DNA from: Actinomadura luteofluorescens
GTDB lineage: Bacteria; Actinomycetota; Actinomycetes; Streptosporangiales; Streptosporangiaceae
DNA: 64,000 nt
Assembly (NCBI RefSeq): GCF_013409365.1
Contig: NZ_JACCBA010000001.1
Span: 5,518,001 to 5,582,000, forward strand
Direction: 5' to 3'
In this document: positions 1 through 64,000 of the stretch, piece by piece
How the letters are laid out: the number at the start of each line of letters is the position of its first letter
Position numbering within the stretch: the stretch's first letter is position 1
The notes under the pieces: generated by a model
Database searches by the model: none
The model's input: the letters and a program-made list of their open reading frames with translations, nothing else
What the model was told of the DNA's origin: nothing
Made by a program: the position numbers and the translations under genes

Positions 1-2
1 CC

Positions 3-845
3 GGCAAGTCGACGCTCATCAAGATCCTCCTCGGGCTGCTGCCGCCCACCTCCGGGACCGCGACCGTGCTCGGCCTCGACATCGCGCGCGAAGGCCTGCG
101 GATCAGGGAGAGCGTCGGGTTCATGCCCGAGTACGACTGCCTGCCGCCGGACGTGTCCGCGACCGAGTTCGTCGTGCACATGGCCCGGATGTGCGGGCTG
201 CCGCCGACCGCGGCCCGCGAGCGCGCCGCCGACACCCTGCGGCACGTCGGCCTGTACGAGGAGCGCTACCGTCCCATCGGCGGCTACTCGACGGGGATGC
301 GCCAGCGGGTGAAGCTCGCGCAGGCCCTCGTCCACGACCCGAAGCTCGTCTTCCTGGACGAGCCCACCAACGGCCTCGACCCGGCCGGACGCGACGAGAT
401 GCTCGACCTGATCCGCCGGATCGGCACCGAGTTCGGGATCAGCGTCCTCGTCACCTCGCACCTGCTGGGCGAGCTGGAGCGGGTCTGCGAGCACGTCGTC
501 ATCGTCGACGGCGGGAAGCTGCTGCGCTCCCAGGCGGTCGAGGCGTACACGGCCGAGAGCGGCGTCCTCACCGTCGAGGTGGACGAGGAGCGCGACGCGC
601 TCGGACGGCACCTGTACGACCAGGGCGTGGCCGTCCGTCCGGAGGGCCGGTTCCTCGTCGTCGACATCGCCGGCGAGCAGACCTACGACCTGGTCCGCGA
701 CGGCGTCGCCGAGCTCGGGCTCCGGCTGATCCGGATGGAGCAGCGCCGCCACCACATCGAAGAGGTCTTCCAGACGCCGCCCGCGCCGCCGCCCCCGGCC
801 GGAGGCGTGCGGCCCGGCGACGTGCAGGAGGGGGCGCCGCGATGA
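3..845 (+). CDS. ABC-2 type transporter ATP-binding protein (5' truncated by window edge)
   Basis: ATPase subunit of an ABC-2 type exporter; it would bind and hydrolyse ATP at the inner face of the membrane to drive the permease encoded next. The frame is open from base 3, where the end of Walker A (GKST) is read directly, so only the first few dozen residues are missing. The signature YSTGMRQR and Walker B LVFLDEPTNGLDP follow, then the switch region VTSHLLGELE. The C-terminal ~90 residues are a typical accessory domain ending in a proline-rich tail. The stop overlaps the start of the permease at 842 by ATGA, so the two are translationally coupled. The substrate cannot be read from sequence. 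Confidence 0.93.
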   Translation, partial: GKSTLIKILLGLLPPTSGTATVLGLDIAREGLRIRESVGFMPEYDCLPPDVSATEFVVHMARMCGLPPTAARERAADTLRHVGLYEERYRPIGGYSTGMRQRVKLAQALVHDPKLVFLDEPTNGLDPAGRDEMLDLIRRIGTEFGISVLVTSHLLGELERVCEHVVIVDGGKLLRSQAVEAYTAESGVLTVEVDEERDALGRHLYDQGVAVRPEGRFLVVDIAGEQTYDLVRDGVAELGLRLIRMEQRRHHIEEVFQTPPAPPPPAGGVRPGDVQEGAPR

Positions 846-1720
846 GCACCAGCACCATCCACGACATCGGCTACCGGCACTACGAGGGGCGCCGCAACGG
901 CCGGGCGTACGTGCTGCGGTCGCTGTACGTGCACAACCTGCGCGCCGCCTACGGCCTCGGCCGCCCCGCGCGGGCGAAGGTGATGCCGTTCCTGCTGGCG
1001 GCGATCATGCTGCTGCCGGCGGCCGGGTCGGTCGCGGCGTTCGCGTTCACCAAGCAGGAGGACGCGCTGTTCCGCTACGCCTCCTACGCCAACATCATGC
1101 AGGTCATCGTGGCGATCTTCCTGGCCACGCAGGCGCCGGTGCTGGCCTCGCGGGAGGTGCGCTTCCACGTCATCCCGCTGTACTTCTCGCGCCCGGTCGG
1201 CCATCTCGACTTCGTGCTGGCGAAGGCCGCCGCGATGGCGACCGCCCTCTTCGCGCTGATGGCGGTGCCCGTCACCGTCCTGTACGTCGGCGGCCTGATC
1301 TCCAAGATGCCGGACTCGGGCGAGCAACTGCTGAAGTACCTCGGCGCGCTCGTCGGGTGCGTCCTGTTCGCGCTCGTCCTGGCCGCCATCGGGATGGTGG
1401 TCGCGGCGTTCACCCCGCGGCGCGGGTTCGGGGTCGCGGCGGTGATCGCCGTCTACATGATCAGCGCGGCGTTCGTCGGCGCCGTCCAGGGGATCGCGGA
1501 GGCGCAGACGAACTTCACGGTCCAGGGCTGGGCGGGGCTGTTCACGCCGTTCAACCTGGTCGACATCGTCCAGGTGCGGCTGCTCGGCGCCCAGTCGTCG
1601 TCGGCCGGGGTGCCGTCCGGCGTCGCGGGCGGCGTGGTCGCGCTCGCGGTGTGCGCCCTGGTCGTCGTCGGTTCGGTCGCGGTGCTCTACCGCAGGTTCC
1701 GGAAGGCGGGCCTCTCCTGA
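842..1720 (+). CDS. ABC-2 type transporter permease
   Basis: Integral membrane subunit (292 aa) of the exporter, partner of the ATPase that overlaps it at 842-845. About six hydrophobic segments are visible, starting with PFLLAAIMLLPAAGSVAAF after a basic cytoplasmic N-terminus, and finishing with a VVALAVCALVVVGSVAVLY helix and a basic tail. The layout matches ABC-2 permeases that move drugs, lipids or polysaccharides. The ATG at 842 is chosen because of the ATGA overlap and because the reading frame upstream is only the shadow of the ATPase gene. Substrate unknown. Confidence 0.9.
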   Translation: MSTSTIHDIGYRHYEGRRNGRAYVLRSLYVHNLRAAYGLGRPARAKVMPFLLAAIMLLPAAGSVAAFAFTKQEDALFRYASYANIMQVIVAIFLATQAPVLASREVRFHVIPLYFSRPVGHLDFVLAKAAAMATALFALMAVPVTVLYVGGLISKMPDSGEQLLKYLGALVGCVLFALVLAAIGMVVAAFTPRRGFGVAAVIAVYMISAAFVGAVQGIAEAQTNFTVQGWAGLFTPFNLVDIVQVRLLGAQSSSAGVPSGVAGGVVALAVCALVVVGSVAVLYRRFRKAGLS

Positions 1721-1775
1721 TGAGCGAAGCGAACCGGGGGGTGTGGAGGGTCGCCTCCCCACATGGGAGGAAGAT

Positions 1776-2687
1776 ATGAGCGAGCTCATCTTGGAGAACG
1801 TGTCCCGGTGGTACGGGAACGTCGTCGCCGTCAACGGCGTGACGATGAAGGTCGGGCCGGGCGTCACCGGGCTCCTCGGCCCGAACGGGGCGGGCAAGTC
1901 GACGCTCATCCACATGATGGGCGGGTTCCTCGCGCCGTCGTCCGGGTCCGTCACGCTGGACGGGACGCCGATCTGGCGGAACCCGGGCGTCTACCGCAGC
2001 CTCGGGCTCGTGCCCGAACGGGAGTCGGCGTACGACTTCCTCACCGGCGAGCAGTTCATCCTCGCGATGGCCAAGCTGCACAAGCTGCCCGATCCGCGCG
2101 CCGCCGCCCGCCGCGCCATCGGCCTGGTGGAGATGGACTACGCGGCCGGGCGCCCCATCGGCAACTACTCCAAGGGCATGAAGCAGCGCATCAAGATGGC
2201 GTCGGCGCTGGTGCACGACCCGCCCGTGCTGCTGCTGGACGAGCCGTTCAACGGCATGGACCCGCGGCAGCGGCTCCAGCTGATGGACCTCATCCAGCGG
2301 ATGGCGGCCGAGGGACGCACGATCCTGTTCTCCTCGCACATCCTGGAGGAGGTGGAGCGGCTCGCCAGCCACATCGAGGTGATCGTGGCGGGGCGGCACG
2401 CGGCGTCCGGCGACTTCCGCAAGATCCGGCGGCTGATGACCGACCGGCCGCACATCTTCCTCGTCCGCTCGTCCGACGACCGGCGCCTGGCCGCCGCCGT
2501 CATCGCCGACGGGTCGGCCCGCAGCGTCCAGCTCACCGACAAGGGCCTGCAGGTCGAGGCGGTCGACTTCCAGCGCTTCACCTGGCTGCTCCCGCAGGTC
2601 TCCCGGGACGCCGGCGTGCGCCTGTGGGAGGTCTCCCCGGCCGACGAGTCCCTCGAAAGCGTCTTCTCCTACCTGGTGGCCCGATGA
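1776..2687 (+). CDS. ABC-2 type transporter ATP-binding protein, second module
   Basis: Complete ATPase of 303 aa. Walker A GPNGAGKS lies at residues 35-42, signature YSKGMKQR at 131-138, Walker B LLLDEP at 152-157 and the switch histidine in SSHILEEVE. The C-terminal 100 residues form the extra domain common in ABC-2 ATPases. The ATG at 1776 has a good ribosome binding site (gggagg at 1765-1770); an in-frame start 33 bases upstream lacks one. It begins 55 bases after the first permease and overlaps the second permease by ATGA, so the four genes read as one operon with two ATPase-permease pairs. The two ATPases resemble each other and look like an old duplication. Confidence 0.93.
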   Translation: MSELILENVSRWYGNVVAVNGVTMKVGPGVTGLLGPNGAGKSTLIHMMGGFLAPSSGSVTLDGTPIWRNPGVYRSLGLVPERESAYDFLTGEQFILAMAKLHKLPDPRAAARRAIGLVEMDYAAGRPIGNYSKGMKQRIKMASALVHDPPVLLLDEPFNGMDPRQRLQLMDLIQRMAAEGRTILFSSHILEEVERLASHIEVIVAGRHAASGDFRKIRRLMTDRPHIFLVRSSDDRRLAAAVIADGSARSVQLTDKGLQVEAVDFQRFTWLLPQVSRDAGVRLWEVSPADESLESVFSYLVAR

Positions 2688-3400
2688 ATGGCACGATCGC
2701 GATGATCACGTTCCGGGCGATGCTCGGACGCAAGCGCGCGCTGCTCCTGCTGGGGCTGCCGCTGCTCCTGCTGGTGCTGGCGGCGGCGCTGAAGGTGACC
2801 GGCAACGACGACCTGGACGTGTCGGCGAACGTCCTGCAGAAGTTCGGCCTGGCGACGCTGCTGCCGCTGCTCGCGCTGATCGCCGGGACGGGCGTGATCG
2901 GCCCGGAGATCGACGACGGCCAGATCATGTACGTGCTGACCAAGCCGGTCCCGCGCGAGGTGATCGTGCTGACGAAGCTGGTCGTGGCGATCGTCCTGGT
3001 GACGGCGTTCGCCGCGGTGCCGACGCTGCTGGCGGGGCTGATCCTCACGGGGACGACCGCGCAGCTGACGCCGGCGTTCGCGATCGGCGTGCTGATCGGC
3101 GGCGTCGTCTACAGCGCGGTGTTCGTCGCGCTGGCCGTCGCCAGCCGCAACGCGGTCACGATCGGCCTGCTGTACGCGCTGGTGTGGGAGTCGCTGCTCG
3201 GCAACTTCGCGCCGGGCGCCAAGTCGGCGTCCATCCAGCAGTGGTGCCTGTCGGTGACGGACGCGCTCACCGGCGCCTCGCCGGTGAGGTCGACCGTGGA
3301 CCTTCCCGTGGCGATCGGGCTGCTGGTCGCGGTGACGCTCGTCGGGGCGTTCCTCGCCACCTTCCGGCTCCGCTCCCTGCCGGTCGCCAGCGCCGACTAG
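2684..3400 (+). CDS. ABC-2 type transporter permease, second module
   Basis: Membrane subunit of 238 aa with a short N-terminus (MNGTIAMITFRAMLGRKRA) followed by about six transmembrane stretches; LLLLGLPLLLLVLAAALKV is the first. It carries the EIDDGQIMYVLTKPV segment typical of ABC-2 permeases related to the NosY/GldF group. The start overlaps the upstream ATPase stop (2684-2687), showing coupling. Its stop overlaps the 3' end of the convergent response regulator gene by four bases (3397-3400), so no terminator fits between them. The function is presumably export together with the 1776-2687 ATPase; substrate unknown. Confidence 0.9.
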   Translation: MNGTIAMITFRAMLGRKRALLLLGLPLLLLVLAAALKVTGNDDLDVSANVLQKFGLATLLPLLALIAGTGVIGPEIDDGQIMYVLTKPVPREVIVLTKLVVAIVLVTAFAAVPTLLAGLILTGTTAQLTPAFAIGVLIGGVVYSAVFVALAVASRNAVTIGLLYALVWESLLGNFAPGAKSASIQQWCLSVTDALTGASPVRSTVDLPVAIGLLVAVTLVGAFLATFRLRSLPVASAD

Positions 3401-4023
3401 CGGGCGAGGAGGCCGCGGTCCATGGCGACGACGACGGCGTGCGTGCGGTCGCCGACGTCCAGCTTCGCGAAGACGCGGAGCAGGTGGGTCTTGACGGTCG
3501 CCTCCGTGATGACGAGCCGCCGCCCGATCTCGGCGTTGGACAGGCCGTCGGCGACCGCCCGTAGCACCTCGATCTCCCGGGCGGTCAGCGCGGCCGGTTC
3601 GGGGCGGCGCATCCGGGCGACGAGCTTCTCGGCCACCCGGGGCGCGAGGACGGTCTCGCCGCGCGCCGCCGCGCGGACGGCGTCGACCAGCTGGTCGCGG
3701 GTGGTGTCCTTGAGCAGGTAGCCGATGGCCCCGGCCTCGATCGCGCGCTCGATCTCGGCGTCGGTGTCGTAGGTGGTGAGGACGAGGACGCGGGTGCCGA
3801 GCCGGCCGAGCTCGGCGGTGGCCGCGACGCCGTCCAGCACGGGCATCCGCAGGTCGAGCAGCGCGACGTCGGGACGGAGCCGCTCGGCCAGGGCGATCGC
3901 CTCGCGGCCGTCGCCGGCCTCGCCGACGATCTCGATGCCGGGCTCGGCGGCCAGCAGCGCGACGACGCCCGCGCGCATGACCGTGTGGTCGTCCACCACG
4001 ATGATCCTGAGTTTCGCGGTCAT
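3397..4023 (-). CDS. NarL/FixJ-family response regulator
   Basis: DNA-binding response regulator of 208 aa. The receiver domain (residues 5-120) has the acidic pair D11/D12, phospho-acceptor D57 in LLDLRMP, T83/T84 and K105 in LLKDTT, so all activation residues are present. The C-terminal LuxR-type helix-turn-helix (about 145-205) contains LTAREIEVLRAVADGLSNAE. It lies one base downstream of the histidine kinase stop and is transcribed with it, so the pair forms a two-component system. The MMPL transporter upstream in the same operon is the obvious regulatory target or partner, although that is inference. Confidence 0.95.
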   Translation of the reverse strand: MTAKLRIIVVDDHTVMRAGVVALLAAEPGIEIVGEAGDGREAIALAERLRPDVALLDLRMPVLDGVAATAELGRLGTRVLVLTTYDTDAEIERAIEAGAIGYLLKDTTRDQLVDAVRAAARGETVLAPRVAEKLVARMRRPEPAALTAREIEVLRAVADGLSNAEIGRRLVITEATVKTHLLRVFAKLDVGDRTHAVVVAMDRGLLAR

Positions 4024-4024
4024 C

Positions 4025-5194
4025 TCACGCCCTCGCGGGGATCATGGCGAGGATCCGGGTGCCCTCGCCGGGGGAGCTGGTCACGGTGAGCTCGCCGCCC
4101 AGCTCGGCGAGGCGGCGGCGCATGCCGTCGAGGCCGAAGCCGCGCGAGGCGGCCACCGCGAACCCGCGCCCGTCGTCGGTGATCTCCAGCTCGACGCCGT
4201 GCGGGTGCCGTTCGAGGACGACGCCGACCGTCGACGCGGCTGCGTGCTTGCGGACGTTGGCGAGCGACTCCTGCGTGCAGCGCAGCAGCGCGATCCGGGT
4301 CGTCTGGTCGCATTCGACGTAGGGCAGCTCGGCGTGCACGGTGAGCCCGGTGTCCTCGGCGAACCGGTCGAGGGTGCGGCGCAGCGTCCGGGCGACCGAC
4401 GCGGGGGCGACGCTGCCCTGCGACGCCGCTCCGACGAGGACGCGCGCCTCCGCGAGGTTCTCCCGCGCCGTCTGCTCGATCGACACGAGCTGGCGGCCGC
4501 TGCGGTCCGGGTCGGAGCGCAGGCCGTCGCGGGCCGCCTCCGCCAGGACGACGATGGACGCGAACCCCTGCGCGAGCGTGTCGTGGATCTCGCGGGCGAT
4601 CCGTTCGCGCTCGTCGGCGGCGCCCTGCCGGCGCTGCGCCTCGGCGAGGCGGCGCTCGGCGTCGGCCAGGTCGGCTTCGAGGCCCCGGGCGCGCTCGTCG
4701 TACTGCCGCACCACCCGGTGCATCCACAGCCCGAACAGGACGCCCGTCGCGTACCCGATGAGCGCGGCGATCGAGTTGCCGGTCAGCGGCTCCCCGCCCG
4801 GGGCGTTGTGGAGGGCGCCGCCGGCGACGGCGGCCGCGGTGGCGGCGCCGCTGAGCAGCACCGCGCGCCGCGGGCTCCCCGCGAGGATCCAGAAGTGCGG
4901 GAGGGACGTGATGAGCAGGGACGCGGCGCCGCCCATGAGGTAGGAGACGGCGCCGATCCCCGCGATCAGCGTGCCCAGGAACGTGTTCCGGCGCAGGGCG
5001 GGGTTCCCGGGGAACGTCTCCGTGATCGGGTAGCAGAGCCCGAGCACGGAGAGCAGCGCCAGCGTCGGGGCTCTGGTGGAGTCCGGCTGGTCCGCCACCG
5101 CCAGCGCGGGCGGGATCAGCCCGAACAGGACCCAGGCGGCCGCGTACCACCTGCGGAGCGCCCGCACCTGAGGACGTTCACCGGGCTGCACCAT
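4025..5194 (-). CDS. NarL-type sensor histidine kinase
   Basis: Membrane sensor kinase of 389 aa. The N-terminal 160 residues hold about six hydrophobic helices without a large extracellular loop, suggesting sensing within the membrane. A coiled linker (165-195) leads to the HisKA_3 dimerisation domain with phospho-acceptor H204 in AREIHDTLAQG. The HATPase domain has N313 in ANVRKHA and the G box DDGRGF at 340-345. The start MVQPGERP at 5194 sits five bases after the MMPL stop, so MMPL, kinase and regulator form one operon. The fold resembles LiaS/DesK-like sensors of envelope stress; the signal is not known. Confidence 0.93.
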   Translation of the reverse strand: MVQPGERPQVRALRRWYAAAWVLFGLIPPALAVADQPDSTRAPTLALLSVLGLCYPITETFPGNPALRRNTFLGTLIAGIGAVSYLMGGAASLLITSLPHFWILAGSPRRAVLLSGAATAAAVAGGALHNAPGGEPLTGNSIAALIGYATGVLFGLWMHRVVRQYDERARGLEADLADAERRLAEAQRRQGAADERERIAREIHDTLAQGFASIVVLAEAARDGLRSDPDRSGRQLVSIEQTARENLAEARVLVGAASQGSVAPASVARTLRRTLDRFAEDTGLTVHAELPYVECDQTTRIALLRCTQESLANVRKHAAASTVGVVLERHPHGVELEITDDGRGFAVAASRGFGLDGMRRRLAELGGELTVTSSPGEGTRILAMIPARA

Positions 5195-5199
5195 GCCGG

Positions 5200-7368
5200 T
5201 CAGCCTATGTTCTGCGGCACGGACCCGGTCGCGCGGTCCGCCGCCCGGTGGGGGCCGCGCCGGTGCGGCCGTCCGGGCCACCAGCACCGGTCGCCGAGCA
5301 GCAGCATCAGCGCGGGCAGGACCGTGATGCGGATGACGGCGGCGTCCAGGAGCACCGCCACCGCCAGCGCGAAGCCCATCTGCTTCAGCTCCATGATGTG
5401 GACGGTGGCGAACCCGGCGAACACCGTGACCATGACGAACGCGGCGCTGGTCACGACGCTCGCCGAGCCGCCGACCCCGTCCAGCACCGCCTGCCGGGTC
5501 GGGACGCCGCGCAGCGCCGCCTCCCGGATCCGGCTGATCACGAACACCTGATAGTCCATCGACAGCCCGAACAGGATCACCAGGAGGAACAGCGGGACGC
5601 GGGAGCCGACCGAGCCGGTGGAGGTGAAGCCGAGGAGCCCCTCCGCCCACGTTCCCTGGAACACCAGGGTGAGCAGGCCGAGCGAGGCGCCGGCCGACAG
5701 CAGGTTCAGCACCACGCCGATCAGCCCGAGGACCACCGAGCGGAACGCCCACACGGTCATCGCGAACGTCACCAGCAGCAGCGCCCCGATGACGAACGGC
5801 AGCTTGCCCTCCTGGTGCTCGGGATAGTCGGCGTAGCGGGCCACGTCCCCGGTCACGGCGGTCTCCACGCCGAGCCTCCCGACGGTCTCCGGGACGTACT
5901 CGCCGCGGACCCGCTCCAGGGAGCGCCGCGCGGCGCCGGTGCTCACGTGGTGCGGCACCGCGAGTTCGAGCAGGCTGATCCGCCCGTCCGGCGAGGTCCG
6001 CAGCTCGGACGTCCCGGCGAGCAGGGGGTCGCCCTCGGCTCGCTCCGCCAGGGCGCGCAGGGACGCGGTGACCTCGTCCGCGCGTCCGGCGTCGGCCCGG
6101 ACGACGATCTGGTGCATGGCCTTCAGCTCGGGGAACGCCGCGTTCAACCGGTCGTAGGTCTGCATCGCCGGGATCTCGCGCGGGTGGCTGTCGCGGCCCA
6201 TGTCGGTGAGGTCGATGCTCAGCAGCGGCGCGGTCAGGGCCAGCATCGCCGTCACGGCCACGGCGAGCGTCACGGCGGGGTGCCTTCCGGTCGGACGCAG
6301 CATCGCCCGCGTGATCCGGCCGCCGCCCGTCCGCGGCGGCTTCGGCGTCCGGCCGCGCCGGACGGCCCGCCGCTCCGCCCACCCGCCGAGCTTCGCCAGC
6401 ACCGCCGGGAGGACGGTCAGCGAGCTGACGACCGCGATCAGCGTGACGACGATCGCCGCGGTCGCGATCGAGGAGAAGATCACGTCGTCGGCCAGGTAGA
6501 GGGTCGCGCTGGAGGCGGCGACCGCCAGCCCGGACACCACCACCGAGCGCCCCGACGTCGCCGCGGCGGTCTCCACGGCCGCCCGCGCGTCCAGCCTGCC
6601 GCCCGAGCGGGCCCGCTCCTCCCGTTCCCGCTTGAGGTAGAAGAGGGTGTAGTCGACGCCGACCGCCATGCCGATCAGCAGGATCACGCTGGCGCCGACC
6701 CCGGCGTCCGGGAAGACGTGCGAGGCGAGCATCGACAGGCCGATCGCCGCCGCGATCGAGGTGAGCGCGAGGACCACCGGCACGACCGCCACCGCGAACG
6801 ACCCGAACACCAGCAGCAGCGTGACCAGCGTGATCGGCAACGCGATCATCTCGGTGCGGGCGAGGTCGTCGTCGCGCAGCTCCCCGACGCCCTTGCTGAT
6901 CGACGGGGAGCCCGTCTCCTCCACCCGCACGCCCCGGTGCGCGGCCTGGACGGCGGCGGTCTGGGCCCGCAACGGCTCGACGTGCTCCTTGCCCTGGAGT
7001 TCGGAGCCCTTCAGCGTCACGTCGACGCGGACCGCCGAGCCGTCCTTCGACCGCACGGGCGCGGACACCGACGCGACCTCGGGCAGCCGCCCCATCCGCG
7101 CGGCGGCGTCCCGCGCCGCCGCGTCGGCGGCCGCGCCCCTTCCGGTGACCAGGACGTGCTCGACGGGCCGCTGCTGGAGCCCGCCCTCGGCCGCGATGGC
7201 CTCCCCCCGGCCGGCCTCGCCGATCCGGAAGTCCTCGGTCGTGGCGGCGTGCCCTCCGGCCGCGATACCGATCCCGAGGCACAGCACCACGAACAGCAGC
7301 CAGGCCGCCATGCCGCGCCAGGGGTGCCCGGCGCTCCACCGGGCCATGCGTACGAGTAGATCCGTCAT
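5200..7368 (-). CDS. MMPL family (RND-type) transporter
   Basis: Large proton-driven membrane transporter of 722 aa with the twofold MMPL layout: a single N-terminal helix, an external domain, five helices, a second single helix and external domain, and five more helices. The family's acidic residues in the membrane are visible in GMAVGVDYTLFYLKRE (first half) and LFGLSMDYQVFVISRIREA (second half). Actinobacterial relatives export lipids, glycolipids or drugs. The ATG at 7368 has no clear ribosome binding site. It is first in an operon with the histidine kinase and response regulator, spaced by five bases and one base. Confidence 0.95.
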   Translation of the reverse strand: MTDLLVRMARWSAGHPWRGMAAWLLFVVLCLGIGIAAGGHAATTEDFRIGEAGRGEAIAAEGGLQQRPVEHVLVTGRGAAADAAARDAAARMGRLPEVASVSAPVRSKDGSAVRVDVTLKGSELQGKEHVEPLRAQTAAVQAAHRGVRVEETGSPSISKGVGELRDDDLARTEMIALPITLVTLLLVFGSFAVAVVPVVLALTSIAAAIGLSMLASHVFPDAGVGASVILLIGMAVGVDYTLFYLKREREERARSGGRLDARAAVETAAATSGRSVVVSGLAVAASSATLYLADDVIFSSIATAAIVVTLIAVVSSLTVLPAVLAKLGGWAERRAVRRGRTPKPPRTGGGRITRAMLRPTGRHPAVTLAVAVTAMLALTAPLLSIDLTDMGRDSHPREIPAMQTYDRLNAAFPELKAMHQIVVRADAGRADEVTASLRALAERAEGDPLLAGTSELRTSPDGRISLLELAVPHHVSTGAARRSLERVRGEYVPETVGRLGVETAVTGDVARYADYPEHQEGKLPFVIGALLLVTFAMTVWAFRSVVLGLIGVVLNLLSAGASLGLLTLVFQGTWAEGLLGFTSTGSVGSRVPLFLLVILFGLSMDYQVFVISRIREAALRGVPTRQAVLDGVGGSASVVTSAAFVMVTVFAGFATVHIMELKQMGFALAVAVLLDAAVIRITVLPALMLLLGDRCWWPGRPHRRGPHRAADRATGSVPQNIG

Positions 7369-7420
7369 ACCGGAAATGCTGGCTGCGGCACCCCTGCGCG
7401 CATGAGCCTCGACCGGTGGA

Positions 7421-7452
7421 ACCCGCCGTCCACCGATCGGTGGACGGCGGGT
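7421..7452 (-). terminator. Perfect 14-bp hairpin terminator after the DUF4132 gene
   Basis: Inverted repeat with arms 7421-7434 and 7439-7452 around a GATC loop, five bases beyond the stop of the minus-strand gene ending at 7458. There is no T-tract, as is usual for actinobacterial terminators. It separates that gene from the MMPL operon, whose start is at 7368. Confidence 0.8.
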
Positions 7453-7457
7453 CCCCG

Positions 7458-9680
7458 TCAGGCGGTCAGGCGGGCCAGCTCGGCGAGCATCTCGGACGCG
7501 GTGACCGGGTCGAGCGCGCCGAACGGATGCGCCTTCCCGGAGTAGCGGCCGGTCATCAGCATGACGCGCTCGATCGTCTGCTCCGCGAACTCCTCCGGGT
7601 TCAGGACGCGGATGCCGGGCTCGAACGCGACCATCACGTGCCGCTCGTCCGGGGTGATCAGGTTGACCTGGCGGCGGAACCCGCCGGTCTCCTTGTCGCC
7701 CAGCTCCCAGCCGCGGGACGTCATGCCCATGAATTTGCCGAAATGAGCGGTGGCGCCTTCGAAGCGGGTCAGCCGGGTGGCCTCGCGCTCGCCGTCCTCC
7801 AGCTCGTGGACGGGACGTCCGAGCTGCGGGAACGGCTGGAGGATCTCGTAGTCTCCGAAGACCGACGCCCAGGCCGCCACGGTGTCCGCCCCCAGAAGGA
7901 CCGGGTGCGGGAGCGTCACGCGGGCGCCCTCCGGGAGGACGTACCCGTCGTCGTGGACGTCGGCGAGCGTGCCGTCCTCGGCGACCCGGAACGCGGTGCC
8001 GTCCGCCGACCACACCAGGCGCCGCGCGATGTGGCGCATCAGCGGGTGCCCCGCGAAGACCGAGCGGAACTCCTCGGGCGTCCAGGAGCGCCCGGCCACC
8101 ATCGCCTTCTCCAGCCGCCTGATCTGGTCGGCGGCGACCGCCCGGGCCTCCTTCTTGAGGTCGGCGAACCGCTGGTGGGCGAGCGGCGCGAGCTGGTCGT
8201 CGTCCTTGACGCCCGGCTTCGGCAGCGTCTTGCGGGGCTTGCCGTCCCCGTCGGTCACGAAGGGCTTGAGCTGCTCGTCGAAGCCGACGACGAACCGGCG
8301 CGGGCCGTAGTCGAGCGTCATCGAGCCCTCGGCGTCCAGGCCGAGGTCGGGGACGAGCAGGTCCGCCAGCTGCTCGGAGGTCAGGCCGCGCTTCCGTGCG
8401 GCGGCGTTCAGCAGGCCCTGCGCGCGGGGGCGCAGGTGCTTGGTGTCGGCCCCGCGGCGGACGATGCGGTCCAGATGGCGCAGCCTGCCGTCGGCGGGCA
8501 TGTCGATCGCCATGAGGACGTCGAGCGCCGTCCACCCCTTGAACGTCCAGGTGTAGTAGTTGTCCCAACGCACCATCCGGTCGGCCAGCCGGGCGGCCGC
8601 AGCGGCGTCGCCGAAGCGTCGCAGGGCGTACTGCACGCCCTGCGACGCCCACAGCCCGCTGCCACGGTCGTGGACGCTGAGAGCCCATGCGAATTCGGCC
8701 AGGGAGGCCGGGTCGCACAGCTCGATGACCTGCTCGCAGCCCGGGTACGGGTCCTCCGGAGTGGAGATCAGCAGCATCGTCACGAAGTGCTGGACCGCCT
8801 TCACCGGCAGCGCCTGCTCGCGGCCGCGCAGCAGGAGCCGCGGGAGCTTGCCGACGGTCTCGGTGTCCCATTCCGGCAGCTCGTCGGGGAACTGGTCCAG
8901 CGGGTCCGTGCGCAGTTCCTCGATCGCCGCGACCGCCTCGTCGCCGTACGCCCGCGCCGCGTCCACGAGGCAGCCGCTGCCGTGCTCGCGGGCGATCAGA
9001 GTGAGGCCCTGCTCGGCCTTCGTGCGCTTGGGGCCGGGCTTGCGCAGCGCGTCCGGGATGACGAACGGGGCCACGGCGGCGCCGTGCCAGGTGAACCAGA
9101 GCCGCGCGGCCTCGTCGACCTGGTGGCGGCCGAGCGCGCCGATCATGATCTGCGCGGTGGCGTCGTCCAGGAACGGGACGAGCGCCGCCGCGCAGGAGAT
9201 GTGCCCCTTCGCCGCGTGGAGCAGCAGCCGGTGGGCGGTGATGCCGCGACGCGCGGCGAAGTGCTTCAGCGGGACCACGTTCACGTAGCTGTCCCAGTCG
9301 CCGTAGTAGCGCTCGTCGGCGAGAAGCTCGTCGGCGAGGTCGTCAGGACCTTGCATCAACAGCCAGTAGTAGCCGCGGCGCCGGTCCCCGCCCTGCGGGA
9401 GCTTCAGCATCTCGCCGCTGCGGAACCGCTCGGCCAGCGCCTTCCAGTCGGGCTCCTCGGGGAAGGGTTCGTGCGCCTTCGGGAACATGTGGGGGGTCTT
9501 CAGCCACTCGTCCCGCACCCCGGGCGGCCAGGACTCCACAGCGGGCGTCTTCGGGCGTTTCAGGCCCTTCAGGACGACCGGCTCGGCATTCGCGCGCCTC
9601 CGGCGCGTCCACGGCGGATCGACGAGCAGGCGGGGCAGAGCGCTCTCGGGGGCGTCCTCGACGGCGGGAATGTCGGTCAT
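7458..9680 (-). CDS. DUF4132 domain-containing protein
   Basis: Soluble 740-aa protein. The C-terminal part (about 560-735) has the DUF4132 hallmarks: the LPHPVLLG segment, a stretch around residue 650 with FGKFMGMTSRGWELGDK, and the closing VMVAFEPGIRVLNPEEF. The upstream portion looks like alpha-helical repeat sequence rich in Leu and Ala. DUF4132 is found in bacterial MolR-type proteins, often near WGR-domain proteins, but its biochemical role is not established. The start MTDIPAVEDAPE (9680) is preferred over an in-frame GTG 54 bases upstream because family similarity is not visible in that extension. It stands alone and ends at a strong hairpin. Confidence 0.82.
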   Translation of the reverse strand: MTDIPAVEDAPESALPRLLVDPPWTRRRRANAEPVVLKGLKRPKTPAVESWPPGVRDEWLKTPHMFPKAHEPFPEEPDWKALAERFRSGEMLKLPQGGDRRRGYYWLLMQGPDDLADELLADERYYGDWDSYVNVVPLKHFAARRGITAHRLLLHAAKGHISCAAALVPFLDDATAQIMIGALGRHQVDEAARLWFTWHGAAVAPFVIPDALRKPGPKRTKAEQGLTLIAREHGSGCLVDAARAYGDEAVAAIEELRTDPLDQFPDELPEWDTETVGKLPRLLLRGREQALPVKAVQHFVTMLLISTPEDPYPGCEQVIELCDPASLAEFAWALSVHDRGSGLWASQGVQYALRRFGDAAAAARLADRMVRWDNYYTWTFKGWTALDVLMAIDMPADGRLRHLDRIVRRGADTKHLRPRAQGLLNAAARKRGLTSEQLADLLVPDLGLDAEGSMTLDYGPRRFVVGFDEQLKPFVTDGDGKPRKTLPKPGVKDDDQLAPLAHQRFADLKKEARAVAADQIRRLEKAMVAGRSWTPEEFRSVFAGHPLMRHIARRLVWSADGTAFRVAEDGTLADVHDDGYVLPEGARVTLPHPVLLGADTVAAWASVFGDYEILQPFPQLGRPVHELEDGEREATRLTRFEGATAHFGKFMGMTSRGWELGDKETGGFRRQVNLITPDERHVMVAFEPGIRVLNPEEFAEQTIERVMLMTGRYSGKAHPFGALDPVTASEMLAELARLTA

Positions 9681-9790
9681 CGCTCCAGTTTCACCACAGG
9701 CACGGACAGTATCGACCGTCAGACGCACGACCACGACGCGCGGTTCGGCCGGTTCACGGGCCGGGCCGGTTCACAATCAATGTGACGCGT

Positions 9791-9818
9791 GTTACAACGG
9801 GCGAGGGGATCTTGTAAC
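9791..9818. promoter_or_regulatory. Candidate operator GTTACAA-N14-TTGTAAC
   Basis: Perfect 7-bp inverted repeat with arms at 9791-9797 and 9812-9818, centre-to-centre 21 bp (two helical turns). It lies 22 bases before the start of the PhoX-like gene in the divergent gap with the DUF4132 gene. The spacing suits a dimeric regulator; which one is unknown. It does not match the direct-repeat PHO box known from Streptomyces. Confidence 0.5.
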
Positions 9819-9839
9819 GATCCATCAGGGAGTGTGCTC

Positions 9840-11210
9840 ATGACAGTTACGCGCCGCCAGCTCCTCGCCAGGACGGGTGCGGTGGGGGCGGGGATCGCCT
9901 TCACCGGAGCCGTGGAGCAGTTGTTCGCAGGAAGCGCGTCCGCCGCCCCGACCGGCGGCCACGACGGGTACGGGCCCCTCGTGCCCGACCCGAAGGGCCT
10001 GCTGGACCTGCCGCGCGGCTTCCGCTACACCGTCCTGTCCCGCGAGGGCGACCCGCTGCGCTCGGGGGAGGGGGCGGTGCCGAGCCACTGCGACGGGATG
10101 TCGGCCTTCCCCGGGCGCCGGGGCCGGACGTGGCTCGTCCGCAACCACGAGAACCGGCCGGACGCCGCGCACCGGGTCCCGGCGGTCGACGGCGTCACCT
10201 ACGACCCGGGCGGCCTCGGCGGCTGCACCGCGCTGGAGGTCGACGCGGCCGGGCGCGTGCACACCGAGCGCGTCGCCATCGCCGGGACGGCCGTCAACTG
10301 CGCGGGCGGCCCCACCCCGTGGAACACGTGGCTGACCTGCGAGGAGACCGAGGACAAGGCGGGCACCGGGAACTACACCAAGGACCACGGGTTCATCTTC
10401 GAGGTCGACCCGTACGACCAGGGCCGCACCGTCCCCGAGCCGCTGACCGCGATGGGGCGATTCCAGCACGAGGCGATCGCCGTCGACCCGGGCGACGGCA
10501 CCGTCTACGAGACCGAGGACGCCTTCGACAAGCCGTTCGGGCTGTTCTACCGGTTCCAGCCGAAGCGGCCGCGCGGCGGGTTCGGCAGCCTGCGCGCAGG
10601 CGGTCGGCTGGAGGCGCTGTGCGTCCCCGGCGTCCCGGACCTGTCGGTCGTGCAGGAGCCCGGCACCGTGTTCGAGCACGTCGAGTGGAAGAAGGTGCCC
10701 GACCCGCTCGCGGCGCAGACCCCGATCCGGTTCCAGGACTTCGGGTCCGGTGGCATCACCCACGCCCAGAAGCTGGAGGGCTGCTACTGGGGCGGCGACC
10801 GCGTCTACTTCGTGTCGAGCTTCGCGAAGAAGAAGGACGGCTCCCAGGCGGACCACTTCGGGCAGGTGTGGTCCTACGAGCCGCGCCACCGCCGGCTCAC
10901 CCTCGTCATCGTGTTCGGCCCGGACACCGACGTCGAGAAGCCCGGCGAGTCGCCCGACAACATCTGCCTGGCGCCGCAGGGCGGCCTGATGGTGTGCGAG
11001 GACGGCAACGGCGCCCAGCACGTCTTCGGCGTCTCCCGCCGCCGCACGGTCTACCCCATGGCCCGCAACCGCCAGAACATCGGCACCGAGACCGAACCCG
11101 AGTGGGGCGAGTTCGCGGGAGTCACGTTCTCCCCCGACAACCGCACGATGTACGTCAACGCCTACACCCCAGGCACGACCTTCGCCGTAACAGGCCCCTG
11201 GACCCGCTGA
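9840..11210 (+). CDS. Tat-exported PhoX-like (DUF839) protein
   Basis: Secreted protein of 456 aa. The N-terminus carries a twin-arginine signal (VTRRQLLARTG followed by a hydrophobic run and an Ala-rich cleavage region near residue 36). The mature part is a DUF839/PhoX-type beta-propeller, with typical stretches such as GGCTALEVD, NCAGGPTPWNTWLTCEE and FQHEAIAVDP. PhoX phosphatases bind iron and calcium, and Tat export fits folding with cofactor in the cytoplasm. Phosphatase activity is inferred from the family; many DUF839 proteins are untested. ATG 9840 follows a usable gggag (9828-9832); GTG 9834 is an alternative. Confidence 0.85.
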   Translation: MTVTRRQLLARTGAVGAGIAFTGAVEQLFAGSASAAPTGGHDGYGPLVPDPKGLLDLPRGFRYTVLSREGDPLRSGEGAVPSHCDGMSAFPGRRGRTWLVRNHENRPDAAHRVPAVDGVTYDPGGLGGCTALEVDAAGRVHTERVAIAGTAVNCAGGPTPWNTWLTCEETEDKAGTGNYTKDHGFIFEVDPYDQGRTVPEPLTAMGRFQHEAIAVDPGDGTVYETEDAFDKPFGLFYRFQPKRPRGGFGSLRAGGRLEALCVPGVPDLSVVQEPGTVFEHVEWKKVPDPLAAQTPIRFQDFGSGGITHAQKLEGCYWGGDRVYFVSSFAKKKDGSQADHFGQVWSYEPRHRRLTLVIVFGPDTDVEKPGESPDNICLAPQGGLMVCEDGNGAQHVFGVSRRRTVYPMARNRQNIGTETEPEWGEFAGVTFSPDNRTMYVNAYTPGTTFAVTGPWTR

Positions 11211-11358
11211 CCCCAGCCACCACCGCAACCAAGCAACAACCTGAAGGGTTGCGATCGCGTCCGAAGGCAGATTCGAGCGAAGCAAGAATCTGATCGCGCA
11301 GCGAGCCGCAAGGCGAGCCGGAGCGATGCCGGCGATCGCCCGCAGTGCCCGACGATGG

Positions 11359-11428
11359 AGGGCCGCCAGGCCCGAAGGAGGAGTGCACTGCAATAAGCAC
11401 AGCAGGGCCGCCAGGCCCGAAGGAGGAG
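11359..11428. repeat. Two identical 25-bp direct repeats, 45-bp period
   Basis: The 25-base sequence at 11359-11383 recurs exactly at 11404-11428. Each copy contains an internal ggcc-rich inverted element and a purine-rich end (gaaggaggag). The repeats sit in the 223-bp gap between the convergent PhoX-like gene and coaA; nothing coding is seen there. They may be members of a dispersed intergenic repeat family. Confidence 0.75.
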
Positions 11429-11433
11429 AGGGA

Positions 11434-12375
11434 TCAAATCCGGCGCAGTCGGACTCGCTGGACCGAGTGGCTCCTGTCCTTGTGGAGGACGAGGGTGGCG
11501 CGGGCGCGGGTGGGGAGGATGTTGGAGACGAGGTTGATCTCGTTGACGTCCCGCCACACGCGCTGGGCGAACGCGGCGGTCTCGTCCTCGTCCAGTTCGC
11601 GGGCGTACTTGTGGAAGTAGGAGCGCGGGTCGGTGAACGCGGTGCGGCGCAGCGCGAAGAGCCGGTCGATGTACCACTGCCGGATGTCCTCGACCCGCGC
11701 ATCCACATAGATGGAGAAGTCGAAGAAGTCGGATACGCCCAGGGCGCCGGGCGGGGGCGCCTGCAGCACGTTCAGGCCCTCGACGATCAGGATGTCGGGG
11801 CGCCGGACGGTCTGCGCCGCGTCCGGGACGATGTCGTACTCCAGGTGCGAGTACACCGGGATCGACGCCTCCGCCGCGCCCGACTTGATCGCCGACACGA
11901 ACCGGACGAGGGCGCGGCGGTCGTAGGACTCGGGGAACCCCTTGCGGTCCATGATCCCGCGCTCGGCCAGGACGGCGTTCGGGTGCAGGAAGCTGTCGGT
12001 CGTGACCAGTTCCACGCTCGGGTGCTCCGGCCAGCGGGCGAGGAGCGTGCGCAGCAGCCGGGACGTGGTGGACTTGCCGACCGCGACGCTGCCCGCCACG
12101 CCGACGATGAACGGGGTGGGCCGCACCTCGCCGCCGAGGAAGTCGCTGACGGTGTCGCGCAGCCGCCCGTCCGACAGGAAGAACAGGTTGAGGAGCCGGG
12201 ACAGCGGCAGGTACACCTCCTCGACCTCGGTGATGTCGATCGGGTCGCGCAGGCCCCGCAGGGCGTCCAGCTCACCGGGGGTGAGCGGGAGCGGGGTGTT
12301 CTCGCGCAGGCCGCGCCAGGCCTCACGGGAGAGTTCCACGTAGGGGCTCGGCACGGTGTCCCATCCGCTCGTCAT
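11434..12375 (-). CDS. coaA: Type I pantothenate kinase
   Basis: Phosphorylates pantothenate with ATP, the first and rate-setting step of coenzyme A synthesis in the cytoplasm. The 313-aa length matches bacterial PanK type I. The P-loop [12 protein letters not shown] is at residues 92-103, followed by the family segments [18 protein letters not shown] and [12 protein letters not shown]. Start [10 protein letters not shown] at 12375 is chosen because it gives the usual family length; an in-frame extension to 12480 is unlikely. It is transcribed away from glmS across a 122-bp divergent gap. All conserved residues I can check are intact. Confidence 0.96.
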
Positions 12376-12497
12376 GGCTGAACAGTAACCGGGCTGGGTT
12401 CCGGTCACCGGGTTTCCACCGGTCGTCCACGCTAGCGTCATGCTTGGGAGGCCCTCGCAGGTAGGTCCGGTGCGCGGCACCGAATAGAGTTGCCGCC

Positions 12498-14342
12498 ATG
12501 TGCGGAATCGTGGGGTACGTAGGCGGCCGGTCCGCCCTCGACGTGGTCGTCGACGGCCTGGCGCGGCTGGAGTACCGCGGCTACGACTCGGCCGGAGTGG
12601 CCGTGCTGGCCGACGGGAAGCTGGCGACGGCCAAGCGCGCGGGCAAGCTGGTGAACCTGCGCGGCGCCCTGGAGGAGGAGCCCCCGCCCGCCGGGACGCT
12701 CGGCATGGGGCACACCCGGTGGGCGACGCACGGCGCGCCGAACGACCGCAACGCCCACCCGCACGTCGACTGCACCGGCTCCGTCGCGGTGATCCACAAC
12801 GGGATCATCGAGAACTTCGCGGAACTGCGGGCCGAGCTGGAGGAGGGCGGTCACGGGCTCGGGTCCGACACCGACACCGAGGCCGTCGCCCACCTGCTGG
12901 AGGACGAGCTGAAGGGCGGCGGCGACCTCGCCGACGCCATGCGCCGCGTCTGCGGCCGGCTGGAGGGCGCGTTCACGCTGGTCGCGACGCACACCGGGTC
13001 GCCGGGCCTGGTCGTCGGGGCGCGCCGCAACTCCCCGCTGGTCGTCGGCGTCGGGGACGGCGAGAACTTCCTGGCCAGCGACGTGGCCGCGTTCATCGAG
13101 CACACCCGCGACGCGATCGAGCTGGGCCAGGACCAGATCGTCGAGCTGCGCGCCGAGGGCGTGCGGGTCACCGACTTCGACGGGCACCCCGCCGAGGTGA
13201 AGGAGTACCACGTCGACTGGGACGTGTCCGCCGCGGAAAAAGGCGGCTACGACTACTTCATGCTCAAGGAGATCGCCGAGCAGCCGCGCGCCGTCGCCGA
13301 CACGCTGCTCGGCCGGATCGGCGCCGACGGGCGCCTGCACCTGGACGAGATGCGCATCCCGGACCGGGAGCTGCGCGAGGTCGACAAGATCATCATCGTG
13401 GCGTGCGGGACGTCCTACCACGCCGGTCTGATCGCCAAGTACGCGATCGAGCACTGGGCGGGGCTGCCCTGCGAGGTCGAGCTGGCCAGCGAGTTCCGCT
13501 ACCGCGACCCGATCCTGTCCCCGACGACGCTGGTCATCGCGATCTCCCAGTCGGGCGAGACGATGGACGCGCTGATGGCAGTCCGGCACGCCCGCGAGCA
13601 GAAGGCCAAGCTGCTCGGCATCTGCAACGTCAACGGCTCCACGCTGCCCCGCGAGTGCGACGGCGTCCTCTACACGCACGCCGGGCCCGAGATCGCGGTC
13701 GCGTCCACCAAGGCGTTCCTCACCCAGCTCGTCGCCGTCTACCTCATCGCCCTCTACATCGCGCAGGTGCGCGGCACCAAGTGGGGCGACGAGGTCTTCG
13801 CCATGGTCCAGCTCCTCGAACGGATGCCGGAGAAGGTGGAGAAGGTCCTGGAGACCATGGAGCCGGTGCGGGAGCTGGCCCGCTCACTGGCCGGCGAGCG
13901 GTGCGTGCTGTTCCTCGGCCGCCACGTGGGCTTCCCGGTCGCGCTGGAGGGCGCGCTCAAGCTCAAGGAACTGGCGTACATGCACGCCGAGGGCTTCGCC
14001 GCCGGCGAGCTGAAGCACGGCCCGATCGCGCTGATCGAGAAGGACCTGCCCGTCGTGGTCGTCGTGCCGCCGCGGGCGCGGGACGTCCTGCACGACAAGA
14101 TCGTGTCGAACATCCAGGAGATCAGGGCCCGCGGCGCCCGGACGATCGTGATCGCCGAGGAGGGCGACGCGTCGGTCGAGCCGTACGCGGACACGCTGAT
14201 CAGCGTCCCGGCCGTCCCGACGCTGCTGCAGCCGCTGGTCACGACCGTCCCGCTTCAGGTCTTCGCGTGCGAGCTGGCCACGGCCAAGGGCCACGACGTC
14301 GACCAGCCGCGCAACCTCGCCAAGTCCGTCACCGTCGAATAG
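12498..14342 (+). CDS. glmS: Glutamine-fructose-6-phosphate aminotransferase (isomerizing)
   Basis: Makes glucosamine-6-phosphate from fructose-6-phosphate and glutamine, the entry to UDP-GlcNAc and peptidoglycan. The protein (614 aa) starts MCGIVGYVG with the N-terminal nucleophile Cys2 after Met removal. The glutaminase domain covers about 1-225 ([16 protein letters not shown]), then two SIS sugar-isomerase domains (ACGTSYHAG and the SQSGET loop in the first) and the conserved C-terminus [16 protein letters not shown] 12498 has no Shine-Dalgarno, but a TAGAGT -10-like hexamer ends eight bases upstream, so a leaderless transcript is possible. No glmS ribozyme is visible. Confidence 0.98.
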
Positions 14343-14380
14343 CGGGCGGTTCGGGCGGGCAGCCCGAAAACGACTGAACC

Positions 14381-14432
14381 CTCCGGCGCCGGGCCGCGTC
14401 CCATCGACATCGGGACCGGCCCGGCGTCGGAG
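14381..14432 (+). promoter_or_regulatory. Long hairpin between glmS and the ABC operon, covering the downstream ribosome binding site
   Basis: An inverted repeat of about 21 bp with few mismatches has arms at 14381-14402 and 14412-14432 and a short loop. The right arm contains ggag of the Shine-Dalgarno for the GTG at 14440. It could terminate glmS transcription, hold down translation of the ABC ATPase, or both. There is no T-tract. Confidence 0.6.
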
Positions 14433-14439
14433 GTGACGG

Positions 14440-15381
14440 GTGGCAGGAGACGGCGGCCTCGCGATCGAGGCGCGCGGGGTGGTGCGGCGCTTCGGGCCGG
14501 TGGAGGCGCTGCGCGGCCTCGACATCACCGTCCCGTACGGGCAGGTCACGGCGCTCGTCGGGGCCAACGGCGCGGGCAAGACGACGCTGTTGCTGATCCT
14601 GGCGACCCTCCTCGCGCCCGACGCGGGCACGGTGCGGATCGCGGGACACGACGCGCTCGCCCAGCCCGTGCGGGCGCGCGAGGCGCTCGGCTGGATGCCG
14701 GACACGTTCGGCGTGTACGACCAGCTCACGGTGGACGAGTACCTGGCGTTCTTCGCCGACGCCTACGGGCTGTCCAAGCAGGAGCGCCCGCGCCGGATCA
14801 GGGCGCTGCTCAGCCTCGTCCACCTGGAGGACCGTCTCGGTCAGCCCGTCCACGCCCTCTCGCGGGGGCAGAAGCAGCGCCTCGGGATGGCGCGGGCCCT
14901 CGTGCACCGGCCGCGCGTGCTGCTGCTGGACGAGCCCGCGTCCGGCCTCGACCCGCGCTCCCGCATCGAACTGCGCGACCTGCTGCGCTCCCTCGCGGCG
15001 GACGGGGTCGCGGTGCTCGTGTCGAGCCACATCCTCAGCGAGCTGGAGGAGATCGCCGACCGGGTCGTCCTGGTCGACCACGGACGCACGGCCGGGGACC
15101 ACGCGATGGCGGAGATCGCCGGTGCGGCGGCCCGGGTCCGGTGGCGGATCCGCTCGCTCGACCTGGAGCCGCTGGCGGCGGCGCTGGACCGCGAGCCCGG
15201 CCTGGCGTGGAAGGGGGCGGGCGACGCGGCGGGGGGCGCCGAGGTCGGTCCGCTGACCGAGGACGAGGCGGCCGGGCTGCTGGCCAGGCTCGTCACCGCA
15301 GGCGTGCCCGTCAGCGGCCTGGCGCCCGCCGGCAGCGCGCTCGAATCGGCCTACCTGGCGATGACCGAGGACCGGAGGTGA
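14440..15381 (+). CDS. ABC transporter ATP-binding protein
   Basis: ATPase subunit of an ABC-2 exporter, 313 aa. Walker A (GANGAGKTT) is near residue 45, the signature LSRGQKQR near 142, Walker B LLLDEPASGLDP follows, and the switch is SSHILSELEE. The C-terminal ~85 residues form a variable domain. The GTG at 14440 has an adjacent ggaggtgac ribosome binding site that is buried in the hairpin at 14381-14432. The gene is followed at once by its permease. The pair lies between glmS and the XRE/DUF397 set, in a region otherwise conserved across actinobacteria, so it looks like an insertion into that order. Confidence 0.93.
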   Translation: MAGDGGLAIEARGVVRRFGPVEALRGLDITVPYGQVTALVGANGAGKTTLLLILATLLAPDAGTVRIAGHDALAQPVRAREALGWMPDTFGVYDQLTVDEYLAFFADAYGLSKQERPRRIRALLSLVHLEDRLGQPVHALSRGQKQRLGMARALVHRPRVLLLDEPASGLDPRSRIELRDLLRSLAADGVAVLVSSHILSELEEIADRVVLVDHGRTAGDHAMAEIAGAAARVRWRIRSLDLEPLAAALDREPGLAWKGAGDAAGGAEVGPLTEDEAAGLLARLVTAGVPVSGLAPAGSALESAYLAMTEDRR

Positions 15382-15386
15382 GTGCC

Positions 15387-16358
15387 GTGACCGCGCGTGG
15401 AATCGGCCTGGTGGCGCGGCAGGAGATCAGGACGCGGCTGCGGACCGGCCGCTGGAAGATCCTGCTCGCGGCCTGGTTCCTGACCGTCAACGGGCTCGGG
15501 CTGCTGTTCCGGGTGGCGCTGGAGTACGGCGACAGCTCCTCCTACGGCGAGCCGGGCGTCCCCATGTTCGGCGGGGTCCTGCTCGGGGTGCTGGTGCTGA
15601 CGCTGCTCGTCACCCCGGCGCTCGGCGGGCAGTCGGTCAACGGCGACCGGGAGCGCGGGACGCTCGCGACGCTGCAGGTAACCCGGCTCACCCCGGGCGA
15701 GATCGCGCTCGGCAAGCTCGCCGCCGCCTGGGGGACCGGCCTGGTCGCGCTGCTCCTGACGCTGCCGAGCCTGCTGCTGCCGGTCGCCGAGGGCGCCATC
15801 GGCGCGGGGCGGGCCCTCGTCGTCCTGCTCGTGACGGCGCTGATGATCGGCGTGGTCTGCGCGATCTCGCAGGCCTGGTCGGCGGTGCTGGCCCGCAGCG
15901 TCACCTCGATCCTGCTGTCGTACCTGACGGTGTTCGGCCTGCTCGTCGGGACGCCGCTGCTGTTCACGCTGGCGGTGCCGCTCACGTCCGAGCACATCGA
16001 CGGCGCCTACGGCGAGTACGACCGGGAGCACACCGAGCGGATCTGGTGGCTGCTGGCCCCGAACCCGGTCGTCGCGCTCGCCGACGCGGCGCCGCGCCTG
16101 CCCGAGCGCCGGATCCTCGTCGGCGACCAGGTGATCACGCGCTCGGCGTCGTCCGACCCGCTCGGGCAGATCAGCCGCAGCGTGCGCGAGGTCCGCGCGG
16201 GGGACGACCGGTACGGGTCGTCCCGCGAGGGTGGAGCCGCGGTGTGGCCGTGGGGGCTGGCCTTCGATCTGGCCCTCGCGGGAGGCGCGGTGGTGATCAC
16301 GGCCTCTCGCCTGCGCACGCCTCTCCACCGGGTTCCCCGGGGCGTTCGCGTGGCGTGA
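15387..16358 (+). CDS. ABC-2 type transporter permease
   Basis: Membrane partner (323 aa) of the preceding ATPase. At least six hydrophobic segments are visible; the first, ILLAAWFLTVNGLGLLF, follows the basic stretch RQEIRTRLRTGRWK. The segment NGDRERGTLATLQVTRL is typical of NosY/ABC-2 permeases. A large extracytoplasmic loop rich in charged residues (about 200-280) precedes the last helix. GTG 15387 is chosen for its ggagg at 15374-15378; GTG 15378, which overlaps the ATPase stop, is the alternative. Substrate unknown. Confidence 0.9.
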   Translation: MTARGIGLVARQEIRTRLRTGRWKILLAAWFLTVNGLGLLFRVALEYGDSSSYGEPGVPMFGGVLLGVLVLTLLVTPALGGQSVNGDRERGTLATLQVTRLTPGEIALGKLAAAWGTGLVALLLTLPSLLLPVAEGAIGAGRALVVLLVTALMIGVVCAISQAWSAVLARSVTSILLSYLTVFGLLVGTPLLFTLAVPLTSEHIDGAYGEYDREHTERIWWLLAPNPVVALADAAPRLPERRILVGDQVITRSASSDPLGQISRSVREVRAGDDRYGSSREGGAAVWPWGLAFDLALAGGAVVITASRLRTPLHRVPRGVRVA

Positions 16359-16370
16359 GCGCGCCCCCAA

Positions 16371-16469
16371 TGCGATCAACTTCTGCGAAATGCGATCAGC
16401 GGGGCGGGGAGCCGCGGAAAAACATGTGGCATATCCTGCGGTGGCGCGCATCCGCTCCCGCTGATCGCA
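16371..16469. repeat. TGCGATCA site array with a perfect 13-bp inverted repeat
   Basis: TGCGATCA occurs at 16371-16378 and 16391-16398 in direct orientation, 20 bp apart, and inverted at 16462-16469. The second and third copies extend into a perfect 13-bp inverted repeat (16391-16403 and 16457-16469) with a 53-bp spacer. It occupies the 158-bp gap between the convergent permease and DUF397 genes, an unusual place for an operator. Confidence 0.6.
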
Positions 16470-16516
16470 ATTCTCCGGCCGGTTGGAAATCTCTCCGGCG
16501 ATGCAAGTTGCAGTGA

Positions 16517-16729
16517 CTATTTCAGCGGGTGGTCGAAACGGCCGCCTTTGGCCTCCTCCGTGAACCTGCGCCATTCGTCGGGCCGGAACGACAGGATCGT
16601 CGCGGTGTCCTCGGTGTCGCGTACGGATATGGCGTCCCCGCCGCGCCGTGCGACCTCGACGCAGCCGTTGCTGGCGCCGCATCGAGCGCTCTTTCTCCAT
16701 CGGGCGGGCGGTGTCCCCTGGAAATTCAT
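16517..16729 (-). CDS. DUF397 domain-containing protein
   Basis: Small protein of 70 aa made of a single DUF397 domain: WRKSARCGASNGCVEVA, then VRDTED and a closing FRPDEWRRFTEEAKGG. DUF397 proteins are abundant in filamentous actinobacteria and nearly always sit beside XRE regulators of the kind found at 17240-18101, where they act as partners that modulate the regulator, as described for related pairs in Streptomyces. The start MNFQGTPP (16729) is chosen because agggag stands eight bases upstream; an in-frame start at 16756 lacks one. It is the last gene of the regulator, DUF397, DUF397 series on the minus strand. Confidence 0.88.
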   Translation of the reverse strand: MNFQGTPPARWRKSARCGASNGCVEVARRGGDAISVRDTEDTATILSFRPDEWRRFTEEAKGGRFDHPLK

Positions 16730-16893
16730 TCCGGCTCCCTGCATTGAAAGTTGCATTGCCCGCGGCCGCGCTGCCGGTGCTCAAGCACACGGTAACAAGA
16801 TCGCAAAAAACGCCTGATCACGTCCGGGTGGCGCGGTACCCGTGTGACAGGCGTGGCGAGGTAGTTGCAGAGTGCCGGGTGGGAGGGCGACGA

Positions 16894-16916
16894 GCCGGGT
16901 CAGCGGTGGACCCGGC
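16894..16916 (-). terminator. 8-bp stem hairpin downstream of the first DUF397 gene
   Basis: Inverted repeat with arms GCCGGGTC (16894-16901) and GACCCGGC (16909-16916) and a 7-base loop, about 60 bases beyond the stop at 16979. It could terminate or attenuate transcription before the second DUF397 gene. The whole 250-bp gap otherwise shows no gene. Confidence 0.4.
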
Positions 16917-16978
16917 CCCTGCGTCGTGGCCCCGCGCCGCCCTGTGCGGACGGGGCCGGACGGCGCGTCGGCGCCGGG

Positions 16979-17200
16979 TCAGCAACCCAGGTCGAAATCA
17001 CCCTTCTTTGCCCGCTTGAGAAATTCCCGCCATTCCGACTGGGAGAAGGACAGGACCGGACTCTGCGTGCCGTGCTTCGCGTCTCGCGCCCCGATAAAAC
17101 GGGATGAATCGACCAGTGTGGCGATCTCGACGCAGGTGTTGCTCGCCCCGCAGTAGGCGCTTTTCCTCCATTGAGGTACAGGAGTGACAAAAGAGGACAC
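16979..17200 (-). CDS. DUF397 domain-containing protein
   Basis: Single-domain DUF397 protein of 73 aa with the family core WRKSAYCGASNTCVEIA, a central ARDAKH and FSQSEWREFLKRAKKGDF. It is clearly paralogous to the protein encoded at 16517-16729 (shared GASN-x-CVE motif). The GTG at 17200 has gaaagg seven bases upstream and lies 39 bases after the stop of the XRE gene, so both are probably cotranscribed. In the family such proteins partner the upstream helix-turn-helix regulator. That regulator is frameshifted here, so whether this pair still functions is open. Confidence 0.88.
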   Translation of the reverse strand: MSSFVTPVPQWRKSAYCGASNTCVEIATLVDSSRFIGARDAKHGTQSPVLSFSQSEWREFLKRAKKGDFDLGC

Positions 17201-17239
17201 TCGGTGCCTTTCACAAGGATTGAGCCCCTTGGCGGACCG

Positions 17240-18101
17240 TCACCACGCCTCTTTGACCTCGGCTATGCGCCGCCGCGATTCCGCGGCGTCCAGTGCCTGC
17301 CGGGACAGACTCGAATAAGCGAGCCGGTACATATAGGTGACGGCTTCATCCGCGAAGTGGCTGATCGTCAGGGATTCCGTGTGAACGATATCAGGAAAGG
17401 TGATGTCGTGCACCGAAGAGAATTCTAGAAGGATAAACGATTCAGTCAACACCGAGTGTGCTATGTCCAACGGCAAGATCTGTACGTTCACGTTCGGCCG
17501 CTCGGTCATCTGGTACAGATGTTCGAGCTGCTCGCGCATCACCTTGTGATCGCCGATGCGGCGCCGCAGAACCGCCTCGTCGATAATCGCCGACAGTTCC
17601 AGCGGAGTGGGCCCGTCCAGCAGTTCGCGCCGCCGCATTCGCACGTCCAGCCGGCGTTCGAGTTCCTGTGGAGGCAGGGTGGCCAGGTCACTCCAGCCAC
17701 CGATCACATTTCGGGCGTAGCTCTCCGACTGCAGGAGCCCGGGAATGACCGTGCTGCCCCATTCCCGGGCGGCGGTGGCCTCGGACTCCAGCGCGATGAA
17801 GTTCGCGAGCGGGCTCGGGAGGTCGCGGTAGTCCTCCCACCAGCCCCGCTGGGCGGCGTCGTGCGCCAGGGAGATCAGGTCGTCGTGCCGCGCGCCGTCG
17901 ATCTCGTACAGATCGAGCAGCCGCCGCACATCGCCGATCTTCGCGCCGGTCCGCGCGTTCTCGATCCGGCTGACCTTGGCTGTGGACCAGGCGAGCCGTT
18001 CGGCGACCTCGTCTCCGGTCAGGGCCTCTGCGCTCGCGCAGTCTCCGGAGCTCGGCGGCCAGCCGCCGCTGCCGGACGGAGGGACCTCGGGAAGTGCTCA
18101 T
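17240..18101 (-). pseudogene. XRE-family helix-turn-helix regulator (DUF5753-type) with a +1 frameshift
   Basis: Transcription regulator of the actinobacterial XRE/DUF5753 type. ATG 18101 has a good ggagagg upstream and encodes SVRQRRLAAELRRLRE in one frame; the rest of the helix-turn-helix (LTGDEVAERL then WSTAKVSRIENARTG) and the full ~220-aa DUF5753 sensor domain lie in another frame down to 17240. Removing one base from the GGG at 18022-18024 joins them into an ordinary 286-aa family member. No other start precedes the second frame; the first usable start (GTG 17929) would drop the DNA-binding domain. This is either a young pseudogene, a homopolymer length variant or a sequencing error. 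Two DUF397 genes follow. Confidence 0.8.
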
Positions 18102-18233
18102 TGCTCGGGCCTCTCCAGTCCCGGCGGACTGATCTGGGCGCATTCTGCCGCACCGGGGGGTCGCGGCGCGAATACATCGGACCGGTGGACCAAGATTCTA
18201 CGGCTGATGATTCTTTTACGCACATGACACCGA

Positions 18234-18250
18234 AACTTGCGGTGCAAGTT
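18234..18250. promoter_or_regulatory. Palindromic operator AACTTGC-GGT-GCAAGTT
   Basis: Perfect 7-bp arms around a 3-base centre in the 225-bp divergent gap between the XRE gene (start 18101) and nnr (start 18327). Its position suits autoregulation by the XRE regulator. The half-site GCAAGTT recurs at 16503-16509, just past the last DUF397 gene. Confidence 0.6.
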
Positions 18251-18326
18251 GTGATCACCTCCGCCGGAGGTTGCGGACGGTCCCCACGTGGCACTCTAAG
18301 TGTGTGATCGACTTGGGGAGCGGCGG

Positions 18327-19844
18327 ATGAGGTACGCGCACGAGGTCGGCAAGGTCCGGGCGGCCGAGCGGGCCCTCATGGCCCGCCTCCCGGACGGCGC
18401 CCTGATGCAGCGCGCCGCCGCCGGGCTGGCCTCGGTCTGCGCGCACCTCCTGCCCGCCGTGTACGGGGCCCGCGTCGTCCTGCTGGTCGGCGGCGGCGAC
18501 AACGGCGGGGACGCCCTGTACGCCGGGGCCCGCCTCGCCCGGCGCGGCGCCCGCGTCCGGGCCGTCCAGGCCGGGTCCACGATCCATCCGGGCGGGCTGG
18601 CCGACCTGCGCGCCGCCGGCGGCCGCCTGCTGGACTCCGGCGCCGAGGCCGCGATCGCCGGCGCCGACCTGATCATCGACGGCCTGACCGGCATCGGCGG
18701 CACCGGCGGCCTCCGCGAGCCGCACGCCCGGTACGCCGCGCTCGCCTCCGAGTCCGCCGGGCTCGTGGTCGCCTGCGACGTCCCGAGCGGGGTGGACGCG
18801 AGCACGGGGCGCGTCGAGGGCGCGGCCGTCCACGCCGACGTCACCGTCACCTTCGGCACGCACAAGCCGGGCCTGCTCATCGACCCGGGCGCGGCCCGCT
18901 GCGGCGTGGTCGAGCTGGTCGACATCGGGCTCGGCCCCGACCTGCCCGACCCCGACGTCGTCGCGGCCCGGCCCGCCGACATCGCCCCGCCCGAGCCCCG
19001 CCCCGAGTCCGACAAGTACCGCCGCGGAGTCGTCGGCATCCTCGCCGGGGGCGACCAGTTCACCGGTGCCGCCGTCCTCAGCGCCGGCGGCGCCGTCCGC
19101 GGCGGCGCCGGAATGGTCCGCTTCGCCTCGGTGGCCCGCCCGGTCGAGCTCGTCCGCCAGCGCTGGCCCGAAGTGGTCACCACCGTCATCGAGCCGGGCC
19201 GCCACGACGCGCGGGTCCTGGAGCGCATCGGACGCGTCCAGGCCTGGGTCGCCGGCCCCGGCCTCGGCACCGGCGACGCCGCCGAGGCGCTGCTGGAGGC
19301 CGTCCTCACCACCGACCTGCCCGTGCTGGTGGACGCCGACGGCCTCACCGTCCTGGCCCGCCGCCGCGATCTGCTGCGCCGCGCAGCCCCGACCGTCCTC
19401 ACCCCGCACGCGGGCGAGCTGTCCCGCCTCGTCGCCGCCGCCCGCGAGGACATCGAGGCCGCCCGCCTCGACCACGTCCGCCGCGCCGCCGCCGAACTCT
19501 CCGCGACCGTCCTGCTCAAGGGCTCCACGACCCTGGTCGCCGAACAGGACCGCCCCGTCCGCGTGAACCCGACCGGCACCCCCCGCCTGGCCGCCGCCGG
19601 CACGGGCGACGTCCTGTCCGGCCTGATCGGCGCCCTCCTCGCCGGCGGCATGCCCGCCCTCGACGCGGCCGCCGCCGGCGCCTACCTCCACGGCCTCGCC
19701 GCCCGCCTGGCCTCGGCCCCCACCCCCGGCCCCGAGGCCCCCATCAGCGCCCAGGACGTGATCGAAGCCCTCCCCACCGCCTTCAGAGCGGTGTCTTCCC
19801 TGGGGGGCGACCCCCTGGAACCCGCTGTGTTTGCCCAGGGGTAG
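18327..19844 (+). CDS. nnr: Bifunctional NAD(P)H-hydrate epimerase / ADP-dependent dehydratase
   Basis: Repairs hydrated NADH and NADPH: the N-terminal YjeF_N domain (about 1-205) interconverts R and S epimers and the C-terminal ribokinase-like domain (about 220-480) dehydrates the S form using ADP. VGGGDNGGDALYAGARLARR at 54-73 marks the first domain and the AAAGTGDVLSGLIGALLAGG stretch near 426-445 the second. ATG 18327 has ggggag upstream. The last ~17 residues (VSSLGGDPLEPAVFAQG) are encoded by the start of the repeat block, not by family sequence, so the 3' end seems to have been extended by repeat insertion. It sits in the glmS-alr neighbourhood as in other actinobacteria. Confidence 0.95.
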   Translation: MRYAHEVGKVRAAERALMARLPDGALMQRAAAGLASVCAHLLPAVYGARVVLLVGGGDNGGDALYAGARLARRGARVRAVQAGSTIHPGGLADLRAAGGRLLDSGAEAAIAGADLIIDGLTGIGGTGGLREPHARYAALASESAGLVVACDVPSGVDASTGRVEGAAVHADVTVTFGTHKPGLLIDPGAARCGVVELVDIGLGPDLPDPDVVAARPADIAPPEPRPESDKYRRGVVGILAGGDQFTGAAVLSAGGAVRGGAGMVRFASVARPVELVRQRWPEVVTTVIEPGRHDARVLERIGRVQAWVAGPGLGTGDAAEALLEAVLTTDLPVLVDADGLTVLARRRDLLRRAAPTVLTPHAGELSRLVAAAREDIEAARLDHVRRAAAELSATVLLKGSTTLVAEQDRPVRVNPTGTPRLAAAGTGDVLSGLIGALLAGGMPALDAAAAGAYLHGLAARLASAPTPGPEAPISAQDVIEALPTAFRAVSSLGGDPLEPAVFAQG

Positions 19845-20359
19845 CGACCCCCCTGGAACCCCCCGTCACGAGCCGGGCGATCCTCACGCCACGGCTGAGG
19901 TCCTCGTGCCCGTGCCGGTTCGCGTCGTGTCGCTCCGGTCGCCCGGCTCGACGGGTCGAGCGACCTCCAGGCGCCTAGAGCGCCTTCCGGCCGCCCGACC
20001 CGCACTGTGTTTGCCCAGGGGGGCGACCCCCTGGAACCCCCGTTGCGAGCCGGGCGATCCTCACGCCACGGCTGAGGTTCTCGTGCCCGTGCCGGTTCGC
20101 GTCGTGTCGCTCCGGTCGCCCGGCTCGACGGGTCGAGCGACCTCCAGGCGCCTAGAGCGCCTTCCGGCCGCCCGACCCGCGCTGTGTTCGCCCAGGGGGG
20201 CGACCCCCCTGGAACCCCCCGTCACGAGCCGGGCGATCCTCACGCCACGGTGCGGGTTTGCTGCGCCCGTGCGGGTTCGCGTCGTGTCGCTGCGGTCGCC
20301 CGGCTCGACGGGCCGTGCGACCTCCAGGCGCCAGAGCGCCTTCCGGCCACCCGACCCGC
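19788..20359. repeat. Three tandem copies of a ~178-bp unit plus a partial leading copy
   Basis: Near-identical units begin at 19824, 20004 and 20181 (180, 177 and 179 bp); a partial copy of the head of the unit precedes them at 19788-19823 inside the nnr 3' end. Each unit starts with a G/C palindrome (cccaggggggcgaccccctgg-like) able to form a hairpin and then holds a GC-rich stretch with several smaller palindromes. One frame stays open through all three copies but gives only repeat-derived Arg/Pro-rich sequence, so I do not call a gene. Confidence 0.9.
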
Positions 20360-20400
20360 GCCCGGCTCAGGTCCCATCTCCAAGAGCGTCACAGCCGTGG

Positions 20401-20423
20401 CACGTCCAAGAGCGCTGGACGTG
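20401..20423. repeat. 8-bp inverted repeat (cacgtcca / tggacgtg)
   Basis: Perfect arms 20401-20408 and 20416-20423 with a 7-base loop, between the tandem units and the inverted copy. A related ccaagagcg element occurs just before it at 20380-20389. Confidence 0.6.
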
Positions 20424-20506
20424 AACGATTCACACCCTCTTGGGCTCGTAGTCCAACCGAGGCGCGGGCAGGCGCGTGGAGCGAGTGCAGCGAGCGCAAC
20501 GCGCAT

Positions 20507-20679
20507 GCCCGCCGAGCCGGGCGACCGCAGCGACACGACACCGACCCGCACGGACACAACACACCCGCACCGTGGCGTGAGGATCGTCCGGCTCGAAACG
20601 GGGGTTCCAGGGGGTCGCCCCCCAGGAAAGACACAGCGGGTCGCCCCCCAGGGAGGACACAGCGGGTCGCCACCCTGGG
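20507..20679. repeat. Inverted copy of the ~178-bp unit
   Basis: Read on the minus strand, this stretch matches the tandem units at 19824-20359 over most of their length, with two extra short copies of the G/C palindrome head at its end (20638-20679). It ends immediately before the alr ribosome binding site. Together with the tandem copies it could form a stem of over 100 bp. Confidence 0.85.
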
Positions 20680-20690
20680 AGAATGAGCCC

Positions 20691-21815
20691 ATGAGGGTTC
20701 CTGCGGAGGCACGGGTCGATCTCGGTGCCATCGGCCACAACGTCTCGGTGCTGCGCGAGCGCGCGGGGGGCGCCGAGGTGATGGCCATGGTGAAGGCCGA
20801 GGCTTACGGGCACGGGCTGGTGGAGGCCGCCCGGGCCGCGCTCGCCGGCGGGGCGTCCTGGCTGGGCGTCGCGAAGCTGGCCGAGGCGCTGCGTCTGCGG
20901 GACGAGGGCGTCTCCGTTCGGACGCTGGTCTGCCTGGGGGTTCCCGGGGAGCCCTACGAGGAGGCCGTCGCACGGGACGTGGACCTGACCGTCGGGGCGG
21001 TCTGGCTGCTGGACGAGGTCGTCCGGGCGGCGGAGCGGGCCGGGCGCGAGGCGCGGATCCACCTCAAGGCCGACACGGGCATGTCGCGCGGGGGCGCGCG
21101 GGGCGACGACTGGGAGGCGCTGGTCGAGGCGGCGCTCAAGGCCGAGGCCACGGGGCACGTGCGGGTCGCGGGGGTCATGTCGCACTTCGCCTGCGCGGAC
21201 GAGCCCGGCCATCCCTCGATCGCGGCGCAGCTCGGCGCGTTCACCGAGATGGTCGCGCACGCGGAGGAGGCGGGGGCGCGGTTCGAGGTGCGGCACATCG
21301 CGAACTCGGCGGCGGCGCTGACGCTGCCGGAGGCGCGGTTCGACCTCGTCCGGCCCGGCATCGCGACGTACGGGCTGAGCCCCGTGCCGGCGCTCGGCGG
21401 GTTCGGGCTGCGGCCCGCGATGACGCTCGTGGCGGACGCGGCGCTGGTCAAGCGGGTTCCGGCCGGTAGCGGAGTGTCGTACGGTCACACCTACCGCACC
21501 GAGCGGGAGACCACGCTGGCCGTGGTGCCCGTGGGGTACGGGGACGGGATCCCGCGGCACGGGTCCAACGTGCTGGAGGTCCTCGCGGGCGGGCGCCGCA
21601 GGACGATCGCCGGGCGGGTCTGCATGGACCAGTTCGTCGTCGACCTCGGCGACGACCCGCTCGCGGCGGGAGACGAGATCATCCTGTTCGGCCCGGGCGA
21701 CCGGGGCGAGCCGACCGCGCAGGAGTGGGCGGACGCGCTGGGGACGATCTCGTATGAGATCGTCACCCGCATCGGAGCCCGGGTACCGAGGGCGTACCCG
21801 GGAGGGGGGCTGTAG
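20691..21815 (+). CDS. alr: Alanine racemase
   Basis: PLP enzyme that makes D-alanine for peptidoglycan; 374 aa, usual length. The PLP lysine is K35 in MVKAEAYGHG and the catalytic tyrosine is Y264 in GVSYGHTY, with the MSRGG and VRPGIATYG segments of the family. ATG 20691 follows gggaga at 20677-20682. It begins a cluster with the alpha/beta hydrolase 11 bases downstream and tsaE, the order seen in many actinobacteria. Its leader is taken up by the inverted repeat block, so expression may be affected by that structure. Confidence 0.97.
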   Translation: MRVPAEARVDLGAIGHNVSVLRERAGGAEVMAMVKAEAYGHGLVEAARAALAGGASWLGVAKLAEALRLRDEGVSVRTLVCLGVPGEPYEEAVARDVDLTVGAVWLLDEVVRAAERAGREARIHLKADTGMSRGGARGDDWEALVEAALKAEATGHVRVAGVMSHFACADEPGHPSIAAQLGAFTEMVAHAEEAGARFEVRHIANSAAALTLPEARFDLVRPGIATYGLSPVPALGGFGLRPAMTLVADAALVKRVPAGSGVSYGHTYRTERETTLAVVPVGYGDGIPRHGSNVLEVLAGGRRRTIAGRVCMDQFVVDLGDDPLAAGDEIILFGPGDRGEPTAQEWADALGTISYEIVTRIGARVPRAYPGGGL

Positions 21816-21826
21816 GGGGCGCGGTC

Positions 21827-22906
21827 ATGGACAGCAGGAACAGGCGCAGGATCGGTGTCGCCGGCGTCGTCGCGGGCGTGGGCGCCGCGGGGGTGGGCGC
21901 GGCGGTCGGGCTGCGGCGCTTCGCCGTCGGCCGGGTGCGGCTGCGCCCGGACCCCGACGCGGCCGAGCCCTTCGGCGAGCTGCGCGGGCGGGAGATGTCC
22001 GTCCGGGCCGACGACGGCGTACCGCTGCACGTGGAGGTCGACGGGCCCGACGACGCCGCCCTCACCGTCGTGTTCTGCCACGGCTACACCCTGAACCAGG
22101 ACTCCTGGCACTACCAGCGCCGCGACCTGCGGGGTTCGCTGCGGCTGGTGTTCTGGGACCAGCGCGCCCACGGCCGTTCGGGACGCGGCGAGCCCGGGGA
22201 CGCGACGATCGAGCAGACCGGTGACGACCTGCGCGCGGTGCTGGAGGCGGCCGTCCCGCCGGACCGTCCGGTGGTCCTCGTGGGGCACTCCATGGGCGGC
22301 ATGTCGATCATGGCGCTGGCGGACCGGCATCCCGAGCTGTTCGGGTCGCGGGTCGTGGGCGTGGCGCTGGTGAACACCTCCTGCGGCGACATGGGGGAGA
22401 TGACGCTGGGGCTGCCCCTGGTGCTGGCCAAGGCCGTCCGGCCGCTCGCCCCGGGGACGCTGCGCGGCCTCGGCCGCCGCGCGGAGCTGGTCGAGAAGGC
22501 CCGCGGGCTGGGCGCCGACCTGGCGTTCGTCGTCACGCGGAAGATGGCGTTCGCCGACAAGTACGTCAGCCCGTCCGTGGTGGGCTTCCTGGAGCAGATG
22601 ATCAGGGAGACGCCGATCGACGTGATCGCGGAGTACTACCCGGCGCTGATGGCGCACGACAAGATCGGGTGCCTGGACGTGCTCGGCGGGGTGCCGATGC
22701 TCGTCCTGGCGGGCGGCCGCGACCGGCTGACCCCCGCGGAGCACGCCCGCCGGATCGCCGCGGCGCTGCCGGACGCGGAACTGGTCGAGGTGGAGGAGGC
22801 CGGGCACGTGCTGCCGCTGGAGTACCCGGGCGTGGTGACCGGGGGGCTGCGCCGGCTGGTCGAGCGGGTCCGTCCCGCCTACGAGGAAGAGGAGCGCACC
22901 GCGTGA
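21827..22906 (+). CDS. Alpha/beta-hydrolase fold protein
   Basis: Hydrolase of 359 aa between alr and tsaE, a position where actinobacteria commonly keep such a gene. A hydrophobic N-terminal segment (GVAGVVAGVGAAGVGAAVGL, residues about 10-29) looks like a membrane anchor. The fold core shows the oxyanion region CHGYTLNQDSW, the nucleophile elbow GHSMGG, an acidic residue after LVLAGGRDRLTP and the catalytic histidine in EEAGHVLPLE, so the triad is complete. Substrate unknown; lipid or ester hydrolysis is the default expectation. The stop overlaps the tsaE GTG (GTGA at 22903-22906). Confidence 0.88.
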   Translation: MDSRNRRRIGVAGVVAGVGAAGVGAAVGLRRFAVGRVRLRPDPDAAEPFGELRGREMSVRADDGVPLHVEVDGPDDAALTVVFCHGYTLNQDSWHYQRRDLRGSLRLVFWDQRAHGRSGRGEPGDATIEQTGDDLRAVLEAAVPPDRPVVLVGHSMGGMSIMALADRHPELFGSRVVGVALVNTSCGDMGEMTLGLPLVLAKAVRPLAPGTLRGLGRRAELVEKARGLGADLAFVVTRKMAFADKYVSPSVVGFLEQMIRETPIDVIAEYYPALMAHDKIGCLDVLGGVPMLVLAGGRDRLTPAEHARRIAAALPDAELVEVEEAGHVLPLEYPGVVTGGLRRLVERVRPAYEEEERTA

Positions 22907-23373
22907 ACGCCGTCACCGTCACCGTCCCGACCGCCGAGGACATGCGCGAGCTCGGGCTGCGCCTGGCCGGGCTGCTGCGGGCGGGCGACCTGCTCGTGAT
23001 GACGGGCCACCTCGGCGCGGGCAAGACGACCCTCACGCAGGGCATCGGCGAGGGGCTGAAGGTGCGGGGCCCGATCACCTCGCCCACGTTCGTCATCGCG
23101 CGGGTGCATCCGTCGCTGGCGGGCGGCCCGTCGCTGGTGCACGTGGACGCCTACCGGCTGGGCGGTTTCGCGGAGCTCGACGATCTCGATCTGGACGCGT
23201 CGATCGCGGAATCGGTGACGATCGTGGAATGGGGAGAAGGGCTCGCCGAAGGCCTCGCCGAGGACCGGCTGGAAGTGATCATTTCTCGCGGGGACGGGCC
23301 GGGAGAGGGACGCGAGGTAAGGATCGTCGGGGTCGGTGATCGCTGGTCCGACCTGGCGCTCGGCCCTGAATGA
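22903..23373 (+). CDS. tsaE: tRNA threonylcarbamoyladenosine biosynthesis ATPase TsaE
   Basis: ATPase needed to recycle the TsaB-TsaD complex during synthesis of t6A at position 37 of ANN-decoding tRNAs. The 156-aa protein has Walker A GHLGAGKTT at residues 35-43, the TSPTFVIAR switch and HVDAYRLGG, and the IVEWGEG motif. The GTG start at 22903 overlaps the hydrolase stop. tsaB and tsaD lie 1.2 and 2.4 kb downstream on the same strand. A second start 234 bases upstream in the same frame lies inside the hydrolase gene and is rejected. Confidence 0.95.
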   Translation: MNAVTVTVPTAEDMRELGLRLAGLLRAGDLLVMTGHLGAGKTTLTQGIGEGLKVRGPITSPTFVIARVHPSLAGGPSLVHVDAYRLGGFAELDDLDLDASIAESVTIVEWGEGLAEGLAEDRLEVIISRGDGPGEGREVRIVGVGDRWSDLALGPE

Positions 23374-23498
23374 TCTTGGACTGGCAACATCTACGGTTTT
23401 TGCCTGGCTGGTTGGTCCATTTTACGGCTTGATGTCGTACTCTTTGCCGGAACGAACCTCACCTTCGCGACATATCAATCCGAACGGGAGTGGGGCCG

Positions 23499-24497
23499 GT
23501 GAGTGGCAGCCATCGCAGCGGGAATTACCGCGACAGCTATCGCGCGTCGGGCGGTGGCCAGGGCTCAGGCGGCGGTTACCGGCCGGACGGCGGTGGATAC
23601 GGCGCGGGCGAGGACCCGTACGGGCGCTACTCGTCGGGCCGGCCGGGCAGCGGCCCGTACCAGCGGGAGACCGGCCCGTACGAGACCGATACCGGCCAGG
23701 GTGCCGGCAGCGCCGACTACCGCACCGAGAGCGGCGGATACCGGACGGGGAGCGGCACCCACCGCGGCGGCGCCGGATACCGCAGCGGCAGCCACCGGGT
23801 GGCGCGCGAGCGCCGCACCGGGCGGCGCTGGGCCGTCGTCCTCGGTGGCGCGGTCGTCGGCGTCGCCGTCTGCGGGCTCGCGGCGTTCGCCGTCCTGACC
23901 GGCGTCGGCGCGAGCGGCGAAAAGAGCACCGGCCAGGTCGTCGGCAGCGGCGCCACGGACAACGCCCCGGCGGCAAGGGGCGAGCGCACCGCCGTCCCCG
24001 ACTCCTGCACGATCGTCGGCGACGACCTGATCGGCCGGCTGGCGCCCGAGTCCGAGCGCACCGACGCCGACAACTACCAGGGCGACGACCAGCAGAACCA
24101 GTGCGTGTGGGGTGCCTACGCGGGCGAGAAGAGGCGGCAGCTCACGATCGAGCTGCGCGCGATCGCGGCCGGGGCCGCGGCCTCCCCGACGGAAGCCGCA
24201 CGCAAGACGTTCGCGACCGAGCGGACCGCCGACGAGTCCGGCAAGGCGCTGCTGGCCGGGCAGAAGCTCACCGACAAGATCCGGCTGACCGGCGTCGGCG
24301 ACGAGGGCTACATCGTCTACAGCGTCGACGACAACCAGGGCTCCGGCGAGGCCGTCGGCAACGTCCGGGTCGCCAACGTCCTGGTCACCGTGCACTACTC
24401 GGGCTCGGACAAGGGCGATCCGCTGTCGTCGGACGCCGCCACCGGCGGCGCCACCGATGTCACCAAGGCCGTGGTCACCGCCCTGAGCCGCTCCTGA
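23499..24497 (+). CDS. DUF3558-like single-pass membrane protein
   Basis: 332-aa protein with three parts: a Gly/Tyr/Ser/Arg-rich disordered N-terminus (1-100) with GGGY-like repeats, one transmembrane helix (about 111-136, WAVVLGGAVVGVAVCGLAAF), and an extracytoplasmic domain. The latter has two cysteines, C170 (PDSCTIV) and C202 (NQCVW), spaced as in DUF3558-type lipoproteins, which suggests a disulfide. Function unknown. GTG 23499 is chosen over GTG 23490 because cgggag at 23485-23490 gives the right spacing. It interrupts the tsaE-tsaB order, and the 125-bp gap before it is unusually AT-rich, so it may have its own promoter. Confidence 0.75.
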   Translation: MSGSHRSGNYRDSYRASGGGQGSGGGYRPDGGGYGAGEDPYGRYSSGRPGSGPYQRETGPYETDTGQGAGSADYRTESGGYRTGSGTHRGGAGYRSGSHRVARERRTGRRWAVVLGGAVVGVAVCGLAAFAVLTGVGASGEKSTGQVVGSGATDNAPAARGERTAVPDSCTIVGDDLIGRLAPESERTDADNYQGDDQQNQCVWGAYAGEKRRQLTIELRAIAAGAAASPTEAARKTFATERTADESGKALLAGQKLTDKIRLTGVGDEGYIVYSVDDNQGSGEAVGNVRVANVLVTVHYSGSDKGDPLSSDAATGGATDVTKAVVTALSRS

Positions 24498-24573
24498 GCC
24501 GGGCCGAGCCGGGCCGAGACGCCTGGGCGAGAGCCGGACCAGTCCGCGCCCGTGGCCGGTAGGCTTACAACCC

Positions 24574-25254
24574 GTGCTGGTCTTGGCTTTCGATACCGCG
24601 ACCGCCGCGATCACCGTGGCGCTGTACGAGTGGACCCCGGGAGAGGGCGCGGTGCCGCGCGGCCTGGCGGAGGCCGTCGACCGGCGGCGCCACACCGAGC
24701 TGCTCACCCCGTCCATCGCGGAGGTGATGGCGGAGGCGGGGGCGGCCCCCGACGATCTCAGTGCGATCGCCGTCGGCGTCGGGCCGGGGCCCTACACGGG
24801 CCTGCGGGTCGGGCTGGTCACCGCCCGCGCGATGGGCGAGGCCCTCAGCGTTCCCGTGCACGGCGTCTGCACGCTCGACATCATGGCCTGGGCCACGAAG
24901 CGGGAGGGGCCGCTCGCCGTCGCCACCGACGCCCGCCGCAAGGAGGTCTACTGGGCGCGGTACGACTCGGCGCGGTTCCGCGCCACCGAGCCCGCCGTGG
25001 GCCCGGCGGCGGACGTGCTGAAGGGCGCGCCCGAGGGGCTGCCCGTCGTGGGCGAGGGCGCGGCCCTGTACCCGGAGGTCCTCGGAGGGTCCGGGCACGA
25101 GCCGCTGCTGCCCACCGCGAGCGCCCTGGCGGAGCTCGCCGTCGCGCGGCTGTCGGGCCTGAAGGGGCCCGAGCTGCTGCCGCCGGAGCCCCTCTACCTG
25201 CGCCGGCCCGACGCGAAGGAGCCGGGCCCCCGCAAGAAGGTGACGCCGGCGTGA
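24574..25254 (+). CDS. tsaB: tRNA threonylcarbamoyladenosine biosynthesis protein TsaB
   Basis: Scaffold subunit (226 aa) that dimerises with TsaD for t6A formation on tRNA. It has the ASKHA-type N-terminus MLVLAFDTATAAITVAL, the RRRHTELL segment and GVGPGPYTGLRVGL. It lacks the metal-binding histidines of TsaD, as expected. The GTG at 24574 has no Shine-Dalgarno but sits about eight bases after a TAGGCT -10-like hexamer (24560-24565), so a leaderless start is plausible. The stop overlaps the rimI GTG (GTGA at 25251-25254), making tsaB-rimI-tsaD an operon. Confidence 0.95.
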   Translation: MLVLAFDTATAAITVALYEWTPGEGAVPRGLAEAVDRRRHTELLTPSIAEVMAEAGAAPDDLSAIAVGVGPGPYTGLRVGLVTARAMGEALSVPVHGVCTLDIMAWATKREGPLAVATDARRKEVYWARYDSARFRATEPAVGPAADVLKGAPEGLPVVGEGAALYPEVLGGSGHEPLLPTASALAELAVARLSGLKGPELLPPEPLYLRRPDAKEPGPRKKVTPA

Positions 25255-25742
25255 GCGACGTCGTCCTGCGGCCCATGACCGGTGCGGACCTTCCGGCCGT
25301 CCACCGGCTCGACCGGGTGCTGTTCCCGGAGGACACCTGGAGCGAGGAGATGCTCGCCGGGGAGCTCGCCGACCAGCCGCGCACCCGGTACTACGTCGTC
25401 GCGGAGGCGCCCGGCGGCGAGATCGTCGGCTACGCGGGGCTGGCCGCGGCGGGCGGGCAGGCCGACGTGCAGACGATCGGTGTGCGCGCGGACCGCCGCA
25501 AGGGCGGCATCGGCGCGGTGCTGCTCACCGCCCTGCTGGAGGAGGCCGTCCGGCGCGGCAGCGAGTCGGTGTTCCTGGAGGTCCGGGCCGACAACGACGC
25601 CGCCCACCGCCTCTACGAGCGGTTCGGTTTCGAGCGGGTCGGCATCCGCAAGCGCTACTACCAGCCCTCGGACGTGGACGCGATCGTCATGTGCCGCAAG
25701 CTCCGCGACCGTCCGCCCATGGGCTTCACCAGGCCCGACTGA
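25251..25742 (+). CDS. rimI: Ribosomal protein S18-alanine N-acetyltransferase
   Basis: GNAT acetyltransferase of 163 aa, normally between tsaB and tsaD in actinobacteria. The acetyl-CoA loop is visible as [15 protein letters not shown] (Q/R-x-x-G-x-G/A type), followed by [19 protein letters not shown] and [15 protein letters not shown], which are characteristic of RimI. It acetylates protein N-termini, classically S18. GTG 25251 overlaps the tsaB stop. The next gene, tsaD, begins 70 bases downstream with its own ribosome binding site. Confidence 0.94.
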
Positions 25743-25812
25743 GCCGGAGCGGAACAAGGCGCCCTGGGGACGGACGGGAAGACAGGGCGAACGGGGAGAC
25801 AGGGAGACTCAC

Positions 25813-26850
25813 GTGATTCGGGACGAGCCACTGGTGCTCGGCATCGAGACGTCCTGCGACGAGACCGGGGTCGGGATCGTGCGCGGGCACACGCTGCTGG
25901 CGGACGCGATCGCCTCCAGCGTGGACCAGCACGCCCGGTTCGGCGGCGTCGTGCCGGAGGTCGCGTCGCGCGCCCACCTGGAGGCGATGGGGCCGACCGT
26001 CGAGCGCGCGCTCGCGGACGCCGGGGTGGCGTTCACCGACGTGGACGCGCTCGCGGTGACCGCGGGCCCGGGGCTGCCGGGCGCGCTGATGGTCGGCGTC
26101 GCCGCCGCCAAGGCGTACGCGCTGTCGCTCGGCAAGCCGCTCTACGGCGTCAACCACCTGGCCGCGCACGTGTGCGTCGACCAGCTCGAACACGGCCCGC
26201 TGCCGAAGCCGTGCGTGGCGATGCTGGTCTCGGGCGGCCACTCGTCCCTGCTGCTGGTCCCGGACGTGGCGGGCGACGTCCGGCCCCTGGGCAGCACGGT
26301 GGACGACGCGGCGGGCGAGGCGTTCGACAAGGTCGCCCGCGTCCTCGACCTCGGGTTCCCGGGCGGGCCCGTCATCGACCGCATGGCCCGCGAGGGCGAC
26401 CCGGCCGCGATCGCGTTCCCGCGCGGCAAGTACAACGACGGCACCTACGACTTCTCGTTCTCCGGCCTGAAGACGGCCGTGGCGCGCTGGGTCGAGGCGA
26501 AGGAGCGCGCGGGCGAGCCCGTCCCGGTCGCCGACGTCGCGGCGTCCTTCCAGGAGGCCGTCGTGGACGTCCTGACGCAGAAGGCGCTGAAGGTCTGCAA
26601 GGACAACGGCGTCGACCATCTGCTGATCGGCGGCGGCGTCGCGGCCAACTCGCGGCTGCGCGCCCTCGCCGCGGAACGGTGCGCGGCGGCCGGGGTCCAC
26701 CTGCGGGTCCCGCGGCCGAAGCTGTGCACCGACAACGGCGCCATGGTCGCCGCCCTGGGCTCGGAGCTGGTCGCCTCCGGGATCGGCCCGTCCGACCTGG
26801 AACTGCCCGCCGACTCCAGCCTCCCGGTCGAGGCCGTCCTCGTGCCCTGA
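25813..26850 (+). CDS. tsaD: tRNA N6-adenosine threonylcarbamoyltransferase TsaD
   Basis: Transfers the threonylcarbamoyl group to A37 of tRNA, the catalytic step of t6A synthesis; 345 aa. [15 protein letters not shown] starts the ASKHA fold; the metal-binding histidines are H115 and H119 in NHLAAHV, with the third ligand Asp in [10 protein letters not shown] near the C-terminus. [11 protein letters not shown] and [11 protein letters not shown] are also present. GTG 25813 has agggag (25801-25806) upstream, giving [14 protein letters not shown]. It ends 19 bases before the convergent APH-fold gene. Confidence 0.97.
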
Positions 26851-26869
26851 ACGCGCGCGCCGCCGCGCC

Positions 26870-27808
26870 TCAGCACTGGGCGAGGAGCCTGTCGAGGTAG
26901 TCCTCGTAGAGGGGGACCTGGGGCTCGTCGACCAGGCGGGCGTCGTCTTCGGGGAGCAGGTCGAGGAGCGCGCGGACGTCCCAGTACGGGTCGTGCGCGT
27001 GGCCGCCGGAGACCTGGTCGAACGAGCACAGGAAGCGGTCGGCGACGGACGCGCCGTAGCGCAGCGCCAGGCCGCGGCGCATGCACGCGATGTCGACGGA
27101 GATGGGGCCGGACGAGGCGTCCGACCAGTCGACGATGCCGGTGAGCCCGCCGTAGGACCACAGCGTGTTGTCGGCGTCGTAGTCGCGGTGGATGAACCGG
27201 GCGGGCGCCTCCGGGGCGGGCCGGGCGGCGACCTCGAAGGCGCGTTCCCACAGGTCGGGGCGGAGCGCGTGCTTGGGCGGGAGCCGCACGTCGAGGCGGT
27301 TGTGCGGGACGTACGGCGGCATCGTGGACGCGCCGTTCAGCTCGTGCACCGACAGCAGCGCGGCGGCCAGCTGGATCAGGTACTCGGGCAGGTCGTCGGG
27401 GGACGGGCGCGGCGGATGGCCCCTCAGCCGGGTGAGGAGCAGGGCGGGGACGTCGCAGTAGGCGCCCGACGGGTCGGCGGCGACCAGGGACGGTGCGGGG
27501 ACCTTGCAGCCGGCGAGCAGCGCGAGCGCCGCGATCTCCCGCTCGGGGGAGAACTCGGCGTCGCCGTAGCAGTGGCGGGGGGCGGCCTCTCGGGTGGTCC
27601 AGCGGCGCAGGACGAGGTGGTGGGCCTCGCCGGAGCGGCTCTCGACGAGGAGGGCGTGGTTGGCGTGGGCGGAGCCGCCGGCGAGGGGCCGCACCATGCG
27701 GACCTCGGCGCCCTTGCCGAGGCACTCCTCCACCCATCGCAGGGTGGTGTGCCCGGGCGGGACGCCGGTCGGCAGGCAGGGAGCCGGAAGGTGGGTCACC
27801 TGATCCAT
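26870..27808 (-). CDS. Aminoglycoside phosphotransferase (APH)-fold kinase
   Basis: Small-molecule kinase fold of 312 aa. The catalytic loop is HRDYDADN (H207, D209, N214) and the metal-binding aspartate D227 is in GIVDWSD. An ATP-binding N-lobe with AGGSAHANHALLV and VLRRW (likely ATP lysine replaced by arginine) precedes it. Such proteins phosphorylate aminoglycosides, choline, homoserine or unknown metabolites; nothing around it points to resistance, so the substrate is open. ATG 27808. It stands alone on the minus strand, convergent with tsaD. Confidence 0.85.
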   Translation of the reverse strand: MDQVTHLPAPCLPTGVPPGHTTLRWVEECLGKGAEVRMVRPLAGGSAHANHALLVESRSGEAHHLVLRRWTTREAAPRHCYGDAEFSPEREIAALALLAGCKVPAPSLVAADPSGAYCDVPALLLTRLRGHPPRPSPDDLPEYLIQLAAALLSVHELNGASTMPPYVPHNRLDVRLPPKHALRPDLWERAFEVAARPAPEAPARFIHRDYDADNTLWSYGGLTGIVDWSDASSGPISVDIACMRRGLALRYGASVADRFLCSFDQVSGGHAHDPYWDVRALLDLLPEDDARLVDEPQVPLYEDYLDRLLAQC

Positions 27809-27957
27809 GAAAACGGATTCCGAAGGGTATTGGGAGTGATTTTGCGAAGACGGAAAGTAACAAAACGCACGTCATCGGGGTGACATGAAGGAAGCATCTT
27901 CGGTCGTCCCGGCGGTTCGCGGGACGAATGCCGCGGATACCGGGAGGGATCTGGATG

Positions 27958-27987
27958 CCGGGTGGGGCCCGCGCCGGCCCCACCCGG
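27958..27987 (-). terminator. Perfect 12-bp hairpin after the coiled-coil gene
   Basis: Arms ccgggtggggcc (27958-27969) and ggccccacccgg (27976-27987) with a 6-base loop, eight bases past the stop at 27995. A second, weaker hairpin (27904-27911 with 27920-27927) follows in the same gap. Confidence 0.8.
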
Positions 27988-27994
27988 ACGCTCG

Positions 27995-29644
27995 TCAGTC
28001 CTTGGCCTCGCGGCGGGGACGCAGCAGCGCCTCGGCGAGCGCGAGCATCGTCTCCTCCAGGGTGGACAGCCGCTTCAGGACGTCCTCGTGCACCGCGTTG
28101 ACCTGCTTGGACACATCGTCGTGGACACCGTCCATCTTCCGGCCGACCTCGTCCTCGACGTGGGAGAAGCGCTTGACGAAGTCGGCCGCCGCCGCGTCGG
28201 CGCGGCGCGCGGCCTCGTCCTGCATGGTCTCCACCTTCCGCGCGAATTCGGCCTGGACGCCGCCGACCTGGCGCGCGACGTCCTCCTGCATGGTCCCGAC
28301 CTGCTTGGCGACGTCGTCGTGGATGCTGCCGACCTGGCGCGTGACGTCCTCGTGGATGTCGCCGATCCGCTTGCCGAAGTCGTGGTGGACGCCGCTGACC
28401 TGACGCGACACCTCGCTGTGCACGGACTCGACCTGCTTGGCGACGTCGGCGTGCACCGACTCGACCCGGCGGGAGACGATGTCGACCTGGGTGGTGAACT
28501 CCTCCAGCGCTCCGTCGACCCGCTTGGTGACCTCCTCGTGGATGGTCTCGATGCGCTTGCGGACGTCGTCGTGCACGTCCTCGAACCTGCGGGAGAACTC
28601 GTCCATGCGCTTGGCGACGTCGCTGTAGGCGGTCTCGGCGATCTGCGACATGGTGGCCTTGACCTCGTCGCGGTCCGGCCGGGCGCGCAGCTCCTCGATC
28701 AGCGGGTCGACGGCCTCGGCCAGGTGCTTCTCCAGCGCGTCGAACCGGTCGCCGTACTCGGCCGCCGGGCGCTGCGCGAGCTCGGCCAGCAGCCGGTGCA
28801 CCTCGGCGATCTCCAGGGTGGCGGGCAGCCGGTTGATCCGCTCGCCGAGCCCGTCGAGGCGGCCGTCGACGCTCTCGAACCGGCCGTCCAGCCCGCCGAG
28901 CTTGCCCGACACCCCTTCGAGGCGGCCGTCGACGCCGTCCAGCCGCCCGTCGAGGCCGTCGAGGCGGCCGCCGACGCCCTCGACCCGGCCGTTGACCGCC
29001 TCGAGGCCCTGCTCCATCCGCTCGGCCATCTCGCCGAGCGCCTGGTCGACCCGCGACGTGACCCCGTTGACCGAGTGTTCGAGCCGCTCGGACCGGTGCC
29101 CGAGCTCGGCGAGCGACTTGTCGAGCCGGTTGAAGCGGACGGACGCGGCCTCCATGCTGCCCTGGAGCTTGTCCAGCCGCTTGGTCATCTCGTCCATGCG
29201 CTGCGACGCCTGCTGCGTGGCGTCGGTGATCTGCTGCGCGGAGTCGAGGACGGCCTGGATGCGGGTCAGGCCCTCGTCGACGTTCTCGGCCACCACGCCG
29301 ACGTCGGCCCACAGCGCCGGCAGTTCGGCGACGGGCTTGACCCGCTCGCCGAACGCCTCGATGTGCTCGGCCAGGCCCTCGGCCCATTCAGGGGGCTTGC
29401 CGGACAGGTCGTCGACCTGCCCTCGGACGCTCTCGATCTGCCCGGTCAGCCCGGTGAGCTCCCGCTCCCGGACCTCGCGGAGAAGCCACTCCATGCCTTC
29501 CAGGCGCTGGCGGATCTCGTCGAGGACCTGCCCCTGTGAGCGCTGTTCGTAGACGTGGTCCTGCGCCGCACGGGCGAGCAACTCCCGCATCCGATCCGAG
29601 ACCGGTTGACCCCCCGTCTGCAGGAAGTTGTGATTCGTTTCCAC
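27995..29644 (-). CDS. Long coiled-coil repeat protein (apolipoprotein-like amphipathic repeats), function unknown
   Basis: 549-aa protein with no signal peptide or transmembrane helix. After a ~60-residue head (RMRELLARAAQDHVYEQRSQ) nearly the whole chain is helical and heptad-patterned. Residues about 210-290 are short repeats of the form GRLDGLDGRLDGVDGR; residues about 350-530 are repeats of 11-15 residues built on VHxDVxKQV and IHEDVTRQV. The composition is charged, with no cysteine and little proline. The pattern resembles apolipoprotein/DUF-type amphipathic repeats and bacterial filament or scaffold proteins, but I recognise no family. GTG 29644 is chosen for gaaggag at 29651-29657; an in-frame GTG at 29710 lacks one. 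A cytoskeletal or nucleoid-associated role is only a guess. Confidence 0.78.
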   Translation of the reverse strand: METNHNFLQTGGQPVSDRMRELLARAAQDHVYEQRSQGQVLDEIRQRLEGMEWLLREVRERELTGLTGQIESVRGQVDDLSGKPPEWAEGLAEHIEAFGERVKPVAELPALWADVGVVAENVDEGLTRIQAVLDSAQQITDATQQASQRMDEMTKRLDKLQGSMEAASVRFNRLDKSLAELGHRSERLEHSVNGVTSRVDQALGEMAERMEQGLEAVNGRVEGVGGRLDGLDGRLDGVDGRLEGVSGKLGGLDGRFESVDGRLDGLGERINRLPATLEIAEVHRLLAELAQRPAAEYGDRFDALEKHLAEAVDPLIEELRARPDRDEVKATMSQIAETAYSDVAKRMDEFSRRFEDVHDDVRKRIETIHEEVTKRVDGALEEFTTQVDIVSRRVESVHADVAKQVESVHSEVSRQVSGVHHDFGKRIGDIHEDVTRQVGSIHDDVAKQVGTMQEDVARQVGGVQAEFARKVETMQDEAARRADAAAADFVKRFSHVEDEVGRKMDGVHDDVSKQVNAVHEDVLKRLSTLEETMLALAEALLRPRREAKD

Positions 29645-30306
29645 CCGATGCTCCTTCGTGTGCCGGCGCGACGAAATGACGCACGGCAAATGAATCTCTG
29701 GAGTGGCCACTGTAGTGCGTGTAGAGCGTGGCTAAAACGGGTAGCAGAGAAGATTGCGAGTTCTGCGGAATGCGCCTGTTATCCGACTAGGTGGAATAGC
29801 GAGATACCGCCGAATGCATGGCAGGTTACGCGCTTTGCGGTCATTGCCCTTCTTGGGGGGATAGAGGGGGTGGACGCCGGCGGGCGGTGCGGGACGGGTC
29901 CGGCGTTCCGGGTGCCGTTCTGTCCGTACATCTCGTCCAACATCGGCAGTTCCCGAACCGCGCGGGCGGCTACGGCGGCCCGACGCGTGTGCGGCGGACG
30001 TCATGCGGCGGGGCGCCTTCCCGGCCTTTTCGGGAGGGCTTTTGGGGAGCCGGTGGCCCGCCCGGTGAACCTGTCTTGGTGTTCTCGCGCCGGTTGATCT
30101 CGCCGCGCCGATTTTCGCGCCGCGCCGCGCCCTTGCCGGGCGGCCGCAATCCCTGGTGCGCGCAATGCCGGAATGCGGCGATGATTTGCACCGCCGTGGC
30201 GCGTCGCCCCCTCCCGCTTGGCGTTGCGCCGCCGACTGGAAGATCTTTGGGCAGGGTTGCCGGACGGCGCCCGTTCCGGGCGGGTCAGGCCCCGCCGGCC
30301 GGCCGG
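29645..30306. other. 662-bp intergenic region, no convincing gene
   Basis: Lies between the start of the coiled-coil gene and the end of the methyltransferase gene, both on the minus strand. The first ~200 bases are clearly less GC-rich than the surroundings and should hold the promoter of the coiled-coil gene; several frames are open over 60-180 codons but show neither codon bias, ribosome binding sites nor family motifs. I see no RNA gene in it. Confidence 0.5.
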
Positions 30307-31542
30307 TCAGCTCCCGGGGACGGCGTGCGTCAGAAGGGCGACGGGATCCCGTCCCACGCGCGTCACCACGAGGGTCAGCTCCCGGGCGCCGCGTCCCGTG
30401 CGGCGCCCCCCGAAGCCGAGGTCGCGGCGGAGCCGGTCGACGTCGACGGCGGAGCCGCGCTTCTTGACGGTCAGCACGCCGATCTCGCGGCGGCGCAGCT
30501 CGGCGCGCAGCCGCTTCACGGAGAACGGCATGACGTCCTCCACTTCGTAGGCGGAGGCGAAGGGCGTCGGGCGCAGCTCGTCGGACGTGACGTACGCGAT
30601 GTGGGGGTCGGCCAGGCCGCCGTCGACCAGATCCGCGACTTCGCCGACCAGATGGGCACGGATCACGGCGCCGTCAGGCTCGTACAGGTAACGGCCCCAC
30701 GCCCGTACGTCCGGGACGTCCGGCCCCTGAGGAGTCAGGGTCCACACCTGGGGCCCTCTATCCGAGAGGTGGGTCTCGGACGAGAGGAGAGTGGCTCGCC
30801 GCCGCACGTCGCCGGCCAGCCCGCCCAGCCAGAGGGCCGCCTCCTTGACGTCACCCCCGACCGAGACCCACTCGGCCTCTGCGTCGTCCGGGACGGCCTC
30901 ATGCGGGATGCCCGGCGCGACCTTCACGCAGGCCGCGGGCGTCTGGCCGGCCATGGCCAGGACGACGTCGAGCGGCGGCTCGTAAGAGCGGGGATCGAAG
31001 ACGCGGCCCCGCGCCGTGCGACGTCCAGGGTCGGCGAAGACCCCGTCGAATCCGGACGGATCCTCCTTCGTGGCGTCCCCGACCCGTACGGAGGCCAGGC
31101 CGTCCAGCCCGAAGGCCGCCACGTTGGCGCGGGCCACCTCAGCGGTCAACGGGTCCAGTTCCACGCCTACTCCGGCCAGTCCCGCGCGCGCTCGGGCGAT
31201 GAGGTCGGCGCCTATCCCGCACCCCAGCTCCAGCACGCGCCCGGCGGGCAGCCGGTCGGCGAACCGTCCGGCACGGTAGGCCGCCACGCTCGCCCGGGTC
31301 GACTGCTCCAGCCCCGCCTGCGTGAAGTACATGCGGTCGGCCTCGGCGCCGAACTTGGCCCGGGCCTTTTTCCGCAACCGGACCTGCGTCAGCGCGGCGG
31401 CCACGAGCGGCGGATCGTGCCGCTCGCGCAGCCGCGACGCCGTGGCGAGCAGCCCGTCCTCCCTCACGTCCGCCTCGGCCGCCTCCTGGAGGAGCGCCTG
31501 GCCGGAGGGAGTGTGCAGGGCCCGGAACGCCGCGATGTCCAT
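30307..31542 (-). CDS. Class I SAM-dependent methyltransferase with THUMP-like C-terminal domain
   Basis: 411-aa methyltransferase. An N-terminal helical part (1-95) leads to the SAM-binding motif RVLELGCGIGADL (102-114), then GVGVELDPLTAEVARANV and the DGVFADPGRR motif IV-like segment. The C-terminal ~100 residues (VKKRGSAVDVDRLRRDL, ELTLVVTRVG) correspond to the THUMP-like domain of actinobacterial proteins of this type. RNA methylation is a reasonable expectation but is not established. ATG 31542 gives the family length; the longer frame to 31635 would enter the groES promoter. It is divergent from groES. Confidence 0.85.
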   Translation of the reverse strand: MDIAAFRALHTPSGQALLQEAAEADVREDGLLATASRLRERHDPPLVAAALTQVRLRKKARAKFGAEADRMYFTQAGLEQSTRASVAAYRAGRFADRLPAGRVLELGCGIGADLIARARAGLAGVGVELDPLTAEVARANVAAFGLDGLASVRVGDATKEDPSGFDGVFADPGRRTARGRVFDPRSYEPPLDVVLAMAGQTPAACVKVAPGIPHEAVPDDAEAEWVSVGGDVKEAALWLGGLAGDVRRRATLLSSETHLSDRGPQVWTLTPQGPDVPDVRAWGRYLYEPDGAVIRAHLVGEVADLVDGGLADPHIAYVTSDELRPTPFASAYEVEDVMPFSVKRLRAELRRREIGVLTVKKRGSAVDVDRLRRDLGFGGRRTGRGARELTLVVTRVGRDPVALLTHAVPGS

Positions 31543-31623
31543 AGGGTGGAAGTTAGCGGCAGGGCCGGTGGCCGGCCGCCGGTGAACGTCCGGAGGCGGC
31601 CGCGGGGCGGGCTCGTGTCCGTG

Positions 31624-31652
31624 TTGACGGGCCAACGGGCACGGAATAGTCT
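31624..31652 (+). promoter_or_regulatory. groES-groEL promoter
   Basis: TTGACG (-35, 31624-31629) and TAGTCT (-10, 31647-31652) are separated by 17 bp, a good match to the vegetative actinobacterial consensus. The expected transcription start is around 31659-31660, at the left edge of the CIRCE operator. Confidence 0.75.
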
Positions 31653-31657
31653 CGCGG

Positions 31658-31684
31658 TTGGCACTCTCAAGGGTAGAGTGCCAA
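31658..31684. promoter_or_regulatory. CIRCE operator (HrcA binding site)
   Basis: TTGGCACTC-N9-GAGTGCCAA: a perfect 9-bp inverted repeat at 31658-31666 and 31676-31684. It differs from the classic CIRCE (TTAGCACTC-N9-GAGTGCTAA) only by a symmetric A-to-G change in each arm. It overlaps the start of transcription of groES-groEL, so HrcA should repress the operon until heat shock. Confidence 0.95.
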
Positions 31685-31808
31685 CTACAGCGACGAAGGT
31701 CGGTCTGGCACCCGCGACGGCAGGCCGGTCCAGGGTCGCCTCTTCTGTCACATGTGCTGGTCGGTCATCCATGGCCGGCCGAGGACCAATCGAAGGGGAG
31801 GTCAGATC

Positions 31809-32117
31809 GTGACGACCGCCACCAAGGTTGTTCTCAAGCCGCTTGAGGACCGCATCGTCGTCCAGCCGCTTGAGGCCGAGACCACCACCGCGTCGGGCCT
31901 GGTGATCCCGGACACCGCCAAGGAGAAGCCCCAGGAGGGCACCGTCCTTGCCGTTGGTCCGGGTCGCGTCGACGACAAGGGCGAGCGCGTCCCCGTCGAC
32001 GTCAAGGTCGGCGAGGTCGTGCTCTACAGCAAGTACGGCGGCACCGAGGTCAAGTACAACGGCGAGGAGTACCTCGTCCTCTCGGCCCGCGACGTGCTCG
32101 CGGTCATCGAGAAGTAA
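31809..32117 (+). CDS. groES: Co-chaperonin GroES
   Basis: 10-kDa co-chaperonin, 102 aa, caps the GroEL cavity. It has the family pattern [15 protein letters not shown], the mobile loop [21 protein letters not shown], and the C-terminal [18 protein letters not shown] 31809 has gggagg (31796-31801) upstream and follows a ~150-base leader with the CIRCE element. groEL follows 85 bases downstream in the same operon. Confidence 0.98.
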
Positions 32118-32187
32118 TCACCGAGACGTGATGCACCCGCCCCGGTCGGCGCCGCCTTCGGGCGGCCCGCCGGGGCGGATCGCGTGA

Positions 32188-33831
<1,644 letters not shown>

Positions 33832-33841
33832 GATCGGCCGA

Positions 33842-33908
33842 CCCGGCGGGCCCGTCCCGCCGGGAGAGCGTAGGCGAGACCCCCGTCCGTCCGGGCGGGG
33901 GTCTCGCC
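33842..33908 (+). terminator. Tandem hairpin terminator of groES-groEL
   Basis: First hairpin: 9-bp perfect stem (33842-33850 with 33856-33864). Second: 13-bp perfect stem ggcgagacccccg (33873-33885) with its complement (33896-33908), 10-base loop. Both lie within 80 bases of the groEL stop at 33831. Confidence 0.85.
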
Positions 33909-34050
33909 GCGTCCGGGGTCTCGCCATGGAGAAGTCCGCCACGCCCGGCAGCGCGATGACCACGACGCGTAGTAACTCCAGGTTCGCTCCCGCACTGTGA
34001 CCATTCCGTTGTAGAGGACAGTGGAGACACGCCCGGGGGTGCTGGGCATC

Positions 34051-34743
34051 ATGCTTGACGTGACCGAGGGATGCTTCGCCGGGACCGTGACCGCGCGCGC
34101 CGCCGCCCCCTCGAACGGGCCCGCCCCTCCCTCGCCCCGCGACCCCGCCCGTTCGGCGCGGGCGCTGCGTGCCGCGGACTCCGGCGACGGCGACCTCAGG
34201 GAGCTGACCCATCTCGCCGTGCAGGGCGATCCGGGCGCCATCGAGGTCCTCATCGCCGAGGTGCGCCCCATGATCGTGCGGTACTGCCGGGCCCGGCTCG
34301 GCCGGGTCTCCGGGCAGTACCACATCGCCGACGACGTGGCGCAGGAGGTCTGCATCGCCGTCCTGTCGGCCCTGCCCCGCTACCGGGACATGGGCCGGCC
34401 GTTCGCGTCCTTCGTCTTCGGCATCGCCGCGCACAAGATCGCGGACGCGCTGCGCAGCGCGGTCCGCGCCGCCGTGCCCACCGAGGACCTGCCGGACGGT
34501 CCGGACGACCGCCCGGGCCCCGAGGAGACGGTGGTCCGCTACATCGAGGCGCAGCGCGCCCGCGACCTGCTCACCCGGCTTCCCGAGCATCAGCGCGAGC
34601 TGGTGCTGCTACGGGTCGTCGCGGGCCTGTCGGCGGAGGAGACCGGTAATGTGCTGGGCATGTCCGCGGGGGCGGTACGGGTCGCGCAGCACCGGGCCCT
34701 GGCCCGGCTCCGTGCGATGGCCAGAGAGGAGTCGATCGCTTGA
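34051..34743 (+). CDS. sigD: RNA polymerase sigma factor, SigD-like
   Basis: Sigma-70 family factor of about 230 aa. Region 2 runs from [22 protein letters not shown] through [15 protein letters not shown] and [20 protein letters not shown]; region 4 is [20 protein letters not shown] with the helix-turn-helix [22 protein letters not shown]. The place between groEL1 and guaB, followed by an RsdA-like gene, matches sigD of Mycobacterium tuberculosis and its counterparts in Streptomyces. The N-terminal ~35 residues are low complexity and the start is uncertain (ATG 34051 preferred; GTG 34021 possible). It overlaps the anti-sigma gene by TTGA. Confidence 0.9.
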
Positions 34744-35576
34744 CGGAGCGCGGCCCCCTCACCGGCCTGCGGGGCGCCCCGGATCCGGACGAGCCCGCCC
34801 GCTCCGGCGACGCTCCGGCGTCCCGCCCGCCCGCCGTCCCGCCCGTGGACCTGTCCGCGGTGCGCCGTACCGACGCGCTCTTCGAGGCGCTGGCGGCGCG
34901 GGACGCTGCCGGTTCCGCGGCCCCCGCTGAGGGTCCCGCCGCCGGCCCCGCGGAGGCGCCCGCCGGGGCCCGCCCCGCCGCCCCGCCGGACGACGACCGC
35001 GACCCCGCGGTGCGGCTCCTGCGCGCCCTGATCGTCGACGTCGACGAGCAGGCCTGCGACGCCCCCGGACCGCCCGCCCCCTCGGGCCCCGGCCCGCGCC
35101 GCCGCGGGCCGCGCACCATCGTGGCCCTGGGTGTGGCCGGCGCCGTCCTCGCCAGCAGCGGCGTCGCGGCCGCGGGAGGCGGCGTCACCGAACGCACCAC
35201 CGCCTCCCCGGCGCCGAGCGCGTCCGGCGTGGTGGAGGAGGCGGACCGCGCGGCCGACACGGCCGCCGGCATCCGCCGGAGGCCGCGGCCGCCCGCGCGC
35301 CCGGCCCCGGAGGCGGGACGTCCCGCGGCGCGCACGCCGTCCGGCGACCCTGACCGCGGGGAGAACCGGCAGCTCAGGCGACGTCCGGAGGGGCCCTTCC
35401 CCCGGCACCTGCCGCGCCGTCCTCCCCTCAGGCAGGAGGCCCCGACGATGTTCTCGGAGCCGGTGGAGAGTCCCGAGGCGCGGCCGACGGCCGACCCGAG
35501 GCCCCGCCTCGACGACCTGCGCCGGATGGCCCGCAAGCGCGCCCTCGAGTACCAGAACCGTCCCACCGGCGACTGA
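34740..35576 (+). CDS. rsdA: Anti-sigma-D factor RsdA-like membrane protein
   Basis: 278-aa protein predicted to hold the SigD-like factor at the membrane. The sigma-binding motif [20 protein letters not shown] lies near residues 34-54 and matches the RsdA binding region. A single transmembrane helix ([20 protein letters not shown]) is near 126-146, flanked by Pro/Ala-rich disorder, and the extracytoplasmic part ends [20 protein letters not shown]. The TTG start at 34740 overlaps the sigma factor stop, so production of the two is coupled. In M. tuberculosis RsdA is released by regulated proteolysis; the same is inferred here. Confidence 0.88.
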
Positions 35577-35625
35577 CGGCGGCGGCGCGCGCCCGCCGCG
35601 TCAGGCCGGGTGCGCGCCCGCGCGG

Positions 35626-37780
<2,155 letters not shown>

Positions 37781-37850
37781 CTGACGTAAGCTCTTCCGGG
37801 GCTCGATCCCGCGCCCGCGGGAAGACCGGATCACGTGGAGGAAGCGCGCA

Positions 37851-38978
37851 GTGGCTGCTGAGGTGGAGATCGGCCGTGGCAAGAGCGGCCGCCGGGCGTA
37901 CGCCTTCGACGACATCGGCATCGTGCCGTCCCGCCGGACGCGTGATCCCGAGGAGGTCAGCGTCGCCTGGCAGATCGACGCCTACCGGTTCGAGATGCCC
38001 CTGGTCGTGGCGCCGATGGACAGCGTCGTCAGCCCCGCGATCGCGATCGCGGTCGGGCGGCTCGGCGGGCTGGCCGTGCTCGACCTCGAAGGGCTCTGGA
38101 CGCGCTACGACGATCCCGGGCCGCTGCTCGCCGAGATCGCCTCGCTGGACGACGCCCGCGCCACCCAGCGGCTCCAGGAGATCTACTCCGAGCCGATCAA
38201 GGAGGAGCTGATCGGCCGCCGGATCCAGGAGGTCCGCGAGGCGGGCGTCACCGTCGCGGCGCGGCTGTCGCCGCAGCGCACCGCCCAGTTCCACAAGGCC
38301 GTGATCGACGCCGGCGTCGACCTGTTCGTGATCCGCGGCACCACCGTGTCCGCCGAGCACGTGTCGGGGCGCGCCGAGCCGCTGAACCTCAAGCAGTTCA
38401 TCTACGACCTCGACGTCCCCGTGATCGTCGGCGGCTGCTCCACCTACACCGCGGCGCTGCACCTGATGCGCACCGGCGCGGCCGGCGTGCTGGTCGGGTT
38501 CGGCGGCGGCTCCGGGCACACCACGCGCACGGTCCTCGGCGTCGCCGTCCCGATGGCGACCGCGGTCGCCGACGTGGCCGCGGCCCGCCGCGACTACATG
38601 GACGAGTCCGGCGGCCGCTACGTGCACGTGATCGCCGACGGCGGCATGGTCAACAGCGGCGACATCGCCAAGGCGTTCGCCTGCGGCTCCGACGCGGTGA
38701 TGGTCGCCTCCCCGTTCGCCCGCTCCACCGAGGCGCCCGGGCGCGGTTACCACTGGGGCAGCGAGGCCCACCACGGCGACGTCCCCCGTGGCACCCGCAT
38801 CGAGATCGGGACGATCGGGACGATGGAGCAGATCCTGCACGGCCCGTCCCATGTCGCGGACGGCTCCATGAACCTCATCGGCGCGCTGCGCCGCTCGATG
38901 GCCACCGCGGGGTACACGGAGCTGAAGGAGTTCCAGCGGGTCCAGGTCGTCGTGGCCCCCGGCCAGTCCACTGACTGA
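37851..38978 (+). CDS. guaB3: GuaB3 family IMP dehydrogenase-related protein
   Basis: 375-aa IMPDH-like barrel without CBS domains. It shares FDDIGIVPSRRTRDP and VVAPMDSVVSP with IMPDH. In the loop equivalent to GPGSICTTR of guaB the sequence is GGGSGHTTR, so the catalytic Cys is His223 and the classical thioimidate chemistry cannot occur at that position. GuaB3 proteins always accompany guaB in this group of bacteria, but their role is unsettled; published mycobacterial work did not assign a clear IMPDH activity. GTG 37851 has gtggagg 14 bases upstream. It is probably cotranscribed with guaB. Confidence 0.9.
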   Translation: MAAEVEIGRGKSGRRAYAFDDIGIVPSRRTRDPEEVSVAWQIDAYRFEMPLVVAPMDSVVSPAIAIAVGRLGGLAVLDLEGLWTRYDDPGPLLAEIASLDDARATQRLQEIYSEPIKEELIGRRIQEVREAGVTVAARLSPQRTAQFHKAVIDAGVDLFVIRGTTVSAEHVSGRAEPLNLKQFIYDLDVPVIVGGCSTYTAALHLMRTGAAGVLVGFGGGSGHTTRTVLGVAVPMATAVADVAAARRDYMDESGGRYVHVIADGGMVNSGDIAKAFACGSDAVMVASPFARSTEAPGRGYHWGSEAHHGDVPRGTRIEIGTIGTMEQILHGPSHVADGSMNLIGALRRSMATAGYTELKEFQRVQVVVAPGQSTD

Positions 38979-39019
38979 GAGCCACCCCACGTCCGTTCAT
39001 TCGCATCTCGGTGTGAACC

Positions 39020-39043
39020 GGTCCTTACTCTTGGGTAAGAACC
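39020..39043. promoter_or_regulatory. Candidate glpD operator with imperfect 9-bp arms
   Basis: GGTCCTTAC-TCTTGG-GTAAGAACC, one mismatch in nine; matching extends to 10 of 12 bases per arm. It contains a TACTCT -10-like hexamer (39026-39031). A second inverted repeat, GTTCGG-AAA-CCGAAC (39044-39058), abuts it. Both precede the glpD start at 39078. Confidence 0.6.
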
Positions 39044-39077
39044 GTTCGGAAACCGAACCGCTGTGGGGGGATGCGCG

Positions 39078-40817
39078 ATGACGGGATCACCGGTGACCGG
39101 CCTTGGGAGCTCGCGGCTCGGCCCGGCCGAGCGCGCCGCAGCGCTCGACCGCATGGCCCGCGAGGAGTTCGACGTGGTCGTGGTCGGCGGCGGCATCGTC
39201 GGCGCGGGCGCGGCGCTCGACGCGGCCACCCGGGGCCTGTCGGTGGCGGTGGTCGAGGCCCGCGACTTCGCGTCCGGCACGTCGTCGCGGTCGTCCAAGC
39301 TGATCCACGGCGGCCTGCGGTACCTGGAGCAGTACAACTTCGACCTGGTCCGGGAGGCGCTGACCGAGCGCGCGCTGCTGCTCCAGCAGATCGCGCCGCA
39401 CCTGGTGCAGCCCGTCCCCTTCATGCTGCCGACCACGCACCGCGTGTGGGAGCGCGCGTACTTCGGGGCGGGCGTGGCCCTCTACGACCTCCTCGCCTTC
39501 CAGATGGGCAGCACCCGCGGCGTCCCGCACCACCGGCACCTGACGCGCCGCGGGGCGCTGCGCCTCGCGCCGTCCCTGCGCAAGGACGCCTTCACCGGCG
39601 CGATCCAGTACTGGGACGCGATGGTCGACGACGCCCGCTACGTGATGACCGCGCTGCGGACGGCCGCGGAGTACGGCGCCCAGATCGCCTCGCGCACCCA
39701 GTGCCTGGGTTTCCTGCGCGAGGGGGAGCGCGTCACCGGCCTGCGCATCCGCGACCTTGAGGGCAACACGACCAGCGAGGTCCGCGCCAAGCAGGTCGTC
39801 AACGCCACCGGCGTGTGGTCGGACGACATCCAGGAGCTCGTCGGCGGCCGCGGCCAGATCCACGTGAAGGCGTCCAAGGGCATCCACCTGGTCGTGCCGA
39901 AGGACCGCATCCACTCCGCCACGGGGATCATCCTGCGCACCGAGAAGTCGGTGCTGTTCGTGATCCCCTGGGGCCGCCACTGGATCATCGGCACCACCGA
40001 CACCGCCTGGGACCTCGACAGGGCCCATCCCGCCGCGTCCAAGGCCGACATCGACTACGTCCTGGACCACGTCAACTCCGTCCTCGCCACCCCGCTCACC
40101 CATGACGACGTGGAGGGCGTCTACGCGGGCCTGCGCCCCCTCCTCACCGGCGAGACCGAGGAGACGTCGAAGCTCTCCCGCGAGCACGTGGTCGCGCACC
40201 CCGTCCCGGGCCTCGTCCTGGTGGCGGGCGGGAAGTACACCACCTACCGCGTCATGGCGAAGGACGCCATCGACGCCGTCGCGCACGGCCTCGACGGCAA
40301 GGTCGCCGAGTCCTGCACCGACCGCATCCCGCTCGTCGGGGGCGACGGGTTCCAGGCCATGTGGAACGCCCGGCACCGCCTCGCCTCGCGCTCGGGGCTG
40401 CACGTCGCCCGGATCGAGCACCTCCTGCGCCGCTACGGGACGCTCCTGGACGACCTGCTCGAACTGATCGCCGACAAGCCCGACCTCGCCAAGCCGCTGA
40501 GCGGCGCCGACGACTACCTGCGCGCCGAGGTCGTCTACGCCGCCACCCACGAGGGCGCCCGCCACCTCAACGACGTCCTCGCCCGCCGCACCCGCATCTC
40601 CATCGAGACCTGGGACCGGGGCGTCGGTGTCGCCCAGGAGGCCGCCGACCTCCTCGCGCCCGTCCTCGGCTGGTCCAAGAAGCAGCGCGACCGCGAGATC
40701 GAGTACTACCGCAAGCGCGTCGAGGCCGAGCGCGCCTCGCAGACCCAGGAGGACGACCAGGAGGCCGACGCCCACCGCAGGGGCGCCCCCGACATCGTCC
40801 CCATCGCCACCCCCTGA
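39078..40817 (+). CDS. glpD: Glycerol-3-phosphate dehydrogenase (FAD, aerobic type)
   Basis: Membrane-associated flavoenzyme that oxidises glycerol-3-phosphate to dihydroxyacetone phosphate and feeds electrons to quinone; 579 aa. The FAD-binding motif VVVVGGGIVGAGAALDAATR is near residue 33, then RDFASGTSSRSSKLIHGGLRYL split by the family motif, and WGRHWIIGTTDTAWD, GVYAGLRPLL and GGKYTTYRVMA further on. ATG 39078 has gggggga upstream. The C-terminal tail is acidic and disordered. It could supply or recycle the glycerol-3-phosphate pool also needed for the teichoic-acid-type polymers made by the 55051-62123 genes, though no direct link is shown. Confidence 0.95.
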   Translation: MTGSPVTGLGSSRLGPAERAAALDRMAREEFDVVVVGGGIVGAGAALDAATRGLSVAVVEARDFASGTSSRSSKLIHGGLRYLEQYNFDLVREALTERALLLQQIAPHLVQPVPFMLPTTHRVWERAYFGAGVALYDLLAFQMGSTRGVPHHRHLTRRGALRLAPSLRKDAFTGAIQYWDAMVDDARYVMTALRTAAEYGAQIASRTQCLGFLREGERVTGLRIRDLEGNTTSEVRAKQVVNATGVWSDDIQELVGGRGQIHVKASKGIHLVVPKDRIHSATGIILRTEKSVLFVIPWGRHWIIGTTDTAWDLDRAHPAASKADIDYVLDHVNSVLATPLTHDDVEGVYAGLRPLLTGETEETSKLSREHVVAHPVPGLVLVAGGKYTTYRVMAKDAIDAVAHGLDGKVAESCTDRIPLVGGDGFQAMWNARHRLASRSGLHVARIEHLLRRYGTLLDDLLELIADKPDLAKPLSGADDYLRAEVVYAATHEGARHLNDVLARRTRISIETWDRGVGVAQEAADLLAPVLGWSKKQRDREIEYYRKRVEAERASQTQEDDQEADAHRRGAPDIVPIATP

Positions 40818-40829
40818 CCCGGACGCCGG

Positions 40830-40859
40830 TGGTTCAGGGCCGGGGGCGGCCCTGAACCA
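40830..40859. terminator. Bidirectional hairpin between glpD and tetR
   Basis: Perfect 12-bp stem (40830-40841 with 40848-40859), 6-base loop. It overlaps the stop of the convergent TetR gene (40834-40836) and lies 12 bases past glpD, so it can serve both. Confidence 0.8.
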
Positions 40860-41466
40860 GGGTCTTGCCGGTGCTGTACAGGTCGGCGGGGACCCGGACG
40901 GGGTCGAGGAGGTGCTGGAAGGCCAGGCCGAAGTCGAGAGCCATGGTCAGGGTGGCGCGGTCGCACGCGGCGAGCCCGTCGGGCGCGGGGCCGTCGGCCG
41001 GCTCCAGCTCCCGGGCCAGCTGGGCGCGGCGCTCGGCGTACCAGTCGGCGATGCGCCATCCCGCGGCGTAGTCGCGCATGCCGTAGAGCCAGAACTCGAC
41101 CAGGAGCAGGGCCAGGCGGCGGGGGGCCTCGTCGGTGTCGCGGCGGGACGGGCGGCCCGCGGGGTCGGCGTCCTCGGCGGCGGCGCGGAGCTCGTCGCAG
41201 ACGTCGGTCCGGGTGCGGGCGCTGGTGATGCGCTCCATCAGGGCGAGCAGCAGGTCGGTCTTGCCGGCGAAGTTGGAGTAGACGGCGCCCTTGGTGAGGC
41301 CGGCGGCCGCCGCTATGTCGTCGAGCGAGGCGCCGTGGATGCCGCGTTCGGCCCACAGGCGCTCGGCGGCGGCGAGCAGGGCGGCGCGGGTCTGCTCGCG
41401 CCGGTCCCGGCGCGCCGCGGGCCGGCCGGCGCCGTTCTCGGGCCCGTGGCCGCGGGCGTCCGTCAT
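40834..41466 (-). CDS. TetR family transcription regulator
   Basis: 210-aa repressor. The N-terminal helix-turn-helix (about 25-70) contains RAALLAAAERLWAERGIHGASLDDIAAAAGLTKGA in two blocks and the closing VYSNFAGKTDLL, a strong TetR signature. The C-terminal ligand domain is variable. ATG 41466 has ggggagggg upstream. It is divergent from the semialdehyde dehydrogenase and GMC oxidoreductase genes, with two palindromes in the shared 264-bp gap, so it most likely controls those genes and itself. Ligand unknown. Confidence 0.93.
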   Translation of the reverse strand: MTDARGHGPENGAGRPAARRDRREQTRAALLAAAERLWAERGIHGASLDDIAAAAGLTKGAVYSNFAGKTDLLLALMERITSARTRTDVCDELRAAAEDADPAGRPSRRDTDEAPRRLALLLVEFWLYGMRDYAAGWRIADWYAERRAQLARELEPADGPAPDGLAACDRATLTMALDFGLAFQHLLDPVRVPADLYSTGKTLVQGRPRP

Positions 41467-41584
41467 CGCTGTCCCCTCCCCTGGGCAGCGCCGCCCCCCG
41501 ACGGCGCTGAGATTCTCCTCCTGCTTTCGGGATACACCGGGCGGGGGCGGTCAGTCTTCGACTTGCACAACTCCACCTGGCTTG

Positions 41585-41692
41585 GAACGGTCCGTTCGGC
41601 GGGGTTTGTCAGTCGCGGGCGAAGAGGGCGCGAGCGCGGCGGAGATACCAGCCCCCAGTGGGGCATATCACTGCAAGTAGCGCGTTACTTGC
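41585..41692. promoter_or_regulatory. Two palindromes in the tetR/dehydrogenase promoter gap
   Basis: GAACGG-T-CCGTTC at 41585-41597 (perfect 6-bp arms) and GCAAGTA-N6-TACTTGC at 41673-41692 (perfect 7-bp arms). Either could be the TetR operator; the second ends 38 bases before the preferred start of the dehydrogenase. Confidence 0.6.
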
Positions 41693-41730
41693 GGGTAGCC
41701 AAAATGGGCGGGTGGTCATACCCTGCCTGC

Positions 41731-43416
41731 ATGGCATCCCCGACGGTTCCGGCCGAAGGCGCGGCAGACCCGGCCGACGGCGCGACGAGCACTGCCGAAG
41801 GCGCGACGAGCACTGCCGAAGGCGCGACGAGCACTGCCGAAGGCGCGACGAGCACTGCCGAGGGCGCGGCAGGGCACACGCTTCCCCAGACCCTGATCGA
41901 CCGGCTGGTCTCGCACGTCGCCTCGGACGGCGCCGGGACCGCGACGATCGCGAGCCCCTTCACCGGCGAGCCCCTCGCGACCGTTCCGCTGTCGAGCCCC
42001 GAGGACGTCCGGGCCGCCTACGAGCGGGCGCGCGAGGCGCAGCGGGCCTGGGCGGCGCTGCCGGCGGGGGAGCGGGCCAAGCCCTTCCTGCGGCTCGCGG
42101 ACGCCCTGGTCGACCGGCGCGCGGAGATCCTCGACATCATCCAGCTGGAGACCGGCAAGGCGCGCCGCCACGCGATGGAGGAGTTCCTCGACGTCGCGCT
42201 GTGCTCGCTCTACTACGCCCGGCGGGCCCCGCGGCTGCTGAAGCCCCGCCGCCGCAAGGGGATGATGCCGGGACTGACCCGTGTCCAGGAACTGCGGCAC
42301 CCGAAGGGCGTCGTGGCGCTCATCGCGCCATGGAACTACCCGTTCGCGCTCGGCGCCAGCGACATCGCGCCCGCGCTGATGGCGGGCAACGCGGTGATCC
42401 ACAAGCCCGACACCCAGACGTGCCTGTCCAGCCTGTGGGTGCTGGACCTGCTGGTCTCGCTCGGGCTGCCCCGGGACCTCTGGCAGATCGTCGTCGGGGA
42501 GCCGGCCGAGATCGGGGACCCGCTGGTGGAGAACGCCGACTACGTCTCGTTCACCGGCTCGACGCGCGGGGGCAGGGCGATCGCGGAGAAGGTCGCGCCG
42601 CGGCTGGTCGCCTACTCGCTGGAGCTCGGCGGCAAGAACCCGATGATCGTCATGCCGGACGCGGACGTCGAGCGCGCCGCGCGCGGCGCCGTCCGCGCGT
42701 GCTTCACCAACGCCGGGCAGCTGTGCATCTCGATCGAGCGGATGTACGTGCACGAGGACGTCTACGACCGGTTCGTGCCGCGGTTCGTCGAGCTCGTCAA
42801 GGGCATGCGGCTCGGCGCCGGCCTGGACTTCGACGCCGAGATGGGCTCGCTGACCCACAGGCGCCAGCTGGACGCGGTGACGGCGCACGTCGACCAGGCC
42901 GTCGAGAAGGGCGCGACCGTCCTGGCCGGCGGGAAGGCCCGTCCCGACGTCGGTCCGCTGTTCTACGAGCCGACGGTCCTCGCGGACGTCGACGGCGACA
43001 TGGACCTGTGCGCGAACGAGACGTTCGGCCCCGTCGTCGCGGTCTACAAGTACCGGGACGAGGACGAGGTCGTCGCCCGCGCCAACGACACGCCCTACGG
43101 GCTGAACGCGTCGGTGTGGACGAAGAACCCCGCGCGGGGCCGCCGCCTCGCCGCCCGCATCCAGGCGGGGACGGTCAACATCAACGACGGCTACAGCGCC
43201 GCCTACGCCTCCTACGACTCCCCGATGGGCGGGATGAAGCAGTCCGGGGTGGGACGCCGCCACGGGTCCGAGGGGCTGCTGAAGTTCACCGAGGTCCAGA
43301 CCGTCGCGAGCCAGCACATCATGGACCTGGAGCCGCCCGGCGCCATCGGCTACGACACGTTCGCCGACTACATGGCCACGGGCATCAAGCTCATGAAGAA
43401 GCTGCGGATCAAGTAG
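41731..43416 (+). CDS. gabD2: Succinic semialdehyde dehydrogenase (GabD2-like)
   Basis: NAD(P)+-dependent aldehyde dehydrogenase of 561 aa. Catalytic C332 is in NAGQLCISIERMYV and the general base E298 in LELGGKNP; IAPWNYPFALGASD and the coenzyme site FTGSTRGGR are present. It closely follows GabD2 of mycobacteria in motif order (ARPDIGPLFYEPTVL-like segment, ANETFGPVV). The N-terminus holds four GATSTAE repeats (residues about 17-44) that relatives lack. Start ATG 41731 is preferred; ATG 41704 is in frame, and neither has a strong ribosome binding site. The GMC oxidoreductase follows nine bases later, so they form an operon. Confidence 0.88.
   Translation: MASPTVPAEGAADPADGATSTAEGATSTAEGATSTAEGATSTAEGAAGHTLPQTLIDRLVSHVASDGAGTATIASPFTGEPLATVPLSSPEDVRAAYERAREAQRAWAALPAGERAKPFLRLADALVDRRAEILDIIQLETGKARRHAMEEFLDVALCSLYYARRAPRLLKPRRRKGMMPGLTRVQELRHPKGVVALIAPWNYPFALGASDIAPALMAGNAVIHKPDTQTCLSSLWVLDLLVSLGLPRDLWQIVVGEPAEIGDPLVENADYVSFTGSTRGGRAIAEKVAPRLVAYSLELGGKNPMIVMPDADVERAARGAVRACFTNAGQLCISIERMYVHEDVYDRFVPRFVELVKGMRLGAGLDFDAEMGSLTHRRQLDAVTAHVDQAVEKGATVLAGGKARPDVGPLFYEPTVLADVDGDMDLCANETFGPVVAVYKYRDEDEVVARANDTPYGLNASVWTKNPARGRRLAARIQAGTVNINDGYSAAYASYDSPMGGMKQSGVGRRHGSEGLLKFTEVQTVASQHIMDLEPPGAIGYDTFADYMATGIKLMKKLRIK
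41779..41862 (+). repeat. Four 21-bp tandem repeats inside the dehydrogenase 5' end
   Basis: Units at 41779-41799, 41800-41820, 41821-41841 and 41842-41862 are identical except for the last base or two. Being a multiple of three they encode (GATSTAE)x4 and can change copy number without breaking the frame. Confidence 0.92.
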
Positions 43417-43425
43417 GGATCGCCT

Positions 43426-45177
43426 GTGAAGCATGACTTCGACGTGCTCGTCGTCGGGTCGGGGTTCGGCGGCAGCGTCTCGGCGCTGCGGCTGACCGAG
43501 AAGGGCTACCGGGTCGGCGTCATCGAGGCCGGGCGCCGCTTCGACACCGATCCGGGCGGCGCACCGGGGTCCCGGTATCCGGAGCTGCCGAAGACGAACT
43601 GGCGCATCGCCCGCTACCTGTGGGCGCCCGCGCTCGGCCTGACCGGCATGCAGCGGATGCACCTCGTCCGCGGCGCGAAGTCGAGCCGCGTGATGGTGCT
43701 GGCGGGCGCGGGCGTCGGCGGCGGGTCCCTCAACTACGCCAACACGCTGTACGTGCCGCCGGAGCCGTTCTTCAAGGACCGGCAGTGGGCGCACATCACC
43801 GACTGGCGGGACGAGCTGGCGCCCTACTACGAGCAGGCGAAGCGCATGCTCGGCGTCGTCCAGAACCCGACGACGACCGCGGCCGACAAGGTCCTGAAGC
43901 GGGTCGCCGACCGGATGGGCAAGGGCGAGACGTTCGTCAGGACGCCGGTCGGCGTCTACTTCGGGAAGGGAGCGGGGGTCGAGAGCGCCGACCCCTACTT
44001 CGGCGGGGCGGGCCCGCGCCGGCGGGGCTGCCTGGAGTGCGGCGAGTGCATGGTGGGCTGCCGCCACGGTGCGAAGAACATGCTGACGGAGAACTACCTG
44101 TACCTGGCCGAGAAGGCGGGCGCCCGGGTGATGCCGCTCAGCCGCGTCACCTCGGTGCGGCCGCGCCCGGGGGGCGGGTACGAGGTCGAGATCGTCCGTA
44201 CCGGCTCGTTCGGCCGCAACCGCAAGACGCTCACCGCCGAGCAGGTCGTCTTCGCCGCCGGCACCTACGGGACGCAGAAGCTCCTGCACAAGCTCAAGTC
44301 GACCGGGCTGCTGCCGCGCCTGTCCGACCGGCTCGGCGCGCTGACCCGCACCAACTCCGAGGCGATCCTCGGCGGCGGGCGGCGGGCCGGCAGGCCGGGC
44401 CCGGACTTCTCCGAGGGCGTGGCGATCACGTCGTCGTTCCATCCGACGCCGGACACCCACGTCGAGCCCGTCCGGTACGGCCGGGGCTCGAACCTGCTCG
44501 CCTCCCTGCAGACCCTCCTGGTGGACGGCGACCGGCCGGGCGAGCCGCACACGCCCCGGATCCGCAAGTTCGCCCGCGAGGTGCTGCGCCGGCCGGGCGA
44601 CCTCCTCCAGCTCCTCGACGTCCGGCACTGGTCGGAGCGGACGGTCATCGCGCTGGTCATGCAGACCCGCGACAACTCGATCACGCTGAGCCCGAAGAAG
44701 GGCCCGTTCGGCTGGGACGTCCGCGCGGGCGCCGGGCACGGTGAGCCGAACCCGACCTGGATCCCCGAGGGGCACGAGGCGACCCGCCGGATCGCCGAGG
44801 AGATCGGCGGCATCCCGGGCGGCGCCTGGGGCGACCTGTTCGACATCCCGATGACCGCGCACTTCCTCGGCGGCTGCGCCATCGGCGACTCCGCCGAGAC
44901 CGGGGTGATCGACCCCTACCACCGCGTCTACGGCCACCCCGGCCTGCACGTCGTGGACGGCTCCGCCGTCTCGGCCAACCTGGGCGTCAACCCGTCCCTG
45001 ACCATCACGGCGCAGGCCGAGCGCGCCATGGCGTTCTGGCCGAACCGCTCGGAGGAGGACCGGCGGCCCGCCCTCGGCGACGCCTACCGCCGCCTGGCCC
45101 CCGTCGCCCCGGAGAACCCGGTCGTCCCGGCCGGTGCCCCCGCGGCCCTGAATCTCCCGATCGTCGACATCACCTGA
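43426..45177 (+). CDS. GMC-type flavin oxidoreductase (ChoD-like)
   Basis: FAD-dependent oxidoreductase of 583 aa. The dinucleotide motif VLVVGSGFGGSVSALRL is at 7-23, AGAGVGGGSLNYAN near 93-106, and the C-terminal GMC signature NLGVNPSLTITAQAER with the catalytic His region MTAHFLGGCAIG. C202, C205, C208 and C212 form a CxxCxxCxxxC cluster. It corresponds in position (after guaB-guaB3) and sequence style to mycobacterial choD, annotated as cholesterol oxidase though that activity is disputed. GTG 43426 lies nine bases after the dehydrogenase, suggesting they act on the same alcohol-aldehyde pathway. Confidence 0.9.
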   Translation: MKHDFDVLVVGSGFGGSVSALRLTEKGYRVGVIEAGRRFDTDPGGAPGSRYPELPKTNWRIARYLWAPALGLTGMQRMHLVRGAKSSRVMVLAGAGVGGGSLNYANTLYVPPEPFFKDRQWAHITDWRDELAPYYEQAKRMLGVVQNPTTTAADKVLKRVADRMGKGETFVRTPVGVYFGKGAGVESADPYFGGAGPRRRGCLECGECMVGCRHGAKNMLTENYLYLAEKAGARVMPLSRVTSVRPRPGGGYEVEIVRTGSFGRNRKTLTAEQVVFAAGTYGTQKLLHKLKSTGLLPRLSDRLGALTRTNSEAILGGGRRAGRPGPDFSEGVAITSSFHPTPDTHVEPVRYGRGSNLLASLQTLLVDGDRPGEPHTPRIRKFAREVLRRPGDLLQLLDVRHWSERTVIALVMQTRDNSITLSPKKGPFGWDVRAGAGHGEPNPTWIPEGHEATRRIAEEIGGIPGGAWGDLFDIPMTAHFLGGCAIGDSAETGVIDPYHRVYGHPGLHVVDGSAVSANLGVNPSLTITAQAERAMAFWPNRSEEDRRPALGDAYRRLAPVAPENPVVPAGAPAALNLPIVDIT

Positions 45178-45189
45178 CGGCGCGCGCGA

Positions 45190-45227
45190 GCCCGGCGCCG
45201 GAGCGGTGATCCGCTCCGGCACCGGGC
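45190..45227. terminator. Bidirectional hairpin between the GMC oxidoreductase and M43 protease genes
   Basis: 17-bp stem with one mismatch (45190-45206 with 45211-45227) and a TGAT loop, midway between the convergent stops at 45177 and 45255. Confidence 0.82.
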
Positions 45228-45254
45228 GTCGGGCTCAGGCGAAGGGTACCGGTG

Positions 45255-46148
45255 TCAGGCGCGGTAGGCGGCCCACTGGTTCTGCATGCGCGTGGACTGG
45301 CCCGGCGTGAACTCGTACATGCACGAGTCGTAGCTGTAGTCCATGAAGTTGTGGATGGGGTCGGCGCCGGCCGTGGAGCAGGTGTCGCGGCCGGTCGGGC
45401 AGCCCGAGGCCGGGCTCTGCTCGGCGGGCGTGTCGGAGACGCTGTCGCCGGTGCCGCCGCACCCGCCCTGGAACGTGTGGTAGAGCCCCATCCAGTGGCC
45501 CACCTCGTGGGTTCCGGTGTCGCCCTCGTTGTAGTTGCCGAGCGAGCCGCCCGGCAGGCTCTGGTAGTGGATGACGACGCCGTCCATCTTCGGCTGGGAG
45601 CGGTAGCCGCTCGGGAACGTCGCCCAGCCGAGGAGGCTGCTGCCGAGGTCGGCGGTGTAGAAGTTGAGGTCCTGCGCGTTGCCCGTGTGCAGGGCCGACT
45701 TCATCTGGGACTCGTAGCCCTCGGGGTCGGAGAACCAGGAGGCGTTCTTGGTCCGCCTGATCTCGGCCAGGGTGAACGTGACGCCGCTGCCGGCGTAGGC
45801 GTTGTTGAGGACGGTGAGCTGCTTGTTCAGGACCGAGTCGGACACGTTGCCCGCGCTGCCGTAGACGACCTGGAAGTGCACGCGGACGGTGATGGCCGCC
45901 GCCGTGCTCGCCTTCCTCAGCTTGCCGAGGCGGTTCTGGAAGTCCTTCTCCATCGCGGCGACCTTGGCCGCTCCGGGCTGGTTCCGCTCGGTGGCGTGGG
46001 CCCCGGCCCGGACGCGGGCCTGGGCGGGCTGGCCGGCGCACACCGTGGGCGAGGCGGTCGGGGCGGCCAGCGTGGCGGGGGCGGCGGGGGCGTAGGCGGT
46101 GAAGGCGGCGGCCATGCCGAGGACGGCGGCGATTCCGGCGCGTTTCAT
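45255..46148 (-). CDS. Secreted zinc metalloprotease, M43 (cytophagalysin/pappalysin) family
   Basis: 297-aa exported protease. The signal peptide [20 protein letters not shown] is followed by an Ala/Pro-rich pro-region and a catalytic domain from about 85. Zinc ligands are in [11 protein letters not shown] (H214, H218, H224, catalytic E215). The conserved C-terminal Met-turn region [16 protein letters not shown] follows, with cysteines likely paired in disulfides. ATG 46148 has aaggag upstream. A paralogue lies at 47071-48030, beyond an AlkD-like gene. Substrate not known. Confidence 0.92.
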
Positions 46149-46267
46149 GGAACTCCTTGGGGGTGCGGCGCGGGCGGGGGAGCGCGCGCGTGGGGAGCGG
46201 AGTCATCGCTGGAACCAGGGTGGATGCGAATAAACAGAACGTCTTTAGCAAAGGTGGACGAACAGGG

Positions 46268-47074
46268 GTGAGTAAGACTGAATACGGCACCGTAGCGTGG
46301 CGGCGTAGCGTGTCCCCCGTGGATGTGGAGGGCGAGGCGGCGCGGATCCTGGCCGAGCTGAGGGCGCAGGCGGACCCGGTGCGCGCCGAAGGAGAGAAAC
46401 GCTATCTGAAGAGCGATTTCGTCCATATCGGCGTGCCTGTCCCCGCGGTGCGCAAGGTCGCGGTGGCGGCGGTCAGGACCAGGCCGGAACGGGAGGAACT
46501 CGTCGCACTGGCCGGGACGCTCTGGGACGTCACCGAGGAAGGCCGCCCGGTGCACGAGGCCCGCATGGCCGCCATCGAGGTCCTCATGAAGCGGGCGGCG
46601 CTGCTGGAACCGCGCGACGTGGGCCTCGCCGAGCGGCTCGTCCGCGACTCGGCGAGCTGGGTGTACGTCGACCAGCTCGCGGAGAAGGTCGTCGGCGCGC
46701 TGGTCGTCCGCCACCCGGACCTGGCGACGGTACTGGACGCGTGGGTCGCCGACCCCTACATGTGGGTGAGGCGCACGGCCATGCTGGCGCTCCTGGCAGG
46801 CGTGCGGGCCGGTGACCCCGATCTCGACCGCATCGACCGCTACGGGGACGCGCTCCTAGGCGAGCGCGAGTTCTTCATCCGCAAGGCCCTCGGATGGGTG
46901 CTTCGCGAGCTGTCCAAGAAAGACCCCGAGTGGGTGGTCGCCTGGGTCGAGCCTCGCGTGGACGCCATCTCGGGCGTGACGCTACGAGAGGCCCTCCGCC
47001 GCCTCCCACCCGAAGACGCCGCCCGCCTCAAGGCCGCTACCCGGCGAAAGCCCGTGGGCGGGAGGGGCCGCTAG
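46268..47074 (+). CDS. DNA alkylation repair protein (AlkD-like glycosylase)
   Basis: HEAT-like-repeat DNA glycosylase of about 268 aa that would remove N3/N7-alkylated bases. Family residues are visible: SWVYVDQLAEKVVGALV (Trp and catalytic Asp region) and MWVRRTAMLALL (second Trp with Arg), plus FFIRKALGWVLRELSKKDPEWV. The start is uncertain: GTG 46268 has aaggtgg about ten bases upstream, while GTG 46310 or 46319 would give a length closer to typical relatives. It is divergent from one M43 protease and its stop overlaps the other by four bases. Confidence 0.87.
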   Translation: MSKTEYGTVAWRRSVSPVDVEGEAARILAELRAQADPVRAEGEKRYLKSDFVHIGVPVPAVRKVAVAAVRTRPEREELVALAGTLWDVTEEGRPVHEARMAAIEVLMKRAALLEPRDVGLAERLVRDSASWVYVDQLAEKVVGALVVRHPDLATVLDAWVADPYMWVRRTAMLALLAGVRAGDPDLDRIDRYGDALLGEREFFIRKALGWVLRELSKKDPEWVVAWVEPRVDAISGVTLREALRRLPPEDAARLKAATRRKPVGGRGR

Positions 47075-48030
47075 GCGCGGTAGGCCGTCCACACGTTGTG
47101 GATGCGGGTGCCCTGGCCGGGGGTGAAGGACGTCATGCAGGTGTCGTAGCTGTAGTCCATGTAGTTGTGCACCGGGTCTTCCCCGGAGGCGGGGCAGGTG
47201 TCCTTGTAGGGCGGGCAGCCGTTCGTAGGGTCGCGCTCGGCGGGCGTGTCGGCGACACGGTCGCCCTGGCCGCTGCAACCGTCCTGGAACGTGTGGTACA
47301 GCCCCAGCCAGTGCCCGACCTCGTGGGTCGCGCTGAACCCCTTGTTGAAGTTCTCGATGGATCCGCCCGGGATGCTGGCGTAGTGGATGGTCACCCCGTC
47401 CATCTGGGGGTCGGACTTGTACTTCCAGGGGAACGTCGACCAGCCGAGCAGGTCGCCGCCGATGTAGGTGCTGTAGAGGTTCAGCGTGGACTTGCCGCCC
47501 TTGTGCAGCCGCGGCTTGTAGGTGCCCTCGTAGCGTTCCGGGTCGCCGAACCATGCCGCGTTGTCGGTGCGGCTCACGGCCTTGAGCGTGAAGGAGACGT
47601 GCGGGTCCGCGCCGCCGTTGCCCCCGCCGTAGGACGTGTTCAGCGTGCTGATCTGGCGCTGGATCATCGCGTTGGACAGGTTGCCCTTCGCGCCGGCGTG
47701 GATCACGTGGAAGTAGACCGGGATGGTGATCGGTGCGGCCCGGCGCAGGTTCGCGCTCTTCGAGGCCCCGTGCCCGCCCTGGAGGAGACCGTCCAGGATC
47801 CGGTTCAGGCGCGCCTCCACGAGGGCGGCCTCGGCGGGGCTCAGGTCCATGCGGTCCCGGGCATGGCCGTCTGTCCGGTGGCGCGCCTCGGGGGCCGCAG
47901 GGGGGTGCGCGCAGTCGTCGGCCCGGCGTTCGGGCCCCTTGCTCGTGGACGGTCCTGTGCTCGCGGACTGCCCGTGTGGCGCGGCGGGGACGAGGGCGGC
48001 GAGCAGAGCGGCGGCGGCGAGCAGCTTCAC
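47071..48030 (-). CDS. Secreted zinc metalloprotease, M43 family, second copy
   Basis: 319-aa exported protease, paralogue of the one at 45255-46148. GTG 48030 with taggag upstream starts a clear signal peptide (MKLLAAAALLAALVPAAPHG); an in-frame GTG-type extension to 48135 would bury it. A ~70-residue charged pro-region precedes the catalytic domain with HEVGHWLGLYH (H236, H240, catalytic E237) and MDYSYDTCMTSFTPGQ. The shared core segments with the first copy are near identical around the active site, while pro-regions differ, so duplication was not recent. It converges on the AlkD-like gene. Confidence 0.92.
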   Translation of the reverse strand: MKLLAAAALLAALVPAAPHGQSASTGPSTSKGPERRADDCAHPPAAPEARHRTDGHARDRMDLSPAEAALVEARLNRILDGLLQGGHGASKSANLRRAAPITIPVYFHVIHAGAKGNLSNAMIQRQISTLNTSYGGGNGGADPHVSFTLKAVSRTDNAAWFGDPERYEGTYKPRLHKGGKSTLNLYSTYIGGDLLGWSTFPWKYKSDPQMDGVTIHYASIPGGSIENFNKGFSATHEVGHWLGLYHTFQDGCSGQGDRVADTPAERDPTNGCPPYKDTCPASGEDPVHNYMDYSYDTCMTSFTPGQGTRIHNVWTAYRA

Positions 48031-48107
48031 GGCACTCCTAGGGACGGCGTTCCGGCGAGCACGGCGTCCCGAGAAACGACGCTTCACCGAATACAGGGCG
48101 TGATCAA

Positions 48108-48175
48108 CTGATATCAGACCGCAGTCATCCTGCACGTGTGATCAAGGTAAATGGAAGCTGACCGTTACCGGTCAG
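48108..48175. promoter_or_regulatory. Two palindromes upstream of guaA
   Basis: CTGATATCAG at 48108-48117 (10-bp palindrome) and CTGACCG-TTAC-CGGTCAG at 48158-48175 (perfect 7-bp arms). They lie in the 243-bp divergent gap between the second M43 protease and guaA and may be regulator sites for either. No riboswitch is evident. Confidence 0.4.
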
Positions 48176-48273
48176 TCCCGGACTGTAACGATCATGTCCG
48201 GGGTGCGGCGCATCGGCGCAGGCAGCGGCCCGTAGACTGGGAGACCCTTCCGGCCGTGCGAAAGGCGTAGTTG

Positions 48274-49857
48274 GTGGCCGCAGACCAATCCTTTGACACC
48301 GTCCTCGTCGTGGACTTCGGCGCGCAGTACGCGCAGCTGATCGCGCGACGGGTCCGCGAGTGCCATGTGTTCAGCGAGATCGTCCCCTCCACCATGCCGG
48401 CGGCGGAGATGCTCGCCCGGCGGCCGAAGGCGATCATCCTGTCGGGCGGCCCGGCGTCGGTGTACGCCGAGGGCGCCCCGGTCGCACCGGAGGGCCTGTT
48501 CGACATCGGCGTCCCCACGCTCGGCATCTGCTACGGCCACCAGGTCATGGCGCAGGCCCTCGGCGGGACGGTCGAGAACTCCGACGTCGCCGAGTACGGC
48601 GGCGCCACCGTCGCCGTCGCCTCTCCCGGCATGCTGTTCGCGGGCCTGCCGCACGAGCAGGCGGTGTGGATGTCCCACCGCGACTTCGTGAGCAGCGCCC
48701 CGTCGGGCTTCGCCGTGACCGCCAGTACTGACGTCACCCCGGTCGCGGGCATGGAGGATCTGGAGCGCGGTTTCTTCGGCGTCCAGTTCCACCCCGAGGT
48801 CCTGCACACCGAGCACGGCATGGAGATCCTGCGGCGCTTCCTCTACGAGGGCGCCGGGTGCCGGCCGAGCTGGACGATGGTGAACATCGCGGACGAGTCG
48901 ATCGAGGCCGTCCGGGAGCAGGTCGGGGAGAAGCGGGTGATCTGCGCGCTGTCGGGCGGCGTGGACTCCGCCGTCGCCGCCGCGCTCGTCCAGCGCGCCA
49001 TCGGCGACCAGCTGACCTGCGTGTTCGTCGACCACGGCCTGCTGCGCAAGGGCGAGCCCGAGCAGGTCGAGAAGGACTTCGTCGCCGCCACCGGGGTGAA
49101 CCTGCACGTCGTGGACGCCCAGGAGCGCTTCCTGTCCGCCCTCGACGGCGTCACCGACCCGGAGCGGAAGCGGAAGATCATCGGCCGCGAGTTCATCCGG
49201 GTGTTCGAGGAGGCGGCCCGCGAGATCGTGCACGGCGGGGCGGCGGCCGGAGACCCGGCCGAACCCGTCGAGTTCCTCGTCCAGGGAACCCTCTACCCGG
49301 ACGTGGTCGAATCGGGCGGCGGCACCGGCGCGGCCAACATCAAGTCGCACCACAACGTCGGAGGCCTCCCCGAAGACCTCCAGTTCGAGCTGGTCGAGCC
49401 GCTGCGGACGCTGTTCAAGGACGAGGTCCGCGCACTCGGCGAGCAGCTCGGCCTGCCGGCCGAGATCGTCTGGCGGCAGCCGTTCCCCGGCCCCGGCCTC
49501 GGCATCCGCATCATCGGCGCCGTCACGCGCGACCGCCTGGACATCCTCCGCGACGCCGACGCCATCGCCCGCGAGGAGCTGACCCGCGCCGGCCTCGACC
49601 GCGACATCTGGCAGTTCCCGGTGGTGCTGCTCGCGGACGTGCGGTCGGTGGGCGTGCAGGGCGACAGCCGCACCTACGGCCACCCGATCGTCCTGCGCCC
49701 GGTGACCAGCGAGGACGCGATGACGGCCGACTGGGCGAAGCTGCCCTACGACGTCCTGCAGCGCATCTCCACCCGCATCACCAACGAGGTCCGCGAGATC
49801 AACCGCGTCACCGTCGACATCACCTCCAAGCCCCCCGGCACCATCGAGTGGGAGTAG
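48274..49857 (+). CDS. guaA: GMP synthase (glutamine-hydrolysing)
   Basis: Converts XMP to GMP with glutamine and ATP; 527 aa. The class I amidotransferase domain (1-195) has the nucleophile in [11 protein letters not shown] and the His-Glu pair in GVQFHPEV. The ATP pyrophosphatase domain has the P-loop [12 protein letters not shown] near 225, and the C-terminal dimerisation domain ends in [18 protein letters not shown] 48274 is preferred to TTG 48271 for spacing from aaagg (48261-48265). The guanine branch guaB-guaB3 and guaA is thus gathered within 14 kb. A very strong hairpin follows. Confidence 0.97.
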
Positions 49858-49869
49858 GGGGCCGGTAGG

Positions 49870-49913
49870 CACGGCGAAGGCCCGGACGGATCTCCGTCCG
49901 GGCCTTCGCCGTG
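49870..49913. terminator. Perfect 20-bp hairpin, bidirectional terminator between guaA and ahpD
   Basis: Arms 49870-49889 and 49894-49913 are exact complements around an ATCT loop. It lies 12 bases past the guaA stop and 7 bases before the ahpD stop (minus strand), the strongest stem in the window. Confidence 0.95.
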
Positions 49914-49920
49914 CCCGCCG

Positions 49921-50463
49921 TCAGACCGTGGCGGGGGCCAGCGCGGCCTCCGCGTCCAGGGTCGCGGCGGTCGCGTTCACCACGGCGGCGATCCGCAGCA
50001 CCTCCTGGACGAGCTCGCGCGACAGGCCGGCCTCGCGGACGACCTTCTCGTGCGACTCCAGGCAGCGCCCGCAGCCGTTGATCGCCGACACGGCGAGGCA
50101 CCACAGCTCGAAGTCGGCCTTCTCCACGCCGGGCCTGCCGATGATCGACATCCGCAGCCGGGCCGGGAGGGTCGCGTACGTCTCGTCCCCGATGAGGTGG
50201 GTGGCGCGGTAGTACACGTTGTTCATCGCCATGATCGACGCGGCGCCCTTGGCCGCCTCGAACGCCTCGGCGGACAGGTTGTCGCCCGCCTCCTCGGCCA
50301 GCTCCCGGATGACGACGGCGCTCCGCGTGGCGAGGGCGCAGGCCAGGACCGTCCCCCACAGCTGCTGGTCGGTGAGCTGGGAGGTCGAGGTCAGCGAGCC
50401 GAGATTGAGCTTGGTGTCCTTGGCGTAGCCCGGGAGGGCGCCCTTCAGCGCGTCAACGCTCAT
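49921..50463 (-). CDS. ahpD: Alkyl hydroperoxide reductase AhpD
   Basis: Thioredoxin-like adaptor of 180 aa that passes electrons from the lipoamide system to AhpC. The catalytic pair C131 and C134 is in [11 protein letters not shown], with H138 and E119 completing the proton relay described for mycobacterial AhpD. ATG 50463 ([12 protein letters not shown]) is about nine bases from aaagga; an ATG two codons upstream is in frame. It follows ahpC by 100 bases on the same strand, and the pair is the usual actinobacterial peroxide reductase operon. Confidence 0.96.
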
Positions 50464-50563
50464 GATCATGCGTCCTTTCGTGCGGACGGCCGGCCGCGGG
50501 TCGCGCGGCCGGCCGCCTTCGGTCCGTGCCCGTCCTCCGCCGGGTCCGTGCCCGGCGGGAGGC

Positions 50564-51118
50564 TCAGGCCCCGGCGAGCAGCTTGGCCGCGTCGAGGGTG
50601 TCCTCGCCCTTGTTCCAGTTGCAGGGGCACAGCTCGTCGCTCTGCAGCGCGTCCAGGACCCGCAGGACCTCCTTGACGTTCCGGCCGACGGAGCCGGCGG
50701 TCACCATGGCGAACTGGATCTCGTTGTTCGGGTCGACGATGAACGTCGCGCGCTGCGCGACGCCGTCCTCGGTGAGGATGCCGAGCGACTCCGAGAGCTC
50801 GCGCCTGAGGTCGGACAGCATCGGGAACGGGATCTCCCGCAGGTCCGGGTGGTCCTTGCGCCACGCGTAGTGGACGAACTCGTTGTCGACGGACGCGCCG
50901 AGCACCTGCGCGTCGCGGTCGGCGAAGTCCTCGTTGAGGCGGCCGAACTCCGCGATCTCGGTCGGACAGACGAACGTGAAGTCCTTGGGCCAGAAGAACA
51001 CCACGCGCCACTTGCCCTCGTAGGACTTGTGGTTGATCGTCTCGAACGCGTTGTCGGCGTCCAGCGAGACGCAGGCGGTGAGCTCGTACTCGGGGAACTT
51101 GTCACCGACAGTAAGCAC
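50564..51118 (-). CDS. ahpC: Alkyl hydroperoxide reductase AhpC (peroxiredoxin)
   Basis: 2-Cys peroxiredoxin of 184 aa that reduces organic and hydrogen peroxides. The peroxidatic C51 is in FTFVCPTE; resolving cysteines C164 and C166 are in ELCPCNW, as in mycobacterial and Streptomyces AhpC. GTG 51118 has gaaggag five bases upstream; a longer frame to 51211 has no support. The 537-bp region upstream carries palindromes that could be OxyR sites, and an oxyR gene lies 2.8 kb away. Confidence 0.96.
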
Positions 51119-51259
51119 GCATGCTCCTTCATCATGAGAACGGGGTCGCCTCCGCACGGGGAGGCGCGAGAGGGCCGCGGGCTCTTCGCCTCGGCGGCCG
51201 ATGTCACTCACAGTGCCCCGACTCGATCAAAAAGAGAAATCGATGGATCCCTCAGGCCT

Positions 51260-51276
51260 GATAGGCACGCCTTATC
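51260..51276. promoter_or_regulatory. Candidate OxyR box upstream of ahpC
   Basis: On the minus strand GATAAGGCGTGCCTATC, with the ATA...CTAT spacing of OxyR half-operators, 142 bases before the ahpC start. Match to the consensus is partial. Confidence 0.45.
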
Positions 51277-51340
51277 AATGTGCTGGACGGCGCGCTGACC
51301 GGCGGAGAGGGGGCGGCCGGCCCGCCGTCCGGCCGGCCGG

Positions 51341-51378
51341 TAGACATAGATCACACCGATACGCCCATATCGGGTCTA
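51341..51378. promoter_or_regulatory. Nested inverted repeat, second candidate OxyR region
   Basis: CCGATA-N6-TATCGG (51356-51373) nested in TAGAC (51341-51345) and GTCTA (51374-51378). ATA/TAT elements recur at roughly 10-bp steps, which is how OxyR contacts four successive major grooves. About 240 bases upstream of ahpC. Confidence 0.4.
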
Positions 51379-51655
51379 ACTCTGTGTAGCGCGCAAGTGT
51401 AGGGCGCTGCACTCTCTCCGGACAACAGGTGACATCGGTGACAGGTGTCGCTCCCTCACCGCCGGCCGTCCCAGGTCCCGCTACTGTCCGTCACGGCCGG
51501 GTCGGTGCGGTTCCGGGGTCGAGGGCCGCCTGACCGAACCGGAGCGGGGCCTGATGCGGGAATGGCTCGACCGCATCGCCGACCGATCCCGCTGGCGCTC
51601 GCCGTCGATGGCCGGCCTCGCCTGAGAGCGGCTGTTGACCAGGGCGGGGGACGGC

Positions 51656-52291
51656 TCAGCGGGGGCGGGCGGCGGCGTGCGTGGCGAGGGCTTCGGCGGC
51701 GTCGGCGAACATGTCGGCCAGACCGGACAGGGTGGTCTGGAGCTCCCCGTCCAGCCAGGCGATGAGGTTCTCGTTCCATCCGGCGACCAGCATCGTGGCG
51801 ATGAAGTGCACGCGCGCGTCGGCGCCCGGCGGGATGTCGGAGAACGTGCGGGCGTACTCGATGACCCGGCGCGTGTAGTCGCGGCGGGCGGCGTGCTGGC
51901 GCGCCCGCAGGACGGGGCTGGCGGTCGCCTCGACCAGCATCACGCGGATCTTGCGGGGATCGGCGCGGCCCGTGTCCAGGGCGGCCATGGCGGCGGAGCG
52001 GACGGTCGCGCGCAGGCCGGCGTCCGGCCCGGCGGCGGCGACGCCCCGGGCGGCGGCCTCGGCGATCTCCGCGACGATCCGGTCGTGGACCTCGGCGAGC
52101 AGGGCGTCCAGGTCGGTGAAGCTCTCGTAGAAGTAGCGCGGGTTGAGGCCGGCGTGCGCGCAGACCGCGCGCAGGGACGTCCCCCGGACGCCTTCCTCCG
52201 CGAGCAGGTCGAGGGCCGCTTCCAGGAGCGCGGCGCGGCGGTCGGCGCGGCGGCGGTCGGCGGTGACGCCGCCGTACGGGCGAGGGCTCAC
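51656..52291 (-). CDS. TetR family transcription regulator
   Basis: 211-aa repressor with an N-terminal helix-turn-helix: RRAALLEAALDLLAEEGV, RGTSLRAVCAHAGLNPRYF, YESFTDLDALL. The ligand domain is of the general TetR_C type. GTG 52291 (VSPRPYGG) is preferred; a longer frame would run through the divergent promoter. It is divergent from the carotenoid oxygenase with a perfect operator-like palindrome between them, so it probably represses that gene and itself. This pair stands between oxyR and ahpCD. Confidence 0.92.
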   Translation of the reverse strand: MSPRPYGGVTADRRRADRRAALLEAALDLLAEEGVRGTSLRAVCAHAGLNPRYFYESFTDLDALLAEVHDRIVAEIAEAAARGVAAAGPDAGLRATVRSAAMAALDTGRADPRKIRVMLVEATASPVLRARQHAARRDYTRRVIEYARTFSDIPPGADARVHFIATMLVAGWNENLIAWLDGELQTTLSGLADMFADAAEALATHAAARPR

Positions 52292-52300
52292 CGCACAATC

Positions 52301-52329
52301 TTGACACAGCCGTTGCCAGAATCTACCTT
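52301..52329 (+). promoter_or_regulatory. Promoter of the carotenoid oxygenase gene
   Basis: TTGACA (52301-52306) and TACCTT (52324-52329) with a 17-bp spacer, an excellent vegetative-type promoter. The operator at 52312-52338 overlaps the spacer, the -10 and the start point. Confidence 0.8.
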
Positions 52330-52338
52330 TCTGGCAAC
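52312..52338. promoter_or_regulatory. TetR operator GTTGCCAGAA-N7-TTCTGGCAAC
   Basis: Perfect 10-bp inverted repeat (52312-52321 and 52329-52338) with a 7-bp centre. It is located between the divergent TetR (start 52291) and carotenoid oxygenase (start 52365) genes and covers the -10 of the latter. Confidence 0.88.
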
Positions 52339-52364
52339 AGGCGTAGCCAGATGGGGAGGCCCCC

Positions 52365-53855
52365 GTGCCCCGTTCCAGCGACACCGAGCCCCGGTCCGGC
52401 GCGACCGCGGCCTCCACGGACATGGCGCGCGTGTTCGCGCCGCTCATGCGCGAGCACGACTACGCCGTCGACCAGATCGACGGGGATCTCCCGCCCGGCC
52501 TCACCGGCACGCTGTACCGGATCGGCCCGGGCAAGTGGGAGGTCGGGCGCACGCTGATGCACCACCTCTTCGACGGCGACGGGATGGTCTCGCAGTTCGC
52601 CTTCGACGGGCGGTCCGTACGGTTCCGCAACCGGTACGTGCGGACGCCGCAGTTCAGGCACGGCCTGGTCTCCGGCGGTCCCGTCCGCCCGGGCGTCGGA
52701 ACGCCGCTCCCCGGCGGCTTCTGGGCCAACTTCGTGAAGGGGAAGGGCCCGGCCAACCCCGCCAACACCGGCATCGCGCTGCACGCCGACCGGCTGCTGG
52801 CCCTGTGGGAGGGCGGCCCGCCGCACCGCCTCGACCCCGACACCCTGGAGACGCTCGGCACGTACGACTTCGGCGGACGGCTGCGCGGCGCGCTCAAGGC
52901 GTTCTCCGCCCACCCGAAGTGGGATCCGGTGACGGGCGAGATGTTCAACTTCGGCCAGGACTTCAGCCCGCTGCCCGCGCTGAACTGCTGGAAGGTCGAC
53001 CGGCGCGGCCGGCTGCGGCGGCTCGCCCGGGTCCGGATGGCGAACATGCCGTGGAACCACGACGTGGCGCTGACGACCGAGCACATGGTGTTCGTGCTGG
53101 ACCCGTACATGTTCGACCTGCGCACGATGTTCGGCGGCGGCGCGTCGGTGTTCGACGCGATCCGGCATCGTCCCGAGAAGGGGACGCGGTTCGTGCTGGT
53201 GCCGCGCGACGGCGGTCCGGCCCGGGTCGTGGAGCACGAGGCGCTCGTGCACGTCCACGTGGCGAACGCCTTCGAGGACGGTTCCGACACCGTCGTCGAC
53301 CTGGTGCTCTTCGACGACTTCGAAGCGATCAGGCGCGACCTGTCCGACTTCCGCACGCGCTTCACCGACCTGCCGTCCAGCAGGCTCACGCGCTACCGGA
53401 TCACCCCGGCGGGCCGTGTGATCGAGACGCCGCTGTCGGACCGGCCCGGCGAGTTCCCCCAGTACGACTGGCGCCGTTCCACGCGCAGGCACCGCTACAC
53501 CTACATGACTGGACGGACGGGCCCGAGCGGCGAGTACGACACCGTCCTGAAAGTCGACAACGACACCGGCCACACGCAGGCGCACGAGGCGGGCCCGCAC
53601 ACCTACGTGGGCGAGCCCATCTTCGTGCCCCGCGCGCCGGATTCCGCCGAGGACGACGGGTGGCTCCTAGCCGTGGTGTATCTCGCCGCGGAGCACCGCT
53701 CGCGGCTCACCATCCTGGACGCCCGTGACCTCGCCCCGGTCGCGGACCTTCACCTCCCGCACCACATCCCGTTCGGCTTCCACGGCACGTTCACCACCCG
53801 CGTCGCCGATCCCGGCGCCCCGATCCCGCACCCCGACCGCCTGCCCATCCGCTGA
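52365..53855 (+). CDS. Carotenoid oxygenase (RPE65/CCD) family protein
   Basis: Non-heme iron dioxygenase of 496 aa that cleaves double bonds of carotenoids, stilbenes or lignin-derived phenols. The four iron-binding histidines are visible: H183 (SAHPKWDP), H232 (WNHDVALT), H298 (HVHVANAFED) and H473 (FGFHGTF). The family opening GDLPPGLTGTLYRIGPGKWEV and the HHLFDGDGMV motif are present. No carotenoid synthesis gene is in the window, so the substrate is open. GTG 52365 has ggggagg (52353-52359). It is controlled, by position, by the divergent TetR. Confidence 0.93.
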   Translation: MPRSSDTEPRSGATAASTDMARVFAPLMREHDYAVDQIDGDLPPGLTGTLYRIGPGKWEVGRTLMHHLFDGDGMVSQFAFDGRSVRFRNRYVRTPQFRHGLVSGGPVRPGVGTPLPGGFWANFVKGKGPANPANTGIALHADRLLALWEGGPPHRLDPDTLETLGTYDFGGRLRGALKAFSAHPKWDPVTGEMFNFGQDFSPLPALNCWKVDRRGRLRRLARVRMANMPWNHDVALTTEHMVFVLDPYMFDLRTMFGGGASVFDAIRHRPEKGTRFVLVPRDGGPARVVEHEALVHVHVANAFEDGSDTVVDLVLFDDFEAIRRDLSDFRTRFTDLPSSRLTRYRITPAGRVIETPLSDRPGEFPQYDWRRSTRRHRYTYMTGRTGPSGEYDTVLKVDNDTGHTQAHEAGPHTYVGEPIFVPRAPDSAEDDGWLLAVVYLAAEHRSRLTILDARDLAPVADLHLPHHIPFGFHGTFTTRVADPGAPIPHPDRLPIR

Positions 53856-53951
53856 CCGCCCGCCGCGCCGGCGGCTGTGGTGAATCCCACCCCGCCGCGA
53901 CCTGGGACTGGTCACGTTGCGTGACCGCCCTTGGGTAATGTCTGCGTCAGG

Positions 53952-54899
53952 ATGGGGATCAGCAGACCGACGGTGGCCCAGTTGCGGGCGTTCCTGGCAT
54001 TGGCGGAGTACCTGCATTTCCGTGACGCCGCCGCCGCTCTGCGCATGAGCCAGCCCGCCCTGTCCGGGGCCGTGGCGGCGCTCGAGGAGGGCCTCGGAAC
54101 GCGGCTCGTCGAGCGGACGACGCGCAGGGTCCTGCTGACGCCCGCGGGGGAGCGGGTCGCGCGGCGGGCCGAGACCGTCCTCGCGGAACTCGACCGGCTG
54201 GTCGAGGAGGTCCAGGCCGTCCGGGGGATGCTCGTGGGGCCGCTCCGGGTGGGGGTCATCCCGACCGTCGCGCCGTACCTGCTGCCCATCGTCCTGCCGA
54301 GGCTCGCCAAGGAGTTCCCCGACCTGGAACTGTCCGTCCACGAGGAGCAGACCGGCCACATCGTCGCGGAACTGATCGCCGGGCGCCTGGACGTGGTGCT
54401 GCTGGCGCTCCCCGCGCCGGCGACGGGCGTGACGGAACTGCCGCTGTACGACGAGGACTTCGTGCTCGTCGCGCCCGCCGGGTTCGACCTGGGCGCCACC
54501 GGGGTCGCGCGGGAGGCGCTGAACGACCTCGACGTCATCCTGCTGAACGAGGGTCACTGCCTGCGCGACCAGGCACTGGACGTCTGCCGGGAGGTGGGGG
54601 CGCGCGCGGCCGCGGCCACGTACGCCACGAGCCTGGCGACGCTGGTCCAGCTGGTGTCGGGCGGGCTGGGGGTGACGCTCGTCCCCGAGACGGCGCTGCC
54701 CGTGGAGACCCGCCGGGCGCCGAACCTCGGCTGCCACCGGTTCGCGGCACCGGCGCCCTTCCGCCGCATCGGCCTCGGCTTCCGGTCGACGTCCCCGCGC
54801 GCGGACGAGTTCGAGGCGCTCGCGGCGAGCGTCCGCGCCGCACTCTCCGAATCGGGCATCGCGGAGTCGGGCGTGATCCCCGGGGTCCGCACCGCCTGA
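53952..54899 (+). CDS. oxyR: LysR-family peroxide sensor OxyR
   Basis: 315-aa redox-sensing regulator. The winged helix-turn-helix at the N-terminus is AQLRAFLALAEYLHFRDAAAALRMSQPALSGAVAALEEGLG in two blocks, and IPTVAPYLLPIVLP follows as in E. coli OxyR. The redox cysteines are both present, C203 and C212 in NEGHCLRDQALDVC, matching Cys199/Cys208 of E. coli. ATG 53952 aligns with the family start; a TTG 21 bases upstream is possible. It should activate ahpCD, which in Streptomyces is its divergent neighbour; here a TetR/carotenoid oxygenase pair lies between. Confidence 0.94.
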   Translation: MGISRPTVAQLRAFLALAEYLHFRDAAAALRMSQPALSGAVAALEEGLGTRLVERTTRRVLLTPAGERVARRAETVLAELDRLVEEVQAVRGMLVGPLRVGVIPTVAPYLLPIVLPRLAKEFPDLELSVHEEQTGHIVAELIAGRLDVVLLALPAPATGVTELPLYDEDFVLVAPAGFDLGATGVAREALNDLDVILLNEGHCLRDQALDVCREVGARAAAATYATSLATLVQLVSGGLGVTLVPETALPVETRRAPNLGCHRFAAPAPFRRIGLGFRSTSPRADEFEALAASVRAALSESGIAESGVIPGVRTA

Positions 54900-55050
54900 T
54901 CTGCGGGATTCCTGGCCCCGTGGGTTAACGCCCAGGTCAAGTGGCGGCCAGGCGAGGTCAAGTCTGCGTCAGGGGACGGCCTCGCAATCGCGATGCGCGT
55001 TCGTGCGGTGGCTTAGGGTGACCATGCTCGTGGGGCGAGGAGGAGGCCCC

Positions 55051-58000
55051 ATGTCCCCGAAGCTCAGCGTGGTCGTGCCGTTCCACAACACCGAGGAGTA
55101 TCTCCAGGAGTGCCTGGAATCGCTGGCGGGCCAGACGCTGGGCGACCTGGAAGTGATCATGGTGGACGACGGGTCCACCGACAACGGCGCCGTGATCGCC
55201 AAGGACATGTGCGGCCGCGATCCGCGGTTCCGCCTCCTCACGCGGGAGAACGAGGGGCCCGGGCCCGCACGCAACGCGGGCGTGCGGCAGGCGCGGGGCG
55301 AGTACCTGGCGTTCGCCGACGCCGACGACGTCGTGGAGCGCGAGGCGTACGCGCGGCTGGTCGCGTCCCTTGAGCGGACCGGGTCGGACCTGGCCTGCGG
55401 GAACGTCCAGCGGATGGACGACGACCGCACCTGGCAGTCGCACCTGCACGACGGCGTCTTCACCGATCCCCGTTCGAAGACGCATGTGTCGTCCATGCCG
55501 ATGCTCATGCGCGACCGGACGCCGTGGAACAAGGTGTACCGGCGCGCGTTCTGGACTCGGACCGGTCTGGAGTTCCCTACCGGCTACTACGAGGACCCGC
55601 CCGTCACGGCGCGCGCGCACGCACTGGCCCGTTCCGTGGACGTCCTGAGCGACACGGTCTACTTCTGGCGCAGGCGCCCTGGATCCATCACAGAGGACCG
55701 CTACGACTGGGACAACTTCAGGCAGCGCATGCGTTCCGCGCGGTCCGTACGGGACGGTCTGGCCGACTACGCGCCGCAGCTCCTGAACGCCTACGACGAG
55801 CACGTCCTGATCCCCATCGAGCTTCGCGTCCTGTTCGAGGCCCTTCCCAGGACGCAGGACGAGAACCGTGGAGAACTCGTCGCCATGGGCGCGGCCCTGG
55901 CCCGGCAGGTGAGCGCTCGCGTCGTGAAGCGGCAGCCCGCGATGACGCGCCTGCAACTGCACCTGCTGTGCCGGCGGATGCTGCCGGAACTGCTGGAGGT
56001 GCTGCGCTTCGCCCAGCTGCGCATGGCGGCGGACGCGCCGCGCGTGCGCCGCGGCCTGCGGCACCGCTGGTACGCCGAGTACCCGTTCTTCGAGGACGAG
56101 GACCGGGGCGTCCCGGCGCACGTGTACGACGTGACCGACGAGCTCAAACCGGTCGCCGCGATCGACCGGGCCACCTGGTCGGACGGCAGGCTCCGCCTGG
56201 AGGGCCACGCCTACGTCCGGCATCTGGACGCCTCCAGCGAGGACGGGTCCCGGATCCGGATCTGGCTGGTGGCGGCCAACAGGCGGGGCCTCATGCGCGT
56301 CCCGGTCAGGCGGGTCCGCAGGCCGGACGTGACCGCCGGGTCGAGGCAGTCGAACGTCTCCTACGACTGGTCCGGGTTCGTCGCGGAGATCGACCCGTCC
56401 GCGCTGCGGATGTTCGGGCGCTGGCGGGACGTCGACTGGGTGCCGTGCGTCGAGATCGTCAACCGGGGGCTGCGGCGCCGGTCGACGTTCGTCGGCCCGC
56501 GCCTCACCGGGCGGCAGTGGCCGCGGGACCGGGAGTGCGCGCCGGGCGTGCTCGTCCAGGGCGTCACGGGCCGGAACCGGTTCGTGATCCAGGTGCGCCG
56601 CACGCCGGCGGCGGTCGTCGGCTGCCACCTGGAGGGCGGCGAGCTGTGGCTGGACGGCTGGAGCCGCGTCCCGTTCGGGGACGAGCCGCGCGTCACGGCC
56701 GTCCCGAGGGTGGGGCGGGCGACGGTGCTCGGGCCGGTCGAGCCGGTCGGCGCCGAAGGGTTCCGGGCGCGGCTGCCGGTCGCCGGGCTGGCCCGGCGGC
56801 AGGGCGACTGGGAGATCACCCTCTCGGAGGGGGTCCGCCCGTACCTGGACGAGGAACCGGCGGGTGCGGCCTTCCCCATCCCCGGCGGGGAACTGGAGAT
56901 CGCCAGGACGCGGCGCGGCACCCTGCGGATCGTCTCCCGCGGCCTCGTCCTCGCCGTCGACGAGGTGTCGTGGTCGTCCGAGGGCGCCCTCCGCCTGGCG
57001 GGCACGTGCTCGGACCGGATCGGGCGGCCGGACTCGCTGGTCCTCAGGCGGCGGCGGTCGAGCGAGGAACACGCCGTCAGGCTGCACTGGGAGGACGACC
57101 GGTTCACGGCGGTGTTCTCGCCCGCGCGCATGCCGGTGCTCGGTCTGTCGCGCCCGCTGGTCTCGGGCCGCTGGGACGTCCTCGCCACGGTCGGAGGGCA
57201 GGAGCAGCCGGTGGTCGTCCGCCGCCATACGCTCCGCGACCTGCCCGAGCCGTTCGAGGCGGGTCTGCACCGGATCACCGTCCGTGCCCAGAAGACCGAC
57301 CAGTTGCAGCTGCGCGTCGAGACGGCCTTGGACGACGACGAGCGCGGCGCCTACGCGCAGAGCCGCATACGGTCCGGGCACTACCGGCGCCACCTGAACC
57401 TGCCCGTCCGTGAACTCGCCGTGTTCGACGCCTACAAGGGGCGCCAGTACTCGTGCAACCCGCGCGGCATCTACGACGAGCTGCGGCGCCGCGAAACCGA
57501 CCTGGAATGCGTGTGGGTCACCGAGAACGGGCAGTTCGGCAAGCCTTCTGGTGCCCGCACCGTCCTCGCCGGGACGCGGGAGCACTACGAGGCGCTCGCC
57601 CGCGCGCGCTACATCTTCGGCAACTGGTCGCAGCAGGAATGGTTCACCAAGCGCGAGGACCAGACCTACGTCCAGTGCTGGCACGGGACGCCGCTCAAGA
57701 AGCTCGGATACGACGTCAAGCAGATGCCCTTCAAGCGCACCGAGGGCGTGGACTGGATGGAGTACGACGTCCCCCAGTGGGACCTCCTGCTCGCCCAGAA
57801 CGCGTTCTCCGTGCCGCTGTTCCGGCGCGCGTTCGGCTACTCCGGGGACGTCCTCGAAAGCGGCTACCCCCGCAACGACGTGCTGAGCAGCCCGCACCGC
57901 GACGAGATCGCCGCGGCGGTGCGGCGGCGCCTCGGCATCCCTGAGGGCAAGCGGGTCGTGCTGTACGCGCCGACGTGGCGGGACGACTTCCACCACGCGA

Positions 58001-58485
58001 TCGGCAAGCGCGCGTTCCGCCTCGAATTCGAGATCGACAGGTTCCGGGCCGCGCTGGGCCGCGACCACGTCCTGCTCCTGCGGACGCACTACCTCGTCAC
58101 CGACCGTCCGAGGCTGCGGCCGGGCGACTGCGTCATGGACGTCTCGGTCTACCCCGACATCTCGGAGCTCTTCCTCATCAGCGACGTGCTCGTCACCGAC
58201 TACTCGTCGTCCATGTTCGACTTCGCCGTCACCGGCCGGCCGATGGTGTTCTTCACCTACGACCTGGAGCGGTACCGCGACCACGTGCGCGGCTTCTACT
58301 TCGACTTCGACGCCGAGGCGCCGGGGCCGCTGCTCGCCACCACGCAGGACGTCGTCGAGGCGCTGCGCGAGCCCGCCGCGCTGGAGACCGGGTTCCGGGA
58401 AGCGCGCGCCGCCTTCGCCGCCCGGTACTGCCCGCACGACGACGGCCACGCCGGCGCGCGCGTGCTCGACCGGGTCCTGCGCTGA
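55051..58485 (+). CDS. Bifunctional GT2 glycosyltransferase / CDP-glycerol glycerophosphotransferase (TagF-like)
   Basis: Very large cytoplasmic enzyme of 1144 aa for assembly of a poly(polyol phosphate) wall polymer. Residues about 5-250 are a GT2 domain with VVVPFHNTEEY, nucleotide-binding VDDGSTD (D39, D40), GPARNAGV and the DxD motif D90-A-D92. A ~500-residue beta-rich middle part follows. The C-terminal TagF-like domain (about 770-1130) has CWHGTPLKKLG, VLYAPTWRDD and DVLVTDYSSSMFDFA, the catalytic signatures of glycerophosphotransferases. ATG 55051 has gaggagg upstream. A paralogue follows 74 bases later. Actinomadura walls are known to contain glycerol-phosphate teichoic acids. Confidence 0.92.
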   Translation: MSPKLSVVVPFHNTEEYLQECLESLAGQTLGDLEVIMVDDGSTDNGAVIAKDMCGRDPRFRLLTRENEGPGPARNAGVRQARGEYLAFADADDVVEREAYARLVASLERTGSDLACGNVQRMDDDRTWQSHLHDGVFTDPRSKTHVSSMPMLMRDRTPWNKVYRRAFWTRTGLEFPTGYYEDPPVTARAHALARSVDVLSDTVYFWRRRPGSITEDRYDWDNFRQRMRSARSVRDGLADYAPQLLNAYDEHVLIPIELRVLFEALPRTQDENRGELVAMGAALARQVSARVVKRQPAMTRLQLHLLCRRMLPELLEVLRFAQLRMAADAPRVRRGLRHRWYAEYPFFEDEDRGVPAHVYDVTDELKPVAAIDRATWSDGRLRLEGHAYVRHLDASSEDGSRIRIWLVAANRRGLMRVPVRRVRRPDVTAGSRQSNVSYDWSGFVAEIDPSALRMFGRWRDVDWVPCVEIVNRGLRRRSTFVGPRLTGRQWPRDRECAPGVLVQGVTGRNRFVIQVRRTPAAVVGCHLEGGELWLDGWSRVPFGDEPRVTAVPRVGRATVLGPVEPVGAEGFRARLPVAGLARRQGDWEITLSEGVRPYLDEEPAGAAFPIPGGELEIARTRRGTLRIVSRGLVLAVDEVSWSSEGALRLAGTCSDRIGRPDSLVLRRRRSSEEHAVRLHWEDDRFTAVFSPARMPVLGLSRPLVSGRWDVLATVGGQEQPVVVRRHTLRDLPEPFEAGLHRITVRAQKTDQLQLRVETALDDDERGAYAQSRIRSGHYRRHLNLPVRELAVFDAYKGRQYSCNPRGIYDELRRRETDLECVWVTENGQFGKPSGARTVLAGTREHYEALARARYIFGNWSQQEWFTKREDQTYVQCWHGTPLKKLGYDVKQMPFKRTEGVDWMEYDVPQWDLLLAQNAFSVPLFRRAFGYSGDVLESGYPRNDVLSSPHRDEIAAAVRRRLGIPEGKRVVLYAPTWRDDFHHAIGKRAFRLEFEIDRFRAALGRDHVLLLRTHYLVTDRPRLRPGDCVMDVSVYPDISELFLISDVLVTDYSSSMFDFAVTGRPMVFFTYDLERYRDHVRGFYFDFDAEAPGPLLATTQDVVEALREPAALETGFREARAAFAARYCPHDDGHAGARVLDRVLR

Positions 58486-58559
58486 GCCGCCCGACCTGCC
58501 GAAGACCACCCGACCCGCCGAAACCCACGAATCCCCGAAAGCCCAGTACGGAGCCGCTC

Positions 58560-61500
58560 GTGTCCCCGCAGATCAGCATCGTCGTCCCCATCCGCAACAC
58601 CGGCGGCCGCCTGGCGGAGTGCCTGGAGTCGATCGCCGGGCAGACGCTGCGCGACGTCCAGGTGCTCATGGTGGAGGACGGCCTGGCCGCAGGCGGCGCC
58701 GCCAGGGACGCTGCCGTCGCCAAGGAGTTCGCAGGCCGCGACGACCGTTTCGCCCTCCTGCAGCCCGCCCCCGGCACGACGGCGGCCGACGCGGGCGTCG
58801 AGCAGGCCAAGGGCCGCTACCTCGCCTTCGCCGACGGCGAGGACGCGGTACCGCCCTACGCCTACGAACTGCTGGTCGGGACGCTGGACGACACCGGTTC
58901 GAACCTCGCGGGCGGGAACGTCATGTGCCTGGACGAGGAACAGGCGTGGCAGTCGCCGCTCCACAGCGACCCCTACGCGGAGACCATGCTGTCGACGCAC
59001 GTGACCCGCCACCCCGCTCTCTTGCAGGACAGGACGGTGTGGAACAAGGTCTACCGGCGCTCGTTCTGGGACGCGTACGGCCTGGAGTTCGGGACCGGTG
59101 GCGACCTCCTCATCGCTGTGCGGAGCCACGTGCTGGCCTCCGCCGTGGACGTGTTGGACGCGACCGTCTACTTCTGGCGGGACCGTCCCGGATCGGCCTT
59201 GCGCACACGCCCCGACCCGGCCGACATCACCGAGCGCATGACGACCCTCGCGAGGACGCGGGAGTTCGTCCGCAAGCAGGCGCCGGACCTTCTGGCCTTC
59301 CACGACATGTACGCGCTCGACCTGGACGTGCGCGAACTGATGCTCGCCCTCCCCACGGCCACCTGGGAGGAGCGCGAACACCTCGTCGAGCTCGGCGCGG
59401 AGGTCGTCGCCGGCGCCGGGCGCCGGGCCGCCGCCGGCCTTGAGGCGATCAGGCGGCTGGAGACGTACCTGCTCGGCGAGTGCATGCTGCCCGAACTGCT
59501 GGAGGTGCTGCGCTTCGAGGAGGGCGGCCTGCGGGACGTGCCGCTGGTGTCGCGCGGCCGTCTCCGGCAGCGCTGGTACGCCCGCTACCCCTTCTTCGAC
59601 GACTCCGGCAGGGGCGTCCCGGAGGACGTGTACGACGTCACCGACGAGCTGGCGCTGTGGGCGGACGTCGACCGCGTGGAGTGGGACGTCGACACCCTCA
59701 TCGTCGAGGGGCACGCCTACTTCGACCGGTTCGCGGTGGCGGCGGTGGCCGATTCCCGGATCCGCGTCTGGATGCGCGACGTGCGGACCGGCAAGGAGAT
59801 CCGGCTCCCGGTGGAGCGCCGCTACGTCCCGGAGGTCACGGTGCGCTCCGGGCACGCGAACGTCTCCCTCGACTGGTCGGGCTTCACGGTACGGGTGGAG
59901 CCGGAGTACCTGCTGGACAACGACGAGTGGCGGACGGCCACCTACGAGCTCTTCGCCGAGGTGTCGACGGCCGGGCGCAGGGCGGTGCAGCGGCTGACCG
60001 CGATGGCTCCGGCCGTTCGGTGGACGTCGCCGCGGCAGGTGGACGAGCACGTGGCCGTCCAGCCGGCGGCAGGCGATGACGACGTGTTCGTCGTCCACGT
60101 GAAGCGGGCCAAGGCCGTCCTGACCAGGATCCGCCTCGACGGCGACGTGCTGGTGCTGTCCGGCTGGACGCGGCGCGCGCTCGGCGCCGGAGCCGCGATG
60201 GTCGCGGTTCGCAGGTACGGGGGAGACGAGGTCCGCGGCGAGGTGACGCTGCGGCAGGCGGCCGTCCTGCGGATGGCGGAGGGAACCGGGTTCGACTTCA
60301 CGGCGAGGCTGCCGCTGAAGTTCCTGGCGTCCGTGCCGGACGGCGGGCCGAACGGAGCGCAGTACGGTGCGCACCTGCGCGACGCCATCGACTGGGACAT
60401 CCGGTTGACGGGTGAGGGCGGCCCACTGCGGCTCACCGTCGCGAGCAACGTCAAGCCCGCCCGCTTCGCCCTGCCGGAGAGCGCGGGGCGCGGCCGGGAG
60501 TTCGCCGTCAGCCGCACCGCGTTCGGGAACCTGCGGGGGGTCGAGCGCAGCTGCCGTCCGGTCGTCACGGGCGCCGAGTGGGACGCCAACGGACTGCTCG
60601 CACTGACGGGCGATCTCGCCGACCCGGACCACCGTCCCGACCATTTCGTCCTGCGGCGGCGCCGGTCCGGCGATGAGCACCGGGTCCCCGTCAGCTGGGA
60701 GGGGAACCGGTTCACGGCCGCCTTCGCCCCCGCGACGATGCCGGTGTTCGGGACGGACCTGCCGCTGAGCAGCGGGACCTGGGACCTGCTGGCGCGCACG
60801 CGTGCCGGAGAGGTGGCCGTCGTCGTCGAACGCGAGGCCATCCCCAGCCTGCCCGACCGGCACCGCGCGGGCACCCACGAGTTCGAGGTCGGCGTCCACC
60901 AGATCGACGCGCTGATGCTGCACAGCCGCGTGTCCCTGGAGGACGACGAGCGCAGCGGGCATGCGCAGACCCTTCTCCAGCAGAGGGACTATTCCGTCTA
61001 CCTGCGCAGCCCCCTGGCCGACATGGTGGTGTTCAGCAGCTACAACGGCTCCCAGTACAGCTGCAGCCCGAGGGCCGTCTACGAGGAACTCATCCGCCGC
61101 GACACCGACCTGGAATGCGTGTGGGTCTCCCAGGACGACCAATTCGCGGTGGACGGCAAGGCCACGACCGTCTTGGCCGGCAGCCGTGAGCACTACCGCG
61201 CGCTCGCGCACGCTCGGTACCTCGTCGCCAACCATGCGCTGCCGCAATGGTTCTTCAAGCGGACAGGCCAGATCTACCTCCAGACCTGGCACGGCACCCC
61301 GTTGAAGCGCCTCGCCTACGACCTGCAAGACATGCCGTACCAGCGCACCGAGCGGCTGGACTGGATGGAGGAGGAGGTCCCCCGATGGGATCTCCTGCTG
61401 TCCTCCAGCCCGTACGCCACCCAGGTCATGCGGCGGGCCTTCCGGTACGAGGGTGAGGTCCTGGAGACCGGGTTCCCGCGCAACGACATCCTCAGCACGC

Positions 61501-62123
61501 CCGAGTGGGAACGCATCGGGACCCATATCCGGAAGCGCCTGGGGATCCCGCAGGGCAAGAAAGTCGTCCTCTACGCGCCGACCTGGCGGGACGACCGGCA
61601 TCACGCAGAAGGCAGGCAGGGCTTCTCGCTGGAGCTGGACCTGGAGACCATGCGCCAGGCCCTGGGTGACGACTACGTCCTCCTCCTGCGGACGCACCAC
61701 CTCATCACCGACCGAGACCGGATCGCCGCGAACCAGCTAGCGGAGTACGACTCTGGCCCGTTCGTCATCGACGTGTCCCGGTACCCGGACATCGCCGAGC
61801 TGTACATGGCGGCCGACGTGCTCGTCACGGACTACTCGTCCGCCATGTTCGACTACGCGATCCTGGGCCGTCCCATCGTCCTGTTCACCTATGACCTGGA
61901 CTGGTACCGCGACCACGTGCGCGGCTTCTACTTCGACCTGGAGGCCGAGGCGCCCGGTCCGGTCGTGCGTACGTCCGCGGAGGTCGCCGAAGCGGTCAGG
62001 GCGGCGCCCGCGGGCGAGCATCGCTACGCGGACGCCTACGACCGCTTCTTCGTGAAGTACTGCCCGCATGACGACGGCCAGGCCGCGTCCCGGGTGGTCG
62101 ACCGCGTCTTCGGCAAGGCCTGA
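58560..62123 (+). CDS. GT2-like / CDP-glycerol glycerophosphotransferase, second copy with degenerate GT2 site
   Basis: 1187-aa paralogue of the preceding protein. The C-terminal TagF domain is intact (TWHGTPLKRLAYD, VVLYAPTWRDD, DVLVTDYSSAMFDYA). The N-terminal GT2 fold is recognisable (ISIVVPIRNTGGRLAECLES) but key residues have changed: VDDGSTD is VEDGLAA, the ARN loop is AADAGV, and the DxD is D92-G-E94. It may therefore bind but not transfer sugar. GTG 58560 has ggag at 58550-58553. Both genes read as an operon; two polymerase domains may act as primase and polymerase, as TagB/TagF do in Bacillus, which is inference. Confidence 0.9.
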   Translation: MSPQISIVVPIRNTGGRLAECLESIAGQTLRDVQVLMVEDGLAAGGAARDAAVAKEFAGRDDRFALLQPAPGTTAADAGVEQAKGRYLAFADGEDAVPPYAYELLVGTLDDTGSNLAGGNVMCLDEEQAWQSPLHSDPYAETMLSTHVTRHPALLQDRTVWNKVYRRSFWDAYGLEFGTGGDLLIAVRSHVLASAVDVLDATVYFWRDRPGSALRTRPDPADITERMTTLARTREFVRKQAPDLLAFHDMYALDLDVRELMLALPTATWEEREHLVELGAEVVAGAGRRAAAGLEAIRRLETYLLGECMLPELLEVLRFEEGGLRDVPLVSRGRLRQRWYARYPFFDDSGRGVPEDVYDVTDELALWADVDRVEWDVDTLIVEGHAYFDRFAVAAVADSRIRVWMRDVRTGKEIRLPVERRYVPEVTVRSGHANVSLDWSGFTVRVEPEYLLDNDEWRTATYELFAEVSTAGRRAVQRLTAMAPAVRWTSPRQVDEHVAVQPAAGDDDVFVVHVKRAKAVLTRIRLDGDVLVLSGWTRRALGAGAAMVAVRRYGGDEVRGEVTLRQAAVLRMAEGTGFDFTARLPLKFLASVPDGGPNGAQYGAHLRDAIDWDIRLTGEGGPLRLTVASNVKPARFALPESAGRGREFAVSRTAFGNLRGVERSCRPVVTGAEWDANGLLALTGDLADPDHRPDHFVLRRRRSGDEHRVPVSWEGNRFTAAFAPATMPVFGTDLPLSSGTWDLLARTRAGEVAVVVEREAIPSLPDRHRAGTHEFEVGVHQIDALMLHSRVSLEDDERSGHAQTLLQQRDYSVYLRSPLADMVVFSSYNGSQYSCSPRAVYEELIRRDTDLECVWVSQDDQFAVDGKATTVLAGSREHYRALAHARYLVANHALPQWFFKRTGQIYLQTWHGTPLKRLAYDLQDMPYQRTERLDWMEEEVPRWDLLLSSSPYATQVMRRAFRYEGEVLETGFPRNDILSTPEWERIGTHIRKRLGIPQGKKVVLYAPTWRDDRHHAEGRQGFSLELDLETMRQALGDDYVLLLRTHHLITDRDRIAANQLAEYDSGPFVIDVSRYPDIAELYMAADVLVTDYSSAMFDYAILGRPIVLFTYDLDWYRDHVRGFYFDLEAEAPGPVVRTSAEVAEAVRAAPAGEHRYADAYDRFFVKYCPHDDGQAASRVVDRVFGKA

Positions 62124-62129
62124 ACGCCA

Positions 62130-62159
62130 GGGCCCGCCGTCAGCCCGGACGGCGGGCCC
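62130..62159. terminator. Bidirectional 11-bp hairpin after the transferase operon
   Basis: Perfect stem 62130-62140 with 62149-62159 and an 8-base loop; overlaps the stop of the convergent methyltransferase (62140-62142) and lies six bases past the transferase stop. Confidence 0.8.
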
Positions 62160-62841
62160 GCGCGAACAGCCACACGCCGGGCCATGAGGCGACCGGCAGG
62201 CGCCGCTCCAGCGCGGCGGACATGCGCAGCGCCTCGTTGACGAGCGGATGCAGCGGAGCCAGATCCTCGCGCCGCACCGTCCGGTTCCTGAGCAGACGCA
62301 GGAGCGGACGATGCAGGACGCCCCTGCTCCACACGCGCTCCAGCACCAGGCCCGCATCCTCCAGCAGTTCGACCAGCGTGCGGCGGGAGTAACGGCGGAC
62401 GCGTCCGAGAGCCACGTCATGGGCCGACCACAGAGCCATGTCGCAAGGAACCGACACCAGCACCGTCCCACCTGGCCGCAACACCCGCGCGACCTCCGCG
62501 GCCGCTCGTTCGTCGTCCTCCACATGCTCAAGGACGTCCAACGCCAGAGCCAGGTCGTACTCGCATGCCGGAAGCGGTAGGTAACGCGCGTCGCCCTCGT
62601 AGGCCTCGACACCGTAGGCGCGGGCCAGAGCGACGGCGTCCGGGCTCAGGTCGATCGCCGTGGCGCTCCACCCGTGGCCGGCCAGCACGCGGCAGGACGC
62701 CCCGGACGCGGCGCCGATGTCGACGGCCGTCCCTGGCACGCTGAACCGCAGCAGCTCGGCGGACAGGATCTCGCGGCGCTCGCGGTACCACCAGTTGTCG
62801 TTCTCGATCCGCGCGATCCGCTGGAGCTCGATGGTGTCCAC
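62140..62841 (-). CDS. Class I SAM-dependent methyltransferase
   Basis: 233-aa Methyltransf_11-type enzyme. The SAM-binding motif I is AVDIGAASGASCRVL near 38-52, then AIDLSPDAVALARAYG, DVLEHVEDDERAAAEV and RPGGTVLVSVPCDMALW. The N-terminal ELQRIARIENDNWWYRERREI is characteristic of a group of methyltransferases often found with cell-surface glycan genes. GTG 62841 gives this family N-terminus; a GTG at 62898 is in frame. No clear ribosome binding site. It converges on the teichoic-acid-type operon, which suggests but does not prove a role in surface polymer modification. Confidence 0.82.
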   Translation of the reverse strand: MDTIELQRIARIENDNWWYRERREILSAELLRFSVPGTAVDIGAASGASCRVLAGHGWSATAIDLSPDAVALARAYGVEAYEGDARYLPLPACEYDLALALDVLEHVEDDERAAAEVARVLRPGGTVLVSVPCDMALWSAHDVALGRVRRYSRRTLVELLEDAGLVLERVWSRGVLHRPLLRLLRNRTVRREDLAPLHPLVNEALRMSAALERRLPVASWPGVWLFARARRPG

Positions 62842-62958
62842 CGGGCAAGCCGACCGCACCGGACGCGGCGCGTTCCATCGACGCCGCCGCCCGCGCACGG
62901 ATCGTTGACGCCGCCTTGACCCCGTCCCGGATGAGCGCGCCGTCAGCGCTGCCGACGG

Positions 62959-63825
62959 TCAGCGCCTCTTGCGGCGGCGCACGAGGAAGCGGACGGCCAG
63001 GAGGACGGCGACCAGGCCGCCGACCGCGGGGACGGCCCGCTTGGCGATCGACGGGCCCACGAACTCCAGCAGGTCGATCGCGTCGTCCTTCTCTTCCACG
63101 CGCCGCGCGTGCTCGCCTTCGTGGCGCCCGCCCGCGACGTGCAGCGACGGGCGCTCCGCGGGCTCCGCCTCGACGGGGCCGGGCTTGTCGGCGGGCTTCT
63201 CCGGCGCCGCGGGCGCCACGCCGGTCTCCGCCTCCGACTCCGGTTCCGCGGCCTTCTCCGGGCTCTCCGGGGCCGCGGCGGGCTCTTCCGCGGGCGCCAC
63301 GGCGGCGGACGCCGGCGTATCGGGAGCCGCCTCGGCGGGCTTGCCGGCCGGAGCGGCCGGGGCCTGCGCGGCGGCCTCGCCGGGCGCCTCCAGCTCGGCG
63401 GCCAGCTGCTTGGCGAACCTTGCGATGATCTTGGAGCCGACCTCGGACAGGATGTTGCGGCCGAACTGCGCCGGGCGGCCCGTCACGTTCAGCTTGGTGT
63501 GGACGGTCACGCGGGTGACGCCGTCCTCCTCGTGCAGCCTCGCCTGCACGGTCGCCGCCGCGGTCCCCGACCCGCGGGCCTCCTTGGCGGACGCCTCCAT
63601 CGTGACGACGCGGGACGACTCGTCCGCCGAGACGATCCGCGCGGTGCCGCGGTAGGTGATGGTCATCGCGCCGACCTTCACCTTCATCCGGCCCGCGTAC
63701 TCCCCGCCGTCGACCGAGTCGAGCGTCGCGCCCGGCATGCAGGCCGCGACGCGCTCCACGTCGAGCAGCACCGACCAGGCCTGATCCACCGGCACGGGGA
63801 CGGTGAAATCGTGGTCGAGCTCCAT
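62959..63825 (-). CDS. SRPBCC/CoxG-like protein with C-terminal membrane anchor
   Basis: 288-aa protein. Residues 1-150 form an SRPBCC (CoxG, carbon monoxide dehydrogenase subunit G-like) domain: FTVPVPVDQAWSVLLDVERV, ACMPGATLDSV, GRMKVKVGAMTITYRG and GRPAQFGRNILSEVG. A ~90-residue Ala/Pro/Glu-rich linker follows, and a single hydrophobic helix (VPAVGGLVAVLLAVRFLV) ends in RRRKRR, so the protein would be tail-anchored with the SRPBCC domain in the cytoplasm. CoxG helps anchor CO dehydrogenase; no cox genes are visible here, so the partner is unknown. ATG 63825 has aagga upstream. Confidence 0.87.
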   Translation of the reverse strand: MELDHDFTVPVPVDQAWSVLLDVERVAACMPGATLDSVDGGEYAGRMKVKVGAMTITYRGTARIVSADESSRVVTMEASAKEARGSGTAAATVQARLHEEDGVTRVTVHTKLNVTGRPAQFGRNILSEVGSKIIARFAKQLAAELEAPGEAAAQAPAAPAGKPAEAAPDTPASAAVAPAEEPAAAPESPEKAAEPESEAETGVAPAAPEKPADKPGPVEAEPAERPSLHVAGGRHEGEHARRVEEKDDAIDLLEFVGPSIAKRAVPAVGGLVAVLLAVRFLVRRRKRR

Positions 63826-64000
63826 GATCAGTGTCCTTATCGTCCGGAGACCTCGCCCCGACCCTACGGCGGCGGCCCGTCGCGTCGCCAGTGGGGCCCC
63901 GGGCACCTCGCCACACCTCACCCGTTGCGCTACCCCGCCCCGCGGTGAACATGCGGAGCGGTGCGCACGCGGCCGGGCGCCGGGGCGACGGGACCCGGCC

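Follow-up and report, generated by a model that had tools for sequence, protein, structure and literature searches.

The 64,000-nucleotide stretch of Actinomadura luteofluorescens DNA analysed here (hereafter the window) carries on its minus strand, at 27995..29644, a coding sequence for a 549 aa coiled-coil protein of head-rod-tail layout, which begins with a GTG start at 29644 and ends with a stop at 27995-27997. The open reading frame of 549 residues put forward in an earlier sequence-only reading is borne out: the gene is present as a single copy in its own genome (9.62 Mb, one contig), and an overall dN/dS of 0.27, computed on the 29 genes out of 38 whose length is exactly 549 codons, indicates purifying selection. 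A THUMP-like methyltransferase gene (PF18096) lies upstream and is followed by groES-groEL, tsaB-rimI-tsaD occupy the other side, and a phosphotransferase gene (PF01636) is found downstream; the names tsaB, rimI, tsaD, groES and groEL are assigned from the look of their sequences. groEL falls inside the stretch examined (14-20 kb) at 20/20 family loci, and the methyltransferase is directly upstream on the same strand at 18/20 by map, or at 17/19 when adjacency is measured on 18 of the 20 mapped family loci together with the window; in genome G391, the rod gene adjoins groES and not the methyltransferase. No neighbour hints at the function of the rod protein; groESL, the methyltransferase and tsaD all appear to serve housekeeping. 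The single CIRCE-type inverted repeat found in the window, TTGGCACTC-N9-GAGTGCCAA at 31658-31684, stands upstream of groES and is that of groES, for which HrcA control of the ordinary kind is expected. Neither tRNAs nor RNA families at gathering scores were found across the 64-kb window.

The 662-bp gap reported upstream of the gene is present at 29645-30306, and its gene-proximal ~140 bp (29645..29784, minus strand) are strongly conserved in an alignment of 18 of 37 loci with the window. This block includes an AAGGAG ribosome-binding site (29651-29656), ending 6 nt ahead of the GTG, and probably contains the promoter. Several further blocks of DNA conserved in Actinomadura are seen within the gap, one of which, at about 29920-29943 on the minus strand, reads ATGTTGGACGAGATGTACGGACAG. 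A block able to start the peptide MLDEMYG is kept within two mismatches in 30/36 sequences, but the reading frame past it is not conserved; a hidden small ORF was accordingly rejected, and the block is probably a regulatory site. Beyond the stop codon, a stem scan located a terminator-like hairpin with a 12-bp perfect stem and a 6-nt loop (27958..27987, minus). The gene had been credited with a strong terminator of its own, and the stem is indeed there; its stability, however, is ordinary for its base composition (z -1.19, with 23/200 shuffles equally stable), and a terminator scan that requires a T-run does not list it. A perfect stem of at least 10 bp lies within 90 nt of the stop in 22/37 sequences (the window and 36 of 37 loci), and the scan found none in the other 15.

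Two classes of repeat had been proposed for the protein, and both are confirmed by comparison with 10,000 shuffles: lag-7 identity over residues 201-300 is 0.31 (shuffle mean 0.10, maximum 0.25), and lag-11 identity over residues 326-549 is 0.277 (mean 0.079, maximum 0.164). The description of nearly the whole chain as heptad-patterned does not hold, since four windows covering residues 81-288 give a best hydrophobic period of 3.46-3.56 and four covering 321-528 one of 3.64-3.68, making the C-terminal 40% hendecad. The heptads include a Gly-rich array (residues about 217-272; 28829..28996, minus) recognised by its lag-7 identity, by DNA tandem repeats of 21/63 nt and by 7-aa indels at 225, 232 and 261; read off the sequence, its register g-a-b-c-d-e-f is R/K-L-D/E-G-L/V-D-G. 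A linker follows (residues 273-335; 28640..28828, minus), in which alignments reveal a conserved RPDR with a near-invariant P323-R325; its dN/dS, 0.38, is the highest of any zone.

The hendecad array spans residues 355-526 (28067..28582, minus) and is defined by its table of units, its period of 3.64-3.68, DNA tandem repeats of 33/66 nt and 11-aa indels at 394, 420 and 441. Its repeats had been given as 11-15 residues long; instead, each of the 15 units counts exactly 11, and two units of 7 residues accompany them, the first inside the array (388-394) and the second just ahead of it (348-354). The consensus is E/G-x-V-H-x-D/E-V-x-K/R-Q/R-V. At the core positions 3, 7 and 11, V/I/F/L/M predominate and Ala fills 106/1305 cells (29 genes); these three rank with the best-conserved positions (major residue 0.94-0.98), as do the basic or polar positions 9 and 10 (0.96-0.97). 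Charge is distributed in a regular pattern, acidic at 5-6 and basic or Gln at 9-10, and the hydrophobic positions, 3 of 11, line up in a single narrow stripe with His/Gln on one side and Gln/Arg on the other. The Scy-type superrepeat has 51 residues; a repeat of this length was considered for the rod protein and rejected, lag-51 identity being an unremarkable 0.076.

Most of the invariant columns in alignments of 20 and 83 sequences sit at the two ends; the proteins combine a head of ~110 aa and a tail (RL..LEETMLALAEALLRP), both near invariant, with a variable rod in between. In the window protein, the head covers residues 1-115 (29300..29644, minus) and reads SDRMRELLARAAQDHVYEQR...EGMEWLLREVRERE...PPEWAEGLAEHIE...AELPALWADVG, and the tail covers residues 527-549 (27998..28066, minus; STLEETMLALAEALLRPRREAKD), of which 529-543 are near invariant among 83 sequences. 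Across the 29 ungapped Actinomadura genes, dN/dS is 0.18 in the head, 0.29 over residues 116-200, 0.22 in the heptads, 0.38 in the linker, 0.32 in the hendecads and 0.12 in the tail. Of 38 Actinomadura and Spirillospora sequences (37 loci and the window), 29 are 549 aa long, and the other nine show 13 gaps relative to the window: four of 7 aa (68, 225, 232 and 261), three of 11 aa (394, 420 and 441) and six of 1 aa. Thus, among these close relatives, 7-residue indels fall in the heptad zone in 3/4 cases and 11-residue indels in the hendecad zone in 3/3, and by such unit-wise changes the coiled-coil register is kept while length is free.

More widely, 1513 pairs of relatives at 70% identity or above, which are not independent of one another, yield 571 distinct rod gaps, the commonest lengths being 7 (119) and 11 (101), then 3 (43) and 1 (37). 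Gaps of up to 30 residues are sums of sevens and elevens in 278/436 cases and are not in 158/436, so together with the 1- and 3-residue gaps they indicate that the register is not absolute; gaps above 30 residues are nearly always such sums by arithmetic and carry little weight. Total length ranges about fourfold, from 226 to about 900 aa. At the short extreme, the proteins of genomes G422 and G435, counted from the homologous start, measure only about 226 aa (210 residues when counted from DRMR) and retain both head and tail; at the long extreme, L108 has 881 residues from DRMR to its end.

A loose motif count gives 12 hendecad units in the window protein, 0 to 12 in Actinomadura, 8-11 in Actinocorallia, 2-3 in Actinoallomurus and 0 in the named Sphaerisporangium, Acrocarpospora, Nonomuraea, Streptosporangium, Planobispora and Allonocardiopsis proteins. 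Speaking against a clean split, the array-less proteins P0062, P0103 and P0064 each have at least one 66-residue window with a strong 3.667 period, and such proteins may have other hendecad stretches. When the 11-mer just before the tail was scored in 50 readable array-less relatives against a profile built from the remaining 14 units of the window protein, it ranked first of all 11-mers in 15/50 and among the top three in 21/50; its score was zero or below in 8/50, and its worst rank was 55. As array-less relatives carry a similar unit beside the tail, the array looks like an in-place amplification of one ancestral unit at that position, a direction suggested by the likeness of the units.

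The statement that the protein belongs to no characterised family holds in substance, as no curated model spans it. Pfam matches above cut-off are Baculo_PEP_C (51.3/38 bits), DUF1664 (46/34.6) and HSBP1 (43.3/28.6), and NCBIfam adds the LA_3659 family at 49 bits against 36 (residues 91-216); their best stretches span 65, 68, 24 and 126 of 549 residues, respectively, all within the coiled coil. From one relative to the next the set of models of this sort keeps changing, and the four matches are read as probable coiled-coil cross-hits. A Pfam search with the head alone gave nothing under E 0.3 (DUF6744). The sequence-only reading had named a full-length match to a chemoreceptor-like or phage tail protein as what would overturn it; none was found. 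The best PDB sequence match is to a chemoreceptor (E 0.0048), limited to residues 91-273, and chemoreceptor membership was rejected given the lack of a membrane helix and of a full-length match. The absence of a membrane helix (highest 19-residue hydropathy 0.91) and of a signal peptide (none seen by eye) agrees with what had been noted previously.

AlphaFold2 predicts long helices only for the window protein (83 sequences; mean pLDDT 72.8, pTM 0.28), with the Gly-rich heptads at a low-confidence pLDDT of about 50, and gives a like picture for a 352-aa relative (38 sequences; pLDDT 72.2, pTM 0.28); neither model displays a compact domain. As monomers with a pTM of 0.28, the models are silent on assembly. 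When the low-pTM monomer model of the window protein was run against the PDB, Foldseek returned no match, which is expected for a low-confidence, all-helical monomer.

A protein search recovered 268 proteins at E 1e-3 or below among 7991 scored, and the named organisms among the best 120 of the 268 are Streptosporangiales genera or Streptosporangiales/Streptosporangiaceae MAGs. The 37 loci in named genomes all belong to Actinomadura or Spirillospora, with A. mexicana nearest (97% identity). The N-terminal 110 aa find a counterpart in 208/250 sampled genomes of the GTDB family of the host (197/219 of those of good quality) and in 32/296 genomes sampled from the class. A 47-aa head profile (A2) matches 44/296 class genomes and a 24-aa tail profile (A3) 43/296, where G070, G086 and the window match by construction because they contributed rows to both. 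The two profiles coincide in 41 genomes, 28 within the family and 13 outside it; in G206, head and tail lie on separate contigs. Outside the family, G022, G061 and G249 match the head profile only and G109 and G120 the tail profile only, the G061 head match being false as it falls inside tsaD. Two family genomes, G296 and G332, have two head matches each. Keyword searches of the literature, made by terms other than locus tag or accession, found no study of this rod family, and the single paper that paired Streptosporangiales with a coiled-coil protein concerned DivIVA-like proteins in the text accessible. By these searches and the names of the relatives, the family looks unstudied.

The 13 remote relatives with both ends come from genomes of 2.6-4.1 Mb, and many have an additional acidic/Pro-rich stretch that closes with a basic-aromatic motif. 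Among L119-L129 and L132-L133, many end in RRPWWRPGD, RRRWFSR or similar after an acidic, disordered-looking stretch, and this end is perhaps a membrane or partner anchor. Their neighbours at 13 loci include a LeuA-dimer-like gene at 10, a ThiF-rhodanese gene at 12 and a gene that we take to be Ku at 7, with Pfam covering the L119 copies only. The LeuA-dimer-like feature occupies the second half of a 216-265-aa protein beside the remote relatives (L119:5823-6473 and L067:560-1357); in the L119 neighbour, the PF08502 match is 23.5 bits against a cut-off of 24.9.

The head is unmatched in 42/250 family genomes, and 13 of these, retested with three positives, were again negative in all 13 cases. 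Five of the 13 head-less loci were read. In G299, G305 and G323, tsaD directly adjoins the methyltransferase with 58-89 bp between them, leaving no room for the rod gene; in G482, of the same genus, the upstream block, the start region and a scattered remnant persist when read by eye; in G304, the neighbourhood differs. The gene is thus dispensable at least in those relatives from whose loci it is absent, and some relatives that lack it look complete as genomes. In G305, a few kb past tsaD and the methyltransferase, six small ORFs (87-165 aa) with similar ends stand in a row (L159:12372-15817), several of which begin like secreted proteins (MLKKFLVAG...).

The architecture of the family is one of fixed ends and a variable rod that gains and loses whole heptads and hendecads. 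We consider it about an even call that the protein is a cytoplasmic, homo-oligomeric coiled-coil rod that binds at both ends and serves as a spacer or scaffold. In such an arrangement, the ~110-aa head and ~23-aa tail would bind each other's neighbours or other partners, the rod would keep them apart, and rods might join end to end into filaments. Their conservation marks the ends as putative binding modules. In the heptads, Arg at position g would face Asp at position e, which suggests an oligomer in parallel register, and more than two chains are suggested in the hendecad part by cores of V/I/F instead of Ala, following the argument, in the available portion of the source, that an Ala-rich core denotes a dimer such as FilP and other cores more chains (PMC9858780). 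The cytoplasm is the likely location, given that no membrane helix or signal was seen. Of the structural element in hyphae suggested beforehand, the structural or scaffolding part fits best, but the restriction to hyphae is unsupported, with remote relatives occurring in genomes of 2.6-4.1 Mb.

Filament formation proper would make the protein an intermediate-filament-like cytoskeletal element, its rods associating both lengthwise and laterally into a stiffening network, as those of FilP do, without being FilP, which we regard as possible but rather unlikely. Bacterial candidates for this class were selected, in the accessible part of the source, by a coiled-coil rod of >80 aa without signal, membrane or enzyme domain, and the three such proteins tested, each a FilP-family member, assembled into filaments in vitro (PMC2680258). 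The window protein has a coiled coil of >80 aa and no signal, membrane segment or enzyme domain, where the rod was judged by heptad/hendecad periodicity instead of COILS and the signal by eye, and its repeating charge pattern would allow staggered side-by-side packing. The roughly fourfold variation in length would be unexpected if filament geometry mattered, however, and the genome already holds two FilP-like genes. A place at the hyphal tip or septum as a member of the DivIVA/FilP/Scy/PolyDIV superfamily itself is the least credible reading, and membership is refuted: the defining motif, GY[DN]xx[QE]V[DN], is missing from 111/111 family sequences scanned, the window protein containing no GY anywhere, and the best BLASTP match to four DivIVA-like proteins of the same genome has an E of only 0.53. 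A PF05103 search of that genome found 7 places in 5 frames, the rod gene not among them; four of the frames carry GYD or GYN motifs, and the fifth, L137, carries none and was left out of the BLASTP. Judged by motif, the four look like one DivIVA, one PolyDIV-like and two FilP-like proteins; L141 (at about 2.14 Mb) is a 189-aa frame with three GYD-type motifs and apparently encodes a PolyDIV-like protein. The hendecad array also has 8.7% Ala, against 17-28% in 8/10 windows of the FilP-like L136. What speaks for membership is the length of the rod and its order of heptads first and hendecads second, which FilP also has, and DivIVA, FilP and Scy share one origin, in a superfamily defined by the above N-terminal motif ahead of a dimeric heptad coil (PMC9858780, as far as accessible).

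The 11-residue amphipathic repeats recall apolipoproteins and the actinobacterial lipid-droplet protein MLDS, and a lipid- or vesicle-surface binder was among the earlier suggestions; PF01442 scores 88.9 bits, just below its gathering cut-off of 90, and apolipoproteins A-I and A-IV are weak PDB matches (E 0.02-0.05). This option is weak and was set aside as quite improbable, owing to the sub-threshold score and the narrow hydrophobic helix face, only 3 of 11 positions between His/Gln and Gln/Arg. Its periodicity means that the heptad half could hardly lie flat on a membrane, many relatives keep head and tail without any 11-residue array, and the Lys-rich C-terminal PAKKA region, through which MLDS binds DNA according to the available text (PMC5504291), is missing. 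Similarly improbable is a co-chaperone or adaptor serving the neighbouring chaperonin or methyltransferase, which would explain the place by groES-groEL and the near-constancy of both neighbours at the 20 family loci. At 13 loci of remote relatives that share these ends, the neighbours are different ones, the G391 gene adjoins groES and not the methyltransferase, and the rod gene has its own conserved upstream block, the one CIRCE found belonging to groES.

Long coiled-coil proteins give actinobacterial cells shape and organisation; the rod-protein family described here is separate from DivIVA/FilP/Scy, widely conserved and traceable by two defined end motifs. Somewhat more tentatively than the spacer role itself, we propose a scaffold family unrelated to DivIVA/FilP, in which the ends stay fixed and each lineage sets the spacing by whole heptads and hendecads. 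If so, nature would provide a graded set of rods that share their ends and measure some 30 to 130 nm (at 1.5 A per residue), and in one lineage a nearly straight hendecad section would have been built by amplifying a single ancestral unit beside the tail, and this length series would permit a direct test of whether rod length matters to function.

In comparison with known systems, crescentin-type and other rod-domain proteins likewise have a coiled-coil rod of >80 aa without membrane or enzyme domain, to the extent that the source describes them (PMC2680258), but the rod protein is made of two tandem arrays of similar units. Apolipoproteins A1/A4/E (PF01442) and MLDS-type proteins share the 11-residue amphipathic helical units, and the rod protein differs in falling under the Pfam cut-off, in a stripe judged too narrow and in having no PAKKA tail. 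FilP and Scy, as portrayed in the accessible text, are also actinobacterial long rods with heptads then hendecads, flanked by head and tail and varying greatly in length (PMC9858780); unlike them, the rod protein has no GYDxxEVD motif and an unrelated head, its hendecad cores are V/I/F-rich and not Ala-rich, and its genome encodes FilP-like genes separately. The same ends are found in the actinobacterial L067, L068 and their kin, with the head SPMSxRMQxLLSRAVEDQLSEQR and the tail HVDEAVLALAEALLRRR; the rods read in that group have no such arrays, the gene neighbourhood is different, and many carry an extra acidic/Pro-rich stretch with an ending such as RRPWWRPGD.
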